Source of the DNA: Saccharothrix deserti
GTDB taxonomy: Bacteria; Actinomycetota; Actinomycetes; Mycobacteriales; Pseudonocardiaceae
Length of the DNA stretch: 64,000 nt
Assembly: GCF_009769385.1 (NCBI RefSeq)
Contig: NZ_VKAB01000001.1
Span: 496,001 to 560,000, forward strand
Direction of reading: 5' to 3'
In this document: positions 1 to 64,000 of the stretch, one piece after another
Position numbering within the stretch: the first letter of the stretch is position 1
Layout of the letters: every line of letters begins with the position of its first letter
Translations under genes and position numbers: made by a program
The notes under the pieces: generated by a model
Database searches by the model: none
What the model saw: the letters and a program-made list of their open reading frames with translations, nothing else
What the model was told of the DNA's origin: nothing

Positions 1-3000
1 AACCTGCACGAACCTCAGGATCTCCTCTTCATCTGCGCGCACCTCACTCGAACTCGTGGAAAATTTCACGACAACGTCGAGGAAGTAACGCGGATCAACC
101 CTGCGCAAAGCCCTATGGGAGGATCCCCTCAACGCTCTGAGGAGCTCTCTGTCGAACACCCAGTTCGCCGCCTCCGGGCCGGCCAGGTATTCAAATGACT
201 CAGCCGGGAAGTACACATCGTTCAGGTAATCACCATCGCCCCGGCGCGCCGCCACGTCGAGCAGCCCCAGGAGTTTGCGGACACCCTCTCTTTTACCCGC
301 CGCAGCCGCGTTGGTCCGCCACACCATGATCAAACACGACAGAGCCTCACCCTGGTTTTCGGCAACCCACCCGGCAATACGATCGACCATGCCGTCAATT
401 TCGTCCAGCAACTGCGGATGGGCACAGATGATCGAACACACCTCGAACGTCATTTGAACACCTGCGGCGGACCCGTGCTGATCCAGCGCAAACCACTTGA
501 CCACCCGGAGCACCATTTCCACAGGAAGTCTCCACGCCTTCCGAGACAAGGAAAAGAGCAGGACGTGTTGCGCGTCATGGTTCATCGGGACGCTGGACTC
601 GAGTCCATCGAGAACCTCTTCGAGAATTCCGATGTCATAGGGTAGAAAACTTCGGGAAGCTGCCATCCCACTGTTCCTGGCAACCCATACGGATAATCTC
701 TGGAGCAGATCCTGCTCCCGCACATCCGGCGTGACATCGCTGCTAATGAATGTGTCACCGACACGCACTGTGCCTTCGAGCATGGGATCACCGAGGAGGC
801 GCGCCTCGCCCACGTATTCAGTACCGGTCAACTCTTTTTGGACGACGATGCGCGGAATACCGCTGTCCCATTCGAGGGTGAGCGTCCCAAGAATGCTGCG
901 CCACCCCTCCGAGTCCGACCCGGAATGCCACAGGTGGACCATGGATTGCCAGGCACCGAGGTCGTCGCCCAAGCCCGGGAACAGGCTGTCGAGCGACACG
1001 GGTGAGTCATCCAGGTAGAGGCGGAGGCAGATCAGGTTCGCCGAGTATGCGGCCAATCGGGACACCAGCGTCGCCCCGGAAGGGTCGTACCTCGGGTGGG
1101 CGTCGTTCTTCACCCGTTGGTGCACCGATCGGATCAGCTCGTCGAGCACGCCGAGGATCCCCGCGCGGACATCCGGGTCGAGCGCCCTGAACAGTCCGGA
1201 CGCGAATTCGAGAATGGGCCGCCTCTTGGTGAACACGTGGTGCGAGATCAATGAGAACAGCAGGGCGTCGTCCAGGAGCCCGAAGCTCTCGAAGGGACTC
1301 GATTCGCGCCGTTGTTTGTCCACCACTACCGCGCCGAGCAGCTTCAGGGTCCGTTCGGCGATCAGGTACTCACCGAACGTGGCGTGCAGGAACTCGTAGG
1401 TGCGGCGGCCGGTGGACGCGCCGTCCCGCGCGTTCAGCTGCGCCGAGTGGATGAAGAAAAAGTCCCCGACCGTCCGATCTGCGAGGCTGAGCGGATCGTC
1501 GAAACTGCTTCGCTGCACCGCCTCCTGGGACGGTGTGAAGGGTGCGAGGTCTCGTTCCAACTCCGCGTCGTCCACGTACTGCCGGCCGCGGTTGAACATG
1601 GCCAACGCCGCGATGCCCAGCTGCCACTTGCTCTGCTTGACCTTCGTCGCGACCTGCCGGTCGGACGGCTGCATCCGGCTCTTGTCACGGGCTTGGCGCA
1701 GGACGAAGGAGTCGATCAGGCGCTCGTACAACTCGGCCCTGGACAGGTTTTCGTCGTCCAGTCGCCTGCTTTCCGCGTCGGCGGCGTAGATGGCGAGCAT
1801 CATCAGGATCAGCGGCTGCCTGGCCAGGTCACCGTGCCGGAGGAGGTCGGCCGATGCGAGCGGCCGGAAGGCCGGTGTCGGGGCGTTGGCCTGGTTCCAC
1901 GCGTCCAGCCACTTCCCGACGCGAGTGTCGTCGAACTCCTCCAGTTTCACGATCGGCACACCGTCGGGGATGCGCGCCCGGTCCACGACGAGGGTCCGTG
2001 ACGTGATGACGACCGCCACCGGCCGTTCCAAATCGGCTTCGCGCTCCTGGAACTCGCAGACCTGCCGGATGTAGTTGGACTGCGTCACCCCGCTGGCCTG
2101 GACGAGTTCGTCAAACCCATCCAGCAGCACGACGCGGATGGTGTCGTCGCACTCGTCGGCGAGCCTGCCCCAGTCGACCCGCTCCGCCAGGACGTCGGTC
2201 AGCGCGGTCTCGATCTGCCCGCGCACGCTGTCGTCGGCGTTGACCTTGCGGAGTTGGACGTCGACCACGGTGTACCCGGCGGCCGGCAGCCTCGCTGCGA
2301 GCACTTCCATCAGCAGGGACTTGCCCGCGCCCGGATGCCCCAGGACGAGTAGCGGCCGAGCGGTGCTCGCCGGGCTCGACAGGTGTGCCGCGAGGAAGGC
2401 GTCGATGTCCTCTTCGATCTCGGTGTGCGACGACCACCAGTCCTCGGATGCCGGAATGGCCTTCTCGTCGTGGACGGTCACGCGGTACTGGGGTGCCACG
2501 AAACCGCGTTCGACGGACGGGAACCGGGCGTTGACGGCCCGGTTTTCCGGGTTGGTCCGGAGCAAGGGCTTCGCCAGCGTGGCGAGAGCAGCCTTCTCCA
2601 GCTTCCCCCGGTACGACCGGTCCGTGTTCAGTTGTCCCGGCGTGGACAGGGACAACAGCCGCGCGAAGCGTTCCAGTGATTCCGTCTGGGCGGCAAGAGC
2701 TTCCGCCAGCCGGGCGTTGCCCGTCTCGACCGCCTCTCGGGTGGCCGAGTGTTCGCCGATGAAGGTCCAGATCTCGAATTCCGAGATACCCGAGGCGAGC
2801 CCCAGGTAGTGGTGCACGTACTTCTCACGGCACTCCTTGACGACCTCCCGGTACATGAGCGGGTCGAGTTCGGCCGACCTGGCGGGCCAGGCAGACAACC
2901 CGCCGAGGAAGGACGCCACCTGCTCGGCGGAGGTCGCGAAGAAGTGCGTGAGTGGTCCTTCGAGGTTCTGCTGGAACCCTCGCGTGGCATCGGGCGCCGG

Positions 3001-3426
3001 CACGTTGAGTTCCGTCAGTGTCGGTAGGGCGGCAGCCTCGTTCGATCCGGTCGGCTCGACGCCGAGCATCCTGAACTTCTCGCTGTCGGTGATCCGGAGC
3101 TTGTCGAACCCGGGGCCGATCTGATCGCGGAACGCGTCGAAGACCGAGTTCACCGCGATCACGGTGTGCGCGGCCGACACGAGTTCCTGGCGGTGCACCC
3201 CGGACAGTCCGGTCAGCTTCGCGGACAGCCCGTCGAGCACCTTCCGCAAGGACGTCATGGCTTCGTTCTTGGGGTCGATCAGGCCGAGGACGGCCGATCC
3301 GCCGAACGCGCCACCGGCCAGGATCGCGCCGCCCAACAGCATGTCGAACTTCTCGAACAACGGCCGTTCGTATTTGCCGAGCACGCGGAGTGCTCCCGTG
3401 TACGAGAACAAGTCGGGTCGCGACAC
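1..3426 (-). CDS. NACHT-domain NTPase, C-terminus beyond the left edge
   Basis: About 1,142 codons are visible in one open frame that reaches base 1 without a stop, so the C-terminus is missing. The P-loop GHPGAGKS lies at residues 363-370 and the acidic Walker B run VVLLDGFDEL near residue 436. The DGFDEL form is typical of NACHT/STAND NTPases. About 350 helical residues precede the NTPase, with a glycine-rich hydrophobic stretch near residues 30-50. Roughly 700 helical residues follow it and would be the sensor region. I chose the GTG at 3426 because GGAG sits 5 nt upstream and a stop lies in frame at 3463-3465. Known bacterial NACHT proteins are often antiphage sensors; a defence role here is inference. 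Confidence 0.85.
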   Translation of the reverse strand, partial: MSRPDLFSYTGALRVLGKYERPLFEKFDMLLGGAILAGGAFGGSAVLGLIDPKNEAMTSLRKVLDGLSAKLTGLSGVHRQELVSAAHTVIAVNSVFDAFRDQIGPGFDKLRITDSEKFRMLGVEPTGSNEAAALPTLTELNVPAPDATRGFQQNLEGPLTHFFATSAEQVASFLGGLSAWPARSAELDPLMYREVVKECREKYVHHYLGLASGISEFEIWTFIGEHSATREAVETGNARLAEALAAQTESLERFARLLSLSTPGQLNTDRSYRGKLEKAALATLAKPLLRTNPENRAVNARFPSVERGFVAPQYRVTVHDEKAIPASEDWWSSHTEIEEDIDAFLAAHLSSPASTARPLLVLGHPGAGKSLLMEVLAARLPAAGYTVVDVQLRKVNADDSVRGQIETALTDVLAERVDWGRLADECDDTIRVVLLDGFDELVQASGVTQSNYIRQVCEFQEREADLERPVAVVITSRTLVVDRARIPDGVPIVKLEEFDDTRVGKWLDAWNQANAPTPAFRPLASADLLRHGDLARQPLILMMLAIYAADAESRRLDDENLSRAELYERLIDSFVLRQARDKSRMQPSDRQVATKVKQSKWQLGIAALAMFNRGRQYVDDAELERDLAPFTPSQEAVQRSSFDDPLSLADRTVGDFFFIHSAQLNARDGASTGRRTYEFLHATFGEYLIAERTLKLLGAVVVDKQRRESSPFESFGLLDDALLFSLISHHVFTKRRPILEFASGLFRALDPDVRAGILGVLDELIRSVHQRVKNDAHPRYDPSGATLVSRLAAYSANLICLRLYLDDSPVSLDSLFPGLGDDLGAWQSMVHLWHSGSDSEGWRSILGTLTLEWDSGIPRIVVQKELTGTEYVGEARLLGDPMLEGTVRVGDTFISSDVTPDVREQDLLQRLSVWVARNSGMAASRSFLPYDIGILEEVLDGLESSVPMNHDAQHVLLFSLSRKAWRLPVEMVLRVVKWFALDQHGSAAGVQMTFEVCSIICAHPQLLDEIDGMVDRIAGWVAENQGEALSCLIMVWRTNAAAAGKREGVRKLLGLLDVAARRGDGDYLNDVYFPAESFEYLAGPEAANWVFDRELLRALRGSSHRALRRVDPRYFLDVVVKFSTSSSEVRADEEEILRFVQV

Positions 3427-3534
3427 GGGAGCTCCACGGGAGACGACGGCTTTCGGCCGATCCTACTCAGGAGATCCGGATTGAATGAGCCGCAATTTTG
3501 CGGCCTGCCGTGCATCAGGACGGCAGTTCGGGCG
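3427..3534. other. Intergenic gap between NACHT gene and SDR gene
   Basis: This 108-bp gap holds the ribosome binding site of the NACHT gene (GGAG at about 3432-3435 on the minus strand) and the 3' flank of the SDR gene. A short direct repeat (cggcagttcgggcgtcagg followed by gggcagttcgggg) spans its right end. I see no separate gene. Confidence 0.5.
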
Positions 3535-4458
3535 TCAGGAGGGCAGTTCGGGGAGGAGCATGCGGCGACCGGCGGCGATACCTCCGTCCACCGGCACGGC
3601 CGCGCCGGTCAGGTAGTTCAGGTCATCGGATGCCAGAGCCAGGACTGCGCGAGCGATTTGGTCCGGCGAGGCTACGGCCTTGAGGCCATCCACGTTCATT
3701 CGACCGACGTAGACCTTTGCCTGTTCCCACGTCGCGTCGTCCATGCCGGGCGGGCGGATCATCGGGGTGTCGGTGATGCCCGGCAGGATGGCGTTCACGC
3801 GGATGCCGTTGACGCCGTATTCGAGCGCCGCCGACTGCGCCAACGCCCGAACGGCCTGTTTGGTCGCCTGATACGTGGACAGGCCGGGCCTGCCCACGAT
3901 CGCACCGACCGACGAGTTGATGATGATGTGCCCACCGCCGACCGCCTGCATGTGCGGCACCTGGTGTTTCATCGCCAGGAACACGCCGCGCGCATTGGTG
4001 TTCATCACGTCGTCCCACTGTTCGACGGTCACCTTGTGCAGGTCGGCGTTGATCTGCACGCCGGCGTTGTTGAACGCGATGTCCACCCGCCCGTACCGCC
4101 GCACCGCGCCGTCCACGAACTGCTGAACGGACGACGGGACCCGCACGTCGGCGGCGATGTAGGTCGCATCGCCGCCGGCCGCACGGATGGCCCGCTCCAC
4201 CTCCTGCCCCAGCGCGGTCCGCCTGCCGCAGAACGCCACCTTCGCGCCCGCCGCGGCGAACGCACGGGCCGTGGCCGCGCCGATGCCCGACGTTCCGCCG
4301 GTGATCTGCACGACCTTGCCCGCGTAACGGCCGCGCCCGCCGCGTTCGACCGCAAGGTCGTCGGCGGCGGCCAGACCTGGTGCTGCCGCGGCCAGACCTG
4401 CCACGCCCACGCCGAGCACTCCGCCCAGCACGGCACGCCTGCTGTGATCCCCACCCAT
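3535..4458 (-). CDS. Tat-exported short-chain dehydrogenase/reductase
   Basis: 307 residues. A twin-arginine signal (SRRAVLGG at residues 6-13, then a hydrophobic Ala/Gly segment to about residue 32) precedes a classical SDR. The dinucleotide-binding motif TGGTSGIG is at 53-60, NNAG near 130-133, the catalytic Ser at 182/183, and the YQATK Tyr/Lys pair at 196 and 200. Classical SDRs are cytosolic NAD(P)(H) oxidoreductases, so a Tat leader is unusual and implies folding with cofactor before export. The substrate cannot be inferred. Just upstream is a long palindrome shared with the divergent TetR gene, so that regulator probably represses this gene. The RBS-like GGGGGAT lies before the ATG. 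Confidence 0.87.
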   Translation of the reverse strand: MGGDHSRRAVLGGVLGVGVAGLAAAAPGLAAADDLAVERGGRGRYAGKVVQITGGTSGIGAATARAFAAAGAKVAFCGRRTALGQEVERAIRAAGGDATYIAADVRVPSSVQQFVDGAVRRYGRVDIAFNNAGVQINADLHKVTVEQWDDVMNTNARGVFLAMKHQVPHMQAVGGGHIIINSSVGAIVGRPGLSTYQATKQAVRALAQSAALEYGVNGIRVNAILPGITDTPMIRPPGMDDATWEQAKVYVGRMNVDGLKAVASPDQIARAVLALASDDLNYLTGAAVPVDGGIAAGRRMLLPELPS

Positions 4459-4471
4459 CGCGATCCCCCAT

Positions 4472-4498
4472 CTAAAAGCAACTCGGTGTTGCTTTTAG
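4472..4498. promoter_or_regulatory. Palindromic operator 1 between SDR and TetR genes
   Basis: Perfect inverted repeat with 11-bp arms (CTAAAAGCAAC and GTTGCTTTTAG) around a 5-bp centre, 13 bp upstream of the SDR start codon. Its core GCAAC-N5-GTTGC recurs in the same intergenic region, which fits a dimeric TetR-family repressor. The binding protein is inferred from divergent gene order. Confidence 0.7.
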
Positions 4499-4521
4499 TA
4501 TCCCGACGGGTCACCCTTCGT

Positions 4522-4536
4522 GCAACCTCAAGTTGC
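4522..4536. promoter_or_regulatory. Palindromic operator 2 with the same core
   Basis: GCAAC-N5-GTTGC, identical in half-sites and spacing to the core of the palindrome at 4472-4498, with core starts 44 bp apart. It lies 16 bp before the TetR start codon, so autoregulation is likely. Confidence 0.6.
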
Positions 4537-4551
4537 GTTAAGGTCCTCGCC

Positions 4552-5130
4552 GTGTCCGAGCCACGCCGTCGCCCCGGTGGTCGCAGCGCCCAAGTACGCG
4601 CCGCCGTGCTGGAAGCCGGCCTCGCCGAGTTGGCGGCGGTCGGCTACCACGGCACGAGCCTGGAAGGCGTGGCCAAACGGGCGGGCGTCAACAAGACGAC
4701 CCTCTACCGCCGGTGGGGTACGCGGGAGGCCCTGTTGCTCGACGCCATCCGCGCCCGAGCGACCACCGAGGTGCCCATCCCGGACACCGGGGAGCTGCGT
4801 GGCGACCTGCTGGCCCTGGTCCGGGACGCGATCCGCAACCTGACCACGGTGGAAGTGCAGGCCATGGTGCGAGTGGCCGTCGCGCTGTCCCCGCACGACG
4901 AGGCGGTGGCCGCCATCAGCCGGACGTTCTGGGCCGAACGCCTGGCCGTGGACGCTGAAGTGGTCCGGCGTGCCGTGGAACGCGGCGAGATCGACCCGGT
5001 CGACCCGGAGCACGTGATCGAGGCGGTGCTCGGGCCGCCCTACTTCCACCTGCTGGTGACCGGCCGGCCGGTCGGCGACGACTTCCTCGTCGCCACCGTG
5101 GACCTGGTGGTCCGCGGCCTCAGACGGTGA
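4552..5130 (+). CDS. TetR/AcrR-family repressor
   Basis: 192 residues. The N-terminal TetR helix-turn-helix covers about residues 10-57, with the typical segment GVNKTTLYRRWG. The C-terminal ligand domain is divergent. I chose the GTG at 4552 because AAGG lies 8 nt upstream; the open frame continues far upstream, but that extension is unlike the family and overlaps the antisense SDR gene. It is divergent from the exported SDR and flanked by two GCAAC-N5-GTTGC sites, so it probably regulates that gene and itself. Its 3' end overlaps the convergent oxidoreductase by 11 bp. Confidence 0.88.
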   Translation: MSEPRRRPGGRSAQVRAAVLEAGLAELAAVGYHGTSLEGVAKRAGVNKTTLYRRWGTREALLLDAIRARATTEVPIPDTGELRGDLLALVRDAIRNLTTVEVQAMVRVAVALSPHDEAVAAISRTFWAERLAVDAEVVRRAVERGEIDPVDPEHVIEAVLGPPYFHLLVTGRPVGDDFLVATVDLVVRGLRR

Positions 5131-6061
5131 GCACGATCTTGCCGGTGGTGCGGTTGGACTCACCCAACTCGTGCGCCTTGACGACGTCCTCCAGCGGGAA
5201 CGTCTCGGCGATGAGGACCTTCACCTCGCCGCGCTCCACCAGCTCGGCCACGCGCTCCAGAACGGCGTGGTCCGGGGCCACGAACACCGTGGCGGCGCGG
5301 ACGCCCAGCTTCTCGGCAGCGGCCTGGAGGTCGGGGAGCGCACCGGGGTTGGTCATACCGATGTACAGCCCACCGGGCTTGAGGACCCGCATCGAACGGC
5401 TCTCGTAGTCGTCACCGCCGATCAGGTCGATCACCACGTCGACCTCCCTCAGGTCACCGAAGTCGGCCGTCCTGTAGTCCACCAACTCGTCGGCGCCCAG
5501 CTCCCGCAACAAGTCGTGCTTGCCCGCACTCGCCGTGCCGATCACCCACGCCCCGAGCGTCTTCGCGATCTGCACGGCGAGGTGCCCGACGCCACCGGCG
5601 GCGGCGTGGATGAGCACGCGGTCACCCGACTTGATGTCGGCGGCCTCGGTGAGGGCCTGCCACGCGGTGAGCGCGGCCATCGGCAGGGCGGCCGCCTGGA
5701 CGTGATCGACAGTGGCCGGCTTGCGGGCGAAGTGCCGGGCGGGCGCGGCCACGTACTCGGCGTACGCGCCGGCCGGGCGCGGGAAGTGGGGCATGCCGAA
5801 CACCTCGTCGCCGACCGCGAACCGGTTCTCCCCGGCCGGCACCGACACCACCACGCCGGACACGTCCCAGCCCGGCACCCACGGCGCGGTCAGCCAGTAG
5901 CCGTTCCGCCGGACCTTCCAGTCGGCCGGGTTCACGCCGGCGGCGCGCACCTCGACCAGGATCTCGTCCGACGCGGGCTCCGGTCGCGCGACGTCCACCA
6001 CCCGCATGACCTCCGGCTCGCCGAAGGCTTCGACCATCACCGCTCGCATCTCGTTCGTCAT
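5120..6061 (-). CDS. NADP-dependent quinone oxidoreductase-like MDR protein
   Basis: 313 residues from the ATG at 6061; the frame extends 32 codons further but that part does not look like family sequence. It has the zinc-free medium-chain dehydrogenase layout: an N-terminal GroES-like fold (AGVNPADWKVR) followed by a Rossmann domain with HAAAGGVGHLAVQIAK. It lacks the zinc-ligand cysteines of alcohol dehydrogenases. Members reduce quinones or enones with NADPH. It is divergent from an HxlR regulator with a palindrome between them, a common arrangement for redox-responsive control. No strong Shine-Dalgarno precedes the ATG, so an internal start four codons later is possible. Confidence 0.85.
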   Translation of the reverse strand: MTNEMRAVMVEAFGEPEVMRVVDVARPEPASDEILVEVRAAGVNPADWKVRRNGYWLTAPWVPGWDVSGVVVSVPAGENRFAVGDEVFGMPHFPRPAGAYAEYVAAPARHFARKPATVDHVQAAALPMAALTAWQALTEAADIKSGDRVLIHAAAGGVGHLAVQIAKTLGAWVIGTASAGKHDLLRELGADELVDYRTADFGDLREVDVVIDLIGGDDYESRSMRVLKPGGLYIGMTNPGALPDLQAAAEKLGVRAATVFVAPDHAVLERVAELVERGEVKVLIAETFPLEDVVKAHELGESNRTTGKIVLTV

Positions 6062-6103
6062 GGTCAAAGGATCACGGTGAGTGGTACCTGTTGTGAAGAA
6101 GGC

Positions 6104-6122
6104 ACCTAGATGGTATCTAGGT
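6104..6122. promoter_or_regulatory. Palindrome overlapping the HxlR start
   Basis: Perfect inverted repeat ACCTAGAT-GGT-ATCTAGGT. It covers the first possible ATG (6110) of the HxlR gene and lies about 45 bp upstream of the divergent oxidoreductase start. It is a likely operator for the HxlR dimer. Its position also leaves open whether translation begins at 6110 or 6128. Confidence 0.6.
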
Positions 6123-6535
6123 ACCTCATGTATACCGTTCCGGACCTGCGCGCTCACGGCGGCGCGGACGCCTTCCTCCGTGGCTGCGCGTCACGAGCGG
6201 TTCTCGACCTGCTCACCAACAAGTGGGTGTGCCTGGTCGTGGGCGCGTTGCGGCCGGGCACGTTGCGCTTCGGCGAACTCCGCCGCCGCCTCGACGGCAT
6301 CACCCAGAAGATGCTCACCCAGACCCTGCGGGACCTGGAACGGGCGGGTCTCGTGCACCGCGCCGTCTACCCCAGCGTCCCGCCGCGCGTCGAGTACAGC
6401 CTCACGCCGCTGGGCAGGGACGTGGCCGGGCTGATGGACGGGATCAGGACGTGGGCGGAGTCGCACATCGACGACATCCGCACCGCGCAGCAGGCGTACG
6501 ACAAGAAGGCGGGCGAGGAGCTGCAACCCGTCTGA
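6110..6535 (+). CDS. HxlR-family winged-helix regulator
   Basis: 141 residues. The HxlR core (LLTNKWVCLVVGAL, LRFGELRRRLDGITQKMLTQTLRDLERAGLV, then a wing ending YSLTPLGRDV) spans roughly residues 25-115. AAGAAGG lies 7 nt before the ATG at 6110. An in-frame ATG at 6128 with AGG 6 nt upstream is the alternative, and would leave the palindrome outside the gene. HxlR proteins often sense quinones, aldehydes or reactive electrophiles and control a divergent oxidoreductase, which matches the neighbour at 5120-6061. Confidence 0.88.
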   Translation: MVSRYLMYTVPDLRAHGGADAFLRGCASRAVLDLLTNKWVCLVVGALRPGTLRFGELRRRLDGITQKMLTQTLRDLERAGLVHRAVYPSVPPRVEYSLTPLGRDVAGLMDGIRTWAESHIDDIRTAQQAYDKKAGEELQPV

Positions 6536-6542
6536 CGCCGTT

Positions 6543-7289
6543 CTAAGACCCGTTCTGCGACCGCTCCAGGGCTTCCCGCGCCTTGCGGGCCATGTCGACG
6601 ACGGCGGCACGGCGCACGGCGTCCGCCTCGTAGTCCTCGCGGCGGTCCTTGACGACCCGTGCCGGGATGCCCACGGCGATCTTGAAGTCCGGCACGTCAC
6701 CGCGCACCACGGCGTGCGCGCCGACCACGCACCCGCGCCCGATCCGCGTGCCGCGCGTGACGGTGACCTTCGTGCCCAGCCAGCAGTCCGGCCCGATGCG
6801 CACCGGCGACTTCACGATGCCCTGGTCCTTGATCGGCAGGGTGATGTCGGCCGTCACGTGGTCGAAATCGCAGATGTAGACCCAGTCGGCGATCAACGTG
6901 GCCGCGCCGATCTCCACGTCCAGGTAGCAGTTCACCGTGTTGTCCTTGCCGAACACGGCCTTGTCGCCGATCCGCAGCGAACCCTCGTGGCAGCGGATGG
7001 CGTTGCCGTCGCCGATGTGCACCCAGCGCCCGATCTCCAGCCGGCCGTAGCCGGGGCGGCAGTGCAGGTCGACGTGCTTGCCCAGGAACACCATGCCGCG
7101 CAGCACCACGTGCGGGTTCGCGATCCGGAACCGCAGCAGCCGCCAGTACCGCACCAGGTACCACGGCGTGTACGCCCTGTGCCTCAGCACCCAGCGCAAC
7201 GACGCCACCGTGAGAAACCGCGCCTGTGCCGGGTCCCGACGCGACCTGCGCCACCTGGTCCACACCGGGGCACCCCACATGCTCGTCAC
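6543..7289 (-). CDS. Hexapeptide-repeat acyltransferase (LbH family)
   Basis: 248 residues. A basic N-terminal region (about residues 10-60, rich in Arg, Trp and Tyr) leads into a left-handed beta-helix of imperfect hexapeptide repeats from about 65 to 205, with late motifs typical of acetyltransferases (GCVVGAHAVVRGDVPDFKIAVG and GIPARVVK). Such enzymes transfer acetyl or other acyl groups to sugars. The acceptor is unknown and no sugar cluster adjoins it. The first start is a GTG; an ATG three codons later (7280) is equally possible. The promoter region to its right contains a copy of the dispersed structured element. Confidence 0.8.
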   Translation of the reverse strand: MTSMWGAPVWTRWRRSRRDPAQARFLTVASLRWVLRHRAYTPWYLVRYWRLLRFRIANPHVVLRGMVFLGKHVDLHCRPGYGRLEIGRWVHIGDGNAIRCHEGSLRIGDKAVFGKDNTVNCYLDVEIGAATLIADWVYICDFDHVTADITLPIKDQGIVKSPVRIGPDCWLGTKVTVTRGTRIGRGCVVGAHAVVRGDVPDFKIAVGIPARVVKDRREDYEADAVRRAAVVDMARKAREALERSQNGS

Positions 7290-7310
7290 GCGGGCACTCT
7301 AACTGTGACA

Positions 7311-7436
7311 TGGCCGCTGCTCCGCAGACGGCGGCTCGGTCGCCCGGGAGGTCGACCGCTCGCGCCTGATTTCCCGACGATCGAAAAGCGTGATCGCCGG
7401 GAAATGAGTCGCGAACGATCGACGGCGACCTCGCGG
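7311..7436 (+). repeat. Dispersed structured element, copy 1
   Basis: Contains nested inverted repeats. A 5' hairpin (GCCG 7313-7316 with CGGC 7329-7332, inner TGC/GCA, loop TCC). An outer stem GGTCGCC 7338-7344 with GGCGACC 7424-7430. A third stem GTCGA/TCGCG (7351-7364) with CGCGA/TCGAC (7410-7423). A central stem of 13 bp with one mismatch (7370-7382 with 7392-7404) around loop GAAAAGCGT. The same plan recurs near 16.5, 56.3 and 60.8 kb. It lies between divergent genes. Confidence 0.75.
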
Positions 7437-7500
7437 GTAGCAGCTGCCCGCTCCTAACCTCTGTCACCCGCACCGCCACCACTCGACCAGGATGGTGAGC

Positions 7501-8445
7501 GTGACTCCTCTCATCATCGACACCGATCCCGGCGTGGACGACGCCTTCGCCCTCGCGCTCGCCGTCGCCAGCCCCGAGGTCGAACTGATCGGGGTGACCA
7601 CCGTCTTCGGCAACGTCTCGCTGGAGGACACCACCCGCAACGCCCTGCGCCTGCTGGCACTCCTGGGCCGCGAGGACGTGCCGGTCGGCGTCGGCGCGTC
7701 CCGGCCGTTGATCCACCCCCACCCGCACCTGTCCAGCGCGCACGGCTCGGACGGCCTCTCCGGCTACGCCCACACGCTCCCGGAAGCCACCCGCGGCCCG
7801 GACCGGCGCGACGCCGTGACCCTGATGCGCGAACTGCTCGAACAGGCCGACCGGCCCGTCACGATCGTCCCCATCGGCCCGCTCACGAACATCGCGTTGC
7901 TGCTGGCCGCCCACCCGTACCTCAAGCCCAAGATCGGCCGGCTCGTCGTCATGGGCGGCGGTGTGAACGGCGGCAACGTCACGGCCACCGCCGAGTTCAA
8001 CGTGTGGAGCGACCCGGAAGCCGCCCGCCGCGTGCTGGTCGAGGAGGACGTGCCGACCACGCTCGTGCCGATGGACCTGACCCGCCGGTGCGCGGTCAGC
8101 GCGGAGTGGTTGACCACCCTGGCGCAGAAGTCCGCGGTCAACGCCACGCTGGTCGGGCTCACCCCCGACTACCTGGCCACCTACCGCCGGTTCCTGGGCT
8201 GGGACGGCATGGCGGTGCACGACGCGGTCGCGGTGGCCGAGGCGGTCCGGCCCGGCATCCTGCGCGCCACCGGCTTCCCGGTGGACGTGGACTGCTCCTA
8301 CGGGCCCAACCGGGGCGCGCTCGTGGTCGACCAGCGCCTGGAGGTGAGCAATCCCAAGACGCTCGACATCGCGTTGGACGCGGATCTGGACGGGCTGCGG
8401 GAATTCATCTTCGCCCGGCTGCAAGCCCCGAACACTATCGAGTGA
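7501..8445 (+). CDS. Inosine/uridine-preferring nucleoside hydrolase family
   Basis: About 314 residues. The N-terminal calcium-binding signature DTDPGVDDA is near residue 7, a middle LTNIALLL/VMGGG segment follows, and HDAVAVAEA near the C-terminus supplies the conserved His-Asp. These enzymes hydrolyse N-glycosidic bonds of nucleosides, releasing the base and ribose for salvage. AGGA lies 8 nt before the GTG at 7501; in-frame starts at 7492 (ATG) and 7495 (GTG) would add three residues but have poorly placed ribosome binding sites. It stands alone downstream of repeat copy 1. Confidence 0.88.
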   Translation: MTPLIIDTDPGVDDAFALALAVASPEVELIGVTTVFGNVSLEDTTRNALRLLALLGREDVPVGVGASRPLIHPHPHLSSAHGSDGLSGYAHTLPEATRGPDRRDAVTLMRELLEQADRPVTIVPIGPLTNIALLLAAHPYLKPKIGRLVVMGGGVNGGNVTATAEFNVWSDPEAARRVLVEEDVPTTLVPMDLTRRCAVSAEWLTTLAQKSAVNATLVGLTPDYLATYRRFLGWDGMAVHDAVAVAEAVRPGILRATGFPVDVDCSYGPNRGALVVDQRLEVSNPKTLDIALDADLDGLREFIFARLQAPNTIE

Positions 8446-8545
8446 ACCCGCACCACGAAACGCATCTGGGCACGGTGGGCCGTCCCCTTAACGACACCGC
8501 TGAAGGGCAGTTGTTCCAGGCTGCCTTTGGCACTACGGCGGGTTC

Positions 8546-8572
8546 GTGACGCCGGTGCGCACCGGACGTCAC
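8546..8572. promoter_or_regulatory. Compound palindrome upstream of the epimerase fusion gene
   Basis: A perfect 14-bp palindrome CCGGTGCGCACCGG (8552-8565) is flanked by GTGAC and GTCAC in inverted orientation. It ends 19 bp before the ATG at 8591. It could be an operator or a 5'-UTR hairpin; no regulator gene adjoins it. Confidence 0.45.
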
Positions 8573-8590
8573 ACATTCATTGGGGGATGA

Positions 8591-10186
8591 ATGAACGACG
8601 GCAAGAGGATCATGGTCACGGGCGCCGGGGGTTACCTCGGCTCGGTGTTGTTGCCCGTGCTGCTGAAAGCCGGCCACCACGTGGTCGCGGTCGACAAGTT
8701 CTACTTCGGCGACCACCCGCTGAACCGGGTGAGCGGAGCGCCCGGCCTGGAGATCAGGCGCTGCGACGTCCGCGACATCTCCGCGGCGGACCTCGTCGGG
8801 GTGGACACGGTGATCTCGCTCGCCGCGATCAGCAACGACCCGGCGGGCGACCTGGCGCCGAACTGGACCGTGGAGGTCAACCAGGACGCCACCATCCGGC
8901 TGGCCGAACTCGCCGCCGACGAGGGCGTGAGCAGGTTCGTGTTCGCGTCGTCGTGCAGCGTGTACGGCGCGGGCGGCGACAACGTGCTGGACGAGTCGGC
9001 GGAACAGCGACCGCTCACCGTCTACGCGTCGACGAAACAGGCGACCGAGAACGCCCTGAACGAGCTCGCCACGGAGAAGTTCCGGGTGATCTCGCTGCGC
9101 ATGGCGACGCTGTTCGGCGTCTCGCCGAGAATGCGCCTGGACCTCGTGGTGAACCGGATGGTGTCCCACGCGGTCTCCGGCAAGCCCATCCAGGTGCACG
9201 GCGGCGGCCAGTGGCGACCGCTGCTGCACGTGCGCGACGCCGCCGCGGCGTACGTGCGGTGCGTGGACCTCCCGTTGGAGGACATCCCGCTGGGTGACGC
9301 GTTCAACGTGGTCGGCGAGAACGTCACCGTCGGCGACCTCGCCGAGCGGGTGAGCGAACGGCTCGGCGGCGTGCCCCTGGACATCCGGGAAGACGGCCTG
9401 GACCGGCGGAGCTACCGGGTGAGCCAGGACAAGTTCGCCGGGCTCACCGGTTTCCGGCCGGTGATGACCGTCGAACGGGGTGTCGACGAGCTGTACCGGG
9501 CGCTGAGCGCCGAGGTCGTCGCGACCGACGACCCCCGGTACTCCACGGTGGCCTCGCTCAAGGCGGTGGTGGCGAAACCGGCGCGTGAGGGCGGCGAGCA
9601 GGTGCGCCGCACGTTCCTGCCGTTCGCGTTGCCCCTGATCGGGCGCGAGGAGGAGCAGGAGGTCCTGGACACGCTGCGGTCCGGCTGGCTCACCACGGGT
9701 CCGAAGACGAAGCGGTTCGAGGCCCTGTGCGCCGAGTACCTGGGCGTGCGGCACGCCATCGCGATGAACTCCTGCACCGGCGCGCTGCACGTCGGCCTCG
9801 CCGCGCTGGGCATCGGCCCCGGTGACGAGGCGGAGTTCGCCGACCTCGCCGCCCTGCGGCCGTTGGCGCGCCGCGGGTTCGGCACGCACTCGCACCACCT
9901 GTACGTCGTGCGGCTGGACCTCGACGCGCTCACGGTGACCCGCGACGAGTTCATGGTCGCCCTGCGGGAGGAGGGCATCGGCACGGGCGTGCACTTCAGG
10001 TCGATGCACCTCCAGCCGTACTACCGCGACGCGTTGGGCATGACGCCCGACGCGCTGCCGGTCGCCGCGGACGTCTCCGAGCGGATCATCTCGTTGCCGC
10101 TGTACCCGAAGATGACCGGCCAGGACGTCGAGGACGTCGTGCGAGCGGTGCGCAAGGTCGCGCTCGCCTACACCCGAACCGCCTGA
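8591..10186 (+). CDS. NAD-dependent epimerase/dehydratase fused to an internally deleted DegT/DnrJ/StrS aminotransferase
   Basis: 531 residues. Residues 1 to about 305 form an extended SDR nucleotide-sugar epimerase/dehydratase with TGAGGYLG near residue 10, an SSCSVYG serine segment and the YASTK catalytic pair. Residues 339-413 match the start of a DegT-family PLP aminotransferase ([13 protein letters not shown], then [22 protein letters not shown]). The text then jumps at base 9829/9830 straight to the family's C-terminal part ([24 protein letters not shown]). About 170-180 residues including the Schiff-base lysine are absent, so transaminase activity is not expected. The frame stays open, so this is an in-frame deletion. 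GGGGG precedes the ATG. It starts a tightly packed chain with the next three genes. Confidence 0.85.
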
Positions 10187-10638
10187 TGGGGGCACGCATG
10201 GACGAGGGCACCAACATCGTGATGGTCAACTCCGCGGACGAGGTGCTGCTGTACCTCCGTGACGACAAGCCCACCATCAAGTTCCCGAACACGTGGTGCC
10301 TGCCGGGCGGCTACCTCGAAGCGGGCGAACAGCCGCACGAGTGCATCAGGCGTGAGATCGAGGAGGAGATGGGCGTGCTGCTCGAACCAGGGGCGGTGCG
10401 CCCGCTCGTCTCGGCCGAGCGGGCATACGGCGTCGAGCACACGTTCTGGACCGAGGTGGACCTGGACCTCGACCGGGTGGTGCTCACCGAGGGGCAGCGC
10501 CTGAAGTGGTTCACCAGGGCGGAGGTCGCCGCGCACGCGCTGGGCTACGAGGACAACGCGATCCTGGCGGAGTTCTTCGACCGCCTCGACCGCGGCGACC
10601 TGGTCCGGTCCGCCGGGCAGAGCCGCACATGGGGGTGA
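10186..10638 (+). CDS. NUDIX hydrolase
   Basis: 150 residues. The Nudix box runs from GGYLEAGE to REIEEEMGV (about residues 45-67) and carries the metal-binding RExxEE core. Nudix enzymes cleave nucleoside-diphosphate-linked compounds; the substrate is unknown, but the company of an epimerase suggests a nucleotide-sugar or related compound. The ATG overlaps the stop of the fusion gene. The ATG at 10198, with GGGGG just upstream, is an alternative start. Confidence 0.87.
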   Translation: MGARMDEGTNIVMVNSADEVLLYLRDDKPTIKFPNTWCLPGGYLEAGEQPHECIRREIEEEMGVLLEPGAVRPLVSAERAYGVEHTFWTEVDLDLDRVVLTEGQRLKWFTRAEVAAHALGYEDNAILAEFFDRLDRGDLVRSAGQSRTWG

Positions 10639-11411
10639 TCGAGTTCGTCGACGAGGTGCTGCGCGACGCGGGCCGGCTGCTGCTGGCCATGCAGGCGGGC
10701 AGCGCCTCGTCGGCGGCGCGCAAACACGGCAGCGACCTGGTCACCGCCGCGGACCACGGCTCGGAGGCCCTGATCCTGCGCGCGCTGCGGGGACGGTTCC
10801 CGCACGACGCCGTCCTCGCCGAGGAGTCCGGCGCGCTCACCGGTGACCCGGACCGCGTCTGGCTGGTCGACCCGCTGGACGGCACGGGGAATTACGTGCG
10901 CGGATTGCGCCCCTGGGGTGTGACGATGGCGTTGGTGGTGCGCGGCGAGGTGGTCGTCGGCGGGTTCCACGACCCTCTCGCGGGCACCACTGTCCTCGCG
11001 GAACGCGGTGGTGGCGCGTGGTCGGACGGGCAGCGGCTCGTGGCGGGCGGCCGGGCGTCGGTGGCGACACCGGCGGTCGGGCTCAGCGCCTCCGCGCCGC
11101 CGCTGCGCGACGAAGCCCGTGCGCTGCTGCACGCCGTGTGGGACCACGGCGCCGAGATCCGCATGTCGGGGTGCGGCGCGGCGGCCCTGGCCTCGGTGGC
11201 GTGCGGCGGGCTGTCGGCGTTCGTGGAGATCGACGGCGGGCCGTGGGACTACGCAGCCGGGTCGCTGGCCGTCCGGGAAGCCGGTGGGCGGGCCACCACG
11301 CTGGCCGGTGGCGAGGTCGACCACACGAGCACGACGGTGCTGGCGGCGTCGGACGCGGCCCTGCACGCGGAACTGGCCGGCCTCGTCGGCGGGGTTCGGG
11401 GTAACGGATGA
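10629..11411 (+). CDS. Inositol monophosphatase-like phosphatase
   Basis: About 260 residues from the ATG at 10629, overlapping the end of the NUDIX gene by 10 bp. It has the lithium-sensitive phosphatase signatures: EESG near 65-68, DPLDGTGNY at 81-89, and a late WDYAAGSLAVREAGG metal-binding segment. The family covers inositol monophosphatase, histidinol phosphatase and PAP phosphatase. In this chain, dephosphorylation of a sugar or cyclitol phosphate is the most economical guess. Confidence 0.86.
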   Translation: MGVIEFVDEVLRDAGRLLLAMQAGSASSAARKHGSDLVTAADHGSEALILRALRGRFPHDAVLAEESGALTGDPDRVWLVDPLDGTGNYVRGLRPWGVTMALVVRGEVVVGGFHDPLAGTTVLAERGGGAWSDGQRLVAGGRASVATPAVGLSASAPPLRDEARALLHAVWDHGAEIRMSGCGAAALASVACGGLSAFVEIDGGPWDYAAGSLAVREAGGRATTLAGGEVDHTSTTVLAASDAALHAELAGLVGGVRGNG

Positions 11412-12649
11412 AGGGGGAGCCGGTGGAAGACACGACGGCGGAGGACACGACGTTGGAGAGCGCGACGGCGGGCACGACGCCGCGCCGCGGCAGGCTCAAG
11501 GTGGCGGTGTACGCGGTCTTCTTCCTGATGGGCTGGAACCTGGTCCTGCTGCCGTCGCTGGTGCGGTCACTGTTGACCGATTTCGGGCGCGGCGACGCGG
11601 ACTTCGGGCTCCTCCTGCTGGTCGGCGCCCTCCTCTACACGCTCGGCGCGGTCACCAGCGGCTACCTGGTGGACCGGTTCGGCCGGCCGGTCGTGCTCGG
11701 CGCCGCCCTGATCGCCTACCCGGTGAGCCTCGCGCTGATGGTGGCCTGCCAGGACTGGACGCTGCTCGTGGTCGCCGCCGCGCCGAGCTACTGGGCCACC
11801 GGCATCCTGGAAGGCGGTATCAACGGCCTCTTCCTCGACCTGCACCGCGACGAACGCGGGCGGGCGATGAACCGGCTGCACCTGTACCTGGCGGTGGGCG
11901 CGTTCGTCGGCCCGCTCGCCGTGGGCGGTCTCTCCCTCGTGGACGTCGGTTGGCGCCCGATCCTCGTCGGCACGGCGGTGGCCGGTGCGACCGTCGCCGC
12001 CGTGATGCTCACCGGGTCGATGCCCTCGGGCAAGGACGGTGACCGCGGGGCCTCCACGCACCGGGACGCGCGGGGGCTGCGCATCGCGGGCAGCCTGATC
12101 CCGTTCGCGGGTCTGGCCGTCGGCATCAACCTGTACGTGGCGGCGGAACTCTCGGTGTCGAACTGGGTGGTGCGGCTGCTCGACACCGGCACGGTGGCCG
12201 AGGCGACGCTCGTGCTGTCGGTGTTCTGGGCGGGGTTGGCGACCGGCAGGCTCGGCGCGGACTGGTTCGTCGAGCGGATGAGCTACTACACCTTCACCTA
12301 CCTGTGCGTGATCGCGTCGGGCGTCTTGCTGCTGGCGGCGCTCGCGATGACCGGGACGGTCGAGCGGATCGTGCTGTTCGGCCTGGTCGGCGTCTGCTAC
12401 GGCCCGGTCTACCCGATGATCATGGCGCTCGGCGGCGGCCTCTTCCCGGACCGGGTGAACCGGATGAGCGGCGCCCTGTCGGCGGCGGGCGTCTCCGGCT
12501 CGGTGCTCTACCCGCCGCTGATGGGCCTGGTCGCGGAGACGGTCGGGCTGCGCGTCGGGATGCTCGGCGCGGTGCTGCTCACCGTGCCGATCGTGGTCAG
12601 CGTGCTGCTGGTGCAACGCCGCGCCCGACACCTGCCCGTGGGCCGCTGA
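11408..12649 (+). CDS. MFS transporter
   Basis: 413 residues with about twelve hydrophobic helices and a polar central loop around residues 205-222. The first half carries GYLVDRFGRPVVLG, the typical MFS loop 2-3 signature. A run of Glu/Thr precedes the first helix. ATGA overlap with the phosphatase gene indicates one transcript with the epimerase fusion, NUDIX and phosphatase genes. It would import or export the small molecule handled by those enzymes; direction and substrate cannot be read from sequence. It is convergent with the next gene, 9 bp away. Confidence 0.85.
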   Translation: MKGEPVEDTTAEDTTLESATAGTTPRRGRLKVAVYAVFFLMGWNLVLLPSLVRSLLTDFGRGDADFGLLLLVGALLYTLGAVTSGYLVDRFGRPVVLGAALIAYPVSLALMVACQDWTLLVVAAAPSYWATGILEGGINGLFLDLHRDERGRAMNRLHLYLAVGAFVGPLAVGGLSLVDVGWRPILVGTAVAGATVAAVMLTGSMPSGKDGDRGASTHRDARGLRIAGSLIPFAGLAVGINLYVAAELSVSNWVVRLLDTGTVAEATLVLSVFWAGLATGRLGADWFVERMSYYTFTYLCVIASGVLLLAALAMTGTVERIVLFGLVGVCYGPVYPMIMALGGGLFPDRVNRMSGALSAAGVSGSVLYPPLMGLVAETVGLRVGMLGAVLLTVPIVVSVLLVQRRARHLPVGR

Positions 12650-12658
12650 TCCGGCCGT

Positions 12659-13819
12659 TCAGGAAGCCCGGGTGCGCTCGGCGTGGGCGAGGAGGTAGAC
12701 CGGGCGGCGGCCGATCCTGGTCAGCGCCACGGTCGCCTCGCCCGCACCGGACAGCTTCAGCCTCGGCCGCAGCGCGTTCGGGTCCACGTCCAGACCGCGC
12801 ACCAGGATCTCCACCCTGCCGACGTCGTGGGCGCGCAGCACGGACCGCAACGTCTTCTCGCTGTAGTGCCCGTGCTCCACGACCCGGAACGCCCGCACGC
12901 CCGGCGGCGGCGTCGGACCGGTCAGGTAGGCGATCCGCTCGTCCAGCTGCGCCAGCCCGTGCCGGGCCGCGTAGTGCCGAACCAGCCCGGCCCGCACCAC
13001 CGCGCCGTCCGGGTCGACCAGCCACTCGTCGGGCTCGCGCACCGGGCAGTCGTCCGGTTCGGCGGAGGTGATCGTCCACTCCGCGCCGTCGGACCGCAGC
13101 ACGGTCGCGCGCCGCGACACACCCGGCGTGGCCAGGCCGCGCGTCCACAGGCACGCCTCGCGCACCTGCCCGTCCAACGACACCAGCTCGACCTCGTCCG
13201 CCCACGGCGCGACCGCGAAGTCCACGCCCGGCGCGCACTTCACCGCCAGGTCGCGGTCGGCGTAGGCCTGGGCGAGCAGGTCCAACGGCGGCGCGAAGTC
13301 CGCCGGGTACCACGTCCGCCGCCCCGTCGCGTCCCGTCGCGCCGGGTCAGCGACCACCGCCGTGCCGCGCGACACCGGCCGCAACGCGTCCGCCCGCACC
13401 AGCGGCACCGCGTCACCGAGGTTGTGCCGGGCCATGGCCAGCCGCACCGGGTCGAGGTCCGACCCGATCGACCCCTCGGGCAACGCCGCCAGGTCCGCGC
13501 CGATCGAGCACGTCACGTCGTGCGCCGGTCCGGTGAACCGACGGGCCCGGTGCGCGGCCACCGCGTGCGGCGTGGCCTGCTGCAAGGCGTCGGACGTGAA
13601 GAGGCCGTCCGTGAAACGCACCTTCGCAGCGGCCTTGCGCCGCAACAGCACCGTCTCCAACACGGCCGCGAAGTGCGCCGGGGAGACCTGCTTCGCGAGC
13701 TTCACGTCGGAGAGCCGCGACGCGGGCGTCAACGGCAGGTCGGCCAACGCCGACAACGCGGCGGACCCTGCGTCAGAACGCAGGTACGCCACGTCGTCGA
13801 GGCTGAACGCGTATCCCAC
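12659..13819 (-). CDS. Class I SAM-dependent methyltransferase with THUMP-like domain
   Basis: 386 residues from the GTG at 13819, which overlaps the preceding stop as TAGTG. The N-terminal part has a SAM-binding-like region (TCSIGADLAALPEGSIGSDLD and VVADPARRDATGRR) resembling rRNA/tRNA methyltransferases. The C-terminal part (about 280-386, including VRAFRVVEHGHYSEKTLRSV) resembles the THUMP-like domain found after such folds in actinobacteria. A role in RNA modification is family inference. The frame extends further upstream, but only as antisense noise within the next gene. Confidence 0.78.
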   Translation of the reverse strand: MGYAFSLDDVAYLRSDAGSAALSALADLPLTPASRLSDVKLAKQVSPAHFAAVLETVLLRRKAAAKVRFTDGLFTSDALQQATPHAVAAHRARRFTGPAHDVTCSIGADLAALPEGSIGSDLDPVRLAMARHNLGDAVPLVRADALRPVSRGTAVVADPARRDATGRRTWYPADFAPPLDLLAQAYADRDLAVKCAPGVDFAVAPWADEVELVSLDGQVREACLWTRGLATPGVSRRATVLRSDGAEWTITSAEPDDCPVREPDEWLVDPDGAVVRAGLVRHYAARHGLAQLDERIAYLTGPTPPPGVRAFRVVEHGHYSEKTLRSVLRAHDVGRVEILVRGLDVDPNALRPRLKLSGAGEATVALTRIGRRPVYLLAHAERTRAS

Positions 13820-14814
13820 TAGACCGGCTTGCGACCCGTCACCGAGACGTTGTAGAAGACTTCCCGCGGCAGGACCTTGGTCAGCACATTCTCGTCCACC
13901 CAGGACAGCCGCTGCCAGGTCCGGTAGGCGAACATCGCCCAGCCGAAGCCCAGCTTCCCGCGCGGCACGGCGGCCTCGAACGTGCGCACCGGCCAGCCGA
14001 ACAACGCCGCCGACAGCTCCTCGGTCACCGCCCGCACGCCGACCGCACCGGCCGAGCGCGCCGTCCGCTCCAGGTCCGACGGGTCGAACGTGTGCAGGTC
14101 GACCACGGCTTCGAGCGCCGCCGCGCGTGACGACTCGTCCAGTTCCTCCTGCGGCCGGCGCCAGTCGTTCAGCGGGCCGAGCTTGGTGACGTTCGTGGTC
14201 AGCCACCACGTCAACTGGCCGAGCTTGCGGGCGTAGAAGTTGCCCACGTTCGTCGGGTCGCCGGCGAACACGAACCTCCCGCCCGGCTTGAGCACCCGCA
14301 GCACCTCGCGCATCGCGGCGGCCACGTCCGGGATGTGGTGCAGCACCGCGTGCCCGACCACCAGGTCGAACGTGTCGTCGTCGTACGGGATGCGCTCGGC
14401 GTCGGCTACCCGGCCGTCGACCGGCAGGTCCAGCTGCTTCGCGTTGCGCAACGCCACCTCGACCATGCCCGGCGACAGGTCGGTCACCGACCCGCGCCGG
14501 ATCACGTCGCCCTGCATCAGGTTGAGCAGGAAGAACCCGGTGCCGCAGCCCAGCTCCAACGCGTGCTCGTACGGCCCGACGTCACCCGCGACCGCGCGGA
14601 ACCGGTCGGTGGCGTAGGTGATGCAGCGCTCGTCGTACGAGATCGACCACTTCTCGTCGTACGTGTCCGCTTCCCAGTCGTGGTAGAGCACGTTGGCGAG
14701 CTTCGGGTCGGAGTACGCCGCCTGGACTTCCTCGGCCGTGGCGTGCGGGTGGGGCTTGGGATCGACTGGACGGGTCGACTGTGGATCTACAGGATGGGCG
14801 GAATCAACGGCCAC
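13819..14814 (-). CDS. Class I SAM-dependent methyltransferase
   Basis: 331 residues. The Rossmann SAM motif LELGCGTGFF is near residues 88-97, followed by VTDLSPGM, an acidic DAERIPYDDDTFDLVVGHAVLHHI segment and LKPGGRFVFAG, the standard Methyltransf_11 layout. An Asp/Pro-rich N-terminal tail of about 30 residues precedes it, and a C-terminal extension of about 110 residues has aromatic-rich segments. The acceptor is unknown. It overlaps the crotonase gene by 11 bp and the next methyltransferase by one base, so the three are probably co-transcribed. Confidence 0.85.
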   Translation of the reverse strand: MAVDSAHPVDPQSTRPVDPKPHPHATAEEVQAAYSDPKLANVLYHDWEADTYDEKWSISYDERCITYATDRFRAVAGDVGPYEHALELGCGTGFFLLNLMQGDVIRRGSVTDLSPGMVEVALRNAKQLDLPVDGRVADAERIPYDDDTFDLVVGHAVLHHIPDVAAAMREVLRVLKPGGRFVFAGDPTNVGNFYARKLGQLTWWLTTNVTKLGPLNDWRRPQEELDESSRAAALEAVVDLHTFDPSDLERTARSAGAVGVRAVTEELSAALFGWPVRTFEAAVPRGKLGFGWAMFAYRTWQRLSWVDENVLTKVLPREVFYNVSVTGRKPV

Positions 14815-15583
14815 TGAACTTCGCCTTCCCCGGCCCGTTCTCGATGAACGATGCCATACCGGTCTTCTGGTCCTCGGTGGCGAACATCGCCGCGAACAGC
14901 TGGCTCTCCAGTTTCAGCCCACTGCCCAGGTCGGTGTCCAGCCCGCCGTCGATCGCGGCCTTCGCGGCGGCGTACGCGCGCACCGGGCCGTTGACGAACT
15001 GGCCGGCCCACCGCTTGGCCGCCTCGTACACGTCGTCGGGCGCGACGACCTCGTCCACCATGCCGATCCGCAACGCCTCCTCGGCGCCCACGAACCGGCC
15101 GGTGTAGATCAGGTCCTTGGCCTTGCTCGGGCCGATCAACCGCGGCAGGCGCTGCGTGCCGCCCATGCCGGGGATGACGCCGAGCAGGGTCTCCGGCTGG
15201 CCGACCTTGGCGTTGTCGCCCGCGATCCGCCGGTCCGCGCACAGCGCCAGCTCGAAGCCGCCGCCCAGCGCGTACCCGGTGATGGCCGCCACGGTCGGCT
15301 TGGGGATCTCCTCCACCGCGCGCAACGCGGAGCTGAACGCGCCCGCGCGGGCCGCCATCTCGGCGTACGACAGCTCGGCCATCTCCTTGATGTCCGCGCC
15401 CGCCGCGAACACCTTCGGCCCGCCGTACACGATCACCGACCACACGTCGGCGCGGTCGGACGCCTCCAGCGCGGCGGACCGGATCTCCTCCTGGACCTGC
15501 CTGTTCAGCGCGTTCATCGGCGGGCGGTCCAGCCGGATGGTGCCGATCCCGTCCTCGACTTCGAGCCTCACGAACTCAGCCAC
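14804..15583 (-). CDS. Enoyl-CoA hydratase/isomerase (crotonase)
   Basis: 259 residues, full length for the family. The oxyanion-hole segment AAGADIKEM is present, as are both catalytic glutamates of classical hydratases (GGGFELA and GQPETLLG, followed by GMGGTQRL). Hydration of trans-2-enoyl-CoA in beta-oxidation is therefore likely. It leads a block with two methyltransferases and lies 36 bp downstream of the ABC ATPase gene on the same strand. Confidence 0.9.
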   Translation of the reverse strand: MAEFVRLEVEDGIGTIRLDRPPMNALNRQVQEEIRSAALEASDRADVWSVIVYGGPKVFAAGADIKEMAELSYAEMAARAGAFSSALRAVEEIPKPTVAAITGYALGGGFELALCADRRIAGDNAKVGQPETLLGVIPGMGGTQRLPRLIGPSKAKDLIYTGRFVGAEEALRIGMVDEVVAPDDVYEAAKRWAGQFVNGPVRAYAAAKAAIDGGLDTDLGSGLKLESQLFAAMFATEDQKTGMASFIENGPGKAKFSGR

Positions 15584-15619
15584 AGGTCCTCCTCGACCTC
15601 CGTCGGTGCGCCTCGCAGG

Positions 15620-16423
15620 TTACCCCTCGGTAGCCTTGCGTCGGGCGAAGTACCGGTCACCCGACCGTTGGAGCTCCAACGGCTGGTCGAACGTCTTGGA
15701 CAGGTTCTCCTCGGTGAGCACGTCGTCCAGCAGACCCTGCGCCACGATGCCGCCGTCACGCAGCAGCAGCACGTGCGTGAAACCCGGCGGGATCTCCTCC
15801 ACGTGGTGCGTGACCAGCACCGTCGCCGGCGCGTCCGGGTCGAGCGCCAGCTCGGAGAGCCGGGCAACCAGGTCCTCGCGGCCACCCAGGTCCAGGCCCG
15901 CCGCGGGCTCGTCCAGCAGCAGCATCTCGGGGTCGGTCATCAGCGCGCGGGCGATCAGCGTGCGCTTGCGCTCGCCCTCGGACAGCGTGCCGTAGGTGCG
16001 GTCGGCCAGGTGCTCGATGCCCATCGAGGCCAGCAGCTCCTTGGCGCGGCCGGTGTCGAGCCGGTCGTACTCCTCGCGCCACCGGCCCAGCACCGCGTAC
16101 CCGGCGCTGACCACCACGTCGACCACCTTCTCGTCGGCCGGGACGCGCCCGTTCAACGCCGCCGACGACAGGCCGATGCGGGTCTTCAGCTCGGCCATGT
16201 CGGTCCGGCCGATCCGCGCGCCGAGCAGGTGCACCTTGCCCTTGGTCGGGTGCAGCTCCGCGCCGGCCAGCCGGAGCAGCGTCGTCTTGCCCGCCCCGTT
16301 GGGGCCGAGCACGACCCAGCGCTCGTCCAGCTCCACGCTCCAGTCGACGTCCCCGACCAGCGTGGTCTTGCCCCGTCGAACCGAAACACCCTGCATGTGG
16401 ATGACCAGATCTTCGTTTTCCAC
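15620..16423 (-). CDS. ABC transporter ATP-binding protein
   Basis: 267 residues from the GTG at 16423, chosen because GAGG lies 5 nt upstream. An ATG at 16468 is in frame but would place the start against repeat copy 2. Walker A GPNGAGKTT, signature LSEGERKR, Walker B MLLLDEPAAGLD and the switch His (VTHHVEEI) are all present, so the ATPase should be active. The spacing and LSEGE signature resemble stand-alone ATPases of the iron-complex/ModF type. No permease gene adjoins it, so its partner or role is unknown. Confidence 0.85.
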   Translation of the reverse strand: MENEDLVIHMQGVSVRRGKTTLVGDVDWSVELDERWVVLGPNGAGKTTLLRLAGAELHPTKGKVHLLGARIGRTDMAELKTRIGLSSAALNGRVPADEKVVDVVVSAGYAVLGRWREEYDRLDTGRAKELLASMGIEHLADRTYGTLSEGERKRTLIARALMTDPEMLLLDEPAAGLDLGGREDLVARLSELALDPDAPATVLVTHHVEEIPPGFTHVLLLRDGGIVAQGLLDDVLTEENLSKTFDQPLELQRSGDRYFARRKATEG

Positions 16424-16468
16424 GCTGTCCTCGCCCCGATCGACACCAACCCGGCGGCAGTGTTTCAT

Positions 16469-16590
16469 TGCCTCGGCTCCGCCTCGGCAGCGAGGTCGCC
16501 CGAAAGTCGGCAGTTCGAGCCCTGATCCCGCGACGATCGAAAAGCGTTGTCGCCGCGGGGTTGAGCCTCGACCTACCGACGCGACCTCGC
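16469..16590 (+). repeat. Dispersed structured element, copy 2
   Basis: Same plan as copy 1 with different stem bases. A 5' hairpin TGCC/GGCA with inner GGC/GCC around loop TCC (16469-16489). An outer stem GCGAGGTCGC 16490-16499 with GCGACCTCGC 16581-16590, perfect over 10 bp. A third stem GTCGG/TCGAG (16506-16519) with CTCGA/CCGAC (16567-16580). A central stem CCCGCGACGA 16527-16536 with TCGCCGCGGG 16550-16559, one mismatch, loop containing GAAAAGCG. It lies between the divergent ABC ATPase and glgX genes. Confidence 0.75.
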
Positions 16591-16647
16591 AGTGGCGTGG
16601 CGCACTCATCCCCACACTGTCGGTGCGGGCTGGAAAGATCCCGGGGT

Positions 16648-18756
16648 ATGGCTGCCGACTCGATCCTCCTCGCGGGCCGACCGTTCCCCCTCGGGGCGCA
16701 CCCCGAGGCCGGAGGTGTGCGCTTCGCGGTCTCGGCACCGCCCGCCGACGCCGTCGAAGTGTGCCTGATCAGCGAAGACGGCACGGAGGAGCGGGTCGAG
16801 CTGACCGAGCGCACGTTCGGCGTGTGGCACGGGCTGATCTCCGGCGTCACGCCCGGCCAGCGCTACGGCTACCGCGTGCACGGCCCGTACGACCCGGCGC
16901 GCGGCCTGCGGTGCAACCCGGCGAAGCTCCTGGTCGACCCGTATGCGACGCGGATCACCGGTTCGCTCGCGAACCTCGACGCGGCGCTCGGCTACGTGGG
17001 CGACCCGATGCTCGGCGGCCCGTCCGCGGTCGACTCGCTGGGCAGCGTGCCGCTGTCCGTGGTCACCTCGCCGGGCGGGCCGGACACCGGCGTGAAGCCC
17101 GACGTGCCGTTCGAGGAGGCGGTGGTCTACGAGCTGCACGTGCGCGGGTTCACCAAGCAGCACCCGGCCGTGCCCGAGCACCAGCGCGGCACCTACCTGG
17201 GGCTCGCGCACCCGGCCGTGGTCGAGCACCTGGTGCGGCTCGGCGTGACCTCGGTGGAGCTGCTGCCGGTGCACGCGTTCACGGACGAGCCGTCGCTGAT
17301 CCGGGCGGGCAGGCACAACTACTGGGGCTACTCGCCGCTGAGCTACTTCGCACCGCACCCCGGTTACGCCAGCGAGCCGGGCCACGAGGTGGAGGAGTTC
17401 CGCACGATGGTCTCCGCGCTGCACGCGGTGGGCATCGAAGTGATCATCGACGTGGTCTTCAACCACACCTGCGAGGGCGGGCCGGAGGGTCCGACGCTGT
17501 GCTACCGGGGCTTCGACGCGCCCGGCTACTACCTGCACATCGAGGGCGGCGGCACGCTCGACATCACCGGCTGCGGCAACACCACGGAGGCCGGTTCGCC
17601 GCAGTTCGTGCGGCTGGTGACCGACTCGCTGCGGTACTGGGCGACCGAGATGGGCGTGGACGGGTTCCGGTTCGACCTGGCCTCGACGCTGGGCCGGCCG
17701 GGCGGCGGCCGGTTCGACCGGGCGTCGGCGATGCTGACCGCGATCACCACCGACCCGGTGCTGTCGCGGTGCAAGCTGATCGCGGAACCGTGGGACGCGA
17801 CCGGTGACGGCTACCGGGTCGGCGACTTCGGCGTGCAGTGGGCGGAGTGGAACGGCCGGTACCGCGACACCGTGCGCGACTTCTGGCGCGGCATGACGAG
17901 CGTGCGCGACCTGGCGTACCGGCTGTCCGGGTCGTCCGACCTGTACTCGGACGACCTGCGGCGGCCGTGGCAGTCGATCAACTTCGTCACCGCGCACGAC
18001 GGGTTCACGCTGCGCGACCTGGTGTCGTACAACGAGAAGCACAACCTGGCCAACGGCGAGGACAACCGCGACGGCACCAACGACAACCGGTCGTGGAACT
18101 GCGGTGTGGAAGGAGAGACGGACGACCCGGCGGTGCTGGAGCTGCGTGCCCGGCAGGCGCGGAACCTGTTCGCCACGCTGATGCTGTCCACCGGCACCCC
18201 GATGCTGACCGCGGGTGACGAGCAGTGGCGCACCCAGGGCGGCAACAACAACGCGTACTGCCTGGACAACGAGACGTCGTGGGTGGACTGGAAGCTCGCC
18301 GGCGAGGCCGAGTCGATGCTGGCGTTCGCCCGGCGGGTGATCACCCTGCGCGCCGCGTCGCCCGCGTTGCGGCAGCCGCAGTTCTTCGACGGCCGCACCA
18401 CGGCGTCCGGCGCGCCCGACCTGGTGTGGTTCCGGCCGGACGGCGAGGAGATGGCCGAGACCGACTGGTTCGACGAGGGCCGCCGGTTCCTGGGCATGTG
18501 GATCGACGGCTCGAACAGCCTGTCCCGTTCGCGTGACGGCGAGCTGGTGTCCGACGACTCGTGGCTGCTGCTCCTGCACGCGGGTGCGGACCCGATCGAG
18601 GTCACCCTGCCGGCGGCGGAGTACGGCGGCCGGTACGAGCCGGCGATCGACTCCACCACCCCGGACGGTTCACCGGCGGTGGTGGAGAGCCTGGCCGCCG
18701 GCACCACCTTCGTCATGGGAGCCCGCTCCCTGGTGCTGCTCCGCGTGCCGAACTGA
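16648..18756 (+). CDS. glgX: Glycogen debranching enzyme GlgX
   Basis: 702 residues. An N-terminal CBM48-like domain (about 1-130, RYGYRVHGPYDP) precedes a GH13 barrel. The nucleophile Asp is in GVDGFRFDLAS, the acid Glu in LIAEPWD and the third acid in TAHDGFTL. A conserved NEKHNLANGEDNRDG segment and a C-terminal beta domain follow. It hydrolyses alpha-1,6 branches of phosphorylase-limited glycogen. The ATG at 16648 has GGAAAG about 10 nt upstream. It sits 3.3 kb from glgP, which would produce its limit-dextrin substrate. Confidence 0.93.
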   Translation: MAADSILLAGRPFPLGAHPEAGGVRFAVSAPPADAVEVCLISEDGTEERVELTERTFGVWHGLISGVTPGQRYGYRVHGPYDPARGLRCNPAKLLVDPYATRITGSLANLDAALGYVGDPMLGGPSAVDSLGSVPLSVVTSPGGPDTGVKPDVPFEEAVVYELHVRGFTKQHPAVPEHQRGTYLGLAHPAVVEHLVRLGVTSVELLPVHAFTDEPSLIRAGRHNYWGYSPLSYFAPHPGYASEPGHEVEEFRTMVSALHAVGIEVIIDVVFNHTCEGGPEGPTLCYRGFDAPGYYLHIEGGGTLDITGCGNTTEAGSPQFVRLVTDSLRYWATEMGVDGFRFDLASTLGRPGGGRFDRASAMLTAITTDPVLSRCKLIAEPWDATGDGYRVGDFGVQWAEWNGRYRDTVRDFWRGMTSVRDLAYRLSGSSDLYSDDLRRPWQSINFVTAHDGFTLRDLVSYNEKHNLANGEDNRDGTNDNRSWNCGVEGETDDPAVLELRARQARNLFATLMLSTGTPMLTAGDEQWRTQGGNNNAYCLDNETSWVDWKLAGEAESMLAFARRVITLRAASPALRQPQFFDGRTTASGAPDLVWFRPDGEEMAETDWFDEGRRFLGMWIDGSNSLSRSRDGELVSDDSWLLLLHAGADPIEVTLPAAEYGGRYEPAIDSTTPDGSPAVVESLAAGTTFVMGARSLVLLRVPN

Positions 18757-18872
18757 TCGGGGCTTCACCGGTCTTCACGGGTGGGTGCCGGGTGCGAAGC
18801 GTCGGCCACCGAGGCAATCCTGCCGGGTGAGAGGCCTGTGCGCGGGTCACGGATTCGTGCCACCATGCCGGC

Positions 18873-18965
18873 GTGGCCCGTCCGTTGCTGACCTGGCGTG
18901 ACCGCACGATCGACCTCCTGCTGGTGGCGTCGTGCGGGTGTAGCCGGACGCGACGCGGCCGGTAG
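18873..18965 (+). CDS. Putative cysteine-responsive leader peptide
   Basis: A 30-codon reading frame from a GTG, reading MARPLLTWRDRTIDLL then LVASCGCSRTRRGR. The core R-T-I-D-L-x3-A-S-x-C matches the style of the short actinobacterial leader peptides (RHVDLxRxSSxxC) found before sulfur-metabolism genes. Two Cys codons (18933-18935 and 18939-18941) sit just before a strong hairpin. It lies 83 bp upstream of cysteine dioxygenase. No clear ribosome binding site precedes the GTG, so the exact start is uncertain. Translation and attenuation are inference. Confidence 0.55.
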   Translation: MARPLLTWRDRTIDLLLVASCGCSRTRRGR

Positions 18966-18998
18966 ACCACACCTCGTTCGACCGACACCGCGTCGCGT
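18948..18998 (+). promoter_or_regulatory. Candidate attenuator hairpin between leader peptide and cysteine dioxygenase
   Basis: Perfect 11-bp arms ACGCGACGCGG (18948-18958) and CCGCGTCGCGT (18988-18998), followed by CTTGATC. The left arm begins 7 nt after the second Cys codon of the leader frame and ends before its stop, so a ribosome in the leader would cover it. No alternative antiterminator pairing was worked out. Confidence 0.5.
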
Positions 18999-19048
18999 CT
19001 TGATCGCTACCCCGCAATCCACCCGTAGCCATCAAGGAGCGACCCACC

Positions 19049-19633
19049 GTGACCGCGACCATCGCGCGCCCCGAGCTGCACCTGCACCCGAAGCTGGACG
19101 TGCCGTTCCTGCGCGACCTCATCCACCCCGAACGCGACCTGTTGACGCCGCGCGAACTGCGCGAGCTGACCTCCAGCGTCGCCTCCGAGCTGACCACCCC
19201 GTTGCTGGACATCCTCGAGTTCGACCCGGACCGGCGCTGGTGGGCGCGGCTCGGGCTGACCGAGGGCGTCGAGCTGTGGCTGCTGAGCTGGTTGCCCGGT
19301 CAGGGCACCGAGCCGCACGACCACGGCGGGGCGGCGGGCTCGTTCACCGTGCTGACCGGTGAGCTGGCGGAGGACTACCGCTATCCCGGTGGACCGATCC
19401 GCAGCGCGCTGCGCCCCGTCGGCAGTGCTTTGGGGTTCGGGGCCGGGCGTGCGCACCAGGTGCTCAACCAGGGCGTCGTCGGTGCGGCGAGCGTGCACGC
19501 CTACTCGCCGCCGTTGGTGCCGACGCGTGAGTACCCGAGCCTGGCCGACATCCCGCAGGAGATCTCGCCGTTGCCCGCCCGGCGGCTGCCGTTGGAGCAG
19601 CTGCGCGTTCTGGCCGACCAGGAGGGCCCGTGA
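19049..19633 (+). CDS. Cysteine dioxygenase family protein
   Basis: 194 residues, a small cupin. The iron ligands are readable: His90 and His92 in EPHDHGG, and a third His136 in RAHQVLN; another conserved His150 precedes AYSPPL. Cysteine dioxygenase oxidises cysteine to cysteine sulfinate with O2. AAGGAG lies about 10 nt before the GTG at 19049. The next gene, a rhodanese, overlaps it by 4 bp. The long leader (about 290 bp from glgX) with a Cys-containing mini-frame suggests cysteine-dependent control. Confidence 0.9.
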   Translation: MTATIARPELHLHPKLDVPFLRDLIHPERDLLTPRELRELTSSVASELTTPLLDILEFDPDRRWWARLGLTEGVELWLLSWLPGQGTEPHDHGGAAGSFTVLTGELAEDYRYPGGPIRSALRPVGSALGFGAGRAHQVLNQGVVGAASVHAYSPPLVPTREYPSLADIPQEISPLPARRLPLEQLRVLADQEGP

Positions 19634-20016
19634 GTGCCGAGCAGTTGCTGGAGGAAGCGCGGCGGACGTTGACCCGCGTCGAGCCGCACGAGCTGGCGGG
19701 CCTGTCGGACGTGCTGGTGGTGGACATCCGCCCGCACCACAACCGTGCCGCCGAGGGCGAGATCCCCGGCTCGATCCCGATCGAGCGCATCGTCCTGGAG
19801 TGGCGCCTGGACCCGAACGGCGAACACCGCATCCCCGGCTTCACCGCCGACACCACCGTCGTCGTCCTGTGCAACGAGGGCTACGCCTCCAGCCTCGCCG
19901 CCCGCGACCTCCAACGCGTAGGCCTCCCCAACGCAACGGACCTGATCGGCGGCTTCCGCGCCTACGCCGCCGCCGGCCTCCCCATCCGCCCAGGCCCAAC
20001 CCCACCAGTCACCTGA
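19630..20016 (+). CDS. Rhodanese-like sulfurtransferase
   Basis: 128 residues, single rhodanese domain. An early VVDIRP segment (about residue 30), the active-site loop with Cys81 in VLCNEGYASSLAA, and a final GGFRAYAAAGLP segment are all present. It would carry persulfide sulfur from thiol catabolism, matching co-transcription with cysteine dioxygenase (GTGA overlap). The stop is followed within about 12 bp by the first unit of the 22-bp repeat array. Confidence 0.88.
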   Translation: MSAEQLLEEARRTLTRVEPHELAGLSDVLVVDIRPHHNRAAEGEIPGSIPIERIVLEWRLDPNGEHRIPGFTADTTVVVLCNEGYASSLAARDLQRVGLPNATDLIGGFRAYAAAGLPIRPGPTPPVT

Positions 20017-20028
20017 CCCCCACCCCGC

Positions 20029-20180
20029 GAGAGTCCAACACTCAGGCGCCGTGTGTCCTACGTTCGCGGGCGGTGTGTCCTACGTTCGCGGGCGGTGTGT
20101 CCTACGTTCGCGGGCGGTGTGTCCTACGTTCGCGGGCGGTGTGTCCTACGTTCGCGGGCGGTGTGTCCTACGTTCGCGGG
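20029..20180. repeat. 22-bp-period direct repeat array
   Basis: Seven units in strict 22-bp register. The first starts GAGAGTCCAACACTCAGG at 20029. Six more, starting GTGTGTCCTACGTTCGCGGG, begin at 20051, 20073, 20095, 20117, 20139 and 20161; the last is cut short. The first five of these six are identical. The first unit belongs to the same family as the units at 40.2 kb and is likewise preceded by CCCGC. There are no spacers, so it is not CRISPR. It fills the gap before the membrane/TPR gene at 20181. Confidence 0.9.
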
Positions 20181-21344
20181 GTGGGGGAACCGGTGGGTGG
20201 GTGGTCGCGTCTGCAGGGCGTGTGGAAAGTGCTGACCGGGTTGGTCCTGGTCGTCCTGGTGGTCTGGCGGCCGAGCGTGGCGTCGTTCGGCGGGGCCGCG
20301 TGCGGCACCTGGGTCGTTCTCGCCCTGCTGCAACTCGGGTTGCTCTTGGGTGCGGCGGTGTTCCGGGTGCGGGTGCCGTTGGTCGTGATCGGCATCGGGC
20401 GTGAGCTGCGCACGTGGAACCGGCCCCACCTGCGGGTCGTGTGGCGGTCTGTTCCGCTGCTCCTCTCGGTGGGCCTGTCGTCGATCAAGGCGCCGGTCCG
20501 CCGTCGGCTGTGGCTGACCGGGCTCACGTCGGTGGTGCTGTCCACGGCGGCCGTGGTGGTGGCCTGGCTCGGGGCGCTGGTCTGGTCGGACGCGGACCAG
20601 CCGTTCCTGCGTGGGTTCGCGATCGCCGGCACGGCGGTACTGGTCAACGGCCTGTGGCCGCGACGCGGCGCGGGCACCACCTCGCCGGGGTGGTTCGTGT
20701 TCGCACTCCCCCGCGTCTCCGGACGAACGGCGGCGGAGTTCGAGGCGACACCGCTGGTCAACGAGGTGTCGGACGCACTGGAGGTCGGTGACCTGGACCG
20801 GGCCGAGGCGATCGCGGACGAGCTGGTCGAACGCCACCCCACGCTGCTGGTCGCGATCGGCGCACGGGTCGCCGTGCTGACGTTGCGCGCCAAGTACGGC
20901 GAGGCGCTGCACACGGTCAGCGGCCTGGTCGCCCGCACCGACCTGGGCCCGCGCGACATGGCGTTCGTGCTCGCGGAGATGGCCAGCTCCACCGCCAACG
21001 CCATCGAAGGCGGCCAACTGCCCGCCGACATCGGCCTGCCGGCGGCGAAACGGGCGGCGGACGGCGCGATGCAGTTCGGCTACCCGCGCTACCGGTGCAA
21101 CGGCACGCTGGCCCAGCTCGCACTGCTGGAGAACGACCACGCCACCGCGCTCACCCTCGCCACCCAGGCCAAGAAGTCCAGCGAGGGCAGGTTGTCACGG
21201 GCGGACGCGCTGGCCACGATCGCCCGGGCCCAGATGGCCGCCGGGGACAACGCGGCGGCCCGCGCGACTCTGGTCGAAGCGGAGGAATTGGCCGGCTGGA
21301 TGCCCCGCGTCGCGGAAACCAGCGCCCGGCTCAACATCTCCTGA
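20181..21344 (+). CDS. Membrane protein with C-terminal TPR-like region
   Basis: About 387 residues if the GTG at 20181 is the start; in-frame GTGs at 20220 and 20229 are also possible and the upstream repeat array gives no clear ribosome binding site. Four hydrophobic segments fall in the first ~170 residues. The remainder is helical with Ala-rich pairs (DLDRAEAIADELVERHP, ALLENDHATALTLATQAKK, AGDNAAARATLVEAEELAG) resembling tetratricopeptide repeats. No function is recognised. The repeat array abutting its start may influence its expression. Confidence 0.7.
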   Translation: MGEPVGGWSRLQGVWKVLTGLVLVVLVVWRPSVASFGGAACGTWVVLALLQLGLLLGAAVFRVRVPLVVIGIGRELRTWNRPHLRVVWRSVPLLLSVGLSSIKAPVRRRLWLTGLTSVVLSTAAVVVAWLGALVWSDADQPFLRGFAIAGTAVLVNGLWPRRGAGTTSPGWFVFALPRVSGRTAAEFEATPLVNEVSDALEVGDLDRAEAIADELVERHPTLLVAIGARVAVLTLRAKYGEALHTVSGLVARTDLGPRDMAFVLAEMASSTANAIEGGQLPADIGLPAAKRAADGAMQFGYPRYRCNGTLAQLALLENDHATALTLATQAKKSSEGRLSRADALATIARAQMAAGDNAAARATLVEAEELAGWMPRVAETSARLNIS

Positions 21345-21377
21345 TCCAGAGGGAATGCGGTAATCCCGAATTGCCTT

Positions 21378-21899
21378 CTAGGCAGGCGGGTTCGGCACGG
21401 TCGGCAGACCTCCGGGCGGCACGGGCAGACCGCAGTTCTGCACCATGTCGTGCACGGTTTTCAGCACCGCGGACACCTCGTTGCGCAGTTTCGTCGGATC
21501 GGGCGGCACGGCCCCGACCACGACCTTGCCCAACACGCTGTACACGCCGGCGAACACCGCCATGACGTGGGACAGGCACAGCTCGGGCCCGAGCACCTGC
21601 TCTTCCGCGGGCAGAGCGCTGACCGGCGGCTTCGGCAGGCACTTCGCGTCCTGCAACGCGGCCAGCAGGCCGAGGGCGTCACCCAGCGCGGGTGCGCCCT
21701 CGGCGGGCACGGGCGGCACCGCGGTCAGCGCGCCGACCACCTTCTTCAGGGTGTCCGCGAACTGCGCGACCAATCCGGCACACGCGACGGGCGGTTCCGC
21801 CGCGTTTTCTTTCGCCGTCGCGCCCGGGACGACCGCCGCGACGACCGCCGCGACGAACAGCACGACCAACAAAGAACCCACTGTCGCGAATTTCTTCAC
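21378..21899 (-). CDS. Small secreted protein with four cysteines
   Basis: 173 residues. A Sec-type signal peptide (Lys-Lys, then a hydrophobic stretch to about residue 24, with GATAKE near the cleavage site) precedes a mature domain rich in Ala, Val and Pro. Cysteines lie at 40, 87, 108 and 156 and could form two disulfides. The C-terminus is Pro/Gly-rich. I recognise no family. It lies downstream of glgP on the same strand but is separated from it by a strong terminator, so it is probably transcribed on its own. Confidence 0.7.
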   Translation of the reverse strand: MKKFATVGSLLVVLFVAAVVAAVVPGATAKENAAEPPVACAGLVAQFADTLKKVVGALTAVPPVPAEGAPALGDALGLLAALQDAKCLPKPPVSALPAEEQVLGPELCLSHVMAVFAGVYSVLGKVVVGAVPPDPTKLRNEVSAVLKTVHDMVQNCGLPVPPGGLPTVPNPPA

Positions 21900-21999
21900 C
21901 GTACGGAGCGTAAGCCCGAAAACACCCTTCCACCAGCGGAGGACACGAATTCACCCGCCAGAAGAGAACGGTCCAGAAGTGTTAAGACAAATACGATTC

Positions 22000-22032
22000 A
22001 GATGACCGCCGGCCACCCCGGCGGTCATCTGA
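22000..22032 (-). terminator. Hairpin terminator downstream of glgP
   Basis: Perfect 14-bp arms CAGATGACCGCCGG and CCGGCGGTCATCTG around a 5-nt loop, immediately after the glgP stop on the minus strand and followed there by an AT-rich stretch. Confidence 0.8.
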
Positions 22033-22041
22033 TCGGGCGGT

Positions 22042-24612
22042 TCAACCGGCCAGCACGACCCGGCCGAGTTCAGCGGGTGACGCGAGCAGGTCGTGCCTCG
22101 GCAGCACGCGCACCGTGTAGCCCACGGCGCCCGCGTGCGGCAACGGCACCTCGATCTCGTAGTTCCCGTTGCCCGCGTACTGCATCCCGTGCGTGACCAC
22201 GTCGTACAGCTCGTCCGAGTCGCCGACCCGCCCCAGCGCCACCTGCACGTCCACTTCGGACGGCTCCAGCCCGGCCAGCTCGATCCGCGCCCGCACGCCC
22301 ACCGGCGAGCCGAGCTTCGGCGTGGCCGACCCGTTCAGCGACATCTCCGACTCCAGCACCCGCACCCGCGTCCACGACGCCCGCAGCCGCTGCCGGTACG
22401 CGGCCAGCTCCTTCGCGCCGCGGAAACCCTCGCCGACCACGGAAGCGGCCGACGACGCGGCGGGCGCGTACAGGTTCTCCACGTACTCGCGCACCATCCG
22501 CGACGCCTGCACGGCCGGGCCGAGCGACGCCAGCGTGTGCCGGACCATCGCCAGCCACCGGGTCGGCACGCCGTCCTCACCGCGGTCGTAGAACAGCGGC
22601 GCGACCTGGTTGCCGAGCAGGTCGTACAGCGCGGCGGCCTCCAGGTCGTCACGCCGGGTCGGGTCGTTGATGCCGTCGGCGGTCGGGATGGCCCAGCCGT
22701 TGCTGCCGTCGTACAGCTCGTCCCACCAGCCGTCGCGGATCGACAGGTTCAGCCCGCCGTTCAGCGCCGACTTCATGCCGGACGTGCCGCAGGCCTCCAG
22801 CGGGCGCATCGGGTTGTTCAGCCACACGTCGCAGCCCCAGTACAGGTACCGGGCCATGGACATGTCGTAGTCGGGCAGGAACACGATCCGGTGCCGCACG
22901 CCCGCGTCGTCGGCGTACCGGACGATCTGCTGGATCAACGCCTTGCCGCCGTCGTCGGCCGGGTGCGACTTGCCCGCGACGACGAGCTGCACCGGCCGTT
23001 CCGGGTGCAGCAGCATCGCGCGCAGGCGCTCCGGGTCGCGCAGCATCAACGTGAGCCGCTTGTAGGTCGGCACGCGGCGGGCGAAGCCGACGGTCAGCAC
23101 GTCCGGGTCGAACACCGAGTCGGTCCAGCCCAGCTCCAACGCGGACGCGCCGCGCTGCAACCACGACGCGCGCGTGCGGCGGCGGACCTCGTCGACGAGC
23201 TTCGCGCGCAGCTCGTTGCGCAGCTCCCACAGCCGCTGGTCGGTGACCGGCTCGAACCCGCGCAGGCCGACGCCGTCGTCCTCCGACTCGCCCAGCAGCC
23301 TGCTCATCTCGGTCGCCGCCCAGGTCGGGCCGTGCACGCCGTTGGTGACCGAGCCGATCGGCACCTCGGCGGCGTCGAAGCCCGGCCACAGGCCGCGGAA
23401 CATGTCCCGGCTGACCCGGCCGTGCAGCTTGGACACACCGTTCGCGCGCTGCGCGAGCCGCAGGCCCATGTGCGCCATGTTGAACAGGCCGGGGTTGTCC
23501 TCCGCGCCGAGGGCGAGGATGCGCTGGGTGTTCACGCCCGGCAGCAGCGTCTCCGGGCCGAAGTAGTGCTGCACCAGGTCCACCGGGAACCGGTCGATAC
23601 CGGCCGGGACCGGCGTGTGCGTGGTGAACACCGTGCCCGCGCGGACCGCGGCCAGCGCCTGGTCGAAGTCCAGGCCCTCGCCGGTGACCAGCTCGCGGAT
23701 GCGCTCCAGGCCGAGGAAGCCGGCGTGGCCCTCGTTGGTGTGGAACACCTCGGGCGAGGCGTGGCCGGTCAGGTCGCAGTACGTGCGCACGGCCCGGACG
23801 CCGCCGATGCCCGCCAGGATCTCCTGCCGGATGCGGTGGTCCTGGTCGCCGCCGTAGAGGCGGTCGGTGACGCCGCGCAGGTCCTCGTCGTTCTCCTCCA
23901 CGTCGGAGTCGAGCAGGAGCAGCGGGATGCGGCCGACCTGCGCCTTCCAGATCTTGGCCCGCAGCACGCGGTCGCCCGGCATGGCGACGTGCACCAGGAT
24001 CGGCGCGCCGGACGGCTCGGTGAGCAGTTCCAGCGGCAGGCCGCGCGGGTCGAGGACGGGGTAGTGCTCGATCTGCCAGCCGTCCAGGCTCAACGCCTGC
24101 CGGAAGTAGCCGGACCGGTAGAGCAGACCGACCGCGATCAGCGGAACGCCCAGGTCGGAGGCGGCTTTGAGGTGGTCGCCCGCCAGCACGCCGAGGCCGC
24201 CGGAGTAGTTCGGCAGCGCCTCGGTGACGCCGAACTCCATGGAGAAGTAGGCGATCGCGTTCGGCAGGGGGTGGAGCTCGTGGTTCCCGTGCTCGCGGCG
24301 CTGCCGGACCTCGTCCTGGCGGCGCTGGAACCAGCGGGGGCCGGTGGTGTAGCGGTGCAGGTCGTCGGCCAGCGCGCGGGCGTGGGCGAGGAACTGCTCG
24401 TCACGGGACAGCGCGTCGAGGCGTTCGGGCGCGACCACGGACAGCAGGCGCAGCGGGTCGCCGCCCTCCGCCCACAGCTCGGGGTCGACCGACGCGAACA
24501 GGTCCTGGGTGGGCTGGTGCCACGTCCACCGCAGGTTCGTGGCGAGAGTGCCCAGGGCCGCCAACGGCTCGGGCAGGCTGGCTCGGACGGTGAACCGGCG
24601 AAGTGCTCGCAT
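22042..24612 (-). CDS. glgP: Alpha-glucan (glycogen) phosphorylase GlgP, actinobacterial type
   Basis: 856 residues from the ATG at 24612 (AAGG 9 nt upstream; an in-frame upstream ATG at 24651 adds only non-family sequence). An N-terminal domain of about 110 residues (the DUF3417-like part of this subgroup) precedes the GT35 core with YFSMEFGVTEALPNYSGGLG, HTNEGHAGF and HTPVPAG. The PLP region EACGTSGMKSALNGGLNLS carries the lysine. It phosphorolyses alpha-1,4 glucan to glucose-1-phosphate. It is divergent from glgE across about 480 bp, placing glucan breakdown and GlgE-based synthesis side by side. Confidence 0.93.
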   Translation of the reverse strand: MRALRRFTVRASLPEPLAALGTLATNLRWTWHQPTQDLFASVDPELWAEGGDPLRLLSVVAPERLDALSRDEQFLAHARALADDLHRYTTGPRWFQRRQDEVRQRREHGNHELHPLPNAIAYFSMEFGVTEALPNYSGGLGVLAGDHLKAASDLGVPLIAVGLLYRSGYFRQALSLDGWQIEHYPVLDPRGLPLELLTEPSGAPILVHVAMPGDRVLRAKIWKAQVGRIPLLLLDSDVEENDEDLRGVTDRLYGGDQDHRIRQEILAGIGGVRAVRTYCDLTGHASPEVFHTNEGHAGFLGLERIRELVTGEGLDFDQALAAVRAGTVFTTHTPVPAGIDRFPVDLVQHYFGPETLLPGVNTQRILALGAEDNPGLFNMAHMGLRLAQRANGVSKLHGRVSRDMFRGLWPGFDAAEVPIGSVTNGVHGPTWAATEMSRLLGESEDDGVGLRGFEPVTDQRLWELRNELRAKLVDEVRRRTRASWLQRGASALELGWTDSVFDPDVLTVGFARRVPTYKRLTLMLRDPERLRAMLLHPERPVQLVVAGKSHPADDGGKALIQQIVRYADDAGVRHRIVFLPDYDMSMARYLYWGCDVWLNNPMRPLEACGTSGMKSALNGGLNLSIRDGWWDELYDGSNGWAIPTADGINDPTRRDDLEAAALYDLLGNQVAPLFYDRGEDGVPTRWLAMVRHTLASLGPAVQASRMVREYVENLYAPAASSAASVVGEGFRGAKELAAYRQRLRASWTRVRVLESEMSLNGSATPKLGSPVGVRARIELAGLEPSEVDVQVALGRVGDSDELYDVVTHGMQYAGNGNYEIEVPLPHAGAVGYTVRVLPRHDLLASPAELGRVVLAG

Positions 24613-25094
24613 GGCGTCGGACCTTATCCCCCATCCAGCGGTGCGGAGCAACGGTCACCCGAACCGATGCAGGGACCGATACAGCCTCACCTGGGCTGAC
24701 GTCTTCACAGGTGTTCTTCCGTACACGTTCCGCAACGTTAACGCCCCGCCGACGCCGTCGACGTACCCGGCTCGATACCGGATGGACTCGAAACGACAAC
24801 CCGGTCGCCACGATCACCTGCGACGATCCGTCCGGCATGACAGAGACCGCGTGCACCACAGCGAGTGACGGATCGGCCTGATCATCCCCCGAACGGTACC
24901 GGCGTGGCACCAGGGTGATGCCGATCACTACCTGAGAATCTGCTCTTCCATCGCGAGACGGATGCCGCCCCAAGTGTGCAATCCAATCAGAAGGGGTAGG
25001 AACACCAGGTGGGAGTCCCCGGTGACGGCGCACCCGATCGCTGCGGGCAGACTTGACCGTGCACGCGTCACACCAGGTGAGAGGGGCGCTGCCG
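24613..25094. other. Divergent promoter region between glgP and glgE
   Basis: 482 bp with no convincing gene on either strand; the short frames present do not look coding. It must hold the promoters for glgP (minus) and glgE (plus). TTGACC at about 25051 is a possible -35 for glgE, without a matching -10 that I can defend. No long palindrome was seen. Confidence 0.5.
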
Positions 25095-27074
<1,980 letters not shown>

Positions 27075-27174
27075 AAACCCAGCCCGGTCCCCTTTACCGA
27101 GTCCCCGTGCCCGCCGAAGAGCACGAGGGACGATCGAACGCACCCCCAATGAGGTGGGACGAGGTGGAGCACAC

Positions 27175-28986
27175 ATGCAAGAAGAGGCCCGACCCGACGC
27201 CGCGCTGGTAGGCCTGGAGAACGTGCCGCACACCGGTGAGGCCATCGGCGCGGACGGCCTGCTGGTCGAGCCGCAGGCCGAGGACTTCCGGTCGGCCAAA
27301 CTGGTGCCGCGCGAACGAGACTGGTTCAAGGGCGCGGTGTTCTATGAGGTGCTGGTCCGCGCGTTCAGCGACTCCAACAACGACGGCACCGGTGACCTGC
27401 GGGGCCTGGCGTCCCGGTTGGACTACCTGGAGTGGCTCGGCGTGGACTGCCTGTGGCTGCCGCCGTTCTACGCGTCGCCGTTGCGCGACGGCGGGTACGA
27501 CATCTCCGACTTCCGCGCGGTGCTGCCGGAGTTCGGCTCGGTCGAGGACTTCGTGTACCTGCTGGACGAGGCGCACCGCCGGGGCATCCGGGTGATCACC
27601 GACCTGGTGCTCAACCACACCAGTGACGCGCACCCGTGGTTCCAGCAGTCGCGCATCGACCCGGACGGGCCGTACGGCGACTACTACGTGTGGAGCGACG
27701 ACGACCAGCGCTACGCGGACGCCCGCATCATCTTCGTCGACACCGAGTCGTCCAACTGGACGTACGACCCGGTGCGCGGCCAGTTCTACTGGCACCGGTT
27801 CTTCTCGCACCAGCCGGACCTGAACTTCGAGAACCCGCACGTGCAGGAAGCCATGCTGGACACGCTCCGGTTCTGGCTGGACCTGGGCATCGACGGGTTC
27901 CGGCTGGACGCCGTGCCGTACCTGTTCGAGCAGGAGGGCACGAACTGCGAGAACCTGCCCCGAACGCACGACTTCCTCAAGCGCTGCCGCAAGGTCGTGG
28001 ACGACGAGTACCCCGGCCGGGTGCTCCTCGCCGAGGCGAACCAGTGGCCGTCGGACGTGGTCGAGTACTTCGGCAACGCCGAGGTCGGCGGCGACGAGTG
28101 CCACATGGCGTTCCACTTCCCGCTGATGCCGCGCATCTTCATGTCCGTGCGGCGCGAGTCGCGGTTCCCGATCTCGGAGATCCTGGCGCAGACGCCGCAG
28201 ATCCCGGACGGCTGCCAGTGGGGCATCTTCCTGCGCAACCACGACGAGTTGACGCTCGAGATGGTCACCGACGAAGAGCGCGACTACATGTACGCGGAGT
28301 ACGCCAAGGACCCGCGGATGAAGGCCAACATCGGCATCAGACGACGGTTGGCCCCGCTGCTGGAGAACGACCGGAACCAGCAGGAGCTCTTCACCGCGAT
28401 GCTGCTGTCACTGCCGGGATCGCCCGTTCTCTACTACGGTGACGAGATCGGCATGGGCGACAACATCTGGCTGGGCGACCGCGACGCGGTCCGCACACCC
28501 ATGCAGTGGACCCCGGACCGCAACGCGGGCTTCTCCAGCTGCGACCCCGGCCGCATCTACCTGCCCGTGATCATGGACCCGGTGTACGGCTACCAAGGGC
28601 TCAACGTCGAGGCCCAGCTGAACAACCAGTCGTCGCTGCTGCACTGGACCCGGCGGATGATCGAGGTGCGCAAGCAGCACCACGCGTTCGCCGAGGGCGA
28701 CTTCACCGACCTCGGCGGCTCGAACCCGAGCGTGCTGGCCTACCGTCGGCGGTGGCGGCGGCCCGACGGCCACGAGGACGTCGTGCTGTGCGTCAACAAC
28801 CTGTCGCGGTTCCCGCAGCCGGTCGAGCTGGACCTGTCGGAGCACCGCGGCAGCAGGCCCGTGGAGCTGACCGGCGGGGTGGTCTTCCCCACCGTGGGTG
28901 ACCTGTCCTACCTGCTCACCCTGCCCGGTCACGGCTTCTACTGGTTCCAGCTAGCGGAAGCCGGCGACGACAGCGAGGCGAGGTGA
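27175..28986 (+). CDS. treS: Trehalose synthase TreS (maltose alpha-D-glucosyltransferase)
   Basis: 603 residues from the ATG at 27175 (GGAG 6 nt upstream). GH13_16 barrel: [20 protein letters not shown] carries the nucleophile, LLAEANQWP the acid, and [12 protein letters not shown] the third acid; [18 protein letters not shown] is typical of TreS. It interconverts trehalose and maltose, supplying maltose for phosphorylation by the next gene. It has no fused maltokinase domain; the kinase is separate and overlaps by 4 bp. Confidence 0.95.
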
Positions 28987-30332
28987 GGGACGTGACCGAA
29001 CCGCACGACCTGGTCGACAAGGTGATGACCCAGCTTCCCGAGTGGCTGCCCGCGCAGCGGTGGTTCGGCGGGAAGGACCGGCCGGTCACGTCGATCCGCC
29101 CACTCCGGACGTCGGTGCTGCGCGCCGAGGAGCCGGTGCTGGTGCACCTGGTGGTCGAGGTGGAGCAGCCGGACCGGCGGGAGCCGTACCAGCTGCTGGT
29201 CACCGACCACGTGGAGAACTACGACGCGACGACCGTGCCGGAGCTGACCGGCACGCTGCTCGACCTGATCGCCGAGGGCGCCGAGGTCGACGGCCTGACG
29301 TTCGCGCACGAGCCGGACGTGGAGATCCAGACCGGGCTGCGCGGCCGGCCGATCACGTCCGAGCAGTCGAACACGTCGCTGGTGTTCGGCAGCCAGTACA
29401 TCCTCAAGCTGTTCCGCAAGCTGACGCTCGGCGAGAACCCGGACCTGGTGCTGCAGCGCGCGCTGCACCGGGTCGGCTGCGAGCACATCGCCCAGCCGCT
29501 CGGGTCGATCACCGGCCGGTTGGACGGCCAGAGCACCACGGTCGGCATGCTCCAGCAGTTCATGCCGGACGCGGTGGACGGCTGGGCGATGGCCACCACG
29601 AGCGTGCGCGACCTGATGGCGGAGGCCGATCTGCACGCCGACGAGGTGGGCGGCGACTTCGCCGGCGAGGCGCAGCGGCTCGGCCAGGCCGTCGCCACGG
29701 TGCACGCGGACCTGGAGCGCGCGCTCGGCACCCAGCACGCGGACGCCGAGGACATCGACCGGACCGTGCGGACGATGATCTCGCGGCTGGACGAGGTGGT
29801 GGCCGCGGTGCCGGAGCTGCGGCCTTACGTGCCCGCGCTGCGGGAGGCGTTCGAGCAGGCCAGGGACACGCACGACGCGATCGCCATCCAGCACATCCAC
29901 GGCGACCTGCACCTCGGCCAGGTGCTGCGCACCGTGCACGGGTGGCTGCTGATCGACTTCGAGGGTGAGCCCGGCTCGCCCATCGCGGAGCGGACGGCGC
30001 TGCGGTCACCGTTGCGCGATGTGGCGGGGATGCTGCGATCCTTCGACTACGCGGCGCACCAGATGCTGGTCGGCCAGCCGGAGGACCACCAGCTGACGGT
30101 GCGGGCGCTGGAGTGGTCGCGGCGCAACCGCGCGGCGTTCACCGAGGGCTACGCGGAGTCGGCGGCGGAGTCGGTCGGCGACCCGCGCAAGCGCGGGTAC
30201 CTGCTGCGGGCGTTCGAGCTGGACAAGGCCGTGTACGAGGTCGCGTACGAGCACGCGAACAGGCCGGAGTGGTTGACGGTCCCGTTGTCGTCGATCGCGC
30301 GGATAACTGGAGAGGGAGCGGTGCAGTCATGA
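28983..30332 (+). CDS. mak: Maltokinase Mak (Pep2)
   Basis: 449 residues. An N-terminal cap ([14 protein letters not shown], a maltokinase hallmark) is followed by a kinase fold with QSNTSLVFG and the phosphotransfer motifs [10 protein letters not shown] and [10 protein letters not shown]. It phosphorylates maltose with ATP to maltose-1-phosphate, the GlgE donor. The GTG at 28983 overlaps the treS stop and has GAGG just upstream; GTG at 28992 is an alternative. The 3' end overlaps glgB as ATGA. Confidence 0.94.
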
Positions 30333-32530
30333 TCTCGCCCGAGGACGTCGACCGGCTGCTGGCCGGGGCGCACCACGACCCGCACTCGGTGCTCGGCGTG
30401 CACCACGTCCCCGAGGGTGTGGTCGCGCGCGCACTGCGTCCGGGCGCGTCCGGGGTGGCCGTGATGGCGGGTGACAAGCGCTTCGAGCTGGAGCGGGTCA
30501 CCGACGGGTTGTTCGCGGGCGACCTGCCCGAGCACCCCGGCGACTACCGGCTGGAGGTCGAGTACGGCGACACGGTCGTCGAGGTGGACGACCCGTACCG
30601 GTGGCTGCCGACCGTCGGCGAGCTGGACCTGCACCTCATCGGTGAGGGACGGCACGAGCGGCTGTGGGACGTGCTGGGCGCGCGGGTGCGCACCTACGAC
30701 ACGCCGAACGGCACCGTCTCGGGCGTCTCGTTCGCGGTCTGGGCCCCGACCGCGCGCGGTGTGCGGGTGTGCGGCGATTTCGACGGCTGGGACGGGCGGG
30801 CGAACCCGATGAGGTCGCTCGGGTCGTCCGGTGTGTGGGAGGTCTTCATCCCCGGCGTCCCGGCGGGCACCCGGTACAAGTTCCGCATCCTCGGCCGGGA
30901 CGGCGCGTGGCACGAGAAGGCCGACCCGATGGCGTTCGCCACGGAGAGGCCGCCGGCGACGGCTTCGGTCGTCACCCGGTCCGAGCACGTGTGGGGTGAC
31001 GCGGAGTGGGAGGCCAAGCGCGACGCCACGCAGTGGATCAACGCGCCGGTTTCCGTGTACGAAGTGCACCTCGGGTCGTGGCGGTACGACAAGAACGGGC
31101 AGAGCCTCGGTTACCGGGAGCTGGCCACGGAGCTGGCGGACTACGTGGTGAGCGCCGGGTTCACGCACGTGGAGCTGATGCCGGTCGCCGAGCACCCGTT
31201 CGGCGGGTCGTGGGGTTATCAGGTCACGTCGTACTACGCGCCGACGGCCCGGTTCGGTTCACCGGACGACTTCCGGCACTTCGTGGACGTCCTGCACCAG
31301 CGCGGCGTCGGCGTGATCATCGACTGGGTGCCCGCCCACTTCCCCCGCGACTCGTGGGCGCTGGCGAAGTTCGACGGCTCCGCCCTGTACGAGCACGCGG
31401 ACCCGCGCCGGGGCGAGCACCCCGACTGGGGCACGCTGGTGTTCGACTTCGGGCGCAACGAGGTGCGGAACTTCCTCGTCGCCAACGCCCTGTACTGGAT
31501 CGAGGAGTTCCACATCGACGGCCTGCGGGTCGACGCGGTGGCCTCGATGCTGTACCTGGACTACTCGCGCAAGGAAGGCCAGTGGCTGCCGAACCAGTAC
31601 GGCGGCCGGGAGAACCTGGACGCGGTGCGGTTCCTGCAGGAGCTGAACGCCACCGTCTACAAGCGCCACCCCGGTGTGGTGATGGTGGCGGAGGAGTCGA
31701 CGGCGTGGCCCGGCGTCACGCGGCCGACGCACCTGGGCGGCCTGGGGTTCGGGTTCAAGTGGAACATGGGGTGGATGCACGACACGCTGCACTACCTGTC
31801 GCGTGAGCCCGTGCACCGGTCGTTCCACCACAACGAGATCACGTTCTCGTTGGTGTACGCGTGGAGCGAGAACTTCGTGCTGCCGCTCTCGCACGACGAG
31901 GTCGTGCACGGCAAGGGGTCGTTGTGGCAGCGGATGCCCGGCGACGACTGGAACAAGGCGGCGGGGCTGCGGTCGCTGCTGGCGTTCATGTGGGCGCACC
32001 CCGGCAAGCAGCTGCTGTTCATGGGCGGCGAGTTCGGGCAGCGGGACGAGTGGTCGGAGGGCCGGTCGCTGGACTGGCACCTGATGAAGGAGCCGCTGCA
32101 CCGGGGCCTGCACGGGTTGATCTCGGACCTGAACCGGGTCTACCAGGCTTCGCCGGCGCTCTACAGCGCGGACAACAAGCCCGAGGGGTTCTCGTGGATC
32201 GACGCGAACGACTCGGCGGGGAACGTGCTGAGCTTCCTGCGGATCGGTGAGGACGGGTCGGTGCTCGCGTGCGTGGCCAACTTCGCCGGCATGCCGCACC
32301 ACGACTACCGGATCGGTCTGCCGGTGGCGGGCCGGTGGCGTGAGGTGGTGAACACGGACTCGGAGATCTACGGCGGGTCCGGGGTCGGGAACCTCGGTGG
32401 CGTGGTGGCCGACGAACACCCGTGGCACGGCCGCCCGGCTTCCGCCGTGCTCCAGCTACCCCCGGCGGGCGTGCTCTGGCTGGCGCCGGACACGACCCCG
32501 ACAGCGCCTGACCGAACGGACAGCGCCTGA
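30329..32530 (+). CDS. glgB: 1,4-alpha-glucan branching enzyme GlgB
   Basis: 733 residues. Two N-terminal beta domains (the second a CBM48 with [22 protein letters not shown]) precede the GH13_9 barrel. The nucleophile Asp is in [19 protein letters not shown], the acid Glu in [11 protein letters not shown], and the third acid in [15 protein letters not shown]. It introduces alpha-1,6 branches into the GlgE product. It is the last gene of the glgE operon (ATGA overlap with mak) and is followed by a strong hairpin. Confidence 0.95.
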
Positions 32531-32567
32531 CCGAGCCAGCAGTGGTCCGCCTCGCCGATCAGCGCGC

Positions 32568-32602
32568 TGCGCAGGGGTCCTCGCCGTGGGGACCCCTGCG
32601 CA
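32568..32602 (+). terminator. Hairpin terminator after glgB
   Basis: 13-bp perfect arms TGCGCAGGGGTCC and GGACCCCTGCGCA with a 9-nt loop, 37 bp after the glgB stop. The stem core CAGGGGTCC recurs in the hairpin at 35.76 kb. Confidence 0.75.
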
Positions 32603-32696
32603 CGAGCCCGGGCGGTGCGGGGCTCCGCCGGCCGGAAGTTTCCAAGCTCGGGTCGAGCACCCCACCGTAGGGGTTCGCAGCGGGCACAATGAACGA

Positions 32697-34073
32697 ATGC
32701 GGCTCGCATCGGCTCGGTTGGTCCTGCTGGCGACAGTCCTGCTCACAGCGACCGCCTGCGTCCAACTGGTCCCAGGAAAACCGCTGGCAGGCGAGGCCGT
32801 CACCAAGGGCACGGTCGACCCCTCGTTCATCCGGGGCACCGACGGCGGCCCCATCGACCAGCTCGCGGCCACCGCCATCACCGATATCGACACGTTCTGG
32901 CAGGACGCCTTCCAGGACACGTTCGACAAGGCGTGGCAGCCGCTGGAAGGCGGCATCTACTCGGTCGACACCGCCGACCCGGCGGCCAAGCCGCCGCCGT
33001 GCACCGAGAAGGCCAGCGACGTCGAGGGCAACGCCTTCTACTGCCCCAGCGCCGACGCCATCGCCTGGGACCGGGCCGCCCTGCTGCCCGTCCTCAAGGA
33101 CCGGTTCGGCGACGCCGCCGTGGTGATCGTGCTGGCCCACGAGGTGGGTCACGCCGTGCAGAACCGGATGGGCATCACGCCGGAAGCCGAACGCCGTGAG
33201 CCGGGGCGGTTCCCCACGATCCTCACCGAGGCGATGGCCGACTGCTTCGCCGGAACGTTCCTGAAGTGGGTGAACGACGGCAAGTCCCAACACCTGAACA
33301 TCAGCTCCGACACGTTGGACTCGGCGCTCGGCGCCCTGATCCAGTTCCGCGACCCGGTCGGCACCTCGCAGAGCGACCGGTCCGCGCACGGCAACGCGTT
33401 CGACCGCGTGTCCGCGTTCCAGGACGGCTACCAGCAGGGCGTCGAGTTCTGCGCGGCGATGTCGGTGGAAAACCGGCGGTTCACCCAGCAGGCGTTCATC
33501 TCCGCCGAAGACCGCGACCGGGGCGGCAACCTGCCGTTCGACGAGATGCTGGAGAACATCACCCCCGACCTGAACCTGTACTACAAGACCCTCGCCGCGC
33601 AGGCGGGCAAGCCGTGGTCCGACCCGAAGGCCACGCCGACCGACGACGAGCCGGACTGCTCCGGCGACCAGGGTCCGGTGGCGTACTGCCCGGCGGACAA
33701 GTCGGTGGAGTTCGAGGTCGAGGAGGACCTCCCCGAGTTGCACGCCAAGATCGGCGACTACGCCACCGGCGTGCTGCTGGCCAGCCGTTACGGGTTGGCC
33801 GCGATGTCCACCATCGGCGTCGACGTCGAGGGTGAGGACGCGGCGACCAGCGCGTTGTGCCTGGCCGGCGCGTACACGCGGGAGGTCTTCACGCGGGAGA
33901 AGGGCTTCGGCCTGTCGCCCGGCGACCTGGACGAGGCGGTCCAGGTGCTGCTCGCGTACGACTACGCGGCGCGGGACGCGACGGGGTCGGCGGCGCTCGA
34001 ACCCGGTTTCAAGCGGGTCGAGGTGTTCCGCGGCGGAGTTCTGGAGGGGACCAAAGCCTGCGGTTTGGCCTAG
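32697..34073 (+). CDS. Putative neutral zinc metallopeptidase, lipoprotein-like (paralog 1)
   Basis: 458 residues. An N-terminal hydrophobic segment ends LLTATAC, a weak lipobox with Cys21, so a lipoprotein is likely. The zincin motif HEVGH is at 148-152, followed by EAMADCFAG with the probable third ligand, then HGNAFDRVSAFQDGY, typical of the YpfJ-type putative metallopeptidase family. Conserved cysteines around NAFYCPSADAIAWD support an extracytoplasmic domain. The C-terminal half holds a partial second copy of the fold (VAYCPADKSVEFE) without HExxH. It is in tandem with a paralog 65 bp downstream. Confidence 0.82.
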   Translation: MRLASARLVLLATVLLTATACVQLVPGKPLAGEAVTKGTVDPSFIRGTDGGPIDQLAATAITDIDTFWQDAFQDTFDKAWQPLEGGIYSVDTADPAAKPPPCTEKASDVEGNAFYCPSADAIAWDRAALLPVLKDRFGDAAVVIVLAHEVGHAVQNRMGITPEAERREPGRFPTILTEAMADCFAGTFLKWVNDGKSQHLNISSDTLDSALGALIQFRDPVGTSQSDRSAHGNAFDRVSAFQDGYQQGVEFCAAMSVENRRFTQQAFISAEDRDRGGNLPFDEMLENITPDLNLYYKTLAAQAGKPWSDPKATPTDDEPDCSGDQGPVAYCPADKSVEFEVEEDLPELHAKIGDYATGVLLASRYGLAAMSTIGVDVEGEDAATSALCLAGAYTREVFTREKGFGLSPGDLDEAVQVLLAYDYAARDATGSAALEPGFKRVEVFRGGVLEGTKACGLA

Positions 34074-34137
34074 CCGCTCGGGCCGGCCAAGTAGGGTTCG
34101 GGCTTGGATCGGCACGGACCGGGGATGGGGCTTGGGC

Positions 34138-35571
34138 ATGGCTCGACGGGCTTGGGTAGCTGCGACGCTCGTCGCCGCGATGGCGTTGACCGGGTGCACC
34201 CAGACCGTGAGCGGCGCGGGTCGTCCGGAACGGCCGGACGTCACCAAGGTCGCCGGGTTGGACATCACCACCGGCGAGAGCGGCGCGAAGCCCGGTGTCC
34301 CGGACGCCGACCTCCAGGTGGAGAACGGTGACGGCGGCGAGATGGACCGGCTCGCGATCAACACGCTGGCCGACGTCGAGGAGTACTGGGCCGAGCAACT
34401 GCCCGCCCGGTTCGGCAAGGACTTCGAGCCGGTGAAGCGGTTGGTGTCGTACGACTCCAACGGCGCGGGCGTGGACATCTGCCGCACCAACACGGCGGGT
34501 GTGGCGAACGCGTTCTACTGCTCGCTGGACGACTCGATCGCGTGGGACCGCGGCGAGTTGCTGCCGATGCTGGACGACGCGTTCGGGCCGATGTCGGTGG
34601 TGACCGTGTTGGCGCACGAGATGGGTCACGCGATCCAGTACAAGCTCGGCGCCGAGGGCGGGGTCAACCAGGCCACGCCGTCGATCATCAAGGAGCAGCA
34701 GGCCGACTGCTACGCGGGCAACTTCTTCCGGTGGGTGGCCGAGGGCAAGTCGAAGCACTTCCGGATCTCGACCGGGCCCGGGTTGAACCAGGTGCTGGCG
34801 ACGATGTTCTTCATCCGGGACGCGGCGGGCACGTCGGCCGAGAAGCAGGGCGCGCACGGCAGCGCGTTCGACCGGGTGGCGGCGTTCCAGTTCGGGTTCG
34901 CCGGTGATCCCAAGCGGTGCGCGCAGATCGACGAGGCCGAGATCAAGGCCCGGATCACGCAGCAGAAGTTCGACGCGGACGACAAGGACGTCGGGCTGGG
35001 CAAGGGCAACCTGAAGGTGGACGACAAGCGGTCGTTGGAGCTGCTGGAGGAGTCGCTGCGGGAGGCCTACAAGCAGTCCGGCGCGACCCCGCCGTCGTTG
35101 TCCACCACCGAGTCGGCCTGCCAGGACGCCTCCCGGACGTCGCCCGCGTCGTACTGCCCGTCGACCAACTCGATCTCGATCGCCCTGCCCGACCTGGTGA
35201 AGATCGGCACGCCGCCGAAGCGCGGGCAGAAGGGCGGGATCGGCGACTTCGCCGCGTTCGCCGAGATCGCCTCTCGGTTCGCGCTGTCGATCCAGAAGGC
35301 GACCGGGTACGGCTTGGAGGGGCCGGCGGCCGGGTTGCGCACGGCTTGCCTGACCGGGTCGTGGGCCGGGTGGACCACTCAGAGCAGCGCGCGGCTGCGG
35401 TTGTCGTCCGGTGACCTGGACGAGGCGGTGGCCGAGTTGCTGGCCGACAAGAGCCTGATCGCGGCCGATGTGAACGGCACCGTCGTGCCGTCCGGGTTCG
35501 CGCGCGTGGAGGCGTTCCGGGACGGCTTCTACCAGGGCTCGGGTCTGTGCACCCGGAAGTACTCCGGCTGA
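34138..35571 (+). CDS. Putative neutral zinc metallopeptidase lipoprotein (paralog 2)
   Basis: 477 residues. A clear lipobox LTGC with Cys19 follows a short hydrophobic leader. HEMGH is at 160-164, then EQQADCYAGNFF and HGSAFDRVAAFQFGF as in the neighbour. The C-terminal half repeats part of the fold (ASYCPSTNSISIALPD) and lacks HExxH, as in paralog 1. The two genes clearly arose by duplication and probably act on the outer face of the membrane. Substrates are unknown. Confidence 0.84.
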   Translation: MARRAWVAATLVAAMALTGCTQTVSGAGRPERPDVTKVAGLDITTGESGAKPGVPDADLQVENGDGGEMDRLAINTLADVEEYWAEQLPARFGKDFEPVKRLVSYDSNGAGVDICRTNTAGVANAFYCSLDDSIAWDRGELLPMLDDAFGPMSVVTVLAHEMGHAIQYKLGAEGGVNQATPSIIKEQQADCYAGNFFRWVAEGKSKHFRISTGPGLNQVLATMFFIRDAAGTSAEKQGAHGSAFDRVAAFQFGFAGDPKRCAQIDEAEIKARITQQKFDADDKDVGLGKGNLKVDDKRSLELLEESLREAYKQSGATPPSLSTTESACQDASRTSPASYCPSTNSISIALPDLVKIGTPPKRGQKGGIGDFAAFAEIASRFALSIQKATGYGLEGPAAGLRTACLTGSWAGWTTQSSARLRLSSGDLDEAVAELLADKSLIAADVNGTVVPSGFARVEAFRDGFYQGSGLCTRKYSG

Positions 35572-35904
35572 CCGCGCGGTAACGCCCGCCCGCGATCGTT
35601 GTGCGGGCGTCGGTCGGTTGTCCGGTCGGCCGGTTATGCAGTCGGCCGGTTATGCAGCCGGTCGGTTATCCATGAGTGGCGCCTGAATGCGCCGGTTGTC
35701 CACAGCTCGCGCCCGAGCGCGGGAAAGTGTCGGTCCGCTGCGGCAGGATTAAGAACAGGGGTCCCCCTGGGCGGGGGACCCCTGTGCGGCGAGCCAGTGC
35801 GTGGGTCGGACGTCGTTGTCGGATGTCGTTGTGGGACGTCGTGTTGGGACGTCGTTGTCGGAAATCGGGCCCGAAGTCGGCCGGGAGTCTGGCCGGAATT
35901 CGGG
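35572..35904. other. Intergenic region with short tandem repeats
   Basis: 333 bp without a credible gene. It holds a perfect 16-bp tandem duplication GTCGGCCGGTTATGCA (35625-35640 and 35641-35656), a hairpin at 35755-35785, and an irregular cluster of GACGTCGTTGTCGG-like words at about 35809-35870. The flanking genes are convergent, so this is a terminator region. Confidence 0.6.
35755..35785. terminator. Bidirectional hairpin terminator
   Basis: 13-bp perfect arms ACAGGGGTCCCCC and GGGGGACCCCTGT with a 5-nt loop, between convergent genes (metallopeptidase 2 and the YbbN-like gene). Confidence 0.75.
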
Positions 35905-36888
35905 TCAGAACAGGGCGCTGGCGAGGTTGCGGCGGGCCTTGGCGACCCGGTCGTCCTCCGGCGGGAAGAGCTCGAACAGGCCCACCAGGTGTTCGCGGAC
36001 CTTGTCGCGGTCGTCGCCGTACACCCGGCGGACCGTGTCGACCAGGCGCTTGAACGCCTGCTCGACGTCGTTGGTCGCCAACTCCAGGTCGGCCGCGGCG
36101 AGTTGGGCGTCCAGGTCGTCCGGGTCGGCGTCGGCCTTGGCGATCGCGTCCGCCGGCACGGCCTCGGCCCGCGCGGTGAAGCGGACCTGGGCCAGGGCCG
36201 CCTTCGCCTCGGCGTTGGACGGCTCGGCCGACAGGATGGCCTCGTACGCGGCCTCTGCGGCGGCGAAGTCGCCCTGCTCGAAGGCTTCCTCGGCGGCCGT
36301 GAAGCGCGGGTCCTCCGGCTCGGCCACGGGCTCGGCGCCGGCGGGCGCGGTGCGGTTCGCCTCGGCCGCCTTGATTCCGGGCAGGCGGTCGCGGAGGGCG
36401 TCCAGCAGGCGGTTGATCCACTGGCCGAGCTCGGCCTCCGGCAGCGGTCCGGCGAAGGCGTCGATGGGCTGACCCGCGGCGATCGCCACGACGGTCGGCA
36501 CCGACTGCACGCCGAACACCTGGCCGATCCGCGGGCTGGCGTCCAGGTCGACTCTGGCCAGCAGCCACGTGCCGCCGCCCGCCCTGGCGGCGCGTTCGAG
36601 CACGGGCGAGAGCTGGCCCGCCTCGGGGCTCCACGACGCGGTCAACTCGACGACAACCGGTACTTCCATGGAGCGCTCGACAACCGACTGGAACGTCGCC
36701 TCGGTGACGTCCAGCACCCACGGGCTCGGACCGGCGTCCGAACCTGCGGCCCCGCCACCGGCGGACGGGGGTGGGGTGGTGCCGCGCTGCCTGGCGGCGT
36801 CGGCTCGGGCCTTCAGCGCGCCGAGGTCGACGGCCCCGGACAACGCGGCGGACAGTGCGGCGGTCTTGCGGGGGTCTGGCCTTGTCAC
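35905..36888 (-). CDS. Thioredoxin-fold/TPR protein, YbbN (CnoX)-like
   Basis: 327 residues from the GTG at 36888 (AGGA 8 nt upstream; ATG at 36897 is the alternative). A thioredoxin-like domain spans about 55-165 and a TPR-like C-terminal region about 190-327 ([33 protein letters not shown]). The site corresponding to the thioredoxin WCGPC reads WSPEAGQ, with no cysteine, so it is not a redox thioredoxin. YbbN/CnoX relatives hold unfolded or chlorinated proteins and pass them to chaperones; that role here is by homology of layout. Confidence 0.82.
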
Positions 36889-36930
36889 GCCTTCCATCCT
36901 GGCACGAGACGGGCGACGAGCCACGCGCGA

Positions 36931-37788
36931 CTAGCCGGGGAGTTGCGCGACCGGGTCGATACCCATCGGGTTGATCCGCATGGCCTCGTTCGCGTGCCCC
37001 AAGCGGCGGGCGATCGGGGTCATCAGATCCACGAACCGCGCCGTTCCCTCCTCACCCAGGACCTCCCACGGACGGGTGGCCGCCTCGTCGGTCCGGCGTT
37101 CGACGTCCTCGCGCAGCTCCCGACCGGCCGGGGTGAGGCCGTCGTCGAACAGGCCGCGTTCGGCGAGCGTCGCTTCGGCACCCCGCCACTCCTCCTCCGA
37201 CCAACCACGCGCGGCACGCAGGTACGCCGGTTCGAGGCCCTTGTCCGCGCTGAACAGCACCAACGTCTCGCACGGGCTCAGGTCGGCGGCCACCAGCGCC
37301 GCGATGTGGCCGTCACCCCGCGACTCGCGCAACGTCGTGCACGCCTGCCACAACGCCAGGTGCGGCTCGTCGGGCACGGGCAGTGCGCGGTTCGCCGCGG
37401 CCAGCACCCGCCCCGGCAACGGCGCCGCCTCGGCCGCCTGCCCGGCCAACTCGGCGGCTTCGGCGAAGGCTTCGCCGAAGTCCGGGCCGTCCAGCATCCG
37501 GCGCAGCGCGCGGTCGACGCCCTCCAGGCGTGCGTCGAGGAACCGGGCGGGGCTGGCCACGTCCCACGCGTCGGGCAGCGCGCGGGACACCATGCGCGGG
37601 TGGAAGCTGTAGAACGCGGCGGCCACGATCTCCGGCGGCACGGCACCCAGCGGGGCCGCGCGCTGCGCGAAGTAGCCCATCCAGCCACCTTTGCAGCCCA
37701 GCGCGTCGGTGACCGCTCGCGACTCCGGCGAGAAGTACGTGACGTCGTGGTAGGTCTCGAAGCGCAACCACAGGTCTCGAGGCGTCAT
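36931..37788 (-). CDS. SCO6745/SalK-type protein
   Basis: 285 residues. The N-terminal part carries WLRFETYHDVTYFSPESRA and DALGCKGGWMGYFAQRAAPLG, the hallmark of the actinobacterial SCO6745 family. The C-terminal part resembles a helix-turn-helix (WRGAEATLAERGLFDDGLTPAGRELREDVE) but no DNA-binding role is established. It is downstream of the thiamine-binding-like gene on the same strand. Upstream of its ATG two tandem copies of a 9-bp word (GACAACTTA on the plus strand, 37792-37809) take the place of a Shine-Dalgarno sequence. Confidence 0.78.
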   Translation of the reverse strand: MTPRDLWLRFETYHDVTYFSPESRAVTDALGCKGGWMGYFAQRAAPLGAVPPEIVAAAFYSFHPRMVSRALPDAWDVASPARFLDARLEGVDRALRRMLDGPDFGEAFAEAAELAGQAAEAAPLPGRVLAAANRALPVPDEPHLALWQACTTLRESRGDGHIAALVAADLSPCETLVLFSADKGLEPAYLRAARGWSEEEWRGAEATLAERGLFDDGLTPAGRELREDVERRTDEAATRPWEVLGEEGTARFVDLMTPIARRLGHANEAMRINPMGIDPVAQLPG

Positions 37789-37791
37789 GTC

Positions 37792-37809
37792 GACAACTTA
37801 GACAACTTA
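37792..37809. repeat. Tandem 9-bp repeat before the SCO6745-like gene
   Basis: GACAACTTA twice in a row, directly upstream of the SCO6745-like start codon (37786-37788) and overlapping the stop codon of the preceding gene. Read on the minus strand it is TAAGTTGTC twice. It could be a regulator site. Confidence 0.5.
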
Positions 37810-38172
37810 ATCGGACGTCCTACTACTCGCGTTGTCCGCCATGCCCGGGTGGTCGAGCGGCCGGGCTGTGACCTGGTCGCCGGCGAGGTGTTGTTCGACG
37901 CGCTCCACCTTGGCCGTCAGCTGGCCCGTGTAGCCGGGCCGGATGTCCGCCTTGAGCACGAGGCTGACCCGCGGCGCGGTGGCCTGCACGACCTCGGTCG
38001 CCTTCTTCACCACCGCCATCACCTCGTCCCACTCGCCCTCGACCAGCGTGAACATGGCGTTGGTCTCGTTGGGCAACCCGGACTCGCGGACCACCCGCAC
38101 GGCCTCCGCAACGGCCGCGGCCACCCCGTCGGACTCCCCGCCGAGCGGGCTGACACTGAACGCGACGAGCAC
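37807..38172 (-). CDS. MTH1187/YqgV-type thiamine-binding-like protein
   Basis: 121 residues from the GTG at 38172, with GGAGG exactly 5 nt upstream. The ferredoxin-like fold family is recognised from [45 protein letters not shown] and [10 protein letters not shown]. Some relatives bind thiamine in the cytoplasm. The extra ~25 C-terminal residues are not part of the family. It is divergent from a MarR gene 43 bp away, with an 8-bp palindrome GGGTACCC between them. Confidence 0.8.
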
Positions 38173-38215
38173 TGCTGCCTCCTGGTGGACGGGTACCCAC
38201 TGGTAGCTTCGGCGC

Positions 38216-38719
38216 ATGACGTCCCAGCCGCTGCCGTTCGACCCCATCGCGCGCGCCGCCGAGCTGTGGGAGAAGCGGATCGGACCGTCGACGGCGATGG
38301 CGGCGGTCACGAGCGTCATGCGAGTACAGCAGATCATCCAGTCCGCCGTGGACGCCGCACTCAAACCGCACGGGCTGACGTTCGCGCGGTTCGAGGCGCT
38401 GGTGCTGTTGACGTTCGCCCGCACGGGCAGCCTGCCGATGCGGGTCATGGGCGAACGCCTCCAACTGCACCCGACGAGCGTCACGAACATCGTGGACCGG
38501 TTGGAAGCCGACGGGCTCGTGCGCCGCAACCCGCACCCCACCGACCGGCGCACCACGCTGGTGGAGATCACCGAGGCCGGGCACGCCCGGCGCGAGGCCG
38601 CCACGGAAGCCGTGACGAGCGTCGACTTCGGGTTGCGCGGGCTGACCGATCGGCAGACCGAGCAGCTGACCGAACTGCTGGCGAAGGTCCGCCGCGCGGT
38701 CGGCGACTTCGAGGACTGA
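38216..38719 (+). CDS. MarR-family regulator
   Basis: 167 residues. Winged-helix layout: recognition region [30 protein letters not shown], then a wing with [13 protein letters not shown] (about residues 75-125), flanked by dimerisation helices. It shares a 43-bp divergent promoter region with the thiamine-binding-like gene, so that operon is its likely target. The ligand is unknown. Confidence 0.88.
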
Positions 38720-38778
38720 CCGGCCCCGACCGCCGAATTCGGTCGACAGACGCCTCGCGGTGACGCCACCCTCCACAC

Positions 38779-39816
38779 GTGCGGGAGATCAGGGCTCTGG
38801 TGACGGTCGGCGGTCGGTACGTGGGCGCGGCCGAGCCGTTCACGGTGGACAACCCGTGGTGGAACTACGTCGAGCCGGTGACCGAGCACCTGGACCGCGT
38901 GCTGGGCGTGACGACGAGCGTGCTGCGGCTGGTCGGCACCACGACGCCGGGCGCGCGTGACGGTGTGGTGACGTACCAGGTGGAGGCCGACCGGGTGCCC
39001 GACCGCGGTCTGTCCAAGGCGGAGGAGCACGAGTTCCCGGACCACCCGCTGCGGCTGCCGTGGGCGCGTCCCGGCGGGCCGGCGGCGTTGGTGGAGTGGG
39101 CCCGGCGGCACGTCTCCGACGTGACCGGACCGGCGGTGCAGGTGAAGACGTGGAACCTGTCGTGCCTGTACCGGCTGCCGACCACGCGCGGGACGGTGTG
39201 GGCCAAGGCCACGCCGCCGTTCATGGCGGACGAGGGCGAGGTGATCCGGCTGGTGGCGTCGGTCGACCCGTCCCTCGCGCCGGTGCTGATCGCGTCCGAG
39301 CCCGGTCGGGTGCTGCTCGAAGAGGCGCCCGGGGAGGACTGCTGGCAGCCCGCCGACGAGGTGATCGAGCGGATCGTGCCGAGGTGGGTGGCGGTGCAGG
39401 CGGCGTTGGCCGGTGAGCCGCGGTTGCGGGTGCGCGGGGTGCGGGTGCCCGACTTCGGGCTGCCGAACACGTTGCTGCACGGTGATTTCCACCCTGGCAA
39501 CTGGAAGTCCGGTGGCGTGGTGCTCGACTGGGGTGACGCGCACTGGGGCCACCCGGCGTTGGACGCCGGGCGGACGATCGGGTTCGCCGCGCCGGAGTTC
39601 CGGCCGGCGATCGAACGGGCGTGGGTCGACGCGTGGCTGAGCCACTACCCGTCGAGCGATCCGGTGAGCGCGCTGCGGCACGCCCGGCCGGCGTCACACC
39701 GCCTCGGCGCGCTGGTGTACCAGGAGTTCCTGGACAGCATCGAGCCGAGCGAACGCGCCTACCACCTCGGTGACCCGGAGGAGGAGTTGGAGCGCGCTCA
39801 GTCGTTGGCGGTCTGA
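38779..39816 (+). CDS. APH-fold phosphotransferase-like protein
   Basis: 345 residues. An N-terminal region of about 100 residues ([20 protein letters not shown]) is followed by a kinase-like fold with the catalytic segment [31 protein letters not shown]. Both the HGDFHPGN loop and the metal-binding Asp are present, so it may be an active small-molecule kinase. It starts at a GTG without an obvious Shine-Dalgarno. It ends 19 bp inside the convergent membrane-protein gene. Confidence 0.8.
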
Positions 39817-40145
39817 ACCTCGGTCTGCACTTCGGTCTGGACCTCGTCCAGCCGGCCGGTCCGGTTGGCCCAGCGCTCGAACACCACGGTGCCGAACGGC
39901 GGGATGCTCGCGACCAGGCCGAGGATCAGGGTCTTGCGGTCCCAGCGCTGCGCCAGCATCAACGTCATGAGGACGTAGCCGACGAAGATCACGCCGTGCA
40001 CCGGGCCGAAGATCTTCACGCCGATCTCGTTCTCGACCACGACGTACTTGAAGAACATGCCGATCAGCAGGCCGGCCCAGGACACCGCCTCGGCCAAGGC
40101 GAAGAGACGGAAACGGCCAACGGGGCTCGTGAGCATGCACCCCAT
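39798..40145 (-). CDS. DUF3817-like small membrane protein
   Basis: 115 residues with three hydrophobic segments (AEAVSWAGLLIGMFFKY, FGPVHGVIFVGYVLMTLMLA, LILGLVASIPPFGTVVF) typical of DUF3817 proteins. The C-terminus carries a small triplication of EVQT. ATG at 40136 is an alternative start. The promoter side faces the inverted 22-bp repeat array. Confidence 0.78.
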   Translation of the reverse strand: MGCMLTSPVGRFRLFALAEAVSWAGLLIGMFFKYVVVENEIGVKIFGPVHGVIFVGYVLMTLMLAQRWDRKTLILGLVASIPPFGTVVFERWANRTGRLDEVQTEVQTEVQTAND

Positions 40146-40193
40146 TGTGCGCAGTGACCCCCCTCACCACCCCTCCGGGGTTCCCGCACCCCC

Positions 40194-40362
40194 GCGAGAG
40201 TCGAACCCCCAGGCGCCGAGAGTCGAACACTCAGGGGCCCTGAGTTCAACACTCAGAACATCCGAGCGCCGGGGCTCGGCGACGTCCGAGCAAACCTGAG
40301 CGTTGAATTCAGGGGTCCTGGAGGTTCGACTCTCGGGACCTGAGTGTTCGACTCTCGCGGGG
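40194..40362. repeat. 22-bp-period repeats arranged as a large inverted repeat
   Basis: The left half has direct units in 22-bp register (GAGAGTCGAAC at 40196 and 40218, and a diverged GAGTTCAACACTCAG in step at 40242). The right half holds the same words inverted, also 22 bp apart (GACTCTC at 40328 and 40350), ending GTTCGACTCTCGCGGGG, the mirror of the left end CCCGCGAGAGTCGAAC. About 40 bp separate the halves. The unit is related to the first unit of the array at 20029. Confidence 0.85.
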
Positions 40363-40363
40363 G

Positions 40364-41407
40364 TTAGTCCTCCCAGCGGAAGAGGCGGGTGGCGATGGTG
40401 CCCACTACCAGGGTGAAGGCGATCAGGACGGCGGAGGGGAGCAGGAGGGACTCCAAGCCCTTGCCGCGCACCAGGACGTCCAGCATGCCGTCATTCATGT
40501 GGCGCAGCGGGAACACGTTCGAGACGGTTTGGAGCCAGGCGGGGGCGTTCTCCACCGGGAAGAACGTGCCGGACAGGAACGCCATCGGCAGGATGATGAT
40601 GTTCGCCGCGCCGGACGCCGCCTCCTCGGTCTTGCAGAACGCCCCGACCAGCATCCCGATCGCGAAGAACGCCGTCGTGCCGAGCACCAGCAGCGGCAAC
40701 GCCAGGTACCACTGACCGGTCAACTGGAGCCCGAAGACCGGCAGCGTCGCCACCGCCACGAACACCACGCCCTGCGCCAACGCCGTCCCGACGCTCACCA
40801 GCACCCGCGACGAGAGCACGGTCGTCGCACTGACCGGCGCAAGCCGGATCCGCCGCAGCACCTGCTTCTTCCGCCACGACACCATGGTCAGCGCCGCCCC
40901 GAACACACCCGAGATCGAGATCGCCCACGACAGGATGCCCGGCGTCAGGTACTGGATCGGCTTGAGCGACGCGTCCTCGACCGGCTTCGCCTCCAGCGTG
41001 AACCGCGGCGGTACGCTCGCCGCACCGAGGTTCATCTTGTCGACCGCACCGGACACGATCCCGATCACGGTGCCGGCCGCGACCTGGTCGCTGGCCGCGA
41101 ACCACACGTCCACCCGATCCCCGTCCACCACCACCGCGGCGGGCAGGTCACCGTCGTTCACCTTCTGCCGGGCGGTGGCCTCGTCGCCGTACTCCTCCAG
41201 CTCCAACGCGCCGGTCTGCTCCAACGCCGACAGCACCGGCCCCTCGCCCACCGCCGCGATCTTCGTCTTGTCACTGCCCGAGTCGCCCAACAACAACCCG
41301 AACACGACCAGGAACATCAACGGGAACAGGAAGACGAAGAACAACGTCATCCGGTCCCGCAGGAACCCCTTGACCATGGCCACCGACAGGCTCCGGAACG
41401 CGGTCAT
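40364..41407 (-). CDS. ABC-2 type transporter permease
   Basis: 347 residues. One transmembrane helix near residues 20-42, a large external loop of about 130 residues, then five helices between about 155 and 345 with a PMAFLSGTFFPVE segment typical of ABC-2 export permeases. It overlaps the ATPase gene by 4 bp (ATGA), forming a two-gene exporter. Its stop lies immediately next to the inverted repeat array. Confidence 0.88.
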   Translation of the reverse strand: MTAFRSLSVAMVKGFLRDRMTLFFVFLFPLMFLVVFGLLLGDSGSDKTKIAAVGEGPVLSALEQTGALELEEYGDEATARQKVNDGDLPAAVVVDGDRVDVWFAASDQVAAGTVIGIVSGAVDKMNLGAASVPPRFTLEAKPVEDASLKPIQYLTPGILSWAISISGVFGAALTMVSWRKKQVLRRIRLAPVSATTVLSSRVLVSVGTALAQGVVFVAVATLPVFGLQLTGQWYLALPLLVLGTTAFFAIGMLVGAFCKTEEAASGAANIIILPMAFLSGTFFPVENAPAWLQTVSNVFPLRHMNDGMLDVLVRGKGLESLLLPSAVLIAFTLVVGTIATRLFRWED

Positions 41408-42318
41408 GCGCGGTACTCCCGTCCGGTCAGGCCGAGGAACACGTCCTCCAAGGTGGCCGTGCGCACCTGGAGCCCGTCCAGGGTGCCGCGTTCGGCGAGC
41501 GCCGAGAGGACCGGCGCGGGCTTGCGGGTCGAGATGGTCAGCGAGACCTCGTCCTCCTGGGCGTCCTCGACCCCGGTGATCCCGCGGGCCGCCTCACGCG
41601 TCAGCAGACCCTTCTGCAGCACCACGTGCGTGGGCGCGTCGAGACCGCGGACCAACGTCGCGGGCGCGTCCATGGCGAGGATCCGGCCCCGGTCCATGAT
41701 CGCCACCCGGTCGCACAGGATCTCGGCCTCGTCGAGGTAGTGCGTGGTGTAGACGATGGTCTTGCCCCTGGCCTGGATGGCGCGCAGCACGTCCCACAGG
41801 TTGCGGCGGGCCTGCGGGTCCAGCGCGGCGGTCGGCTCGTCCAGGAAGACGACGTCCGGGTCGTGGACGAGGGCGCACGCGATCGACAGCCGCTGGCGCT
41901 GCCCGCCGGACAGCTTGTTCTCCTGCACGTCCGCCTTGTCCGCGAGGCCGACGAGTTCCAGCATCTCGTCGGCCCTCTGTCTGCTCACGCCGTACAGCGA
42001 GCCGAATGTCTGCAACTGTTCCCGCGCGGTCAGCTTCTCGAAGAAGCTCGACGCCTGGAGCTGCACGCCGATCCTCGGCAGCAGCTTCGGGTTGCGCGGC
42101 CACGGCTGTTCGCCGAGCAGCGTCACCCGACCGTCGTCCGCCTTGCGCAGGCCCTCGACGATCTCCAGCGTGGTGGTCTTGCCCGCGCCGTTCGGCCCCA
42201 GAATGCCGAAGAACTCCCCCTCGGCGACGGTGAACGAGACGCCGTCCACCGCCTTCAGCCCGCCGTAGCTCTTCCTGATGTCGGCAACAACGACGGCCGG
42301 TATGCGTGCCCCAGTCAT
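41404..42318 (-). CDS. ABC transporter ATP-binding protein (ABC-2 exporter)
   Basis: 304 residues. Walker A GPNGAGKTT, Q-loop region, signature LSGGQRQRL, Walker B VVFLDEPTAALD and switch His in YTTHYLDEAE are all intact, followed by the C-terminal extension typical of drug-resistance/DrrA-like ATPases. It pairs with the downstream permease. The substrate is unknown. The 116 bp upstream contain a short inverted repeat TACTTC/GAAGTA near 42356-42390. Confidence 0.9.
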   Translation of the reverse strand: MTGARIPAVVVADIRKSYGGLKAVDGVSFTVAEGEFFGILGPNGAGKTTTLEIVEGLRKADDGRVTLLGEQPWPRNPKLLPRIGVQLQASSFFEKLTAREQLQTFGSLYGVSRQRADEMLELVGLADKADVQENKLSGGQRQRLSIACALVHDPDVVFLDEPTAALDPQARRNLWDVLRAIQARGKTIVYTTHYLDEAEILCDRVAIMDRGRILAMDAPATLVRGLDAPTHVVLQKGLLTREAARGITGVEDAQEDEVSLTISTRKPAPVLSALAERGTLDGLQVRTATLEDVFLGLTGREYRA

Positions 42319-42434
42319 GTCTGGACGGTAATCCGCACCGTGTGCCGGCAGCCGTACTTCTGTAGATCCGCGACGGAAGTAGATGTGATCGAGACTTTCG
42401 ACGGATACCGCTGTCGCTCTGCGCTTCCCGCCGA

Positions 42435-44744
42435 TTACGAGACGTGCTCACCTGTGCAGGGTGACGCCGGCGCGGACGCGGGACGGGTGGCCCACGTCGC
42501 CTTGGCCGGGTCGGTCGTCAGGCCGTAGTCGAGGCGCGCGCCGTGCCGGAGCTGGTGGTGGTTCAGGTAGGCCTTGTCCCGTGGCGCGCCGCCGACGCGG
42601 AGCGACTGCACGTACTGGAGCTTGGACGAGTCGGCGCCGGCGGCGGTGATGGTGATGTCACGGCCGTTCTCCAGGTGGACCACCGCCCGGCTGAACCTCG
42701 GGGCGTTCAGCACGAACTGGCCGGTGCCCGGCGTCACCGGGTACATGCCGAGCGCGCTGAACACGTACCAGGCCGACATCTGCCCCAGGTCGTCGTTCCC
42801 GGTCACGCCGTTCGGCGCGTCCACGAACAGCGTCTGCGCCGCCCGCACCACGGCCGACGTCTTCCACGGCTGCCCCACCAGCGCGTACATCCACGGCGCG
42901 TGCAGGTCCGGCTCGTTGTTCGGGTTGTACCGGTACTGGTTGTAGTAGTTGTACGGCCCGACGACCCACTTCTCGCGGACCGTCTTCGCCGGGTCCGCCA
43001 CCAGGTCGGGGTAGGCGAAGAAGTCGTCCAGCCTGGCCGCCGCCGCGTCACGACCGCCGAGGCGTTCCACCAGGCCGGCGACGTCCTGCTGCGCCAGCCA
43101 CTGGTACTGCCACGCCGTGCCCTCGTGGAACCCGTCCTGGCCCTGCGGGGTGAACGGGGTCAGCCACTCGCCGTTGGCGAGCTTCGGCCGGGGGAACCCG
43201 GTGAAACCGCGGTCCGACACGGTGGCGTCCCACAGCACCCGGTAGTTCAGCCCGCGTCCGCGCAGCGTTTCCGCGTCGTCCGAGTGGCCCAACGCGTCGG
43301 CCATGATCGACAGCGAGCAGTCCGCCAGCGCGTACTCCAACGTCGCCGACGCGCCGTGGTGCGGGTCGACGTCCTGCCCCTTCTTGGGGAAGTCCTTGTC
43401 GTACTGCACGAAACCGTTCGCCAGGTACGAGGGGTTGCCGACCCGTCCCTCGAACGGCGACGACGCCGGCGGCACCGAGGTCGCGTTCTGCCACAACGCG
43501 CGGTAGGCCTGCTCCTCCAGGCCCTCCAGTGCGCCGAACCGCCACAGGTCCACCAGGAACGGGGTGACCGGGTCGCCGGTCATGGTGTTCGTCTCCTGGT
43601 TGGCGTACGCCCACCGGGGCAGCCAGCCGCCCTGCTCGTGGATCGCCAGCACGGACCGCGCGATGTCCTTCGCCCGCGCCGGCCGCAGCAGCGCCAGCAA
43701 CTGGTTCTGCGCCCGGTAGGTGTCCCAGAGCGAGAAGTACTCGTAGTACGTCCAGCCGTCGGCCCGGTGCACCTTCTCGTCGAACCCGCGGTACCGGCCG
43801 TCCACGTCGTTGCCGGTCAACGGCTGCAACAGCACGTGGTAGAGCGCGGTGTAGAAGACCGTGCGGTCGTCCGCACTGGGAGTGTCGATCTCGACGCCGG
43901 CCAGTTCCCGCCGCCACGCCTGCTGGGCCGCCGCACGCAACGCGTCGAACGACTTGCCCTTCGCCTCACCGAGGTTCTTCGTCGCGCCTTCCGCGTCCAC
44001 GTGCGAGATCGCGGTGGCCGCGGTGACCGGGCCGCCGTCGAACGTCACCCACTGGCCGCGCAGCCCCGCGCCACCGTCCGCGCCGCCCCAGTTGCCGGTC
44101 GTCTTGAACGGCCGGTCGAACGTGGTGGTGAAGTACGTCGTGTACGGCTTGCCGCCGCAGAACGCCTGGGACACCACGGTCCCGGCCAACGTCCGGTCGT
44201 CCACCACCCGGATGCTGCTGGCGAACACCGGCTCCTTGTCGTTGGCCTGGCCGACGTTCACCAGCACGTGCGGCGTCACACCGTCCGGGAACGTGAACCG
44301 CTCCACGCCGGAACGGGTCGTCGCCGTCGTCTCCACGCTGATACCGGACGCCAGGCCGACGCGGTAGTAGCCGGGCTTGCCGACCTCGCCGTCGTGCGTG
44401 TACGCGGCGCCGTAGGAGCGGTGGTCGAAGCTGCCCGGCAGGCCCGTGGTCGGCAGGATCGACACCAGCCCGCCCTGTTCCCAGCAGCCCGCGCCGGACA
44501 GGAAGAAGTGCCCGAACCCGCGGATCACCGGGTCGTCGTAGCGGTAGCCGGCGTAGTGCGAGCCGATCGGGCTGGAGTGCGCCATGCCGAACGGCATGGA
44601 CGCGCCCGGGAACGTGTTCCCGTCGTCCTTGGTGCCGATGAACGTGTTCACCGACTCGACGGGATCGAACTGCTCGGGCTGGGCCGTTGCCGTCACGGGA
44701 CTCACCATAGCCACCACCAGCAGGGATGCCAGGATCACGCGCAC
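42435..44744 (-). CDS. Secreted GH92 family alpha-mannosidase (short form)
   Basis: 769 residues. A Sec signal peptide (about 1-21, ending ATAQ) precedes the GH92 N-terminal beta domain (VNTFIGTKDDGNTFPGASMPFGM) and (alpha/alpha)6 domain. HEGTAWQYQW carries the general-acid Glu and GNDDLGQMSAWYVFSALGMYP is the family signature. GH92 enzymes are calcium-dependent exo-alpha-mannosidases. It lies 16 bp after the longer GH92 gene and is therefore co-transcribed with it, under the LacI-type site upstream of that gene. Confidence 0.92.
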   Translation of the reverse strand: MRVILASLLVVAMVSPVTATAQPEQFDPVESVNTFIGTKDDGNTFPGASMPFGMAHSSPIGSHYAGYRYDDPVIRGFGHFFLSGAGCWEQGGLVSILPTTGLPGSFDHRSYGAAYTHDGEVGKPGYYRVGLASGISVETTATTRSGVERFTFPDGVTPHVLVNVGQANDKEPVFASSIRVVDDRTLAGTVVSQAFCGGKPYTTYFTTTFDRPFKTTGNWGGADGGAGLRGQWVTFDGGPVTAATAISHVDAEGATKNLGEAKGKSFDALRAAAQQAWRRELAGVEIDTPSADDRTVFYTALYHVLLQPLTGNDVDGRYRGFDEKVHRADGWTYYEYFSLWDTYRAQNQLLALLRPARAKDIARSVLAIHEQGGWLPRWAYANQETNTMTGDPVTPFLVDLWRFGALEGLEEQAYRALWQNATSVPPASSPFEGRVGNPSYLANGFVQYDKDFPKKGQDVDPHHGASATLEYALADCSLSIMADALGHSDDAETLRGRGLNYRVLWDATVSDRGFTGFPRPKLANGEWLTPFTPQGQDGFHEGTAWQYQWLAQQDVAGLVERLGGRDAAAARLDDFFAYPDLVADPAKTVREKWVVGPYNYYNQYRYNPNNEPDLHAPWMYALVGQPWKTSAVVRAAQTLFVDAPNGVTGNDDLGQMSAWYVFSALGMYPVTPGTGQFVLNAPRFSRAVVHLENGRDITITAAGADSSKLQYVQSLRVGGAPRDKAYLNHHQLRHGARLDYGLTTDPAKATWATRPASAPASPCTGEHVS

Positions 44745-44760
44745 GACTTCTCCTTCCGGG

Positions 44761-47700
44761 TCAGGCCGTTGCGACGGCGAACACGTGGAACGTCCCGCCG
44801 GTCACCGACGCGGGCAGCGTCACCGAGCGGACCCGCTTGTCCGCCTGCAAGGCGATCGGCGCGGTGGCGAAGACGTACACCTTGAGCTGCTGCGGCGTGC
44901 CGCTCGAGTTGTTGCGGTACGGCGTGGTGGCCACGATCCGGTTGTCGAACGACGGCGGCAGGTTCGCGCTGCCGCCCAGCGCCCAGTCGGAGAACCCGAT
45001 GTCGGCGGTCTGCGTGCTGCCGTCGGTGTAGGTGACGGTGAGCGTGCCGGACGCCCGGCCGCCCGCCGCGCTGCCCAGCAACCCGAGCTTGGTCGCGCCC
45101 GCCGGCGCCGCGACCGTCACCGTCTCACCGGAGGCGTTCACGTTGTCCGACTCACCCACCGGCGAGGTCGGCCAGGTGTAGGCGAGGCCGTCGGAGGTGA
45201 CCGTGCCGCCGGGCGTCACGCCCACGTCGGCCAGCGCCTTGCGCGAATAGCTCCACCCGCCGCCGTCGAAGTTGCCCGACGCCTGGTTGTCGTCCGGTGA
45301 CGTGCCGACGTTGTCGAACGCCGCGCGCAGGCTGCCCGGCTCGGCCACCAGCACGGATATCGTGGAGCGCCGGCCGTTGGAGAACGTCACGGGTACGCGG
45401 TGGGTCTGCTCGGCCGCGCCCGCGGCGACCGCGATGGCGACCGGGACACCGGCCTTCTCCCCCGCCGGGATCGTCACCTCACCGGACGTCGGGGTGAGCG
45501 TGATCCCGGCCGGCGGCTGCGCGGTCCACGACACCTTGCCGCCGTTGCCGGAGAAGTCCTGCGCGCCGATCGTCACGGTGCCGCTGCCACCCGCCGGCAG
45601 CACCAGCCGGCCCGGTTCCACGAACGCCTGCTGCCCCACCTCACCGTCGCGGAACGACGGTGGCGCGTCGGCCGGACCCGTGCCCCAGGCCGTGGGCGTC
45701 CCGGACAGCCCGAACTCCAGCGTGCCGCCGTTGGCCACGAACGACTCGGGCAGCCAGGTGCGGGTCTGCGCGCGGCCGTTGAGCTTCACGTCCGACACGT
45801 ACGTCCCGCTGCCGGACGACTTGATCACGATCGGGGCGCCGTTCGGCCGGGTGATCGTCACCTCGCTGAACAGCGGGCTGTTCAGCACCAGCTCGGCCCG
45901 GCCGGGGATCACCGGGTACATGCCCAGCGCCGCCCACACGTACCAGGACGACATCTGGCCGAGGTCGTCGTTGCCCATCAGCCCGTCCGGGCCGGGTCCG
46001 AACAGGTCGTTCACCGCGCGCCGCGTCACGGCCTGGGTCTTCGCGGGCGCGCCCGCCCAGTTGTAGAGCCACAGCGAGTGCATGATCGGCTCGTTGCCGA
46101 GGAACGCGTACGGCTCGTCCGGGCCGGCGTTGAGCTTGGTGAAGAACGTGTCCAGCCGCTCGCGGACCTTCGCGTCGCCGCCCATCGCGGTGAACAGGCC
46201 GCGCGCGTTGTAGGGCACCATCCACGTGTACTGGGCGGCGTTGCCCTCCACCCAGTTGTCCGGGCTGCCCGGCGAGAACGGCTCCACGTACGAACCGTCG
46301 CGGTTGCGGGGCTGGGTGTAGCCGGTGGCCGGGTTGAACACGTTCTGCCAGTACTGGGCGCGTTTCATGAACGTCTGCCAGGTCGCGCTGTCACCGAGCC
46401 TGCGGGCGAGGTCCGCGATGGCGAAGTCGGCCGTCGTGTACTCCAGGGTGGTCGCGGGCGGTCCCCACACGTTCCGCGCGCCCACCGGCACGTACCCGAG
46501 GTCCACGTACTCGGTGAGGCCTGGGCGTTCCTCGTAGCCCTGGGTCTTCTGGGTCGCGCCGCGCAGCATCAGCAGCAGGGCCTTGGACGCGTCGAAGTCC
46601 TTGGCCCCGAACGCGTACGCGCTCGCCACCATCACGTGGTACGGATCTCCGACCATCACGCCGGTGTAGCCGTTGGCCACCGTCCAGCGGTCCCACGAGC
46701 CGCCCTGTTCGGCGAACGCCACCATCGAGCGGACCATGTCGGAGGCCTCGGCGGGCGCGAGCAGCGACAGCAACTGCATCTCCGAGCGGTAGACGTCCCA
46801 GCCGGAGAAGTTCGTGTAGACGGCGTGGCCGCGCTCAGCGGTGTGTATGCGCCCGTCGAAGCCGGGATAGCGGCCGTCGACGTCGGAGAAGACGTTGGGC
46901 TGCAACAACGAGTGGTAGAGCGCGGTGTAGAACGTGGTGCGCTGGGCGTCCGTGCCGCCGGTGACCTTGATCTGGTTGAGCCGGTCGTTCCACGCCTTGC
47001 GGGCGGCGGTGTGCACGGCGTCGAACGACTTGCCGGTGTTCTCGGCCTCCAGGTTCTTCTTCGCGCCGTCGATCGACACGAACGACAGGCCGACGCGCAT
47101 GGTCACGTCCGGGTCGTCGAACGTCACCCAGCCGCCGGAGCCCGGTCCCGAGACCGTGGTGTCCTCGGTTTTAGCCAAGGAGTTCGACACGGGACGTTCG
47201 CTTTGCGCCTCAAGGGTTTTCGGCGCGTCGCCGAGGCCTTCGCGGATGCCGGAGCCGCCGCGTTCGGACGTCCGGCCGGGCGTGACCGCGCCGTTCTTCC
47301 ACGTGCCGACGGACGCGAACGGCTGGTCGAACTCGGCGTGGAAGTAGACCCGGTAGCGGTGGTCCGCGCCGCAGAACCGGCCGCTGGTGGCCCAGCCGCT
47401 GATGCTGTCCGTGCCGATGGTGACCTCGGCGTCGTCCGTGCCCGAGATCGAACCGGAGGTGTTGACCAGCAACGTCGACGTCTGCCCGCCCGGGTAGGCG
47501 AACCGGCCGATGCCGGTGCGCTGGGTGACGGTCAACTCGACCTTCGTCCCGCTGTCGAGGGTCACCCCGTAGTAGCCGGGCGTCGCGCTCTCGTTGCCGT
47601 GCGAGAACGTCGAGACGTACCGGTCGGGATCGGTCGCGGGCGAGGTGGTGACCTCGCCGGTGAACGGCATGATCGGGATGTCCTGGTAGGTCGAGCAGCC

Positions 47701-48036
47701 CGCGCCGGACAGGTGGGTGAGGCTGAAACCCTTGATCCGGTCGTCCTCGTAGGAGTAGCCGCCGTGCTGGCGGGTCACCGTGTCCGGGCTCCACTGCACC
47801 ATGCCGAACGGCACGTCCGCGCCGGGGAAGTTGTTGCCCGCGCCGCCACCCGTGCCGTGGTCCGGACCACCCGGCTTGGTGCCCACGAACGGGTTCACCC
47901 ATCCGGCCAGGTCGTCCGCCTGTGCCTGGTCGTGCTGTGTCTGATCATGCTGTGCCTGGTCGTGCTGGGCGTTGACCGCGACCGGGTGGACCACCGAGAG
48001 CGCTACCGCCGCCGCCAGAACCAGTGCCGTTCGCAC
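44761..48036 (-). CDS. Secreted GH92 family alpha-mannosidase with C-terminal accessory domain
   Basis: 1,091 residues from the GTG at 48036, chosen for GGAGG 6 nt upstream; the frame's earlier start lacks this. A signal peptide (about 1-23) is followed by a threefold HDQAQ-like repeat at the mature N-terminus. The GH92 catalytic part (GNNFPGADVPFGMVQWSPDT to NDDLGQMSSWYVWAALGMYP) runs to about residue 800. A linker with an Ig-like NEW3 domain (LVLPAGGSGTVTIGAQ) and a carbohydrate-binding-like beta domain end the protein. It probably trims alpha-mannans outside the cell. Confidence 0.92.
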   Translation of the reverse strand: MRTALVLAAAVALSVVHPVAVNAQHDQAQHDQTQHDQAQADDLAGWVNPFVGTKPGGPDHGTGGGAGNNFPGADVPFGMVQWSPDTVTRQHGGYSYEDDRIKGFSLTHLSGAGCSTYQDIPIMPFTGEVTTSPATDPDRYVSTFSHGNESATPGYYGVTLDSGTKVELTVTQRTGIGRFAYPGGQTSTLLVNTSGSISGTDDAEVTIGTDSISGWATSGRFCGADHRYRVYFHAEFDQPFASVGTWKNGAVTPGRTSERGGSGIREGLGDAPKTLEAQSERPVSNSLAKTEDTTVSGPGSGGWVTFDDPDVTMRVGLSFVSIDGAKKNLEAENTGKSFDAVHTAARKAWNDRLNQIKVTGGTDAQRTTFYTALYHSLLQPNVFSDVDGRYPGFDGRIHTAERGHAVYTNFSGWDVYRSEMQLLSLLAPAEASDMVRSMVAFAEQGGSWDRWTVANGYTGVMVGDPYHVMVASAYAFGAKDFDASKALLLMLRGATQKTQGYEERPGLTEYVDLGYVPVGARNVWGPPATTLEYTTADFAIADLARRLGDSATWQTFMKRAQYWQNVFNPATGYTQPRNRDGSYVEPFSPGSPDNWVEGNAAQYTWMVPYNARGLFTAMGGDAKVRERLDTFFTKLNAGPDEPYAFLGNEPIMHSLWLYNWAGAPAKTQAVTRRAVNDLFGPGPDGLMGNDDLGQMSSWYVWAALGMYPVIPGRAELVLNSPLFSEVTITRPNGAPIVIKSSGSGTYVSDVKLNGRAQTRTWLPESFVANGGTLEFGLSGTPTAWGTGPADAPPSFRDGEVGQQAFVEPGRLVLPAGGSGTVTIGAQDFSGNGGKVSWTAQPPAGITLTPTSGEVTIPAGEKAGVPVAIAVAAGAAEQTHRVPVTFSNGRRSTISVLVAEPGSLRAAFDNVGTSPDDNQASGNFDGGGWSYSRKALADVGVTPGGTVTSDGLAYTWPTSPVGESDNVNASGETVTVAAPAGATKLGLLGSAAGGRASGTLTVTYTDGSTQTADIGFSDWALGGSANLPPSFDNRIVATTPYRNNSSGTPQQLKVYVFATAPIALQADKRVRSVTLPASVTGGTFHVFAVATA

Positions 48037-48076
48037 GAGACGCCTCCCGGGTCCGATTGTCGGCTCAGCCGACGTC

Positions 48077-48088
48077 GACAACGCTGTC
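48077..48088. promoter_or_regulatory. LacI-type operator upstream of the GH92 operon
   Basis: GACAACGCTGTC, one base off the perfect palindrome found at the lacI start (48221-48232), located 41 bp upstream of the GH92 GTG. Confidence 0.6.
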
Positions 48089-48180
48089 CACCAACTACCC
48101 GTAGTCGCATACTTGCGGAGCGTGTGGGGGTGGCGTCAACCCCGGCGCTCTTGGTTGTCCGGTTTGAGACAGCCCGACCG

Positions 48181-48209
48181 TTGACACGGGTGAAATCGGG
48201 GTGTGTGAT
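48181..48209 (+). promoter_or_regulatory. Promoter of the LacI gene, apparently leaderless
   Basis: TTGACA (48181-48186), 17-bp spacer, TGTGAT (48204-48209). Transcription would begin within a few bases of the ATG at 48219, so the message is probably leaderless; no Shine-Dalgarno is seen there. Confidence 0.6.
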
Positions 48210-48218
48210 TCGGCCACT

Positions 48219-49259
48219 ATGACAACGTTGTCCCCGAACGGCGCGGCAGGCGCTCGCAAGGTTCGGCGTGCCACGATGAACGACGTGGCGCGGCTGGCGG
48301 GCGTCAGCATCAAGACCGTCTCACGCGTGGTGAACGACGAGGCAGGGGTGCACCCGGCCACCGCCGAACGGGTGCTCGCGGCGATCGACCAGCTCGGCTT
48401 CCGGCGCAACCTCAGCGCCCGCAACCTGCGGCGCGGCTCGTCGACCGGCACCATCGGCCTGGTCCTGGAGGACGTCGGCAACCCGTTCTACTCGGGCGTG
48501 ACGCGCGCGGTCGAGGAGATCGCGCGGCTGCGCGGGCGGCAGGTCATCACCGGGTCGTCCGACGAGGACCCGGCGCGGGAGCGGGAGCTGTCGCTGGAGT
48601 TCTGCTCGCGGCGGGTGGACGGGCTGCTGATCGTGCCCGCCGGGTTGCAGCACGGGTACCTGGTGCCGGAGATGCGGGCGGGCACGCCCGTGGTGTTCCT
48701 GGACCGGCCGGCCGGTGACGTCGTGGCGGACACCGTGCTGGTGGACAACATCGGCGGCACCGTCGAGGCGGTGGCGCACCTGGCGTCGTTCGGGCACCGG
48801 CGGATCGCGTTCCTGGGTGACGCGCCGGACATCTTCACCGCCAACGAACGCCTCCGCGGCTACCGCGAGGGGTGCGTGCGGGCCGGTATCGGCTACCACG
48901 AGTCGCTGGTGGTCATGGGCCCGCACGACGAGGAGTCGGTGCGCAAGGCGTTGCAGGGCCTGCAGAACACCGCCGCCCCGGCGACCGCCGTGGTGACGGG
49001 CAACAACCGGATCACCGTGCACGCGGTGCGCGCGTTGGCCGGCTCCTCGGTGCGGCCCGCCCTCGTGGGCTTCGACGATTTCGAGCTGGCCGACCTGCTG
49101 TCGCCGCCGGTGACCGTGATCGCGCACGACGCGAGCGCGCTCGGCAAGGCAGCGGCCGACCTGCTCTTCGCCCGACTGGACGGCGACGGCTCCCCACCGC
49201 GCCGCGTCGTCCTGCCGGTCCGGTTGGTGGCCCGTGGATCAGGAGAGGTACCGGCATGA
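48219..49259 (+). CDS. LacI-family transcriptional regulator of the mannose locus
   Basis: 346 residues from the ATG at 48219. The helix-turn-helix ATMNDVARLAGVSIKTVSRV and hinge (NLSARNLRRGSS) precede a periplasmic-binding-protein-like sensor domain. It is divergent from two GH92 genes and overlaps manA as ATGA. Two near-identical 12-bp palindromes flank the intergenic region, one over its own first codons. It probably represses the mannosidase operon and itself until mannose or mannobiose is present. Confidence 0.92.
   Translation: MTTLSPNGAAGARKVRRATMNDVARLAGVSIKTVSRVVNDEAGVHPATAERVLAAIDQLGFRRNLSARNLRRGSSTGTIGLVLEDVGNPFYSGVTRAVEEIARLRGRQVITGSSDEDPARERELSLEFCSRRVDGLLIVPAGLQHGYLVPEMRAGTPVVFLDRPAGDVVADTVLVDNIGGTVEAVAHLASFGHRRIAFLGDAPDIFTANERLRGYREGCVRAGIGYHESLVVMGPHDEESVRKALQGLQNTAAPATAVVTGNNRITVHAVRALAGSSVRPALVGFDDFELADLLSPPVTVIAHDASALGKAAADLLFARLDGDGSPPRRVVLPVRLVARGSGEVPA
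48221..48232. promoter_or_regulatory. LacI-type operator overlapping the lacI start codon
   Basis: Perfect palindrome GACAACGTTGTC starting at the third base of the ATG. The central CG dyad is typical of LacI-family operators. It implies autorepression just downstream of the promoter. Confidence 0.65.
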
Positions 49260-50266
49260 GTTCCGACAACCAGCCCGTCGCGCTGAAGGCCAACCAGCCG
49301 CGGCAGTTCTACCGGGGCGGTGCGGCGATCGCGGCGTTCCGGAACCAGGCCGAAGCCGACACGGGACCCGAGGACTGGGTCGCGTCGACCACCACGCAGT
49401 TCGGCAAGGAAGAGGCGGGGTTGTCCCGGCTGCCGGACGGGCGGTGGTTGCGTGACGCGGTGGCGGCGGACCCGGTGTCGTGGCTGGGTGACGAGCACGC
49501 GGCGGAGTTCGGCGGGGACACCGCGCTGCTGGTGAAGCTGCTCGACGCCGGGCAGCGGCTGCCGGTGCACTGCCACCCGTCCAACGCGTTCGCGTCCGCG
49601 CACCTGGGGTGCCGGCACGGGAAGACCGAGGCGTGGATCGTGATCGGCACGTCCGGGCCGGACCCGACGGTCTACATCGGGTTCCGCGAGGACGTGCCGG
49701 CCGACGTCGTCGCCGGTTGGGTGTCCACTCAGGACTCGTCCGCGATGTTGGGCGCGTTGAACCCGGTCAACGTGTCGCCCGGTGACACGGTGTTCGTGCC
49801 CGCGGGCGTGCCGCACGCGATCGGCGAGGGCGTGTTCATCGTCGAGCTCCAGCAGCCGACCGACTTCTCCGTCACGTTGGAGTGGCGGGGTTTCCTGGCC
49901 GACGCCGACGTCGGCCACCTGGGTCTGGGCTACGACAAGGCGTTGGACTGCGTGGAGCGCCGCGCCCAGTCGGCCGACGACCTGGTGCGGCGGACGCGGG
50001 CGCTGACCGGCGAGTCGGTGAACCTGTTCGACGCGCAGGCCGACCCGTTCTTCCGCGCCGACCGGCTGCACGTGTCCGGCACGGCGGCGTTGGAGCCCTC
50101 GTTCGGCGTGTTCGTGGTGCTGGAGGGCGCCGGCACGCTCGGTCCCGTCGCGGTGCACGGGGGCAGCACGGTGGTCGTGCCGCACGCGGCGGGTGAGGTC
50201 GTGGTGACCGGCGACGTCGTCGCCATCCGGTGCAGGCCGCCATCGGTGTCGAGCCTCGGGAGCTGA
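49256..50266 (+). CDS. manA: Class I mannose-6-phosphate isomerase ManA
   Basis: 336 residues. The zinc-binding H-x-H in LPVHCHPSNAFASAHLG and KTEAW, plus VFVPAGVPHAIGEGVFIVELQQPTDFS, identify a type I phosphomannose isomerase. It converts mannose-6-phosphate to fructose-6-phosphate. Its ATG overlaps the LacI gene stop. The neighbouring secreted mannosidases would release the mannose whose phosphorylated form it isomerises. Confidence 0.92.
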   Translation: MSSDNQPVALKANQPRQFYRGGAAIAAFRNQAEADTGPEDWVASTTTQFGKEEAGLSRLPDGRWLRDAVAADPVSWLGDEHAAEFGGDTALLVKLLDAGQRLPVHCHPSNAFASAHLGCRHGKTEAWIVIGTSGPDPTVYIGFREDVPADVVAGWVSTQDSSAMLGALNPVNVSPGDTVFVPAGVPHAIGEGVFIVELQQPTDFSVTLEWRGFLADADVGHLGLGYDKALDCVERRAQSADDLVRRTRALTGESVNLFDAQADPFFRADRLHVSGTAALEPSFGVFVVLEGAGTLGPVAVHGGSTVVVPHAAGEVVVTGDVVAIRCRPPSVSSLGS

Positions 50267-50269
50267 GAC

Positions 50270-50485
50270 ATGGCGTTATCCCTGCTGGTCGAGGACCTGC
50301 GGGGCGGCGCGGTGCGAGCCCTGATCGCCCAGGACCCGGCGACCATCGGGAAGACGGGCGTCGGGCAGGCCGTCGCGGCGCTGGAGGGCAAGTCGGTGGA
50401 ACGCGACATCGAGACGGACCTGGTCGCGTTGACCAAGGCCGACATGGAAGCCAACTCGAAGTACTTCTACAAACAGCGGTGTTGA
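50270..50485 (+). pseudogene. C-terminal remnant of a sugar ABC transporter substrate-binding protein
   Basis: 71 codons starting 3 nt after manA. The text (AVRALIAQDPATIGKTGVGQ, then a V-A-A-L-E-G-K run, and a DLVALTKADME to KYFYKQRC ending) matches the last ~60 residues of ribose/xylose-type periplasmic binding proteins, which are normally 330-370 residues with a signal peptide. The rest of the gene and any permease or ATPase are absent here. I read it as the remnant of a deleted mannose-uptake transporter. Alternatively the short frame is still translated. Confidence 0.65.
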
Positions 50486-50494
50486 CGCCACGCG

Positions 50495-50525
50495 CCGGTG
50501 GCCGGGCGCACGACCCGGCCACCGG
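50495..50525. terminator. Bidirectional hairpin terminator
   Basis: 12-bp perfect arms CCGGTGGCCGGG and CCCGGCCACCGG with a 7-nt loop between the convergent sugar-binding remnant and the hypothetical gene on the minus strand. Confidence 0.75.
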
Positions 50526-50528
50526 GTG

Positions 50529-51527
50529 TCACAGGTACTTGTTCGCCAGCTCCGTGTATTCCTTCTCCAGGTCATCCGCCAGATAGGCGACATAAGCCCA
50601 GGGCACTTCGTGCACGTGGTCGCGCATGCCGAGCAGGTGGCGCTTCGCGCGAGGCGCGTCGTCGGCCAGGGCGAAAGCCGCCGCGAACAGGTTGTGCGCT
50701 TGCAAGGCCCGCGGATGCGGCTTGGTGGGTGTCGAATCCCATTTGTCCGCCGCCGTGGCGATCTCGTCGCGGTTCCGGCTGAAGTAGCGCATCTTCAACG
50801 TCGCGATCTTCAACGCCGAACGCGCCTGCACGGCGTCCTCGAACTGCTCCAGGAAGATCTCGAAGTGCGCCAACGGCAGCATCGCCACCACCGGGTCGCC
50901 GGGCGGCGCGGCGTCGACGCTGCCCTGGGCGAACGCCATCATCTCCTCCGCCGACCCGCCCCACTTGGCGGCCAGGATCTGCAACCGCGTCCAGTGCGCC
51001 GGGTACAGCGTCGCGCACCGCGCCACGATCTCCCGCCAGACCTCGTCCTTCTGGTCCCGGTCCACCTGCAACCCGAGCCCGGCGGTCTGCAACTGCGCCC
51101 ACGGCACCGCGTCCCGCGGCAGGAGCTTCGCGGCCTCGTGAAGTGGCCCGACGGCCTTGCGGAGGGTGGCGAAGAAGACCTTGAACCGGTCCTTGCCGAC
51201 GGTGTCCGCCCGCCCCGAGCCGCGGATCGCCCACGCCTCCCGGATGAACGCGGTGCCGGCCAGCAGCCACAGGTCCGGGTCGGTGTTGTTCTTCGCCAGC
51301 TCCAGCAGCTCGTCGGCGTGGCCGACGGCGTGCTCGCCGAGCACCTCCACCCGCAGCGCCCGCACCTCGGGCTGCTCACGGCACTCCGCGAGCACCGTCG
51401 TCGCCGCCCTCAGGTGGCCCGCGTCCATCTCCTCGGCCGCGATGTCCAGGATCGCGTCGTCGTAGGTGTGGTCCCGCACCACCTCGCGGGCGACCGCGGC
51501 AGGCCGCTTCCTCCGGAAAATCCCCAC
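50529..51527 (-). CDS. Helical hypothetical protein, TPR-like
   Basis: 332 residues from the GTG at 51527 (AAGG about 8 nt upstream). No signal peptide or membrane segment. It is helical throughout, with LRAATTVLAECREQPEVRALRVEVLG and LWLLAGTAFIREAWAIRGSGRAD segments suggestive of TPR-like hairpins. A long open frame upstream on this strand is antisense to the hydrolase gene and not coding. I do not recognise a family. It is divergent from the secreted hydrolase gene. Confidence 0.7.
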   Translation of the reverse strand: MGIFRRKRPAAVAREVVRDHTYDDAILDIAAEEMDAGHLRAATTVLAECREQPEVRALRVEVLGEHAVGHADELLELAKNNTDPDLWLLAGTAFIREAWAIRGSGRADTVGKDRFKVFFATLRKAVGPLHEAAKLLPRDAVPWAQLQTAGLGLQVDRDQKDEVWREIVARCATLYPAHWTRLQILAAKWGGSAEEMMAFAQGSVDAAPPGDPVVAMLPLAHFEIFLEQFEDAVQARSALKIATLKMRYFSRNRDEIATAADKWDSTPTKPHPRALQAHNLFAAAFALADDAPRAKRHLLGMRDHVHEVPWAYVAYLADDLEKEYTELANKYL

Positions 51528-51656
51528 TCCAGCGACCTTACTTTCCTCCGAGCCCGAGTGGCTTAAGTCTTTCGTAGAGCCGAACAGGGCCGTTCTGCGG
51601 TTGCCCTCCAGCCTACGTGCGCGATGGAGTTGAGGCCTCGACGGAGGGGGATATCC

Positions 51657-53189
51657 ATGCGAGGAAGACTCGCCATCGCCGTGTCCGCGGCACTGGTCGT
51701 GAGCGCGCTGCCGACGTACGCGCAGGCCGAGCCGGAGCCGCGGCTGAACCAGGCCATCGCCGACCAGACCATCACCTGGTCGGCGTGCGCCGAGTTCGAG
51801 GGCCTGGAGTGCGGCACGTTCCAGGCGCCGTTCGACTGGCGCAAGCCGGACGACGGCCGCACCGTCACCATCGCGGTGAGCAGGCTCAGGCCGAAGAACG
51901 GCCAGGCCAAGGGCAGCGTGCTGACCAACCCGGGCGGTCCGGGCGGCCCCGGCCGGATCTTGCCGCTGCTCTACACCGGCCGCGCCAAGCTGGTCGACAA
52001 CATGGAGATCATCGGCATCGACCCGCGCGGCACGGGCGCGAGCACGAACGTCACCTGCGGCGGGTTCGACTGGTTGGGGCTCGCCGACCCGCGCGACCGC
52101 AGCCGCGCCAACACCGAGCTGATCTACGACGCGGCCGAGCTGCAGGCCACCGCGTGCCAGACCCTCTCCGGGGAGTTCGGCCGCGTGGTCAACACCGAGC
52201 AGACCGTCCGCGACCTGGACCTGCTCCGTCAACTGCTCGGCCGGGAGAAGATCAACTGGATCGGCTACTCCGGCGGCAGCTGGATGGGCGCGTACTACGC
52301 CACCTACTTCCCGAACCGGGTGGACAAGTTCGTGCTCGACTCGAACACCGACTTCACCAGCACGTTCCAGGACATCTTCGACAACTTCGGCTACGGCTTC
52401 GAACGCCGGTTCCGCACCGACTTCCTGCCGTGGGTGGCCAGGTACGACAGCCTCTACCACCTGGGCACGACCGCCGAGCAGGTCCGCCAGGCCTACGAGA
52501 CGACCCGTGCGAAGCTGGCCGCGGACCCGCTGACGCTGCCGGACGGGACGCTGGTCAACGGCGTCCTGCTGGACTCGGTGCTGTTCCGGGCGCAGTACAG
52601 CAAGCTGCTGTTCGCGGACGCGGCGGCCACGCTCGCGTCGCTCGACCAGGCCACGAAGACCGGCGTCACCGCATTGGCCCAGCTCCCGGCAGCTCTGGCG
52701 CAGTACCCGGACGCACAGAACGGCACGCTGTTCGCCATCACGTGCAACGACACGAAGTTCAAGCACAACCGCGCCACGCTGGCCGCCGAGGCAGAGCGGC
52801 TGGGCAGGCAATACCCGCTGATCGGCTACTACCAGGTCCTCGCGCCGTGCGCGTTCTGGGACCGGCCGCAGCTGGAGCTGAAGAAGCCGACCGGCAAGGG
52901 CGTGCCGCCGGTCCTCATGGTGCAGTCGGTGCGCGACCCGGCCACGCCGCTGGAAGGCGCCCAGCGGGCCCACCGCAACTTCGAGGGCTCACGGCTGCTC
53001 ACCGTGACCGACGAGGGCGACCACGGTGTGTACGGGTTCGGCAACGCGTGCGTGGACGACATCGTGGAGGCGTTCATCGTGGACGGGAAGGTGCCGCCGA
53101 AGGACCTGACCTGCCCGGGTATGCCACTTCCGGACCCGACCGCGCCCGCCGCCGCGACCACGCCGATGCTGGTCGGTTGGCCGCTGTAA
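51657..53189 (+). CDS. Secreted alpha/beta hydrolase of the tripeptidyl-aminopeptidase (TAP) type
   Basis: 510 residues from the ATG at 51657 (GGAGG upstream). A signal peptide (about 1-24, ending YAQA) precedes the alpha/beta-hydrolase core. TNPGGPGGPG supplies the oxyanion hole, the nucleophile is Ser205 in GYSGGSW, the Asp is in SVRDPATPLEGA, and the His in DEGDHGVYG, followed by a C-terminal TAP-like part with cysteines. It probably cleaves peptides outside the cell, like the SCO7095 and SlpD/TAP proteases of actinomycetes. Confidence 0.9.
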   Translation: MRGRLAIAVSAALVVSALPTYAQAEPEPRLNQAIADQTITWSACAEFEGLECGTFQAPFDWRKPDDGRTVTIAVSRLRPKNGQAKGSVLTNPGGPGGPGRILPLLYTGRAKLVDNMEIIGIDPRGTGASTNVTCGGFDWLGLADPRDRSRANTELIYDAAELQATACQTLSGEFGRVVNTEQTVRDLDLLRQLLGREKINWIGYSGGSWMGAYYATYFPNRVDKFVLDSNTDFTSTFQDIFDNFGYGFERRFRTDFLPWVARYDSLYHLGTTAEQVRQAYETTRAKLAADPLTLPDGTLVNGVLLDSVLFRAQYSKLLFADAAATLASLDQATKTGVTALAQLPAALAQYPDAQNGTLFAITCNDTKFKHNRATLAAEAERLGRQYPLIGYYQVLAPCAFWDRPQLELKKPTGKGVPPVLMVQSVRDPATPLEGAQRAHRNFEGSRLLTVTDEGDHGVYGFGNACVDDIVEAFIVDGKVPPKDLTCPGMPLPDPTAPAAATTPMLVGWPL

Positions 53190-53193
53190 CGGG

Positions 53194-53847
53194 CTAGATC
53201 CCGGACCCACCGGCCTGCCGCCTGCGGGCGGCGTAGACACCGGCCTCGGTCCGCCGGTCGAAGCCGAGCTTGTGCAGCAGCGAGGAGACGTAGTTCTTGA
53301 CCGTCTTCTCGGCCAGGTACAGCCGGTTCGCGATCTGCCGGTTGGTCAGGCCCTCGGCGATCAGGTCGAGGATCCGCCGCTCCTGCGGGCTCAACGCCGC
53401 GTAGCGCGGGTCCTCGACCGGTCCGCCGCGCAGCCGTTGCAGCACGGTCGCGGTCACGCCGGAGTGCAGCAGCGACCCGCCCGCGGCCAGCGTGCGGATC
53501 GCGGACACCAGGTCGTTGCCGGAGACCTGCTTGAGCATGTACCCCGCCGCGCCCGCCATGATCGCGCCGAACAGCGCCTCGTCGTCGGAGTACGAGGTCA
53601 GCATCAGGCACGCGGGCGGCGGCTGGACCGTCGAACGGATCTCCCGGCACACCGTGACACCGTCACCGTCGGGCAGCCGCACGTCGATCACGGCCACGTC
53701 GGGCTTGTGGAAGGCGGCGGCGGACACGGCGGCGGCCGCGCTCTCCGCCTCGCCGACCACCTCGATGTCGGACTCCACGGTCAGCAGCTGCTGCAAACCA
53801 CGCCGCACGATCTCGTGGTCGTCCACTAACAGCACCGAGATGGCCAT
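53194..53847 (-). CDS. NarL/DevR-family response regulator
   Basis: 217 residues. A receiver domain with the phospho-acceptor Asp55 (VAVIDVRLPDGDG) and acidic DD at 9-10 precedes a LuxR-type helix-turn-helix (LSPQERRILDLIAEGLTNRQIANRLYLAEKTVKNYVSSLLHKL). Spacing and text resemble DevR/DosR. GGGGGAGG lies before the ATG. It lies 61 bp downstream of its cognate kinase gene; the 3' end of the kinase gene and this gap carry a 10-bp word (ctacgccgaa) in three tandem copies. Confidence 0.9.
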   Translation of the reverse strand: MAISVLLVDDHEIVRRGLQQLLTVESDIEVVGEAESAAAAVSAAAFHKPDVAVIDVRLPDGDGVTVCREIRSTVQPPPACLMLTSYSDDEALFGAIMAGAAGYMLKQVSGNDLVSAIRTLAAGGSLLHSGVTATVLQRLRGGPVEDPRYAALSPQERRILDLIAEGLTNRQIANRLYLAEKTVKNYVSSLLHKLGFDRRTEAGVYAARRRQAGGSGI

Positions 53848-53882
53848 GGCCCCTCCCCCTGTCCCGCCGTGTCCCGCCTTAT

Positions 53883-53919
53883 GCCGACCTACGCCGAACT
53901 ACGCCGAACTACGCCGACC
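53883..53919. repeat. Short tandem repeat at the kinase-regulator junction
   Basis: A 10-bp word ctacgccgaa occurs three times in tandem with a partial fourth copy to the left, covering the end of the kinase gene and the gap before the regulator gene. Confidence 0.7.
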
Positions 53920-55486
53920 GCAACGGCACGCACCACGTCACCGTCACGCCTTCACCCTCGGTCGAGTCGACCTCACAGGAACCGTCCCACCTCGCGGCGC
54001 GCGCCGCCATGTTGACCAACCCGCCGGTGTGCCTGCCGCGACGGGACGGCAGGCCGCCGCCGTCGTCCCGCACGACCAGCCGCAGCTCCGTCGCCGCGCG
54101 GTCGACCACGATCGCCACCTCGACCTTCTTCGCCGACGCGTGCCGGGCGGCGTTGGCCAGCGCCTCGCGCAGCGTGGCCAGCAGGTCCGGCCGCACGTGG
54201 TCGGGCACCACCGAGTCGATCGGCCCGTCCATGGTCAGCGACGGTTCGAAACCGAGCAGCCGGGTCGACTCCTGCACGACCTTCATCAGCCGGCCGCGCA
54301 GGTCGGTCGAGCCGGCGGGCGGCTCCTGCAGCGAGAAGATGGTGCGCCGGATCTCCCGGATGGTCTGGTCGACCTCGTTGACGAAATCCGCCAGCCGCTG
54401 CGCCACCATCGGCTGCTCCACCAGCCCGTTCATGCTCTGCAACCCCAGACCCAGGCCGAACAGCCGCTGCACGACCAGGTCGTGCAGGTCGCGGGCGATC
54501 CGGTCGCGGTCCTCCAGCACGGCCAGCCGCCGCCCGGCGCCGGTGGCGCGGGTGAACTCCAGGATCAGCGCCGCCTGCCGGGCGAACGACTCGACCATCG
54601 CCACGTCCGACCGGTCGAACGCCCGCTGGCCACGGGCCCGCGCCACCATCAGCACACCCAGCACCCGGTCGCCCGCCGCCAGCGGCACGAACACCACCGG
54701 GCCGATCCGGTCGTGGCCGGGCAGCCCGTCGAGCACCTTCGCGTGGCCGGTGTCGAACACCTCGAGGGCCGGGCCGTCACGGGACACCCCGAACCCGGGC
54801 AGCTCGCCGTCCATCACCCGGATCGACAGGTGGTCCTGCGCGTCGGGCAGCGCCAGCAGCGCGTTCATGCCGTCCGCGGCGAGCCGTGCGCGCACCGCGA
54901 CCAGGCGCAGCGCGTGCCGGTCCGGGGTGCCGGTGAGCAGCGCGTTCGTCACCTCGTTGGACGCGCGCAGCCACACCTCGCGCTGCCGCGACTGCTCGTA
55001 GAGCCGGGCGTTCTCGATCGCGATGCCCGCCGCCGCGGCCACCGCCACCACGACCTCCTGGTCGGCGCGGGTGAAATCGGCGCCGTCCTCCTTGTCGGTC
55101 AGGTAGAGGTTGCCGAACACCTCGCCGCGCACGTGCACCGGAACACCCAGGAAACCGGGCGTGGACGGGTCGAACGTGGTCGCCCCGGATCCGGGCATCT
55201 CGAAGTCGGTGTGGTGGTGGCCGTCGCCGTAGGTGAACTCCAGCAGCTGCCGGTTCGGGCCGACCACGGCCAGCGCGCCGTAACGGGCGCCGACCAGGCT
55301 GCACGAGGACTCGACGATGCGGCGCAGCACGTCCGGCAGCGACAGGTCGCTGGCCAGCGACACGACCGCGGCCAGCAGCCGGTGCAGCCGTTCCTGCGAG
55401 ACGATCACTTCGGCGGTCCGGTCGGTCAGCTCGCGCAACAGGCCGTCCAACCGCACCGCGGCGTTCGAATCCGGGGATCCTTGCAC
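53909..55486 (-). CDS. DevS/DosT-like histidine kinase with two GAF domains
   Basis: 525 residues from the GTG at 55486. GAF-A spans about 35-165, GAF-B about 175-325; the HisKA_3 box RIARDLHDLVVQRLF and a HATPase with LREALANAARHA and DDGGGL follow. The text FLGVPVHVRGEVFGNLYLTDK is typical of DevS. However, GAF-A reads from TYGDGHHH directly to the FLGVPV segment with a short linker. About 30 residues present in mycobacterial DevS, including the region of the heme-ligand His, appear to be missing. Oxygen sensing through heme is therefore doubtful. It precedes the response regulator gene. Confidence 0.88.
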   Translation of the reverse strand: MQGSPDSNAAVRLDGLLRELTDRTAEVIVSQERLHRLLAAVVSLASDLSLPDVLRRIVESSCSLVGARYGALAVVGPNRQLLEFTYGDGHHHTDFEMPGSGATTFDPSTPGFLGVPVHVRGEVFGNLYLTDKEDGADFTRADQEVVVAVAAAAGIAIENARLYEQSRQREVWLRASNEVTNALLTGTPDRHALRLVAVRARLAADGMNALLALPDAQDHLSIRVMDGELPGFGVSRDGPALEVFDTGHAKVLDGLPGHDRIGPVVFVPLAAGDRVLGVLMVARARGQRAFDRSDVAMVESFARQAALILEFTRATGAGRRLAVLEDRDRIARDLHDLVVQRLFGLGLGLQSMNGLVEQPMVAQRLADFVNEVDQTIREIRRTIFSLQEPPAGSTDLRGRLMKVVQESTRLLGFEPSLTMDGPIDSVVPDHVRPDLLATLREALANAARHASAKKVEVAIVVDRAATELRLVVRDDGGGLPSRRGRHTGGLVNMAARAARWDGSCEVDSTEGEGVTVTWCVPLRSA

Positions 55487-55542
55487 CCGAGACCACCCTC
55501 CCGGGTCGGAGGTATCCGAGGTCCCGAGGTTAACGCCTTCGA

Positions 55543-55941
55543 CTACGGGATGCGACGCCCGCTCAGGACCTCGAGGTCGACCACCAGGTAGCGGTCGCGG
55601 TCGCCGTAGCCGCGAGAGGCCAGCGGCAGCCGTCGCAGCCGGACCAGCTGCGACTCCTCCTCGACCTCGGTGACGTGCCCGACGGCCATCACCGACCAGC
55701 CGCGGGACAGGTCGGGGGCGACGTCGTCGATCTGGAACGCCACGATCGTGTCACGGGCGACGAGGGTCGCGCTGCCGTCGGGCACGCGCAGCACCACGCA
55801 GTCACCGTCGAGCACGAACACGACGGGGTGCACCACCGGCAGTGCTTTGTCGGTGTAGACCAACCGGCCGATGCCGGCGGTGTCGAGCAGCTTCAGGCAT
55901 TCCTCGCGGGAGAGGACCTGAAGCCCCGCGGAGTCGTACAT
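55543..55941 (-). CDS. Pyridoxamine 5'-phosphate oxidase-fold protein
   Basis: 132 residues, the split-barrel FMN-binding type (CLKLLDTAGIGRLVYTDKALPVVHPVVFVLDGD, then GWSVMAVGHVTEVEEE). AAGGGG lies 5 nt before the ATG. Relatives bind FMN, F420 or heme; small PPOX proteins commonly sit next to DevRS-type systems. It lies 56 bp upstream of the kinase gene on the same strand, so it may belong to the same response. Confidence 0.85.
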   Translation of the reverse strand: MYDSAGLQVLSREECLKLLDTAGIGRLVYTDKALPVVHPVVFVLDGDCVVLRVPDGSATLVARDTIVAFQIDDVAPDLSRGWSVMAVGHVTEVEEESQLVRLRRLPLASRGYGDRDRYLVVDLEVLSGRRIP

Positions 55942-56360
55942 CGCACCCCTTTGTCCCCCGGTCGCCGGATTAACGTTCGGCTCTGTGATCGCCCTTGCCT
56001 AGAGTCGGAAGTCCCGGCTTCGATCGCTCACCCGGATGGGGGCTTTCCACGATGGCGTGGCCTGGTGTGCCTGCTTTGCCGCGCCGACTGGGGTCTGACC
56101 AGCGCCGAACCGACCGGTGGGTGGCGCGTGTGTGCACAGATGCCGGCCGGTGGGTTGGGTCCGGCTCGCTGGCAGGTCCGTCGTGGGGGCGTGGTCAGGT
56201 GACCACCGCGCGAGGTCGCGTCGATCGTTCGCGACTCATTTTCCGGCGATCACGCTTTTCGATCGTCGGAAAATCAGGCGCGAGCGGTCTGCCCCGCCGC
56301 GGAGCGGCGCAATCGACTACAGCCAGGCGACCGAGCCCGCCGTCTGCGGAGCAGCGGCAA
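55942..56360. other. Intergenic region with no gene, holding repeat copy 3
   Basis: 419 bp upstream of the PPOX gene. The first ~250 bp (55942-56200) show no conserved frame, palindrome or repeat that I can defend. The rest is the structured element listed separately. Confidence 0.55.
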
Positions 56361-56363
56361 TTA
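56211..56363 (-). repeat. Dispersed structured element, copy 3
   Basis: Minus-strand orientation, beginning at the stop codon of the gene at 56361. 5' hairpin as in copy 1 (loop TCC). Outer stem GCGACC (56327-56332) with GGTCGC (56214-56219). Central stem TTTTCCGACGATC with GATCGCCGGAAAA (one mismatch) around GAAAAGCGT, at 56239-56273. Compared with copy 1 a C:G pair in the central stem is replaced by T:A. It carries an extra small hairpin with loop TCC (GCCGC/GCGGC near 56295-56310) not present in the other copies. Confidence 0.75.
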
Positions 56364-56870
56364 GACACTGCCGAAGATGGGCACGAGGCCCCGGTAGAGC
56401 TGGGGCGCGTGCCGCCGCAGCGCCAGGTCCAGCATCTCGCCGCCGGTGTCGTCGGCCAGCCGGACCCAGTGGCCGTGCACGCTGGTCGGGACGCTCCGGT
56501 AGGTGGCGGCGAAGGCCTGCGGGTCCACCGGCACCAGGTGGAGCCACAGCGACGGTTTGTTACCGCCGCCGCGTGCCAGCGCCACTGCGGCCAGTTCGTA
56601 CCAGGGCACGGCCCACGACGCGCCCTTCTCCTCCCAGCGCAGGCCCTGTGGTTCCACGGTGAGCCGGCGCAGCCGGGCCCGCCGTCGCCAGATGCCACCG
56701 CCGATCAAGCCGCCGACCGCCACCAGCGGACCGACGATCATGGCCGCCAGGTGGCCGTCCGCGTAGGACAGGAACATCAGCAGGATGCCGAAGAGGGTCA
56801 GGCCGAGTTGGACCGCGAGGGCGGCGCGTCGCTCGGTCCGGTTGCCGAAGGAGATCTCGATCGCGTTCAT
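56361..56870 (-). CDS. Two-helix membrane protein with a PH-like cytoplasmic domain (paralog A)
   Basis: 169 residues. Two transmembrane helices at about 18-36 and 42-60, then a basic linker (WRRRARLRRL) and a beta-rich domain with GLRWEEKGASWAVPWYELAAVAL, reminiscent of bacterial PH-like domains. It overlaps the next upstream gene as ATGA, and the two are clearly related in plan (GVRW...GAPWAVAWHELGAV there). No function is recognised. Its stop codon touches repeat copy 3. Confidence 0.75.
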   Translation of the reverse strand: MNAIEISFGNRTERRAALAVQLGLTLFGILLMFLSYADGHLAAMIVGPLVAVGGLIGGGIWRRRARLRRLTVEPQGLRWEEKGASWAVPWYELAAVALARGGGNKPSLWLHLVPVDPQAFAATYRSVPTSVHGHWVRLADDTGGEMLDLALRRHAPQLYRGLVPIFGSV

Positions 56871-57448
56871 GACAGCCCCACCGTGAAGCCTTCGTCCTGC
56901 ACACCCCGGTACAGGTGGGGCGCGAAACCGAGCACGGCCCGCTCCACCACCGGGATCAACGCGGCCGCGTCACCCAGCGGGAGGCGGTAGGCGCCGTCCT
57001 CGCGGGCCAGGTGCGCCATGTCGGCGTGCCGTGCCCGGAACGCCTGGTGGTCGGCGGGGAGCAGGTCGAGCCGGACCATGGTCTTGCGCACGATCGCGTC
57101 GGCCGGGTTCACGACCCGTTCCCGCGTCCGCGAGATCCGCACGGCGCCCAACTCGTGCCAAGCCACCGCCCACGGCGCGCCGGTCGGGTCGTCCCAACGC
57201 ACGCCCGGCGCCTCGAACACGAGCTTGCGCGGCCGGGACACCTTCTTCCAGTTCAGCACCGCGGCCAGCGCGATACCGGTGAACGCCACGCCGATGACCA
57301 GCGCGATCGTCCCGCCGACACCCTCACCGTCGGAATACGCGCTCACCGCGCCCACCAACGCCAACACACCGAGCACGCCCGACACCGCACCGCCGATGAT
57401 CACCCGACGGGTGTCCCGCGTGCCGATGTCCACCACCACCGGCGTCAT
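56867..57448 (-). CDS. Two-helix membrane protein with a PH-like cytoplasmic domain (paralog B)
   Basis: 193 residues. Two hydrophobic helices (about 20-38 and 46-64), then KLVFEAPGVRWDDPTGAPWAVAWHELGAV and a C-terminal helical part ending VLGFAPHLYRGV, which matches RRHAPQLYRGL of paralog A. It overlaps meaB by 4 bp at its 5' end and paralog A at its 3' end, so all three are probably on one transcript. No function is recognised. Confidence 0.75.
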   Translation of the reverse strand: MTPVVVDIGTRDTRRVIIGGAVSGVLGVLALVGAVSAYSDGEGVGGTIALVIGVAFTGIALAAVLNWKKVSRPRKLVFEAPGVRWDDPTGAPWAVAWHELGAVRISRTRERVVNPADAIVRKTMVRLDLLPADHQAFRARHADMAHLAREDGAYRLPLGDAAALIPVVERAVLGFAPHLYRGVQDEGFTVGLS

Positions 57449-58410
57449 GCCCCTACCCCCTCGACCAGTCGATCAGCCGCAGCGTAGGGGTCCAGCTCAC
57501 CCGCCACGACCCGTTTGGCCAGGGTTTCGAGCGCGGACGCGCCGCGCAATCCGCCGATCCGGGAACGCAGCCGCTCCACCGCGATGGCCTCGATCTCGCC
57601 CGCGGTCCTGGTGGCGCGGCGTCGTTCCAGCTCACCGCGTTCGACCAGCCAGGCGTGGTGCGCGTCGATGGCGTCCACGACGTCGTCCAAACCCTCGGAG
57701 CGCGCCGCGACCGTCTTCACCACGGGAGGCCGCCACAGACCTCCCTCACGGTCCCGACGACCCAGGGAGATCATGTGCTTGAGGTCGCGGGCGGTCTGGT
57801 CGGCGCCGTCGCGGTCGGCCTTGTTCACCACGAACACGTCGGCGATCTCCAGGATGCCCGCCTTGGCGGCCTGGATGCCGTCGCCCATGCCGGGTGCGAG
57901 CAGCACCACCGTCGTGTCGGCCAGCGACACCACCTCGACCTCGGACTGGCCCACACCGACCGTCTCGACCAGCACCACGTCGCAGCCCGCCGCGTCGAGC
58001 ACGCGCAGCGCCTGCGGTGTGGCCCAGGACAGCCCGCCCAGGTGGCCGCGGGTGGCCATGGACCGGATGAACACGCCGGGGTCGGTGGCGTGCTCGCCCA
58101 TCCGCACCCGGTCGCCCAGCAGGGCGCCGCCGGAGAACGGGGACGACGGGTCCACGGCCAGCACGCCGACCCGCTTGCCACGTGCGCGGTAGGCCGTGAC
58201 CAGCGCGGACGTGGACGTGGACTTGCCTACGCCGGGGGCGCCCGTCAGGCCGATGACCTGGGCGTTCCCGCAGAACGGCGCCAGTGCGCCCGCCACCTCG
58301 CGCAGCTGCGGGCTGGCGTCCTCGACCAGCGAGATCAGCCTGGCGACCGCGCGCGGTTGTCCCTCACGCGCGCGGTCGACCAGCTCTGCTACGTCAACGG
58401 TGCGGGCCAC
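57445..58410 (-). CDS. meaB: MeaB-type methylmalonyl-CoA mutase-associated GTPase
   Basis: 321 residues. P-loop GAPGVGKS at 57-64, VLAVDPSSPFSGGALLGDRVRM, ETVGVGQSEVEVV and the guanine-specific NKAD are all diagnostic of MeaB/ArgK. It protects and gates cobalamin loading of methylmalonyl-CoA mutase. No mutase gene lies in the window. It sits 4 bp downstream of the thiolase gene, with AAGGG about 8 nt before its GTG, linking it to acyl-CoA metabolism. Confidence 0.93.
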   Translation of the reverse strand: MARTVDVAELVDRAREGQPRAVARLISLVEDASPQLREVAGALAPFCGNAQVIGLTGAPGVGKSTSTSALVTAYRARGKRVGVLAVDPSSPFSGGALLGDRVRMGEHATDPGVFIRSMATRGHLGGLSWATPQALRVLDAAGCDVVLVETVGVGQSEVEVVSLADTTVVLLAPGMGDGIQAAKAGILEIADVFVVNKADRDGADQTARDLKHMISLGRRDREGGLWRPPVVKTVAARSEGLDDVVDAIDAHHAWLVERGELERRRATRTAGEIEAIAVERLRSRIGGLRGASALETLAKRVVAGELDPYAAADRLVEGVGA

Positions 58411-58414
58411 ACCT

Positions 58415-59602
58415 CTAGCCCTTAGGGACGCGGACGATCAGGGCGTCGCCCTGACCACCGCCGCCGCACAGGGCGGCCGCACCCACGCCGCCACCGCGGC
58501 GCTTCAGCTCCAGGGCCAGGTGCAGCGCGATGCGGGCGCCCGACATGCCGATCGGGTGCCCGAGGGCGATCGCGCCACCGTTGACGTTGACCTTGTCCTC
58601 GTCGATGCCGAGTTCACGGGTGGAGACCACGCCGACCGCGGCGAACGCCTCGTTGATCTCGACCAGGTCCAGGTCGGCCGGGTCGATGCCCTCCTTGGCG
58701 CACGCGGCCTTGATCGCGTTCGCGGGCTGTTCGTGCAGGCCGGCGTCCGGACCGGCCACGACGCCGTGCGCGCCGATCTCGGCCAGCCAGGTCAGGCCCA
58801 GCTCCTCGGCCTTGGCCTTGCTCATCACGACCACGGCCGCCGCGCCGTCGGAGATCTGCGACGCCGAGCCCGCGGTGATCGTGCCGTCGGAGGCGAACGC
58901 CGGGCGCAGCTTGGCCAGCGTCTCGACCGTGGTGTCGCCGCGCACGCCCTCGTCGGTGCTGAACAGCACCGGGTCGCCCTTGCGCTGCGGAATCGAGACA
59001 GGGGCGATCTCCTCGTCGAAGACGCCGTTCTCGGCGGCCTTGGCCGCGAGCTGGTGCGAACGGGCGGAGAACGCGTCCTGCTCCTCGCGGGTCAGGCCGT
59101 AGCGGGCGTTGAACTTCTCCGTGGAGGAGCCCATCGCGACCTGGTCGAACGCGCAGAACAGGCCGTCGTAGGCCATGTGGTCGACCATCGACACGTCGCC
59201 GTACTTGAACCCGCCGCGCGATTTCGGCAGCAGGTGCGGCGCCTGGGTCATCGACTCCTGACCGCCCGCCACCACGATGTCGAACTCGCCCGCGCGGATG
59301 AGCTGGTCGGCCAGCGCGATCGCGTCGATGCCGGAGAGGCACACCTTGTTGATCGTCAGCGCGGGCACGGTCATCGGGATGCCCGCGTTCACCGCCGCCT
59401 GGCGCGCGGGGATCTGGCCGGCGCCCGCGGTGAGCACCTGGCCCATGATCACGTACTGCACCTGCTCGGGCGCGACACCGGCCCGCTCCAGGGCCGCCTT
59501 GATCGCGACGCCGCCGAGCTGGGCGCCGGAGAAGTCCTTCAACGACCCGAGCAGTCGTCCCATCGGGGTACGGGCCCCGGCGACGATGACGGAACCGGAC
59601 AC
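58415..59602 (-). CDS. Acetyl-CoA C-acetyltransferase (thiolase)
   Basis: 395 residues from the GTG at 59602, with GGAGG exactly 5 nt upstream (GTG at 59614 would add four residues). The nucleophile is Cys88 in NKVCLSG, the His is in [15 protein letters not shown], and the second catalytic Cys in CGGGGQGDA, so it should be active. It condenses two acetyl-CoA or cleaves acetoacetyl-CoA; together with Ccr nearby, the biosynthetic direction toward crotonyl-CoA is plausible. Two tandem 13-bp repeats and a palindrome lie in its upstream region. Confidence 0.93.
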
Positions 59603-59619
59603 AGCAGCCTCCACAGCGG

Positions 59620-59645
59620 GTGTAAGCGGTTGGTGTAAGCGGTTG
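59620..59645. promoter_or_regulatory. Tandem 13-bp direct repeat upstream of the thiolase gene
   Basis: GTGTAAGCGGTTG twice without spacer (59620-59632 and 59633-59645), 18 bp upstream of the thiolase GTG. Confidence 0.6.
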
Positions 59646-59663
59646 TTAACAGGCCACGATACT

Positions 59664-59676
59664 CAGGGTTACCCTG
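59664..59676. promoter_or_regulatory. Palindrome between thiolase and epimerase genes
   Basis: CAGGGT-T-ACCCTG. It contains the 8-mer GGTTACCC also found in the palindrome upstream of ccr (61424-61441). Possible site for a shared regulator of acyl-CoA genes. Confidence 0.4.
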
Positions 59677-59739
59677 CAGTAGCCTGTGAGGCGTCGCACA
59701 GCGGGACCTGCACCGATTCGGCCACTACGCTTTCCTGCC

Positions 59740-60189
59740 ATGGAAGAACTCCGCGGCTTCGTGACCGCCATCGACCACGTCGGCATCGCCGTGCCGGACC
59801 TCGACGAAGCGATCGCGTTCCACCGTGAGCACTTCGGCCTGGAAGTCGCGCACGAAGAGGTCAACGAGGAGCAGGGAGTGCGTGAAGCGATGCTACGCGC
59901 GCCCGGTGACGACGGCACCGGCACCGCCGTGCAGCTCCTCGCGCCGCTGACGCCGGAATCGACCATCGCGAAGTTCATCGGCCGGTCCGGGCCGGGGCTC
60001 CAGCAGCTGGCCTACCGGGTGTCCGATGTGGACGCCGCGGCGGAGGCGCTGCGCGCCAAGGGGTTGCGACTGCTGTACGAGGCGGCGCGGCGCGGTACGT
60101 CCGACAGCCGGGTCAACTTCGTGCACCCGAAGGACGCGGGCGGCGTGTTGGTGGAGCTGGTGGAGCCGGCCGCGTCGCCGTCCCACTGA
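59740..60189 (+). CDS. Methylmalonyl-CoA epimerase
   Basis: 149 residues from the ATG at 59740. Vicinal-oxygen-chelate fold in two halves: IDHVGIAVPDLDEAIAFHREHFGLE then GLQQLAYRVSDVDAAAEALRAKG. Candidate metal ligands are His in DHVG, Gln in QQLAYRV and Glu in LVELVEP. It interconverts (2R)- and (2S)-methylmalonyl-CoA. It is divergent from the thiolase-meaB transcript, in keeping with a propionyl/methylmalonyl-CoA pathway. No Shine-Dalgarno is visible before the ATG. Confidence 0.92.
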   Translation: MEELRGFVTAIDHVGIAVPDLDEAIAFHREHFGLEVAHEEVNEEQGVREAMLRAPGDDGTGTAVQLLAPLTPESTIAKFIGRSGPGLQQLAYRVSDVDAAAEALRAKGLRLLYEAARRGTSDSRVNFVHPKDAGGVLVELVEPAASPSH

Positions 60190-60198
60190 GGTCGTCCG

Positions 60199-60771
60199 TC
60201 ACTGGAGTTGTGTTCGAGGCCGTTCGAGCGCGGCGGCCACGAAGGTCAGTTCCAGGTCCATCTGGTCGTCGTCCGGCGCGTGCCGGGCGACCGCGTGCCG
60301 GTAGCTGACCGCGAGCCCGAGCAGCGCGGAGGCGGTGTCGACGTCCTTCGTGGCCACCGCCGCCCCACCGGCGGCGATGATGACGTTCCGGATCTGCCGC
60401 ACCACGGACTGGTAGCGGTCGTGCAACGCGTCGCGGACCGCCTTGTGCGTGTCCGCTTCGCGCCACAACAGGTGGCTGAGCAGCGGTGATGCGTTGAGCC
60501 GGGCGTCCAGGGCGGCGACCAGCCTGCGCAGGCTCTCCGCGATGTCGCCGACCACGACGACGCGGCGCGCGTCCACGGTCCCGTCCGGCAGGCGCTGCAC
60601 GAGTGCCGCCAGCAGGTCGGTCTTGCGGCGGAAGTAGTAGTGCACGAGCCCCTTTGGCACCGCGGCCCGTTCGGCGATGCGCGAGGTGGGCGTGGCGTCG
60701 AAGCCCGACTCGGCGAACAACTCCTCGGCCGCTTGCAGGATCCGTTCACGGGCCGACGAGTCCTCTGCCAA
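60199..60771 (-). CDS. TetR-family regulator near acyl-CoA genes
   Basis: 190 residues. Helix-turn-helix at about 10-55 (ERILQAAEELFAESGFDATPTSRIAERAAVPKGLVHYYFRRK). The start is a TTG at 60771, with AAGG 7 nt upstream. It is convergent with the methylmalonyl-CoA epimerase gene (9 bp apart). Its promoter must lie within or beyond repeat copy 4, which begins about 25 bp upstream. A role in regulating acyl-CoA metabolism is suggested only by position. Confidence 0.87.
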   Translation of the reverse strand: MAEDSSARERILQAAEELFAESGFDATPTSRIAERAAVPKGLVHYYFRRKTDLLAALVQRLPDGTVDARRVVVVGDIAESLRRLVAALDARLNASPLLSHLLWREADTHKAVRDALHDRYQSVVRQIRNVIIAAGGAAVATKDVDTASALLGLAVSYRHAVARHAPDDDQMDLELTFVAAALERPRTQLQ

Positions 60772-60795
60772 TGCTGTGCCTTTCCGTGTTGGGTT

Positions 60796-60914
60796 GCCCT
60801 GGCTCCGCCAGGGCGGGCGAGCCCGCCTGGCAGTCGGTCATCCGGCACCCGTCCCAGGTCGATCGAAAGCGTGATCGACCTGGCAGGGGCACCGGATGAC
60901 CGACGCGGGCTCGC
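60796..60914 (+). repeat. Dispersed structured element, copy 4
   Basis: The most regular copy. 5' hairpin GCCCTGGC-TCC-GCCAGGGC (60796-60814). Outer stem GCGAGCCCGC 60817-60826 with GCGGGCTCGC 60905-60914. Third stem CGGTCATCCGG 60835-60845 with CCGGATGACCG 60892-60902. Central stem CCAGGTCGATC 60854-60864 with GATCGACCTGG 60873-60883 around GAAAGCGT. All four stems are perfect although their sequences differ from the other copies. It lies between the SPW-protein stop and the TetR start. Confidence 0.8.
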
Positions 60915-60933
60915 GGGCTCGTCCAGGTTGTCG

Positions 60934-61302
60934 TTACGCGGTTCCGGCGATCCGGCCGCTGTGCGCCGCGTTCGCCAGCGGCACCGCCATCGCGCCGGCC
61001 GCGACGGTCAGCACGCCGCCGACCCACGAGACCCACGACGCCGCTGTGAGTTCGCTGTAGCCGATCACCCACGGGGAGATGAACAGCAGCGCGCCGAGGA
61101 CCATCTGGAACCACTCGCCGTAGACCAATCCAGGCATCGCGAGCGACACGAGACCATCGATGGCGATCAGGGCGCCGAGCACGATCATCGTCCACATGGC
61201 TCCCGTGGTGGTCTCCACCACCAAGGGCGATAGGAGCACGAGGACCCCGATGGCGACCTCGGCCCAGTCCTGCCACCTGGTCCACGCCTTTGCCACGGCC
61301 AT
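60934..61302 (-). CDS. SPW-repeat membrane protein
   Basis: 122 residues from the ATG at 61302, with GGAGG 8 nt upstream; a further upstream start has no such support. Four hydrophobic helices with two SPW-repeat-like motifs (LVLLSPLVVE and LLFISPWVIGYSE). Proteins of this type are small integral membrane proteins of unknown function. The stop is followed directly by the right end of repeat copy 4. Confidence 0.82.
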   Translation of the reverse strand: MAVAKAWTRWQDWAEVAIGVLVLLSPLVVETTTGAMWTMIVLGALIAIDGLVSLAMPGLVYGEWFQMVLGALLFISPWVIGYSELTAASWVSWVGGVLTVAAGAMAVPLANAAHSGRIAGTA

Positions 61303-61423
61303 GACCTGTACCTCCGTCCTTGTACACCGGACACCTTCGATGTTCCGCTTGGTTGGCCGCCCGGTCAAGAGCGACCGATAGGGGGAATGGCAGTGCGGTG
61401 CCTCACAGCGCGCGTTCTGAATC

Positions 61424-61441
61424 GGTTACCCGTGGGTAACC
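61424..61441. promoter_or_regulatory. Palindrome upstream of ccr
   Basis: Perfect arms GGTTACCC and GGGTAACC around GT, 70 bp before the ccr GTG. It shares GGTTACCC with the palindrome at 59664-59676 and is a candidate TetR-type operator. Confidence 0.5.
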
Positions 61442-61510
61442 TCCGGCAACCTGCGTGGACCTCTAGAGCCACACCACCATCCGGAAGCCCCCTGATTGGG
61501 AGGGAACGCC

Positions 61511-62824
61511 GTGCAGAAGATCCTCGACGCGATCCTCGCGGACGAACTGGACGCGATCGGATCGCTGGACGTACCGGAGAGCTACCGGGGCGTGACAGTG
61601 CACGCCGACGAGGTCAAGATGTTCGAGGGTCTGGCCACCAGGGACAAGGACCCGCGCAAGTCGCTGCACGTCGACGAGATCGCCACGCCCGAGTTGGGCC
61701 CCGGTGAGGCGCTGGTGGCGGTGATGGCCAGCGCCATCAACTACAACACCGTGTGGACCTCGATCTTCGAGCCGCTGTCGACGTTCGCGTTCCTGAAGAA
61801 GTACGGCGGCAGGCACGACCAGCCGTTCCACGTGGTCGGCTCCGACCTGGCGGGCGTGGTGCTGCGCACCGGCCCCGGCGTGAACGCGTGGAAGCCCGGT
61901 GACCGGGTCGTCGCGCACTGCCTCGACGTGCAGTTGGAGCACCCGGACGGGCACGGCGACACCATGCTCGACCCCGAGCAGCGCATCTGGGGCTTCGAGA
62001 CCAACTACGGCGGTCTGGCCGAGATCGCGCTGGTCAAGGCCAACCAGCTGATGCCGATGCCGGCCCACCTGACCTGGGAGGAAGCGGCGTCCCCCGGCCT
62101 GGTGAACTCCACCGCCTACCGGCAGCTCGTGTCGACCAACGGCGCGAACATGAAGCAGGGCGACACCGTGCTGATCTGGGGCGCGTCCGGCGGCCTCGGC
62201 TCCTACGCCACCCAGTTCGCGCTGAACGGCGGCGCGACCCCGGTGTGCGTCGTCTCGTCGCCGGAGAAGGCCGAGATCTGCCGCAAGATGGGCGCGGAGC
62301 TGATCATCGACCGCAGCGCCGAGGGCTACCGGTTCTGGAAGGACGAGCACGAGCAGGACCCGCGCGAGTGGAAGCGGCTCGGCGCGAAGATCCGGGAGCT
62401 GACCGGCGGCGACGACCCGGACATCGTGTTCGAGCACCCGGGCCGGGAGACGTTCGGCGCGTCGGTGTTCGTGGCCAAGCGCGGCGGGACGATCGTGACG
62501 TGCGCGTCGACCAGCGGGTACATGCACCAGTACGACAACCGGTACCTGTGGATGAACCTCAAGCGGATCATCGGCTCGCACTTCGCGAACTACCGCGAGG
62601 CGTGGGAGGCCAACCGGTTGATCGCCAAGGGGAAGATCCACCCGACACTGTCCAAGGTGTACTCGTTGGAGGACACCGGGCAGGCCGCGTACGACGTGCA
62701 CCGCAACGCCCACCAGGGCAAGGTCGGCGTGCTGACGCTGGCGCCCGCCGAGGGCCTGGGTGTCCGCGACCACGAGCTGCGCGCCGCGCACCTGACCGAA
62801 ATCAACCGTTTCCGGGGCGTGTAA
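61511..62824 (+). CDS. ccr: Crotonyl-CoA carboxylase/reductase Ccr
   Basis: 437 residues from the GTG at 61511, with GGGAGGG 6 nt upstream. Medium-chain dehydrogenase/reductase fold with NADPH site (LIWGASGGLGSYATQFAL). CO2-pocket residues known for Ccr are readable: Asn in INYNTVWTS, Phe-Glu in GFETNYGG and His in IIGSHFANY. It reductively carboxylates crotonyl-CoA to ethylmalonyl-CoA, feeding the ethylmalonyl-CoA pathway or polyketide extender units. No meaA or polyketide synthase is in the window. It is followed by a hairpin terminator. Confidence 0.95.
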   Translation: MQKILDAILADELDAIGSLDVPESYRGVTVHADEVKMFEGLATRDKDPRKSLHVDEIATPELGPGEALVAVMASAINYNTVWTSIFEPLSTFAFLKKYGGRHDQPFHVVGSDLAGVVLRTGPGVNAWKPGDRVVAHCLDVQLEHPDGHGDTMLDPEQRIWGFETNYGGLAEIALVKANQLMPMPAHLTWEEAASPGLVNSTAYRQLVSTNGANMKQGDTVLIWGASGGLGSYATQFALNGGATPVCVVSSPEKAEICRKMGAELIIDRSAEGYRFWKDEHEQDPREWKRLGAKIRELTGGDDPDIVFEHPGRETFGASVFVAKRGGTIVTCASTSGYMHQYDNRYLWMNLKRIIGSHFANYREAWEANRLIAKGKIHPTLSKVYSLEDTGQAAYDVHRNAHQGKVGVLTLAPAEGLGVRDHELRAAHLTEINRFRGV

Positions 62825-62842
62825 AGCGAAATCACCCACGAT

Positions 62843-62868
62843 GTGCGGCCGGCAGGTGCCGGCCGCAC
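62843..62868 (+). terminator. Hairpin terminator after ccr
   Basis: 12-bp arms GTGCGGCCGGCA and TGCCGGCCGCAC nearly back to back, 19 bp after the ccr stop. Confidence 0.65.
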
Positions 62869-62884
62869 GTCAGGAGCGGGTAGC

Positions 62885-64000
62885 GTGCACGGCATGGGCC
62901 TCGCCGACGACCGTGACCTCGTCCCCCTGGGATCCGGCTTCGACATCGTCAAGCGCGGGTACGACCGCGCCCAGGTCGAGGACCACCTGGAACGGCTGGA
63001 CTCCGACCTGCGCCTGCTCGCGGCCGACCGCGACGCGGCGGTGTCGCAGACCAACGACCTGACCCGGCAGCTCGAGGCGGCCCGGTCGGAGATCGCCGAG
63101 CTGCGCGGCCAGGTGGAGCGGCTGTCGCTGCCGCCCACGACGTTGGAGGGGCTGAGCGAGCGGTTGCAGCGGATGCTGCGGCTCGCCCAGGACGAGGCGA
63201 ACGAGATCAAGGCGCGCGCCGAGGCCGAGGGCGGGCACATCCGCGCCAAGGCCGAGGCCGATGCGGGAGTGCTGCGCACCCGGTACGAGAAGCTCATCGC
63301 CGAACTCGACCAGCGGCGCGCCGCGATGGAGGCCGAGCACCGGGGCGTGCTGGAGACGGCGCGCGCCGAGGCCGACCGGATCGTGGGCGAGGCCCGCGCC
63401 GAGGCCACCCGGTTGGACGAGGAGTCCCTCCAGCGCCGGAACACGATCGAGGAAGACTTCGAGATCGCGATGGCGGCGCGCCGGGTCGAGTCGATGAAGA
63501 CGCTGGCCGAGCAGGAGGCGTCGTCGAAGGGCGAGGCCGACCGGCGGGTGCGCGAGGCCGCCGAGGAAGCCGCCCGCGTGCGCGCCCAGATCGCCCAGGA
63601 GCAGGCCTCGTCGAACGCCGAGGCGCAGCGCCTGGTGCGCGAGGCCACCGAAGAGGCCAACCGCCGTCGTCACGACTCCATCAGCGAGGCCACGGCCCGC
63701 GTGCAGGAGGCGACCGACGAGGCGAACCGCCGAGTCCGCGAGGCGACGGAGGAATCCAACCGCCGCGTCACGCAGGCCACCCAGCAGGTGGAAGCCCTCA
63801 GGCACCTCCGCAACCGCCTGTCACAGCAGCTACACGCCGTCCGCGCCGCCCTGCACGACGTAACCCCCCTCCTGGACCCGCTGGAAGAAGAACGCCCCCA
63901 GCCCCCGTCCGCCCAGCCTCAGCAGCCTCAACCAGAGGCAGCCTCCGCCCCCGCCACCACCCCGCCAAAACCCGCAAAGGCGCAGCCCAGCCCCACCCCA
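62885..64000 (+). CDS. DivIVA/Wag31-like coiled-coil protein, runs off the right edge
   Basis: 372 codons are visible, with no stop before the edge. The start is the GTG at 62885 (AGGAG 8 nt upstream; ATG at 62894 is an alternative). An N-terminal DivIVA-type segment (GFDIVKRGYDRAQVEDHLERLD) is followed by about 290 residues of Ala/Glu/Arg-rich coiled coil with quasi-repeats such as REATEEANRR. A Pro/Gln-rich tail begins near residue 335. Such proteins organise polar growth or septal sites in actinomycetes. The coiled coil contains several units of about 11 residues. Confidence 0.8.
   Translation, partial: MHGMGLADDRDLVPLGSGFDIVKRGYDRAQVEDHLERLDSDLRLLAADRDAAVSQTNDLTRQLEAARSEIAELRGQVERLSLPPTTLEGLSERLQRMLRLAQDEANEIKARAEAEGGHIRAKAEADAGVLRTRYEKLIAELDQRRAAMEAEHRGVLETARAEADRIVGEARAEATRLDEESLQRRNTIEEDFEIAMAARRVESMKTLAEQEASSKGEADRRVREAAEEAARVRAQIAQEQASSNAEAQRLVREATEEANRRRHDSISEATARVQEATDEANRRVREATEESNRRVTQATQQVEALRHLRNRLSQQLHAVRAALHDVTPLLDPLEEERPQPPSAQPQQPQPEAASAPATTPPKPAKAQPSPTP

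Follow-up and report, generated by a model that had tools for sequence, protein, structure and literature searches.

Four copies of a nested-stem palindrome lie scattered in a 64,000-nucleotide stretch of the Saccharothrix deserti genome (the window), which raises the question of what kind of element they represent. The earlier note on this DNA saw selection on structure in them and left two answers, an RNA or a palindromic mobile DNA element. All four copies are found at the positions it gave and lie between genes predicted by a simple gene finder, and the differences it named between the stems of copies 2 and 4 are correct. It did not mention a TC/TC mismatch in the outer stem, an extra module in copy 3, or the extension of the repeat past the stems. 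We favor, at a probability of about 0.6, a family of small (~145 bp) non-autonomous mobile palindromic elements in Saccharothrix and some other Pseudonocardiaceae, which would be inserted by their hairpin-plus-tail end through a trans-acting enzyme.

A search of the whole S. deserti genome (G000; 10,832,261 bases in 162 contigs) with a 19-base core allowing up to two mismatches gave 44 matches, 22 forward and 22 reverse, versus none for a reversed control. The search recovers copies 1 to 3 and misses copy 4, which has a loop shorter by one base. Forty of the 44 hits were taken with their flanks; 32 were aligned, and then 24 with flanks, to yield a covariance model, R1, built from 24 copies that include copies 1, 2 and 4. 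The window copies and their parts are as follows, with strands given in the orientation used by the earlier note.

7300..7444, + strand (probable constrained strand, -): copy 1, intergenic, R1 score 147.9 bits
7303..7312, + strand: tail box of copy 1 in a variant form, read on the probable functional strand as CATGTCACAG
7313..7332, + strand: hairpin H1 of copy 1, 8 bp with loop TCC (GGA on the other strand)
7334..7344, + strand: outer stem of copy 1, first strand, with a TC/TC tandem mismatch inside
7351..7423, + strand: long inner hairpin of copy 1, with loop GAAAAGCGT at 7383-7391
7424..7434, + strand: outer stem of copy 1, second strand
16457..16600, + strand: copy 2, R1 score 115.2 bits
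Parts of copy 2: H1 at 16470-16488, outer stem 16490-16499 with 16581-16590, inner hairpin 16506-16580
56200..56371, - strand: copy 3, the form with an extra hairpin module, R1 score 104.4 bits
56289..56322, - strand: extra H1-plus-tail-like module of copy 3 (CTGTAGTCGATTGC...GGGCAG), in an asymmetric bulge, assigned by eye
60783..60924, + strand: copy 4, R1 score 120.6 bits
Parts of copy 4: H1 at 60796-60814, outer stem 60817-60826 with 60905-60914, inner hairpin 60833-60904

The repeat is ~145 nt long and has three helices, one of them nested. In the orientation of the list it begins with a box, C[AT]GTGTT-NN-AT, and continues through H1 (8 bp, loop TCC), the first strand of the outer helix, an unpaired GGAA-type stretch, and the inner hairpin with loop GAAAAGCGT to the second strand of the outer helix and a ragged end near GGTGGTC. 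Read 5' to 3', the complement carries a ragged leader, the outer helix, the long inner hairpin, an unpaired UUCC-type bulge on the 3' side, the 8-bp H1 with a mostly GGA loop, and a 12-13-nt tail, [AC]AT-NN-AACACrG. The inner hairpin is freely variable in sequence and length, and H1 occurs as several sequence types, each able to pair. The tandem TC/TC mismatch is present in most copies, including copies 1 and 3 (68 of the 104 copies with letters at that place), and an extra H1-plus-box-like module occupies an asymmetric bulge in 8 of 40 copies, copy 3 among them, as judged by eye. A loose pattern recognizes the tail box in 28 of 40 own-genome copies, and the box is weak or variant in the other 12. 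Ten copies from other genera (L190-L199) keep H1 and the overall plan with an inner hairpin of wholly different sequence. A pseudoknot between the GGA loop and the UUCC bulge was considered and rejected: most bulges contain UCC, yet copies with a GAA loop mostly retain the UUCC bulge, and therefore loop and bulge do not covary.

In its own genome, R1 finds the repeat in 46 places at a length of at least 115 nt and a score of at least 69 bits, among the best 150 candidates, with shorter relatives below. One of the 46 is a probable assembly duplicate (C21/C22), and another (C54, L041), next to a stretch of N, is decayed at one of its ends. Beyond these full-model places there are also copies with internal deletions and truncated ones. 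Four pairs of hits on contigs C21 and C22 share a constant offset of 3522 (for example, C21:103539 and C22:100017), which suggests that the assembly represents one region twice, once in each contig. Because of this overlap, own-genome counts hold at least one duplicate. The closest pair of own-genome paralogues is 97% identical, with a median of 85%.

Further copies reside in related genomes. At E<=1e-4, R1 is positive in 22 of 25 Saccharothrix genomes, the own genome included; G002, G010 and G012 are copy-free, and G011 and G017 have few copies. These match counts may include both strands of one copy as two, and G003, with 125 matches, comes close to the ceiling of 127 candidates per genome. 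Across the family, 63 of 297 genomes and 8 of 46 genera are positive at the same threshold, the 22 Saccharothrix genomes included, among the best 10 candidates per genome. Only the own genome matched out of 394 genomes of the class, the other 393 giving no match among the best 8 candidates per genome under stricter filters. The exact core pattern occurs in 52 stretches from 84,980 named species genomes, all of them from Saccharothrix (Pseudonocardiaceae), and a blastn search with one copy as query gave no match in plasmid and phage records. One viral hit (L189) was dismissed as a chance match to a coding-looking stretch that lacks H1 and the outer stem. The covariance-model search thus bears out the dispersed family that had been proposed. 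Near relatives can carry very different numbers of copies: R1 gives 41 matches in G015 but 2 in G017, which are read as a single copy seen on both strands, and the hisH sequences of the two are 94% identical over the query.

Evidence for covariation is strong. In the 24 copies, 20 of 48 pairs are altered on both sides, giving 54 such cells versus 13.3 +/- 3.5 after shuffling, and sliding the partner by 1-3 columns lowers the proportion of paired cells from 92.5% to 26-49%. In a larger alignment of 108 distinct rows, drawn from several species, double changes affect 35 of 46 pairs and amount to 447 cells versus 115 +/- 8 in shuffled alignments and none of 500 shuffles as high; this alignment was fitted to the model, which favors the structure, and its rows are related, such that the counts are not probabilities. 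Given how large the effect is and how the slid controls behave, chance is untenable. The claim of selection on structure is upheld. All 108 rows were used for covariation. Three palindromic reverse matches were dropped for the ortholog-pair comparison described below, and these together with duplicate sequences were removed to give the 105 copies used for counts of strand, stability, loop and bulge, end profile, and stacked tails.

The mispaired positions have a strand preference. On the strand of the earlier note, the 105 copies hold 166 A.C cells, 15 G.T cells and 191 others, with four positions supplying 125 of the 166 A.C cells. Columns mispaired in at least three copies number 8 for A.C versus 0 for G.T (sign test, ~0.008). 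An A.C mispair on one strand is a G.U pair on the other, and the TC/TC mismatch seen in the outer stem of 68 copies becomes a tandem G.A when the complement is read. Whether RNA or DNA parameters are used, the complement folds more stably in 86 of 105 copies. The constrained or functional strand within Saccharothrix is probably the complement of the one that was read. Ten copies from other genera do not show the asymmetry, the complement being the more stable strand in 5 of them. The direction of replication or transcription is unlikely to be its cause, since copies are equally numerous on both strands, but the asymmetry could also come from a mutation bias on one strand while it is exposed in single-stranded form.

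A strongly conserved structure is also a feature of regulatory or structural non-coding elements, and the repeat could be a 3'-UTR hairpin, a terminator, or a nucleoid or gyrase site that is selected where it stands and spreads only rarely by recombination. Several sites are common to different species, which agrees with such a role, and several stop codons of neighboring genes fall inside the variable part of the tail, as seen by eye. Convergent gene pairs outnumber divergent ones when all rows are counted, duplicates and other species included (34 convergent, 21 divergent, 35 tandem); four loci gave no element position in this survey. However, the 40 own-genome loci comprise 13 convergent, 11 divergent and 13 tandem arrangements plus 3 with one side uncalled, and the repeat overlaps a predicted gene by more than 10 bp in 2 of the 40. 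No run of U follows H1, the last hairpin, the sequence there being the tail described above, and T occurs at some positions of the G-rich other end. Because the context is inconsistent and H1 lacks a U-run, a terminator or fixed 3'-UTR role is not our main reading.

At a few loci the tail touches the start of a gene. In L155 (~5080-5130) it overlaps or abuts a gene start and ATGACACAG serve as start codons, and in L015 and L033, where the tail is likewise at a gene start, ACACAGGAG before the ATG resembles a ribosome-binding site.

Matched loci in other genomes bear on the same alternative. The place of copy 3 was searched with R1 in 17 loci, of which only the window's own was positive; the adjacent gene was matched in 11 of the 17, own included, and the other 6 were located by its neighbor only, so that copy 3 is present in 1 of the 11 loci with the adjacent gene matched. 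Among 25 genomes compared at hisH, a full copy (156 bits) occurs in one, G017. The corresponding region of G016 has an internally deleted copy in the opposite orientation (61.5 bits), and G004 has an opposite-orientation remnant (25 bits, by eye). Two further matches are weak: that in L214 (26.5 bits) lies in the gap and appears by eye to be another palindromic repeat, and that in L216 (37 bits) is several hundred bases off. The remaining 20 of the 25 hisH loci yield no R1 match at E<=0.01. In L212 and L214 (G008 and G007), the region upstream of hisH is filled by a different repeat with GCGAGTCGTA..CACGCC units in both orientations.

The target-site duplications that the earlier note proposed to look for at copy boundaries are absent from the one junction compared base by base, that at hisH, where by eye ~15 bp of target in G009, G015 and G022 are replaced in G017 with no duplication. 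At the place of copy 1, another species has a remnant plus an opposite copy (L167), and at the place of copy 4 another has a copy of a different subtype (L154). Of 21 orthologous element pairs, 15 have the same orientation (9 sites) and 6 the opposite one (5 sites, copy 1 counted twice), where a locus with no element is one with none in the 108-row alignment and L023 is a misaligned nested copy. Element identity in these pairs is 0.65-0.93 versus a flank identity of 83-95%, the element being less alike in 20 of 21. Part of this gap is due to the flanks, most of whose sequence is coding and should be better conserved than an element between genes. Sharing between species is over-represented because loci were fetched for carrying elements. 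Some sites are common to different species, and therefore part of the family is old.

Turnover at favored intergenic sites is the simplest reading of these orthologous sites. Regulatory elements held in place by selection fit poorly with sites that are empty or occupied in the opposite orientation and with common internal deletions, and we consider this explanation unlikely. Of the two answers first offered, the mobile palindromic element is favored by presence and absence between species, whereas a fixed RNA gene is not.

The repeat has a clear polarity. In the 105 copies, the tail end is sharp to 12-13 nt, and conservation at the other end tapers off over 8-9 nt. On the 5' side of the complement there is no conservation past ~9 nt within the 26 nt examined, and thus no conserved promoter there. 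Truncation is one-sided as well. H1 modules, classed by regular expression and then by eye in 54 of 56 hits, comprise 32 full copies, 11 internally deleted copies and 11 without the other end, two of the latter (C4:94803 and C1:391568) being remnants stacked beside a full copy. All 40 core-bearing copies retain H1, and mirror-image truncations, with the other end but no H1, were not found using one 22-base pattern of limited reach. This pattern, for the functional 5' end, fits only copies with an extra G, and at up to 3 mismatches its hits are mostly chance (91 versus 54 for the reversed control). With no more than 2 mismatches there are 26 hits, 7 of them beyond known copies; the five of these that were read are not elements, one duplicates another, and the last is L289.

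Old tails also accumulate on one side. In 13 of 105 copies, or 12 of 104 once the misaligned L023 is set aside, an old tail with the orientation of the copy directly adjoins its tail end. The three other arrangements give 0, 0 and 1 of 105, with chance at ~0.017 for each. In L123 (~1640-1740), a full copy is followed by tandem units of ~41 bp, each made of H1 and a tail. Insertion by the H1/tail end with a loose other end would give the sharp and ragged ends, the one-sided truncation and the same-side tails together. Separately, deletion of an unstable long palindrome could produce the truncation, and slippage duplication could produce the stacked tails.

This polarity also brings to mind a structured RNA, transcribed from the complement strand and copied from its tail end by a trans-supplied reverse transcriptase, in the manner of a SINE. 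Such a process gives copies truncated at the 5' end and stacked tails, and both are seen, the former on the 5' side only and the latter in the same orientation. A sharp 3' end with a ragged 5' end is likewise in keeping with this scheme, as are shared mispairs that on the complement are G.U rather than A.C and are joined by tandem G.A pairs. The missing conserved promoter on the 5' side (26 nt examined), the missing duplication at hisH, and the lack of strand asymmetry in other genera speak against it, and so does the distribution of candidate enzymes.

We compared 720 predicted proteins near copies all against all, and within these short flanks no transposase or reverse transcriptase is shared among the 25 largest clusters. 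These clusters are ordinary cellular genes, and an autonomous parent element was rejected on this basis. Of the 11 H1 hits in which no second end was recognized, read for 150 nt each, three appear by eye to be internal deletions, two lie beside another copy, and the others adjoin sequence in which no transposase was visible. RVT_1 is detected in 10 of 25 Saccharothrix genomes and Y1_Tnp in 5 of 25. The 15 genomes without an RVT_1 hit include G003, G009 and G015, and those without Y1_Tnp include the same three and G018; thus G003, G009 and G015 are copy-rich yet have hits to neither. Neither enzyme is associated with copy number, and both were rejected as the mobilizer. With RVT_1 lacking a hit in so many genomes of the genus, a reverse-transcribed RNA of this kind is an improbable explanation.

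The second enzyme class is relevant to a REP- or BIME-like element moved by a RAYT or another Y1 transposase that acts on a single strand. The repeat resembles such elements in its intergenic palindromes, its hairpin with a conserved single-stranded box, its strand-specific folding, and the occurrence of some head-to-head pairs (L090 and L053, for example). But it has no GTAG or CGTC tag, and Y1_Tnp is confined to the few genomes mentioned. The own genome has a single Y1_Tnp (within G000:C5:139504-142869, L049), which by eye lies beside a divergent TnpB-like ORF, and two stretches around it contain no H1-like hairpin and one AACACAG, inside the transposase ORF. Taken with these points, movement by a Y1 transposase is very unlikely.

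Under the preferred reading, that of a mobile palindrome entering new sites by its hairpin-plus-tail end, a trans-acting enzyme would recognize the folded part made of H1, the outer helix and the tail, and would join the tail end to new DNA. The moving strand could be single-stranded DNA or RNA, and the other end would be closed loosely by illegitimate or homologous repair. Loose closure would explain the lost target bases, the truncated copies, and the old tails beside newer copies. The family adds a structured, mobile-looking repeat to those of actinomycete genomes and is a source of intergenic polymorphism between Saccharothrix species. Its polarity, together with the missing Y1_Tnp and RVT_1 hits in several copy-rich genomes, makes it a tractable case for studying how bacterial repeats without an evident transposase spread.

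The view that the repeat matches no described family has held in the searches made. The window has 0 Rfam matches at the gathering score, and six loci searched at E<=1 have 13, all to miRNA hairpin models and below threshold. Full-text literature searches turned up no Saccharothrix or Pseudonocardiaceae repeat of this plan.

Several known systems share some of its features. The attC sites of integrons, which have R''/R' core boxes at their two ends, resemble the repeat in folding from a single strand into a hairpin whose unpaired bases are conserved and whose terminal hairpin varies. Compared by eye with a consensus, the repeat seems to have no matching R and L boxes at its second end, and no cassettes were seen. 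Like prokaryotic MITEs, the repeat is short, non-coding, dispersed and presumably mobilized in trans. Unlike them, it has ends, CTGTGTT... and ...GGTGGTC, that are not complementary and form no terminal inverted repeats, and it lacks a target-site duplication at the one junction inspected by eye, at hisH. A few head-to-head composites (L090) do have inverted ends.

The repeat also resembles in habit the REP/BIME/REPIN elements served by RAYTs, which are likewise small intergenic palindromes present in tens to hundreds of copies and often paired or stacked. As outlined in one account of these elements, they are also non-autonomous and fold as a single strand (PMC3733652). The GTAG/CGTC REPs described there are hairpins of 20-40 bp tagged by GTAG or CGTC (PMC3733652), whereas the Saccharothrix repeat is ~145 nt long with nested stems. 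It is not a REP of that type: in place of the tag it has the box C[AT]GTGTT-NN-AT, and, unlike a GTAG REP with its RAYT, it is abundant in several genomes that gave no Y1_Tnp hit.

Eukaryotic SINEs and non-LTR elements have a precise 3' end, a ragged or truncated 5' end and short repeated tails, and we know of no bacterial counterpart of SINE-like elements. The repeat differs from them in that many host genomes gave no RVT_1 hit, although a reverse transcriptase may have been present in the past, and in the lack of a target-site duplication at one junction. It is distinctly unlikely that the family constitutes such a counterpart, an enzyme-less structured RNA that would be copied back from its tail end, with new copies overwriting old ones at favored intergenic sites. 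What the repeat does share with SINEs and non-LTR elements is a constant 3' end, truncation from the 5' side (11 of 54 H1 modules), and a structured, RNA-like strand.
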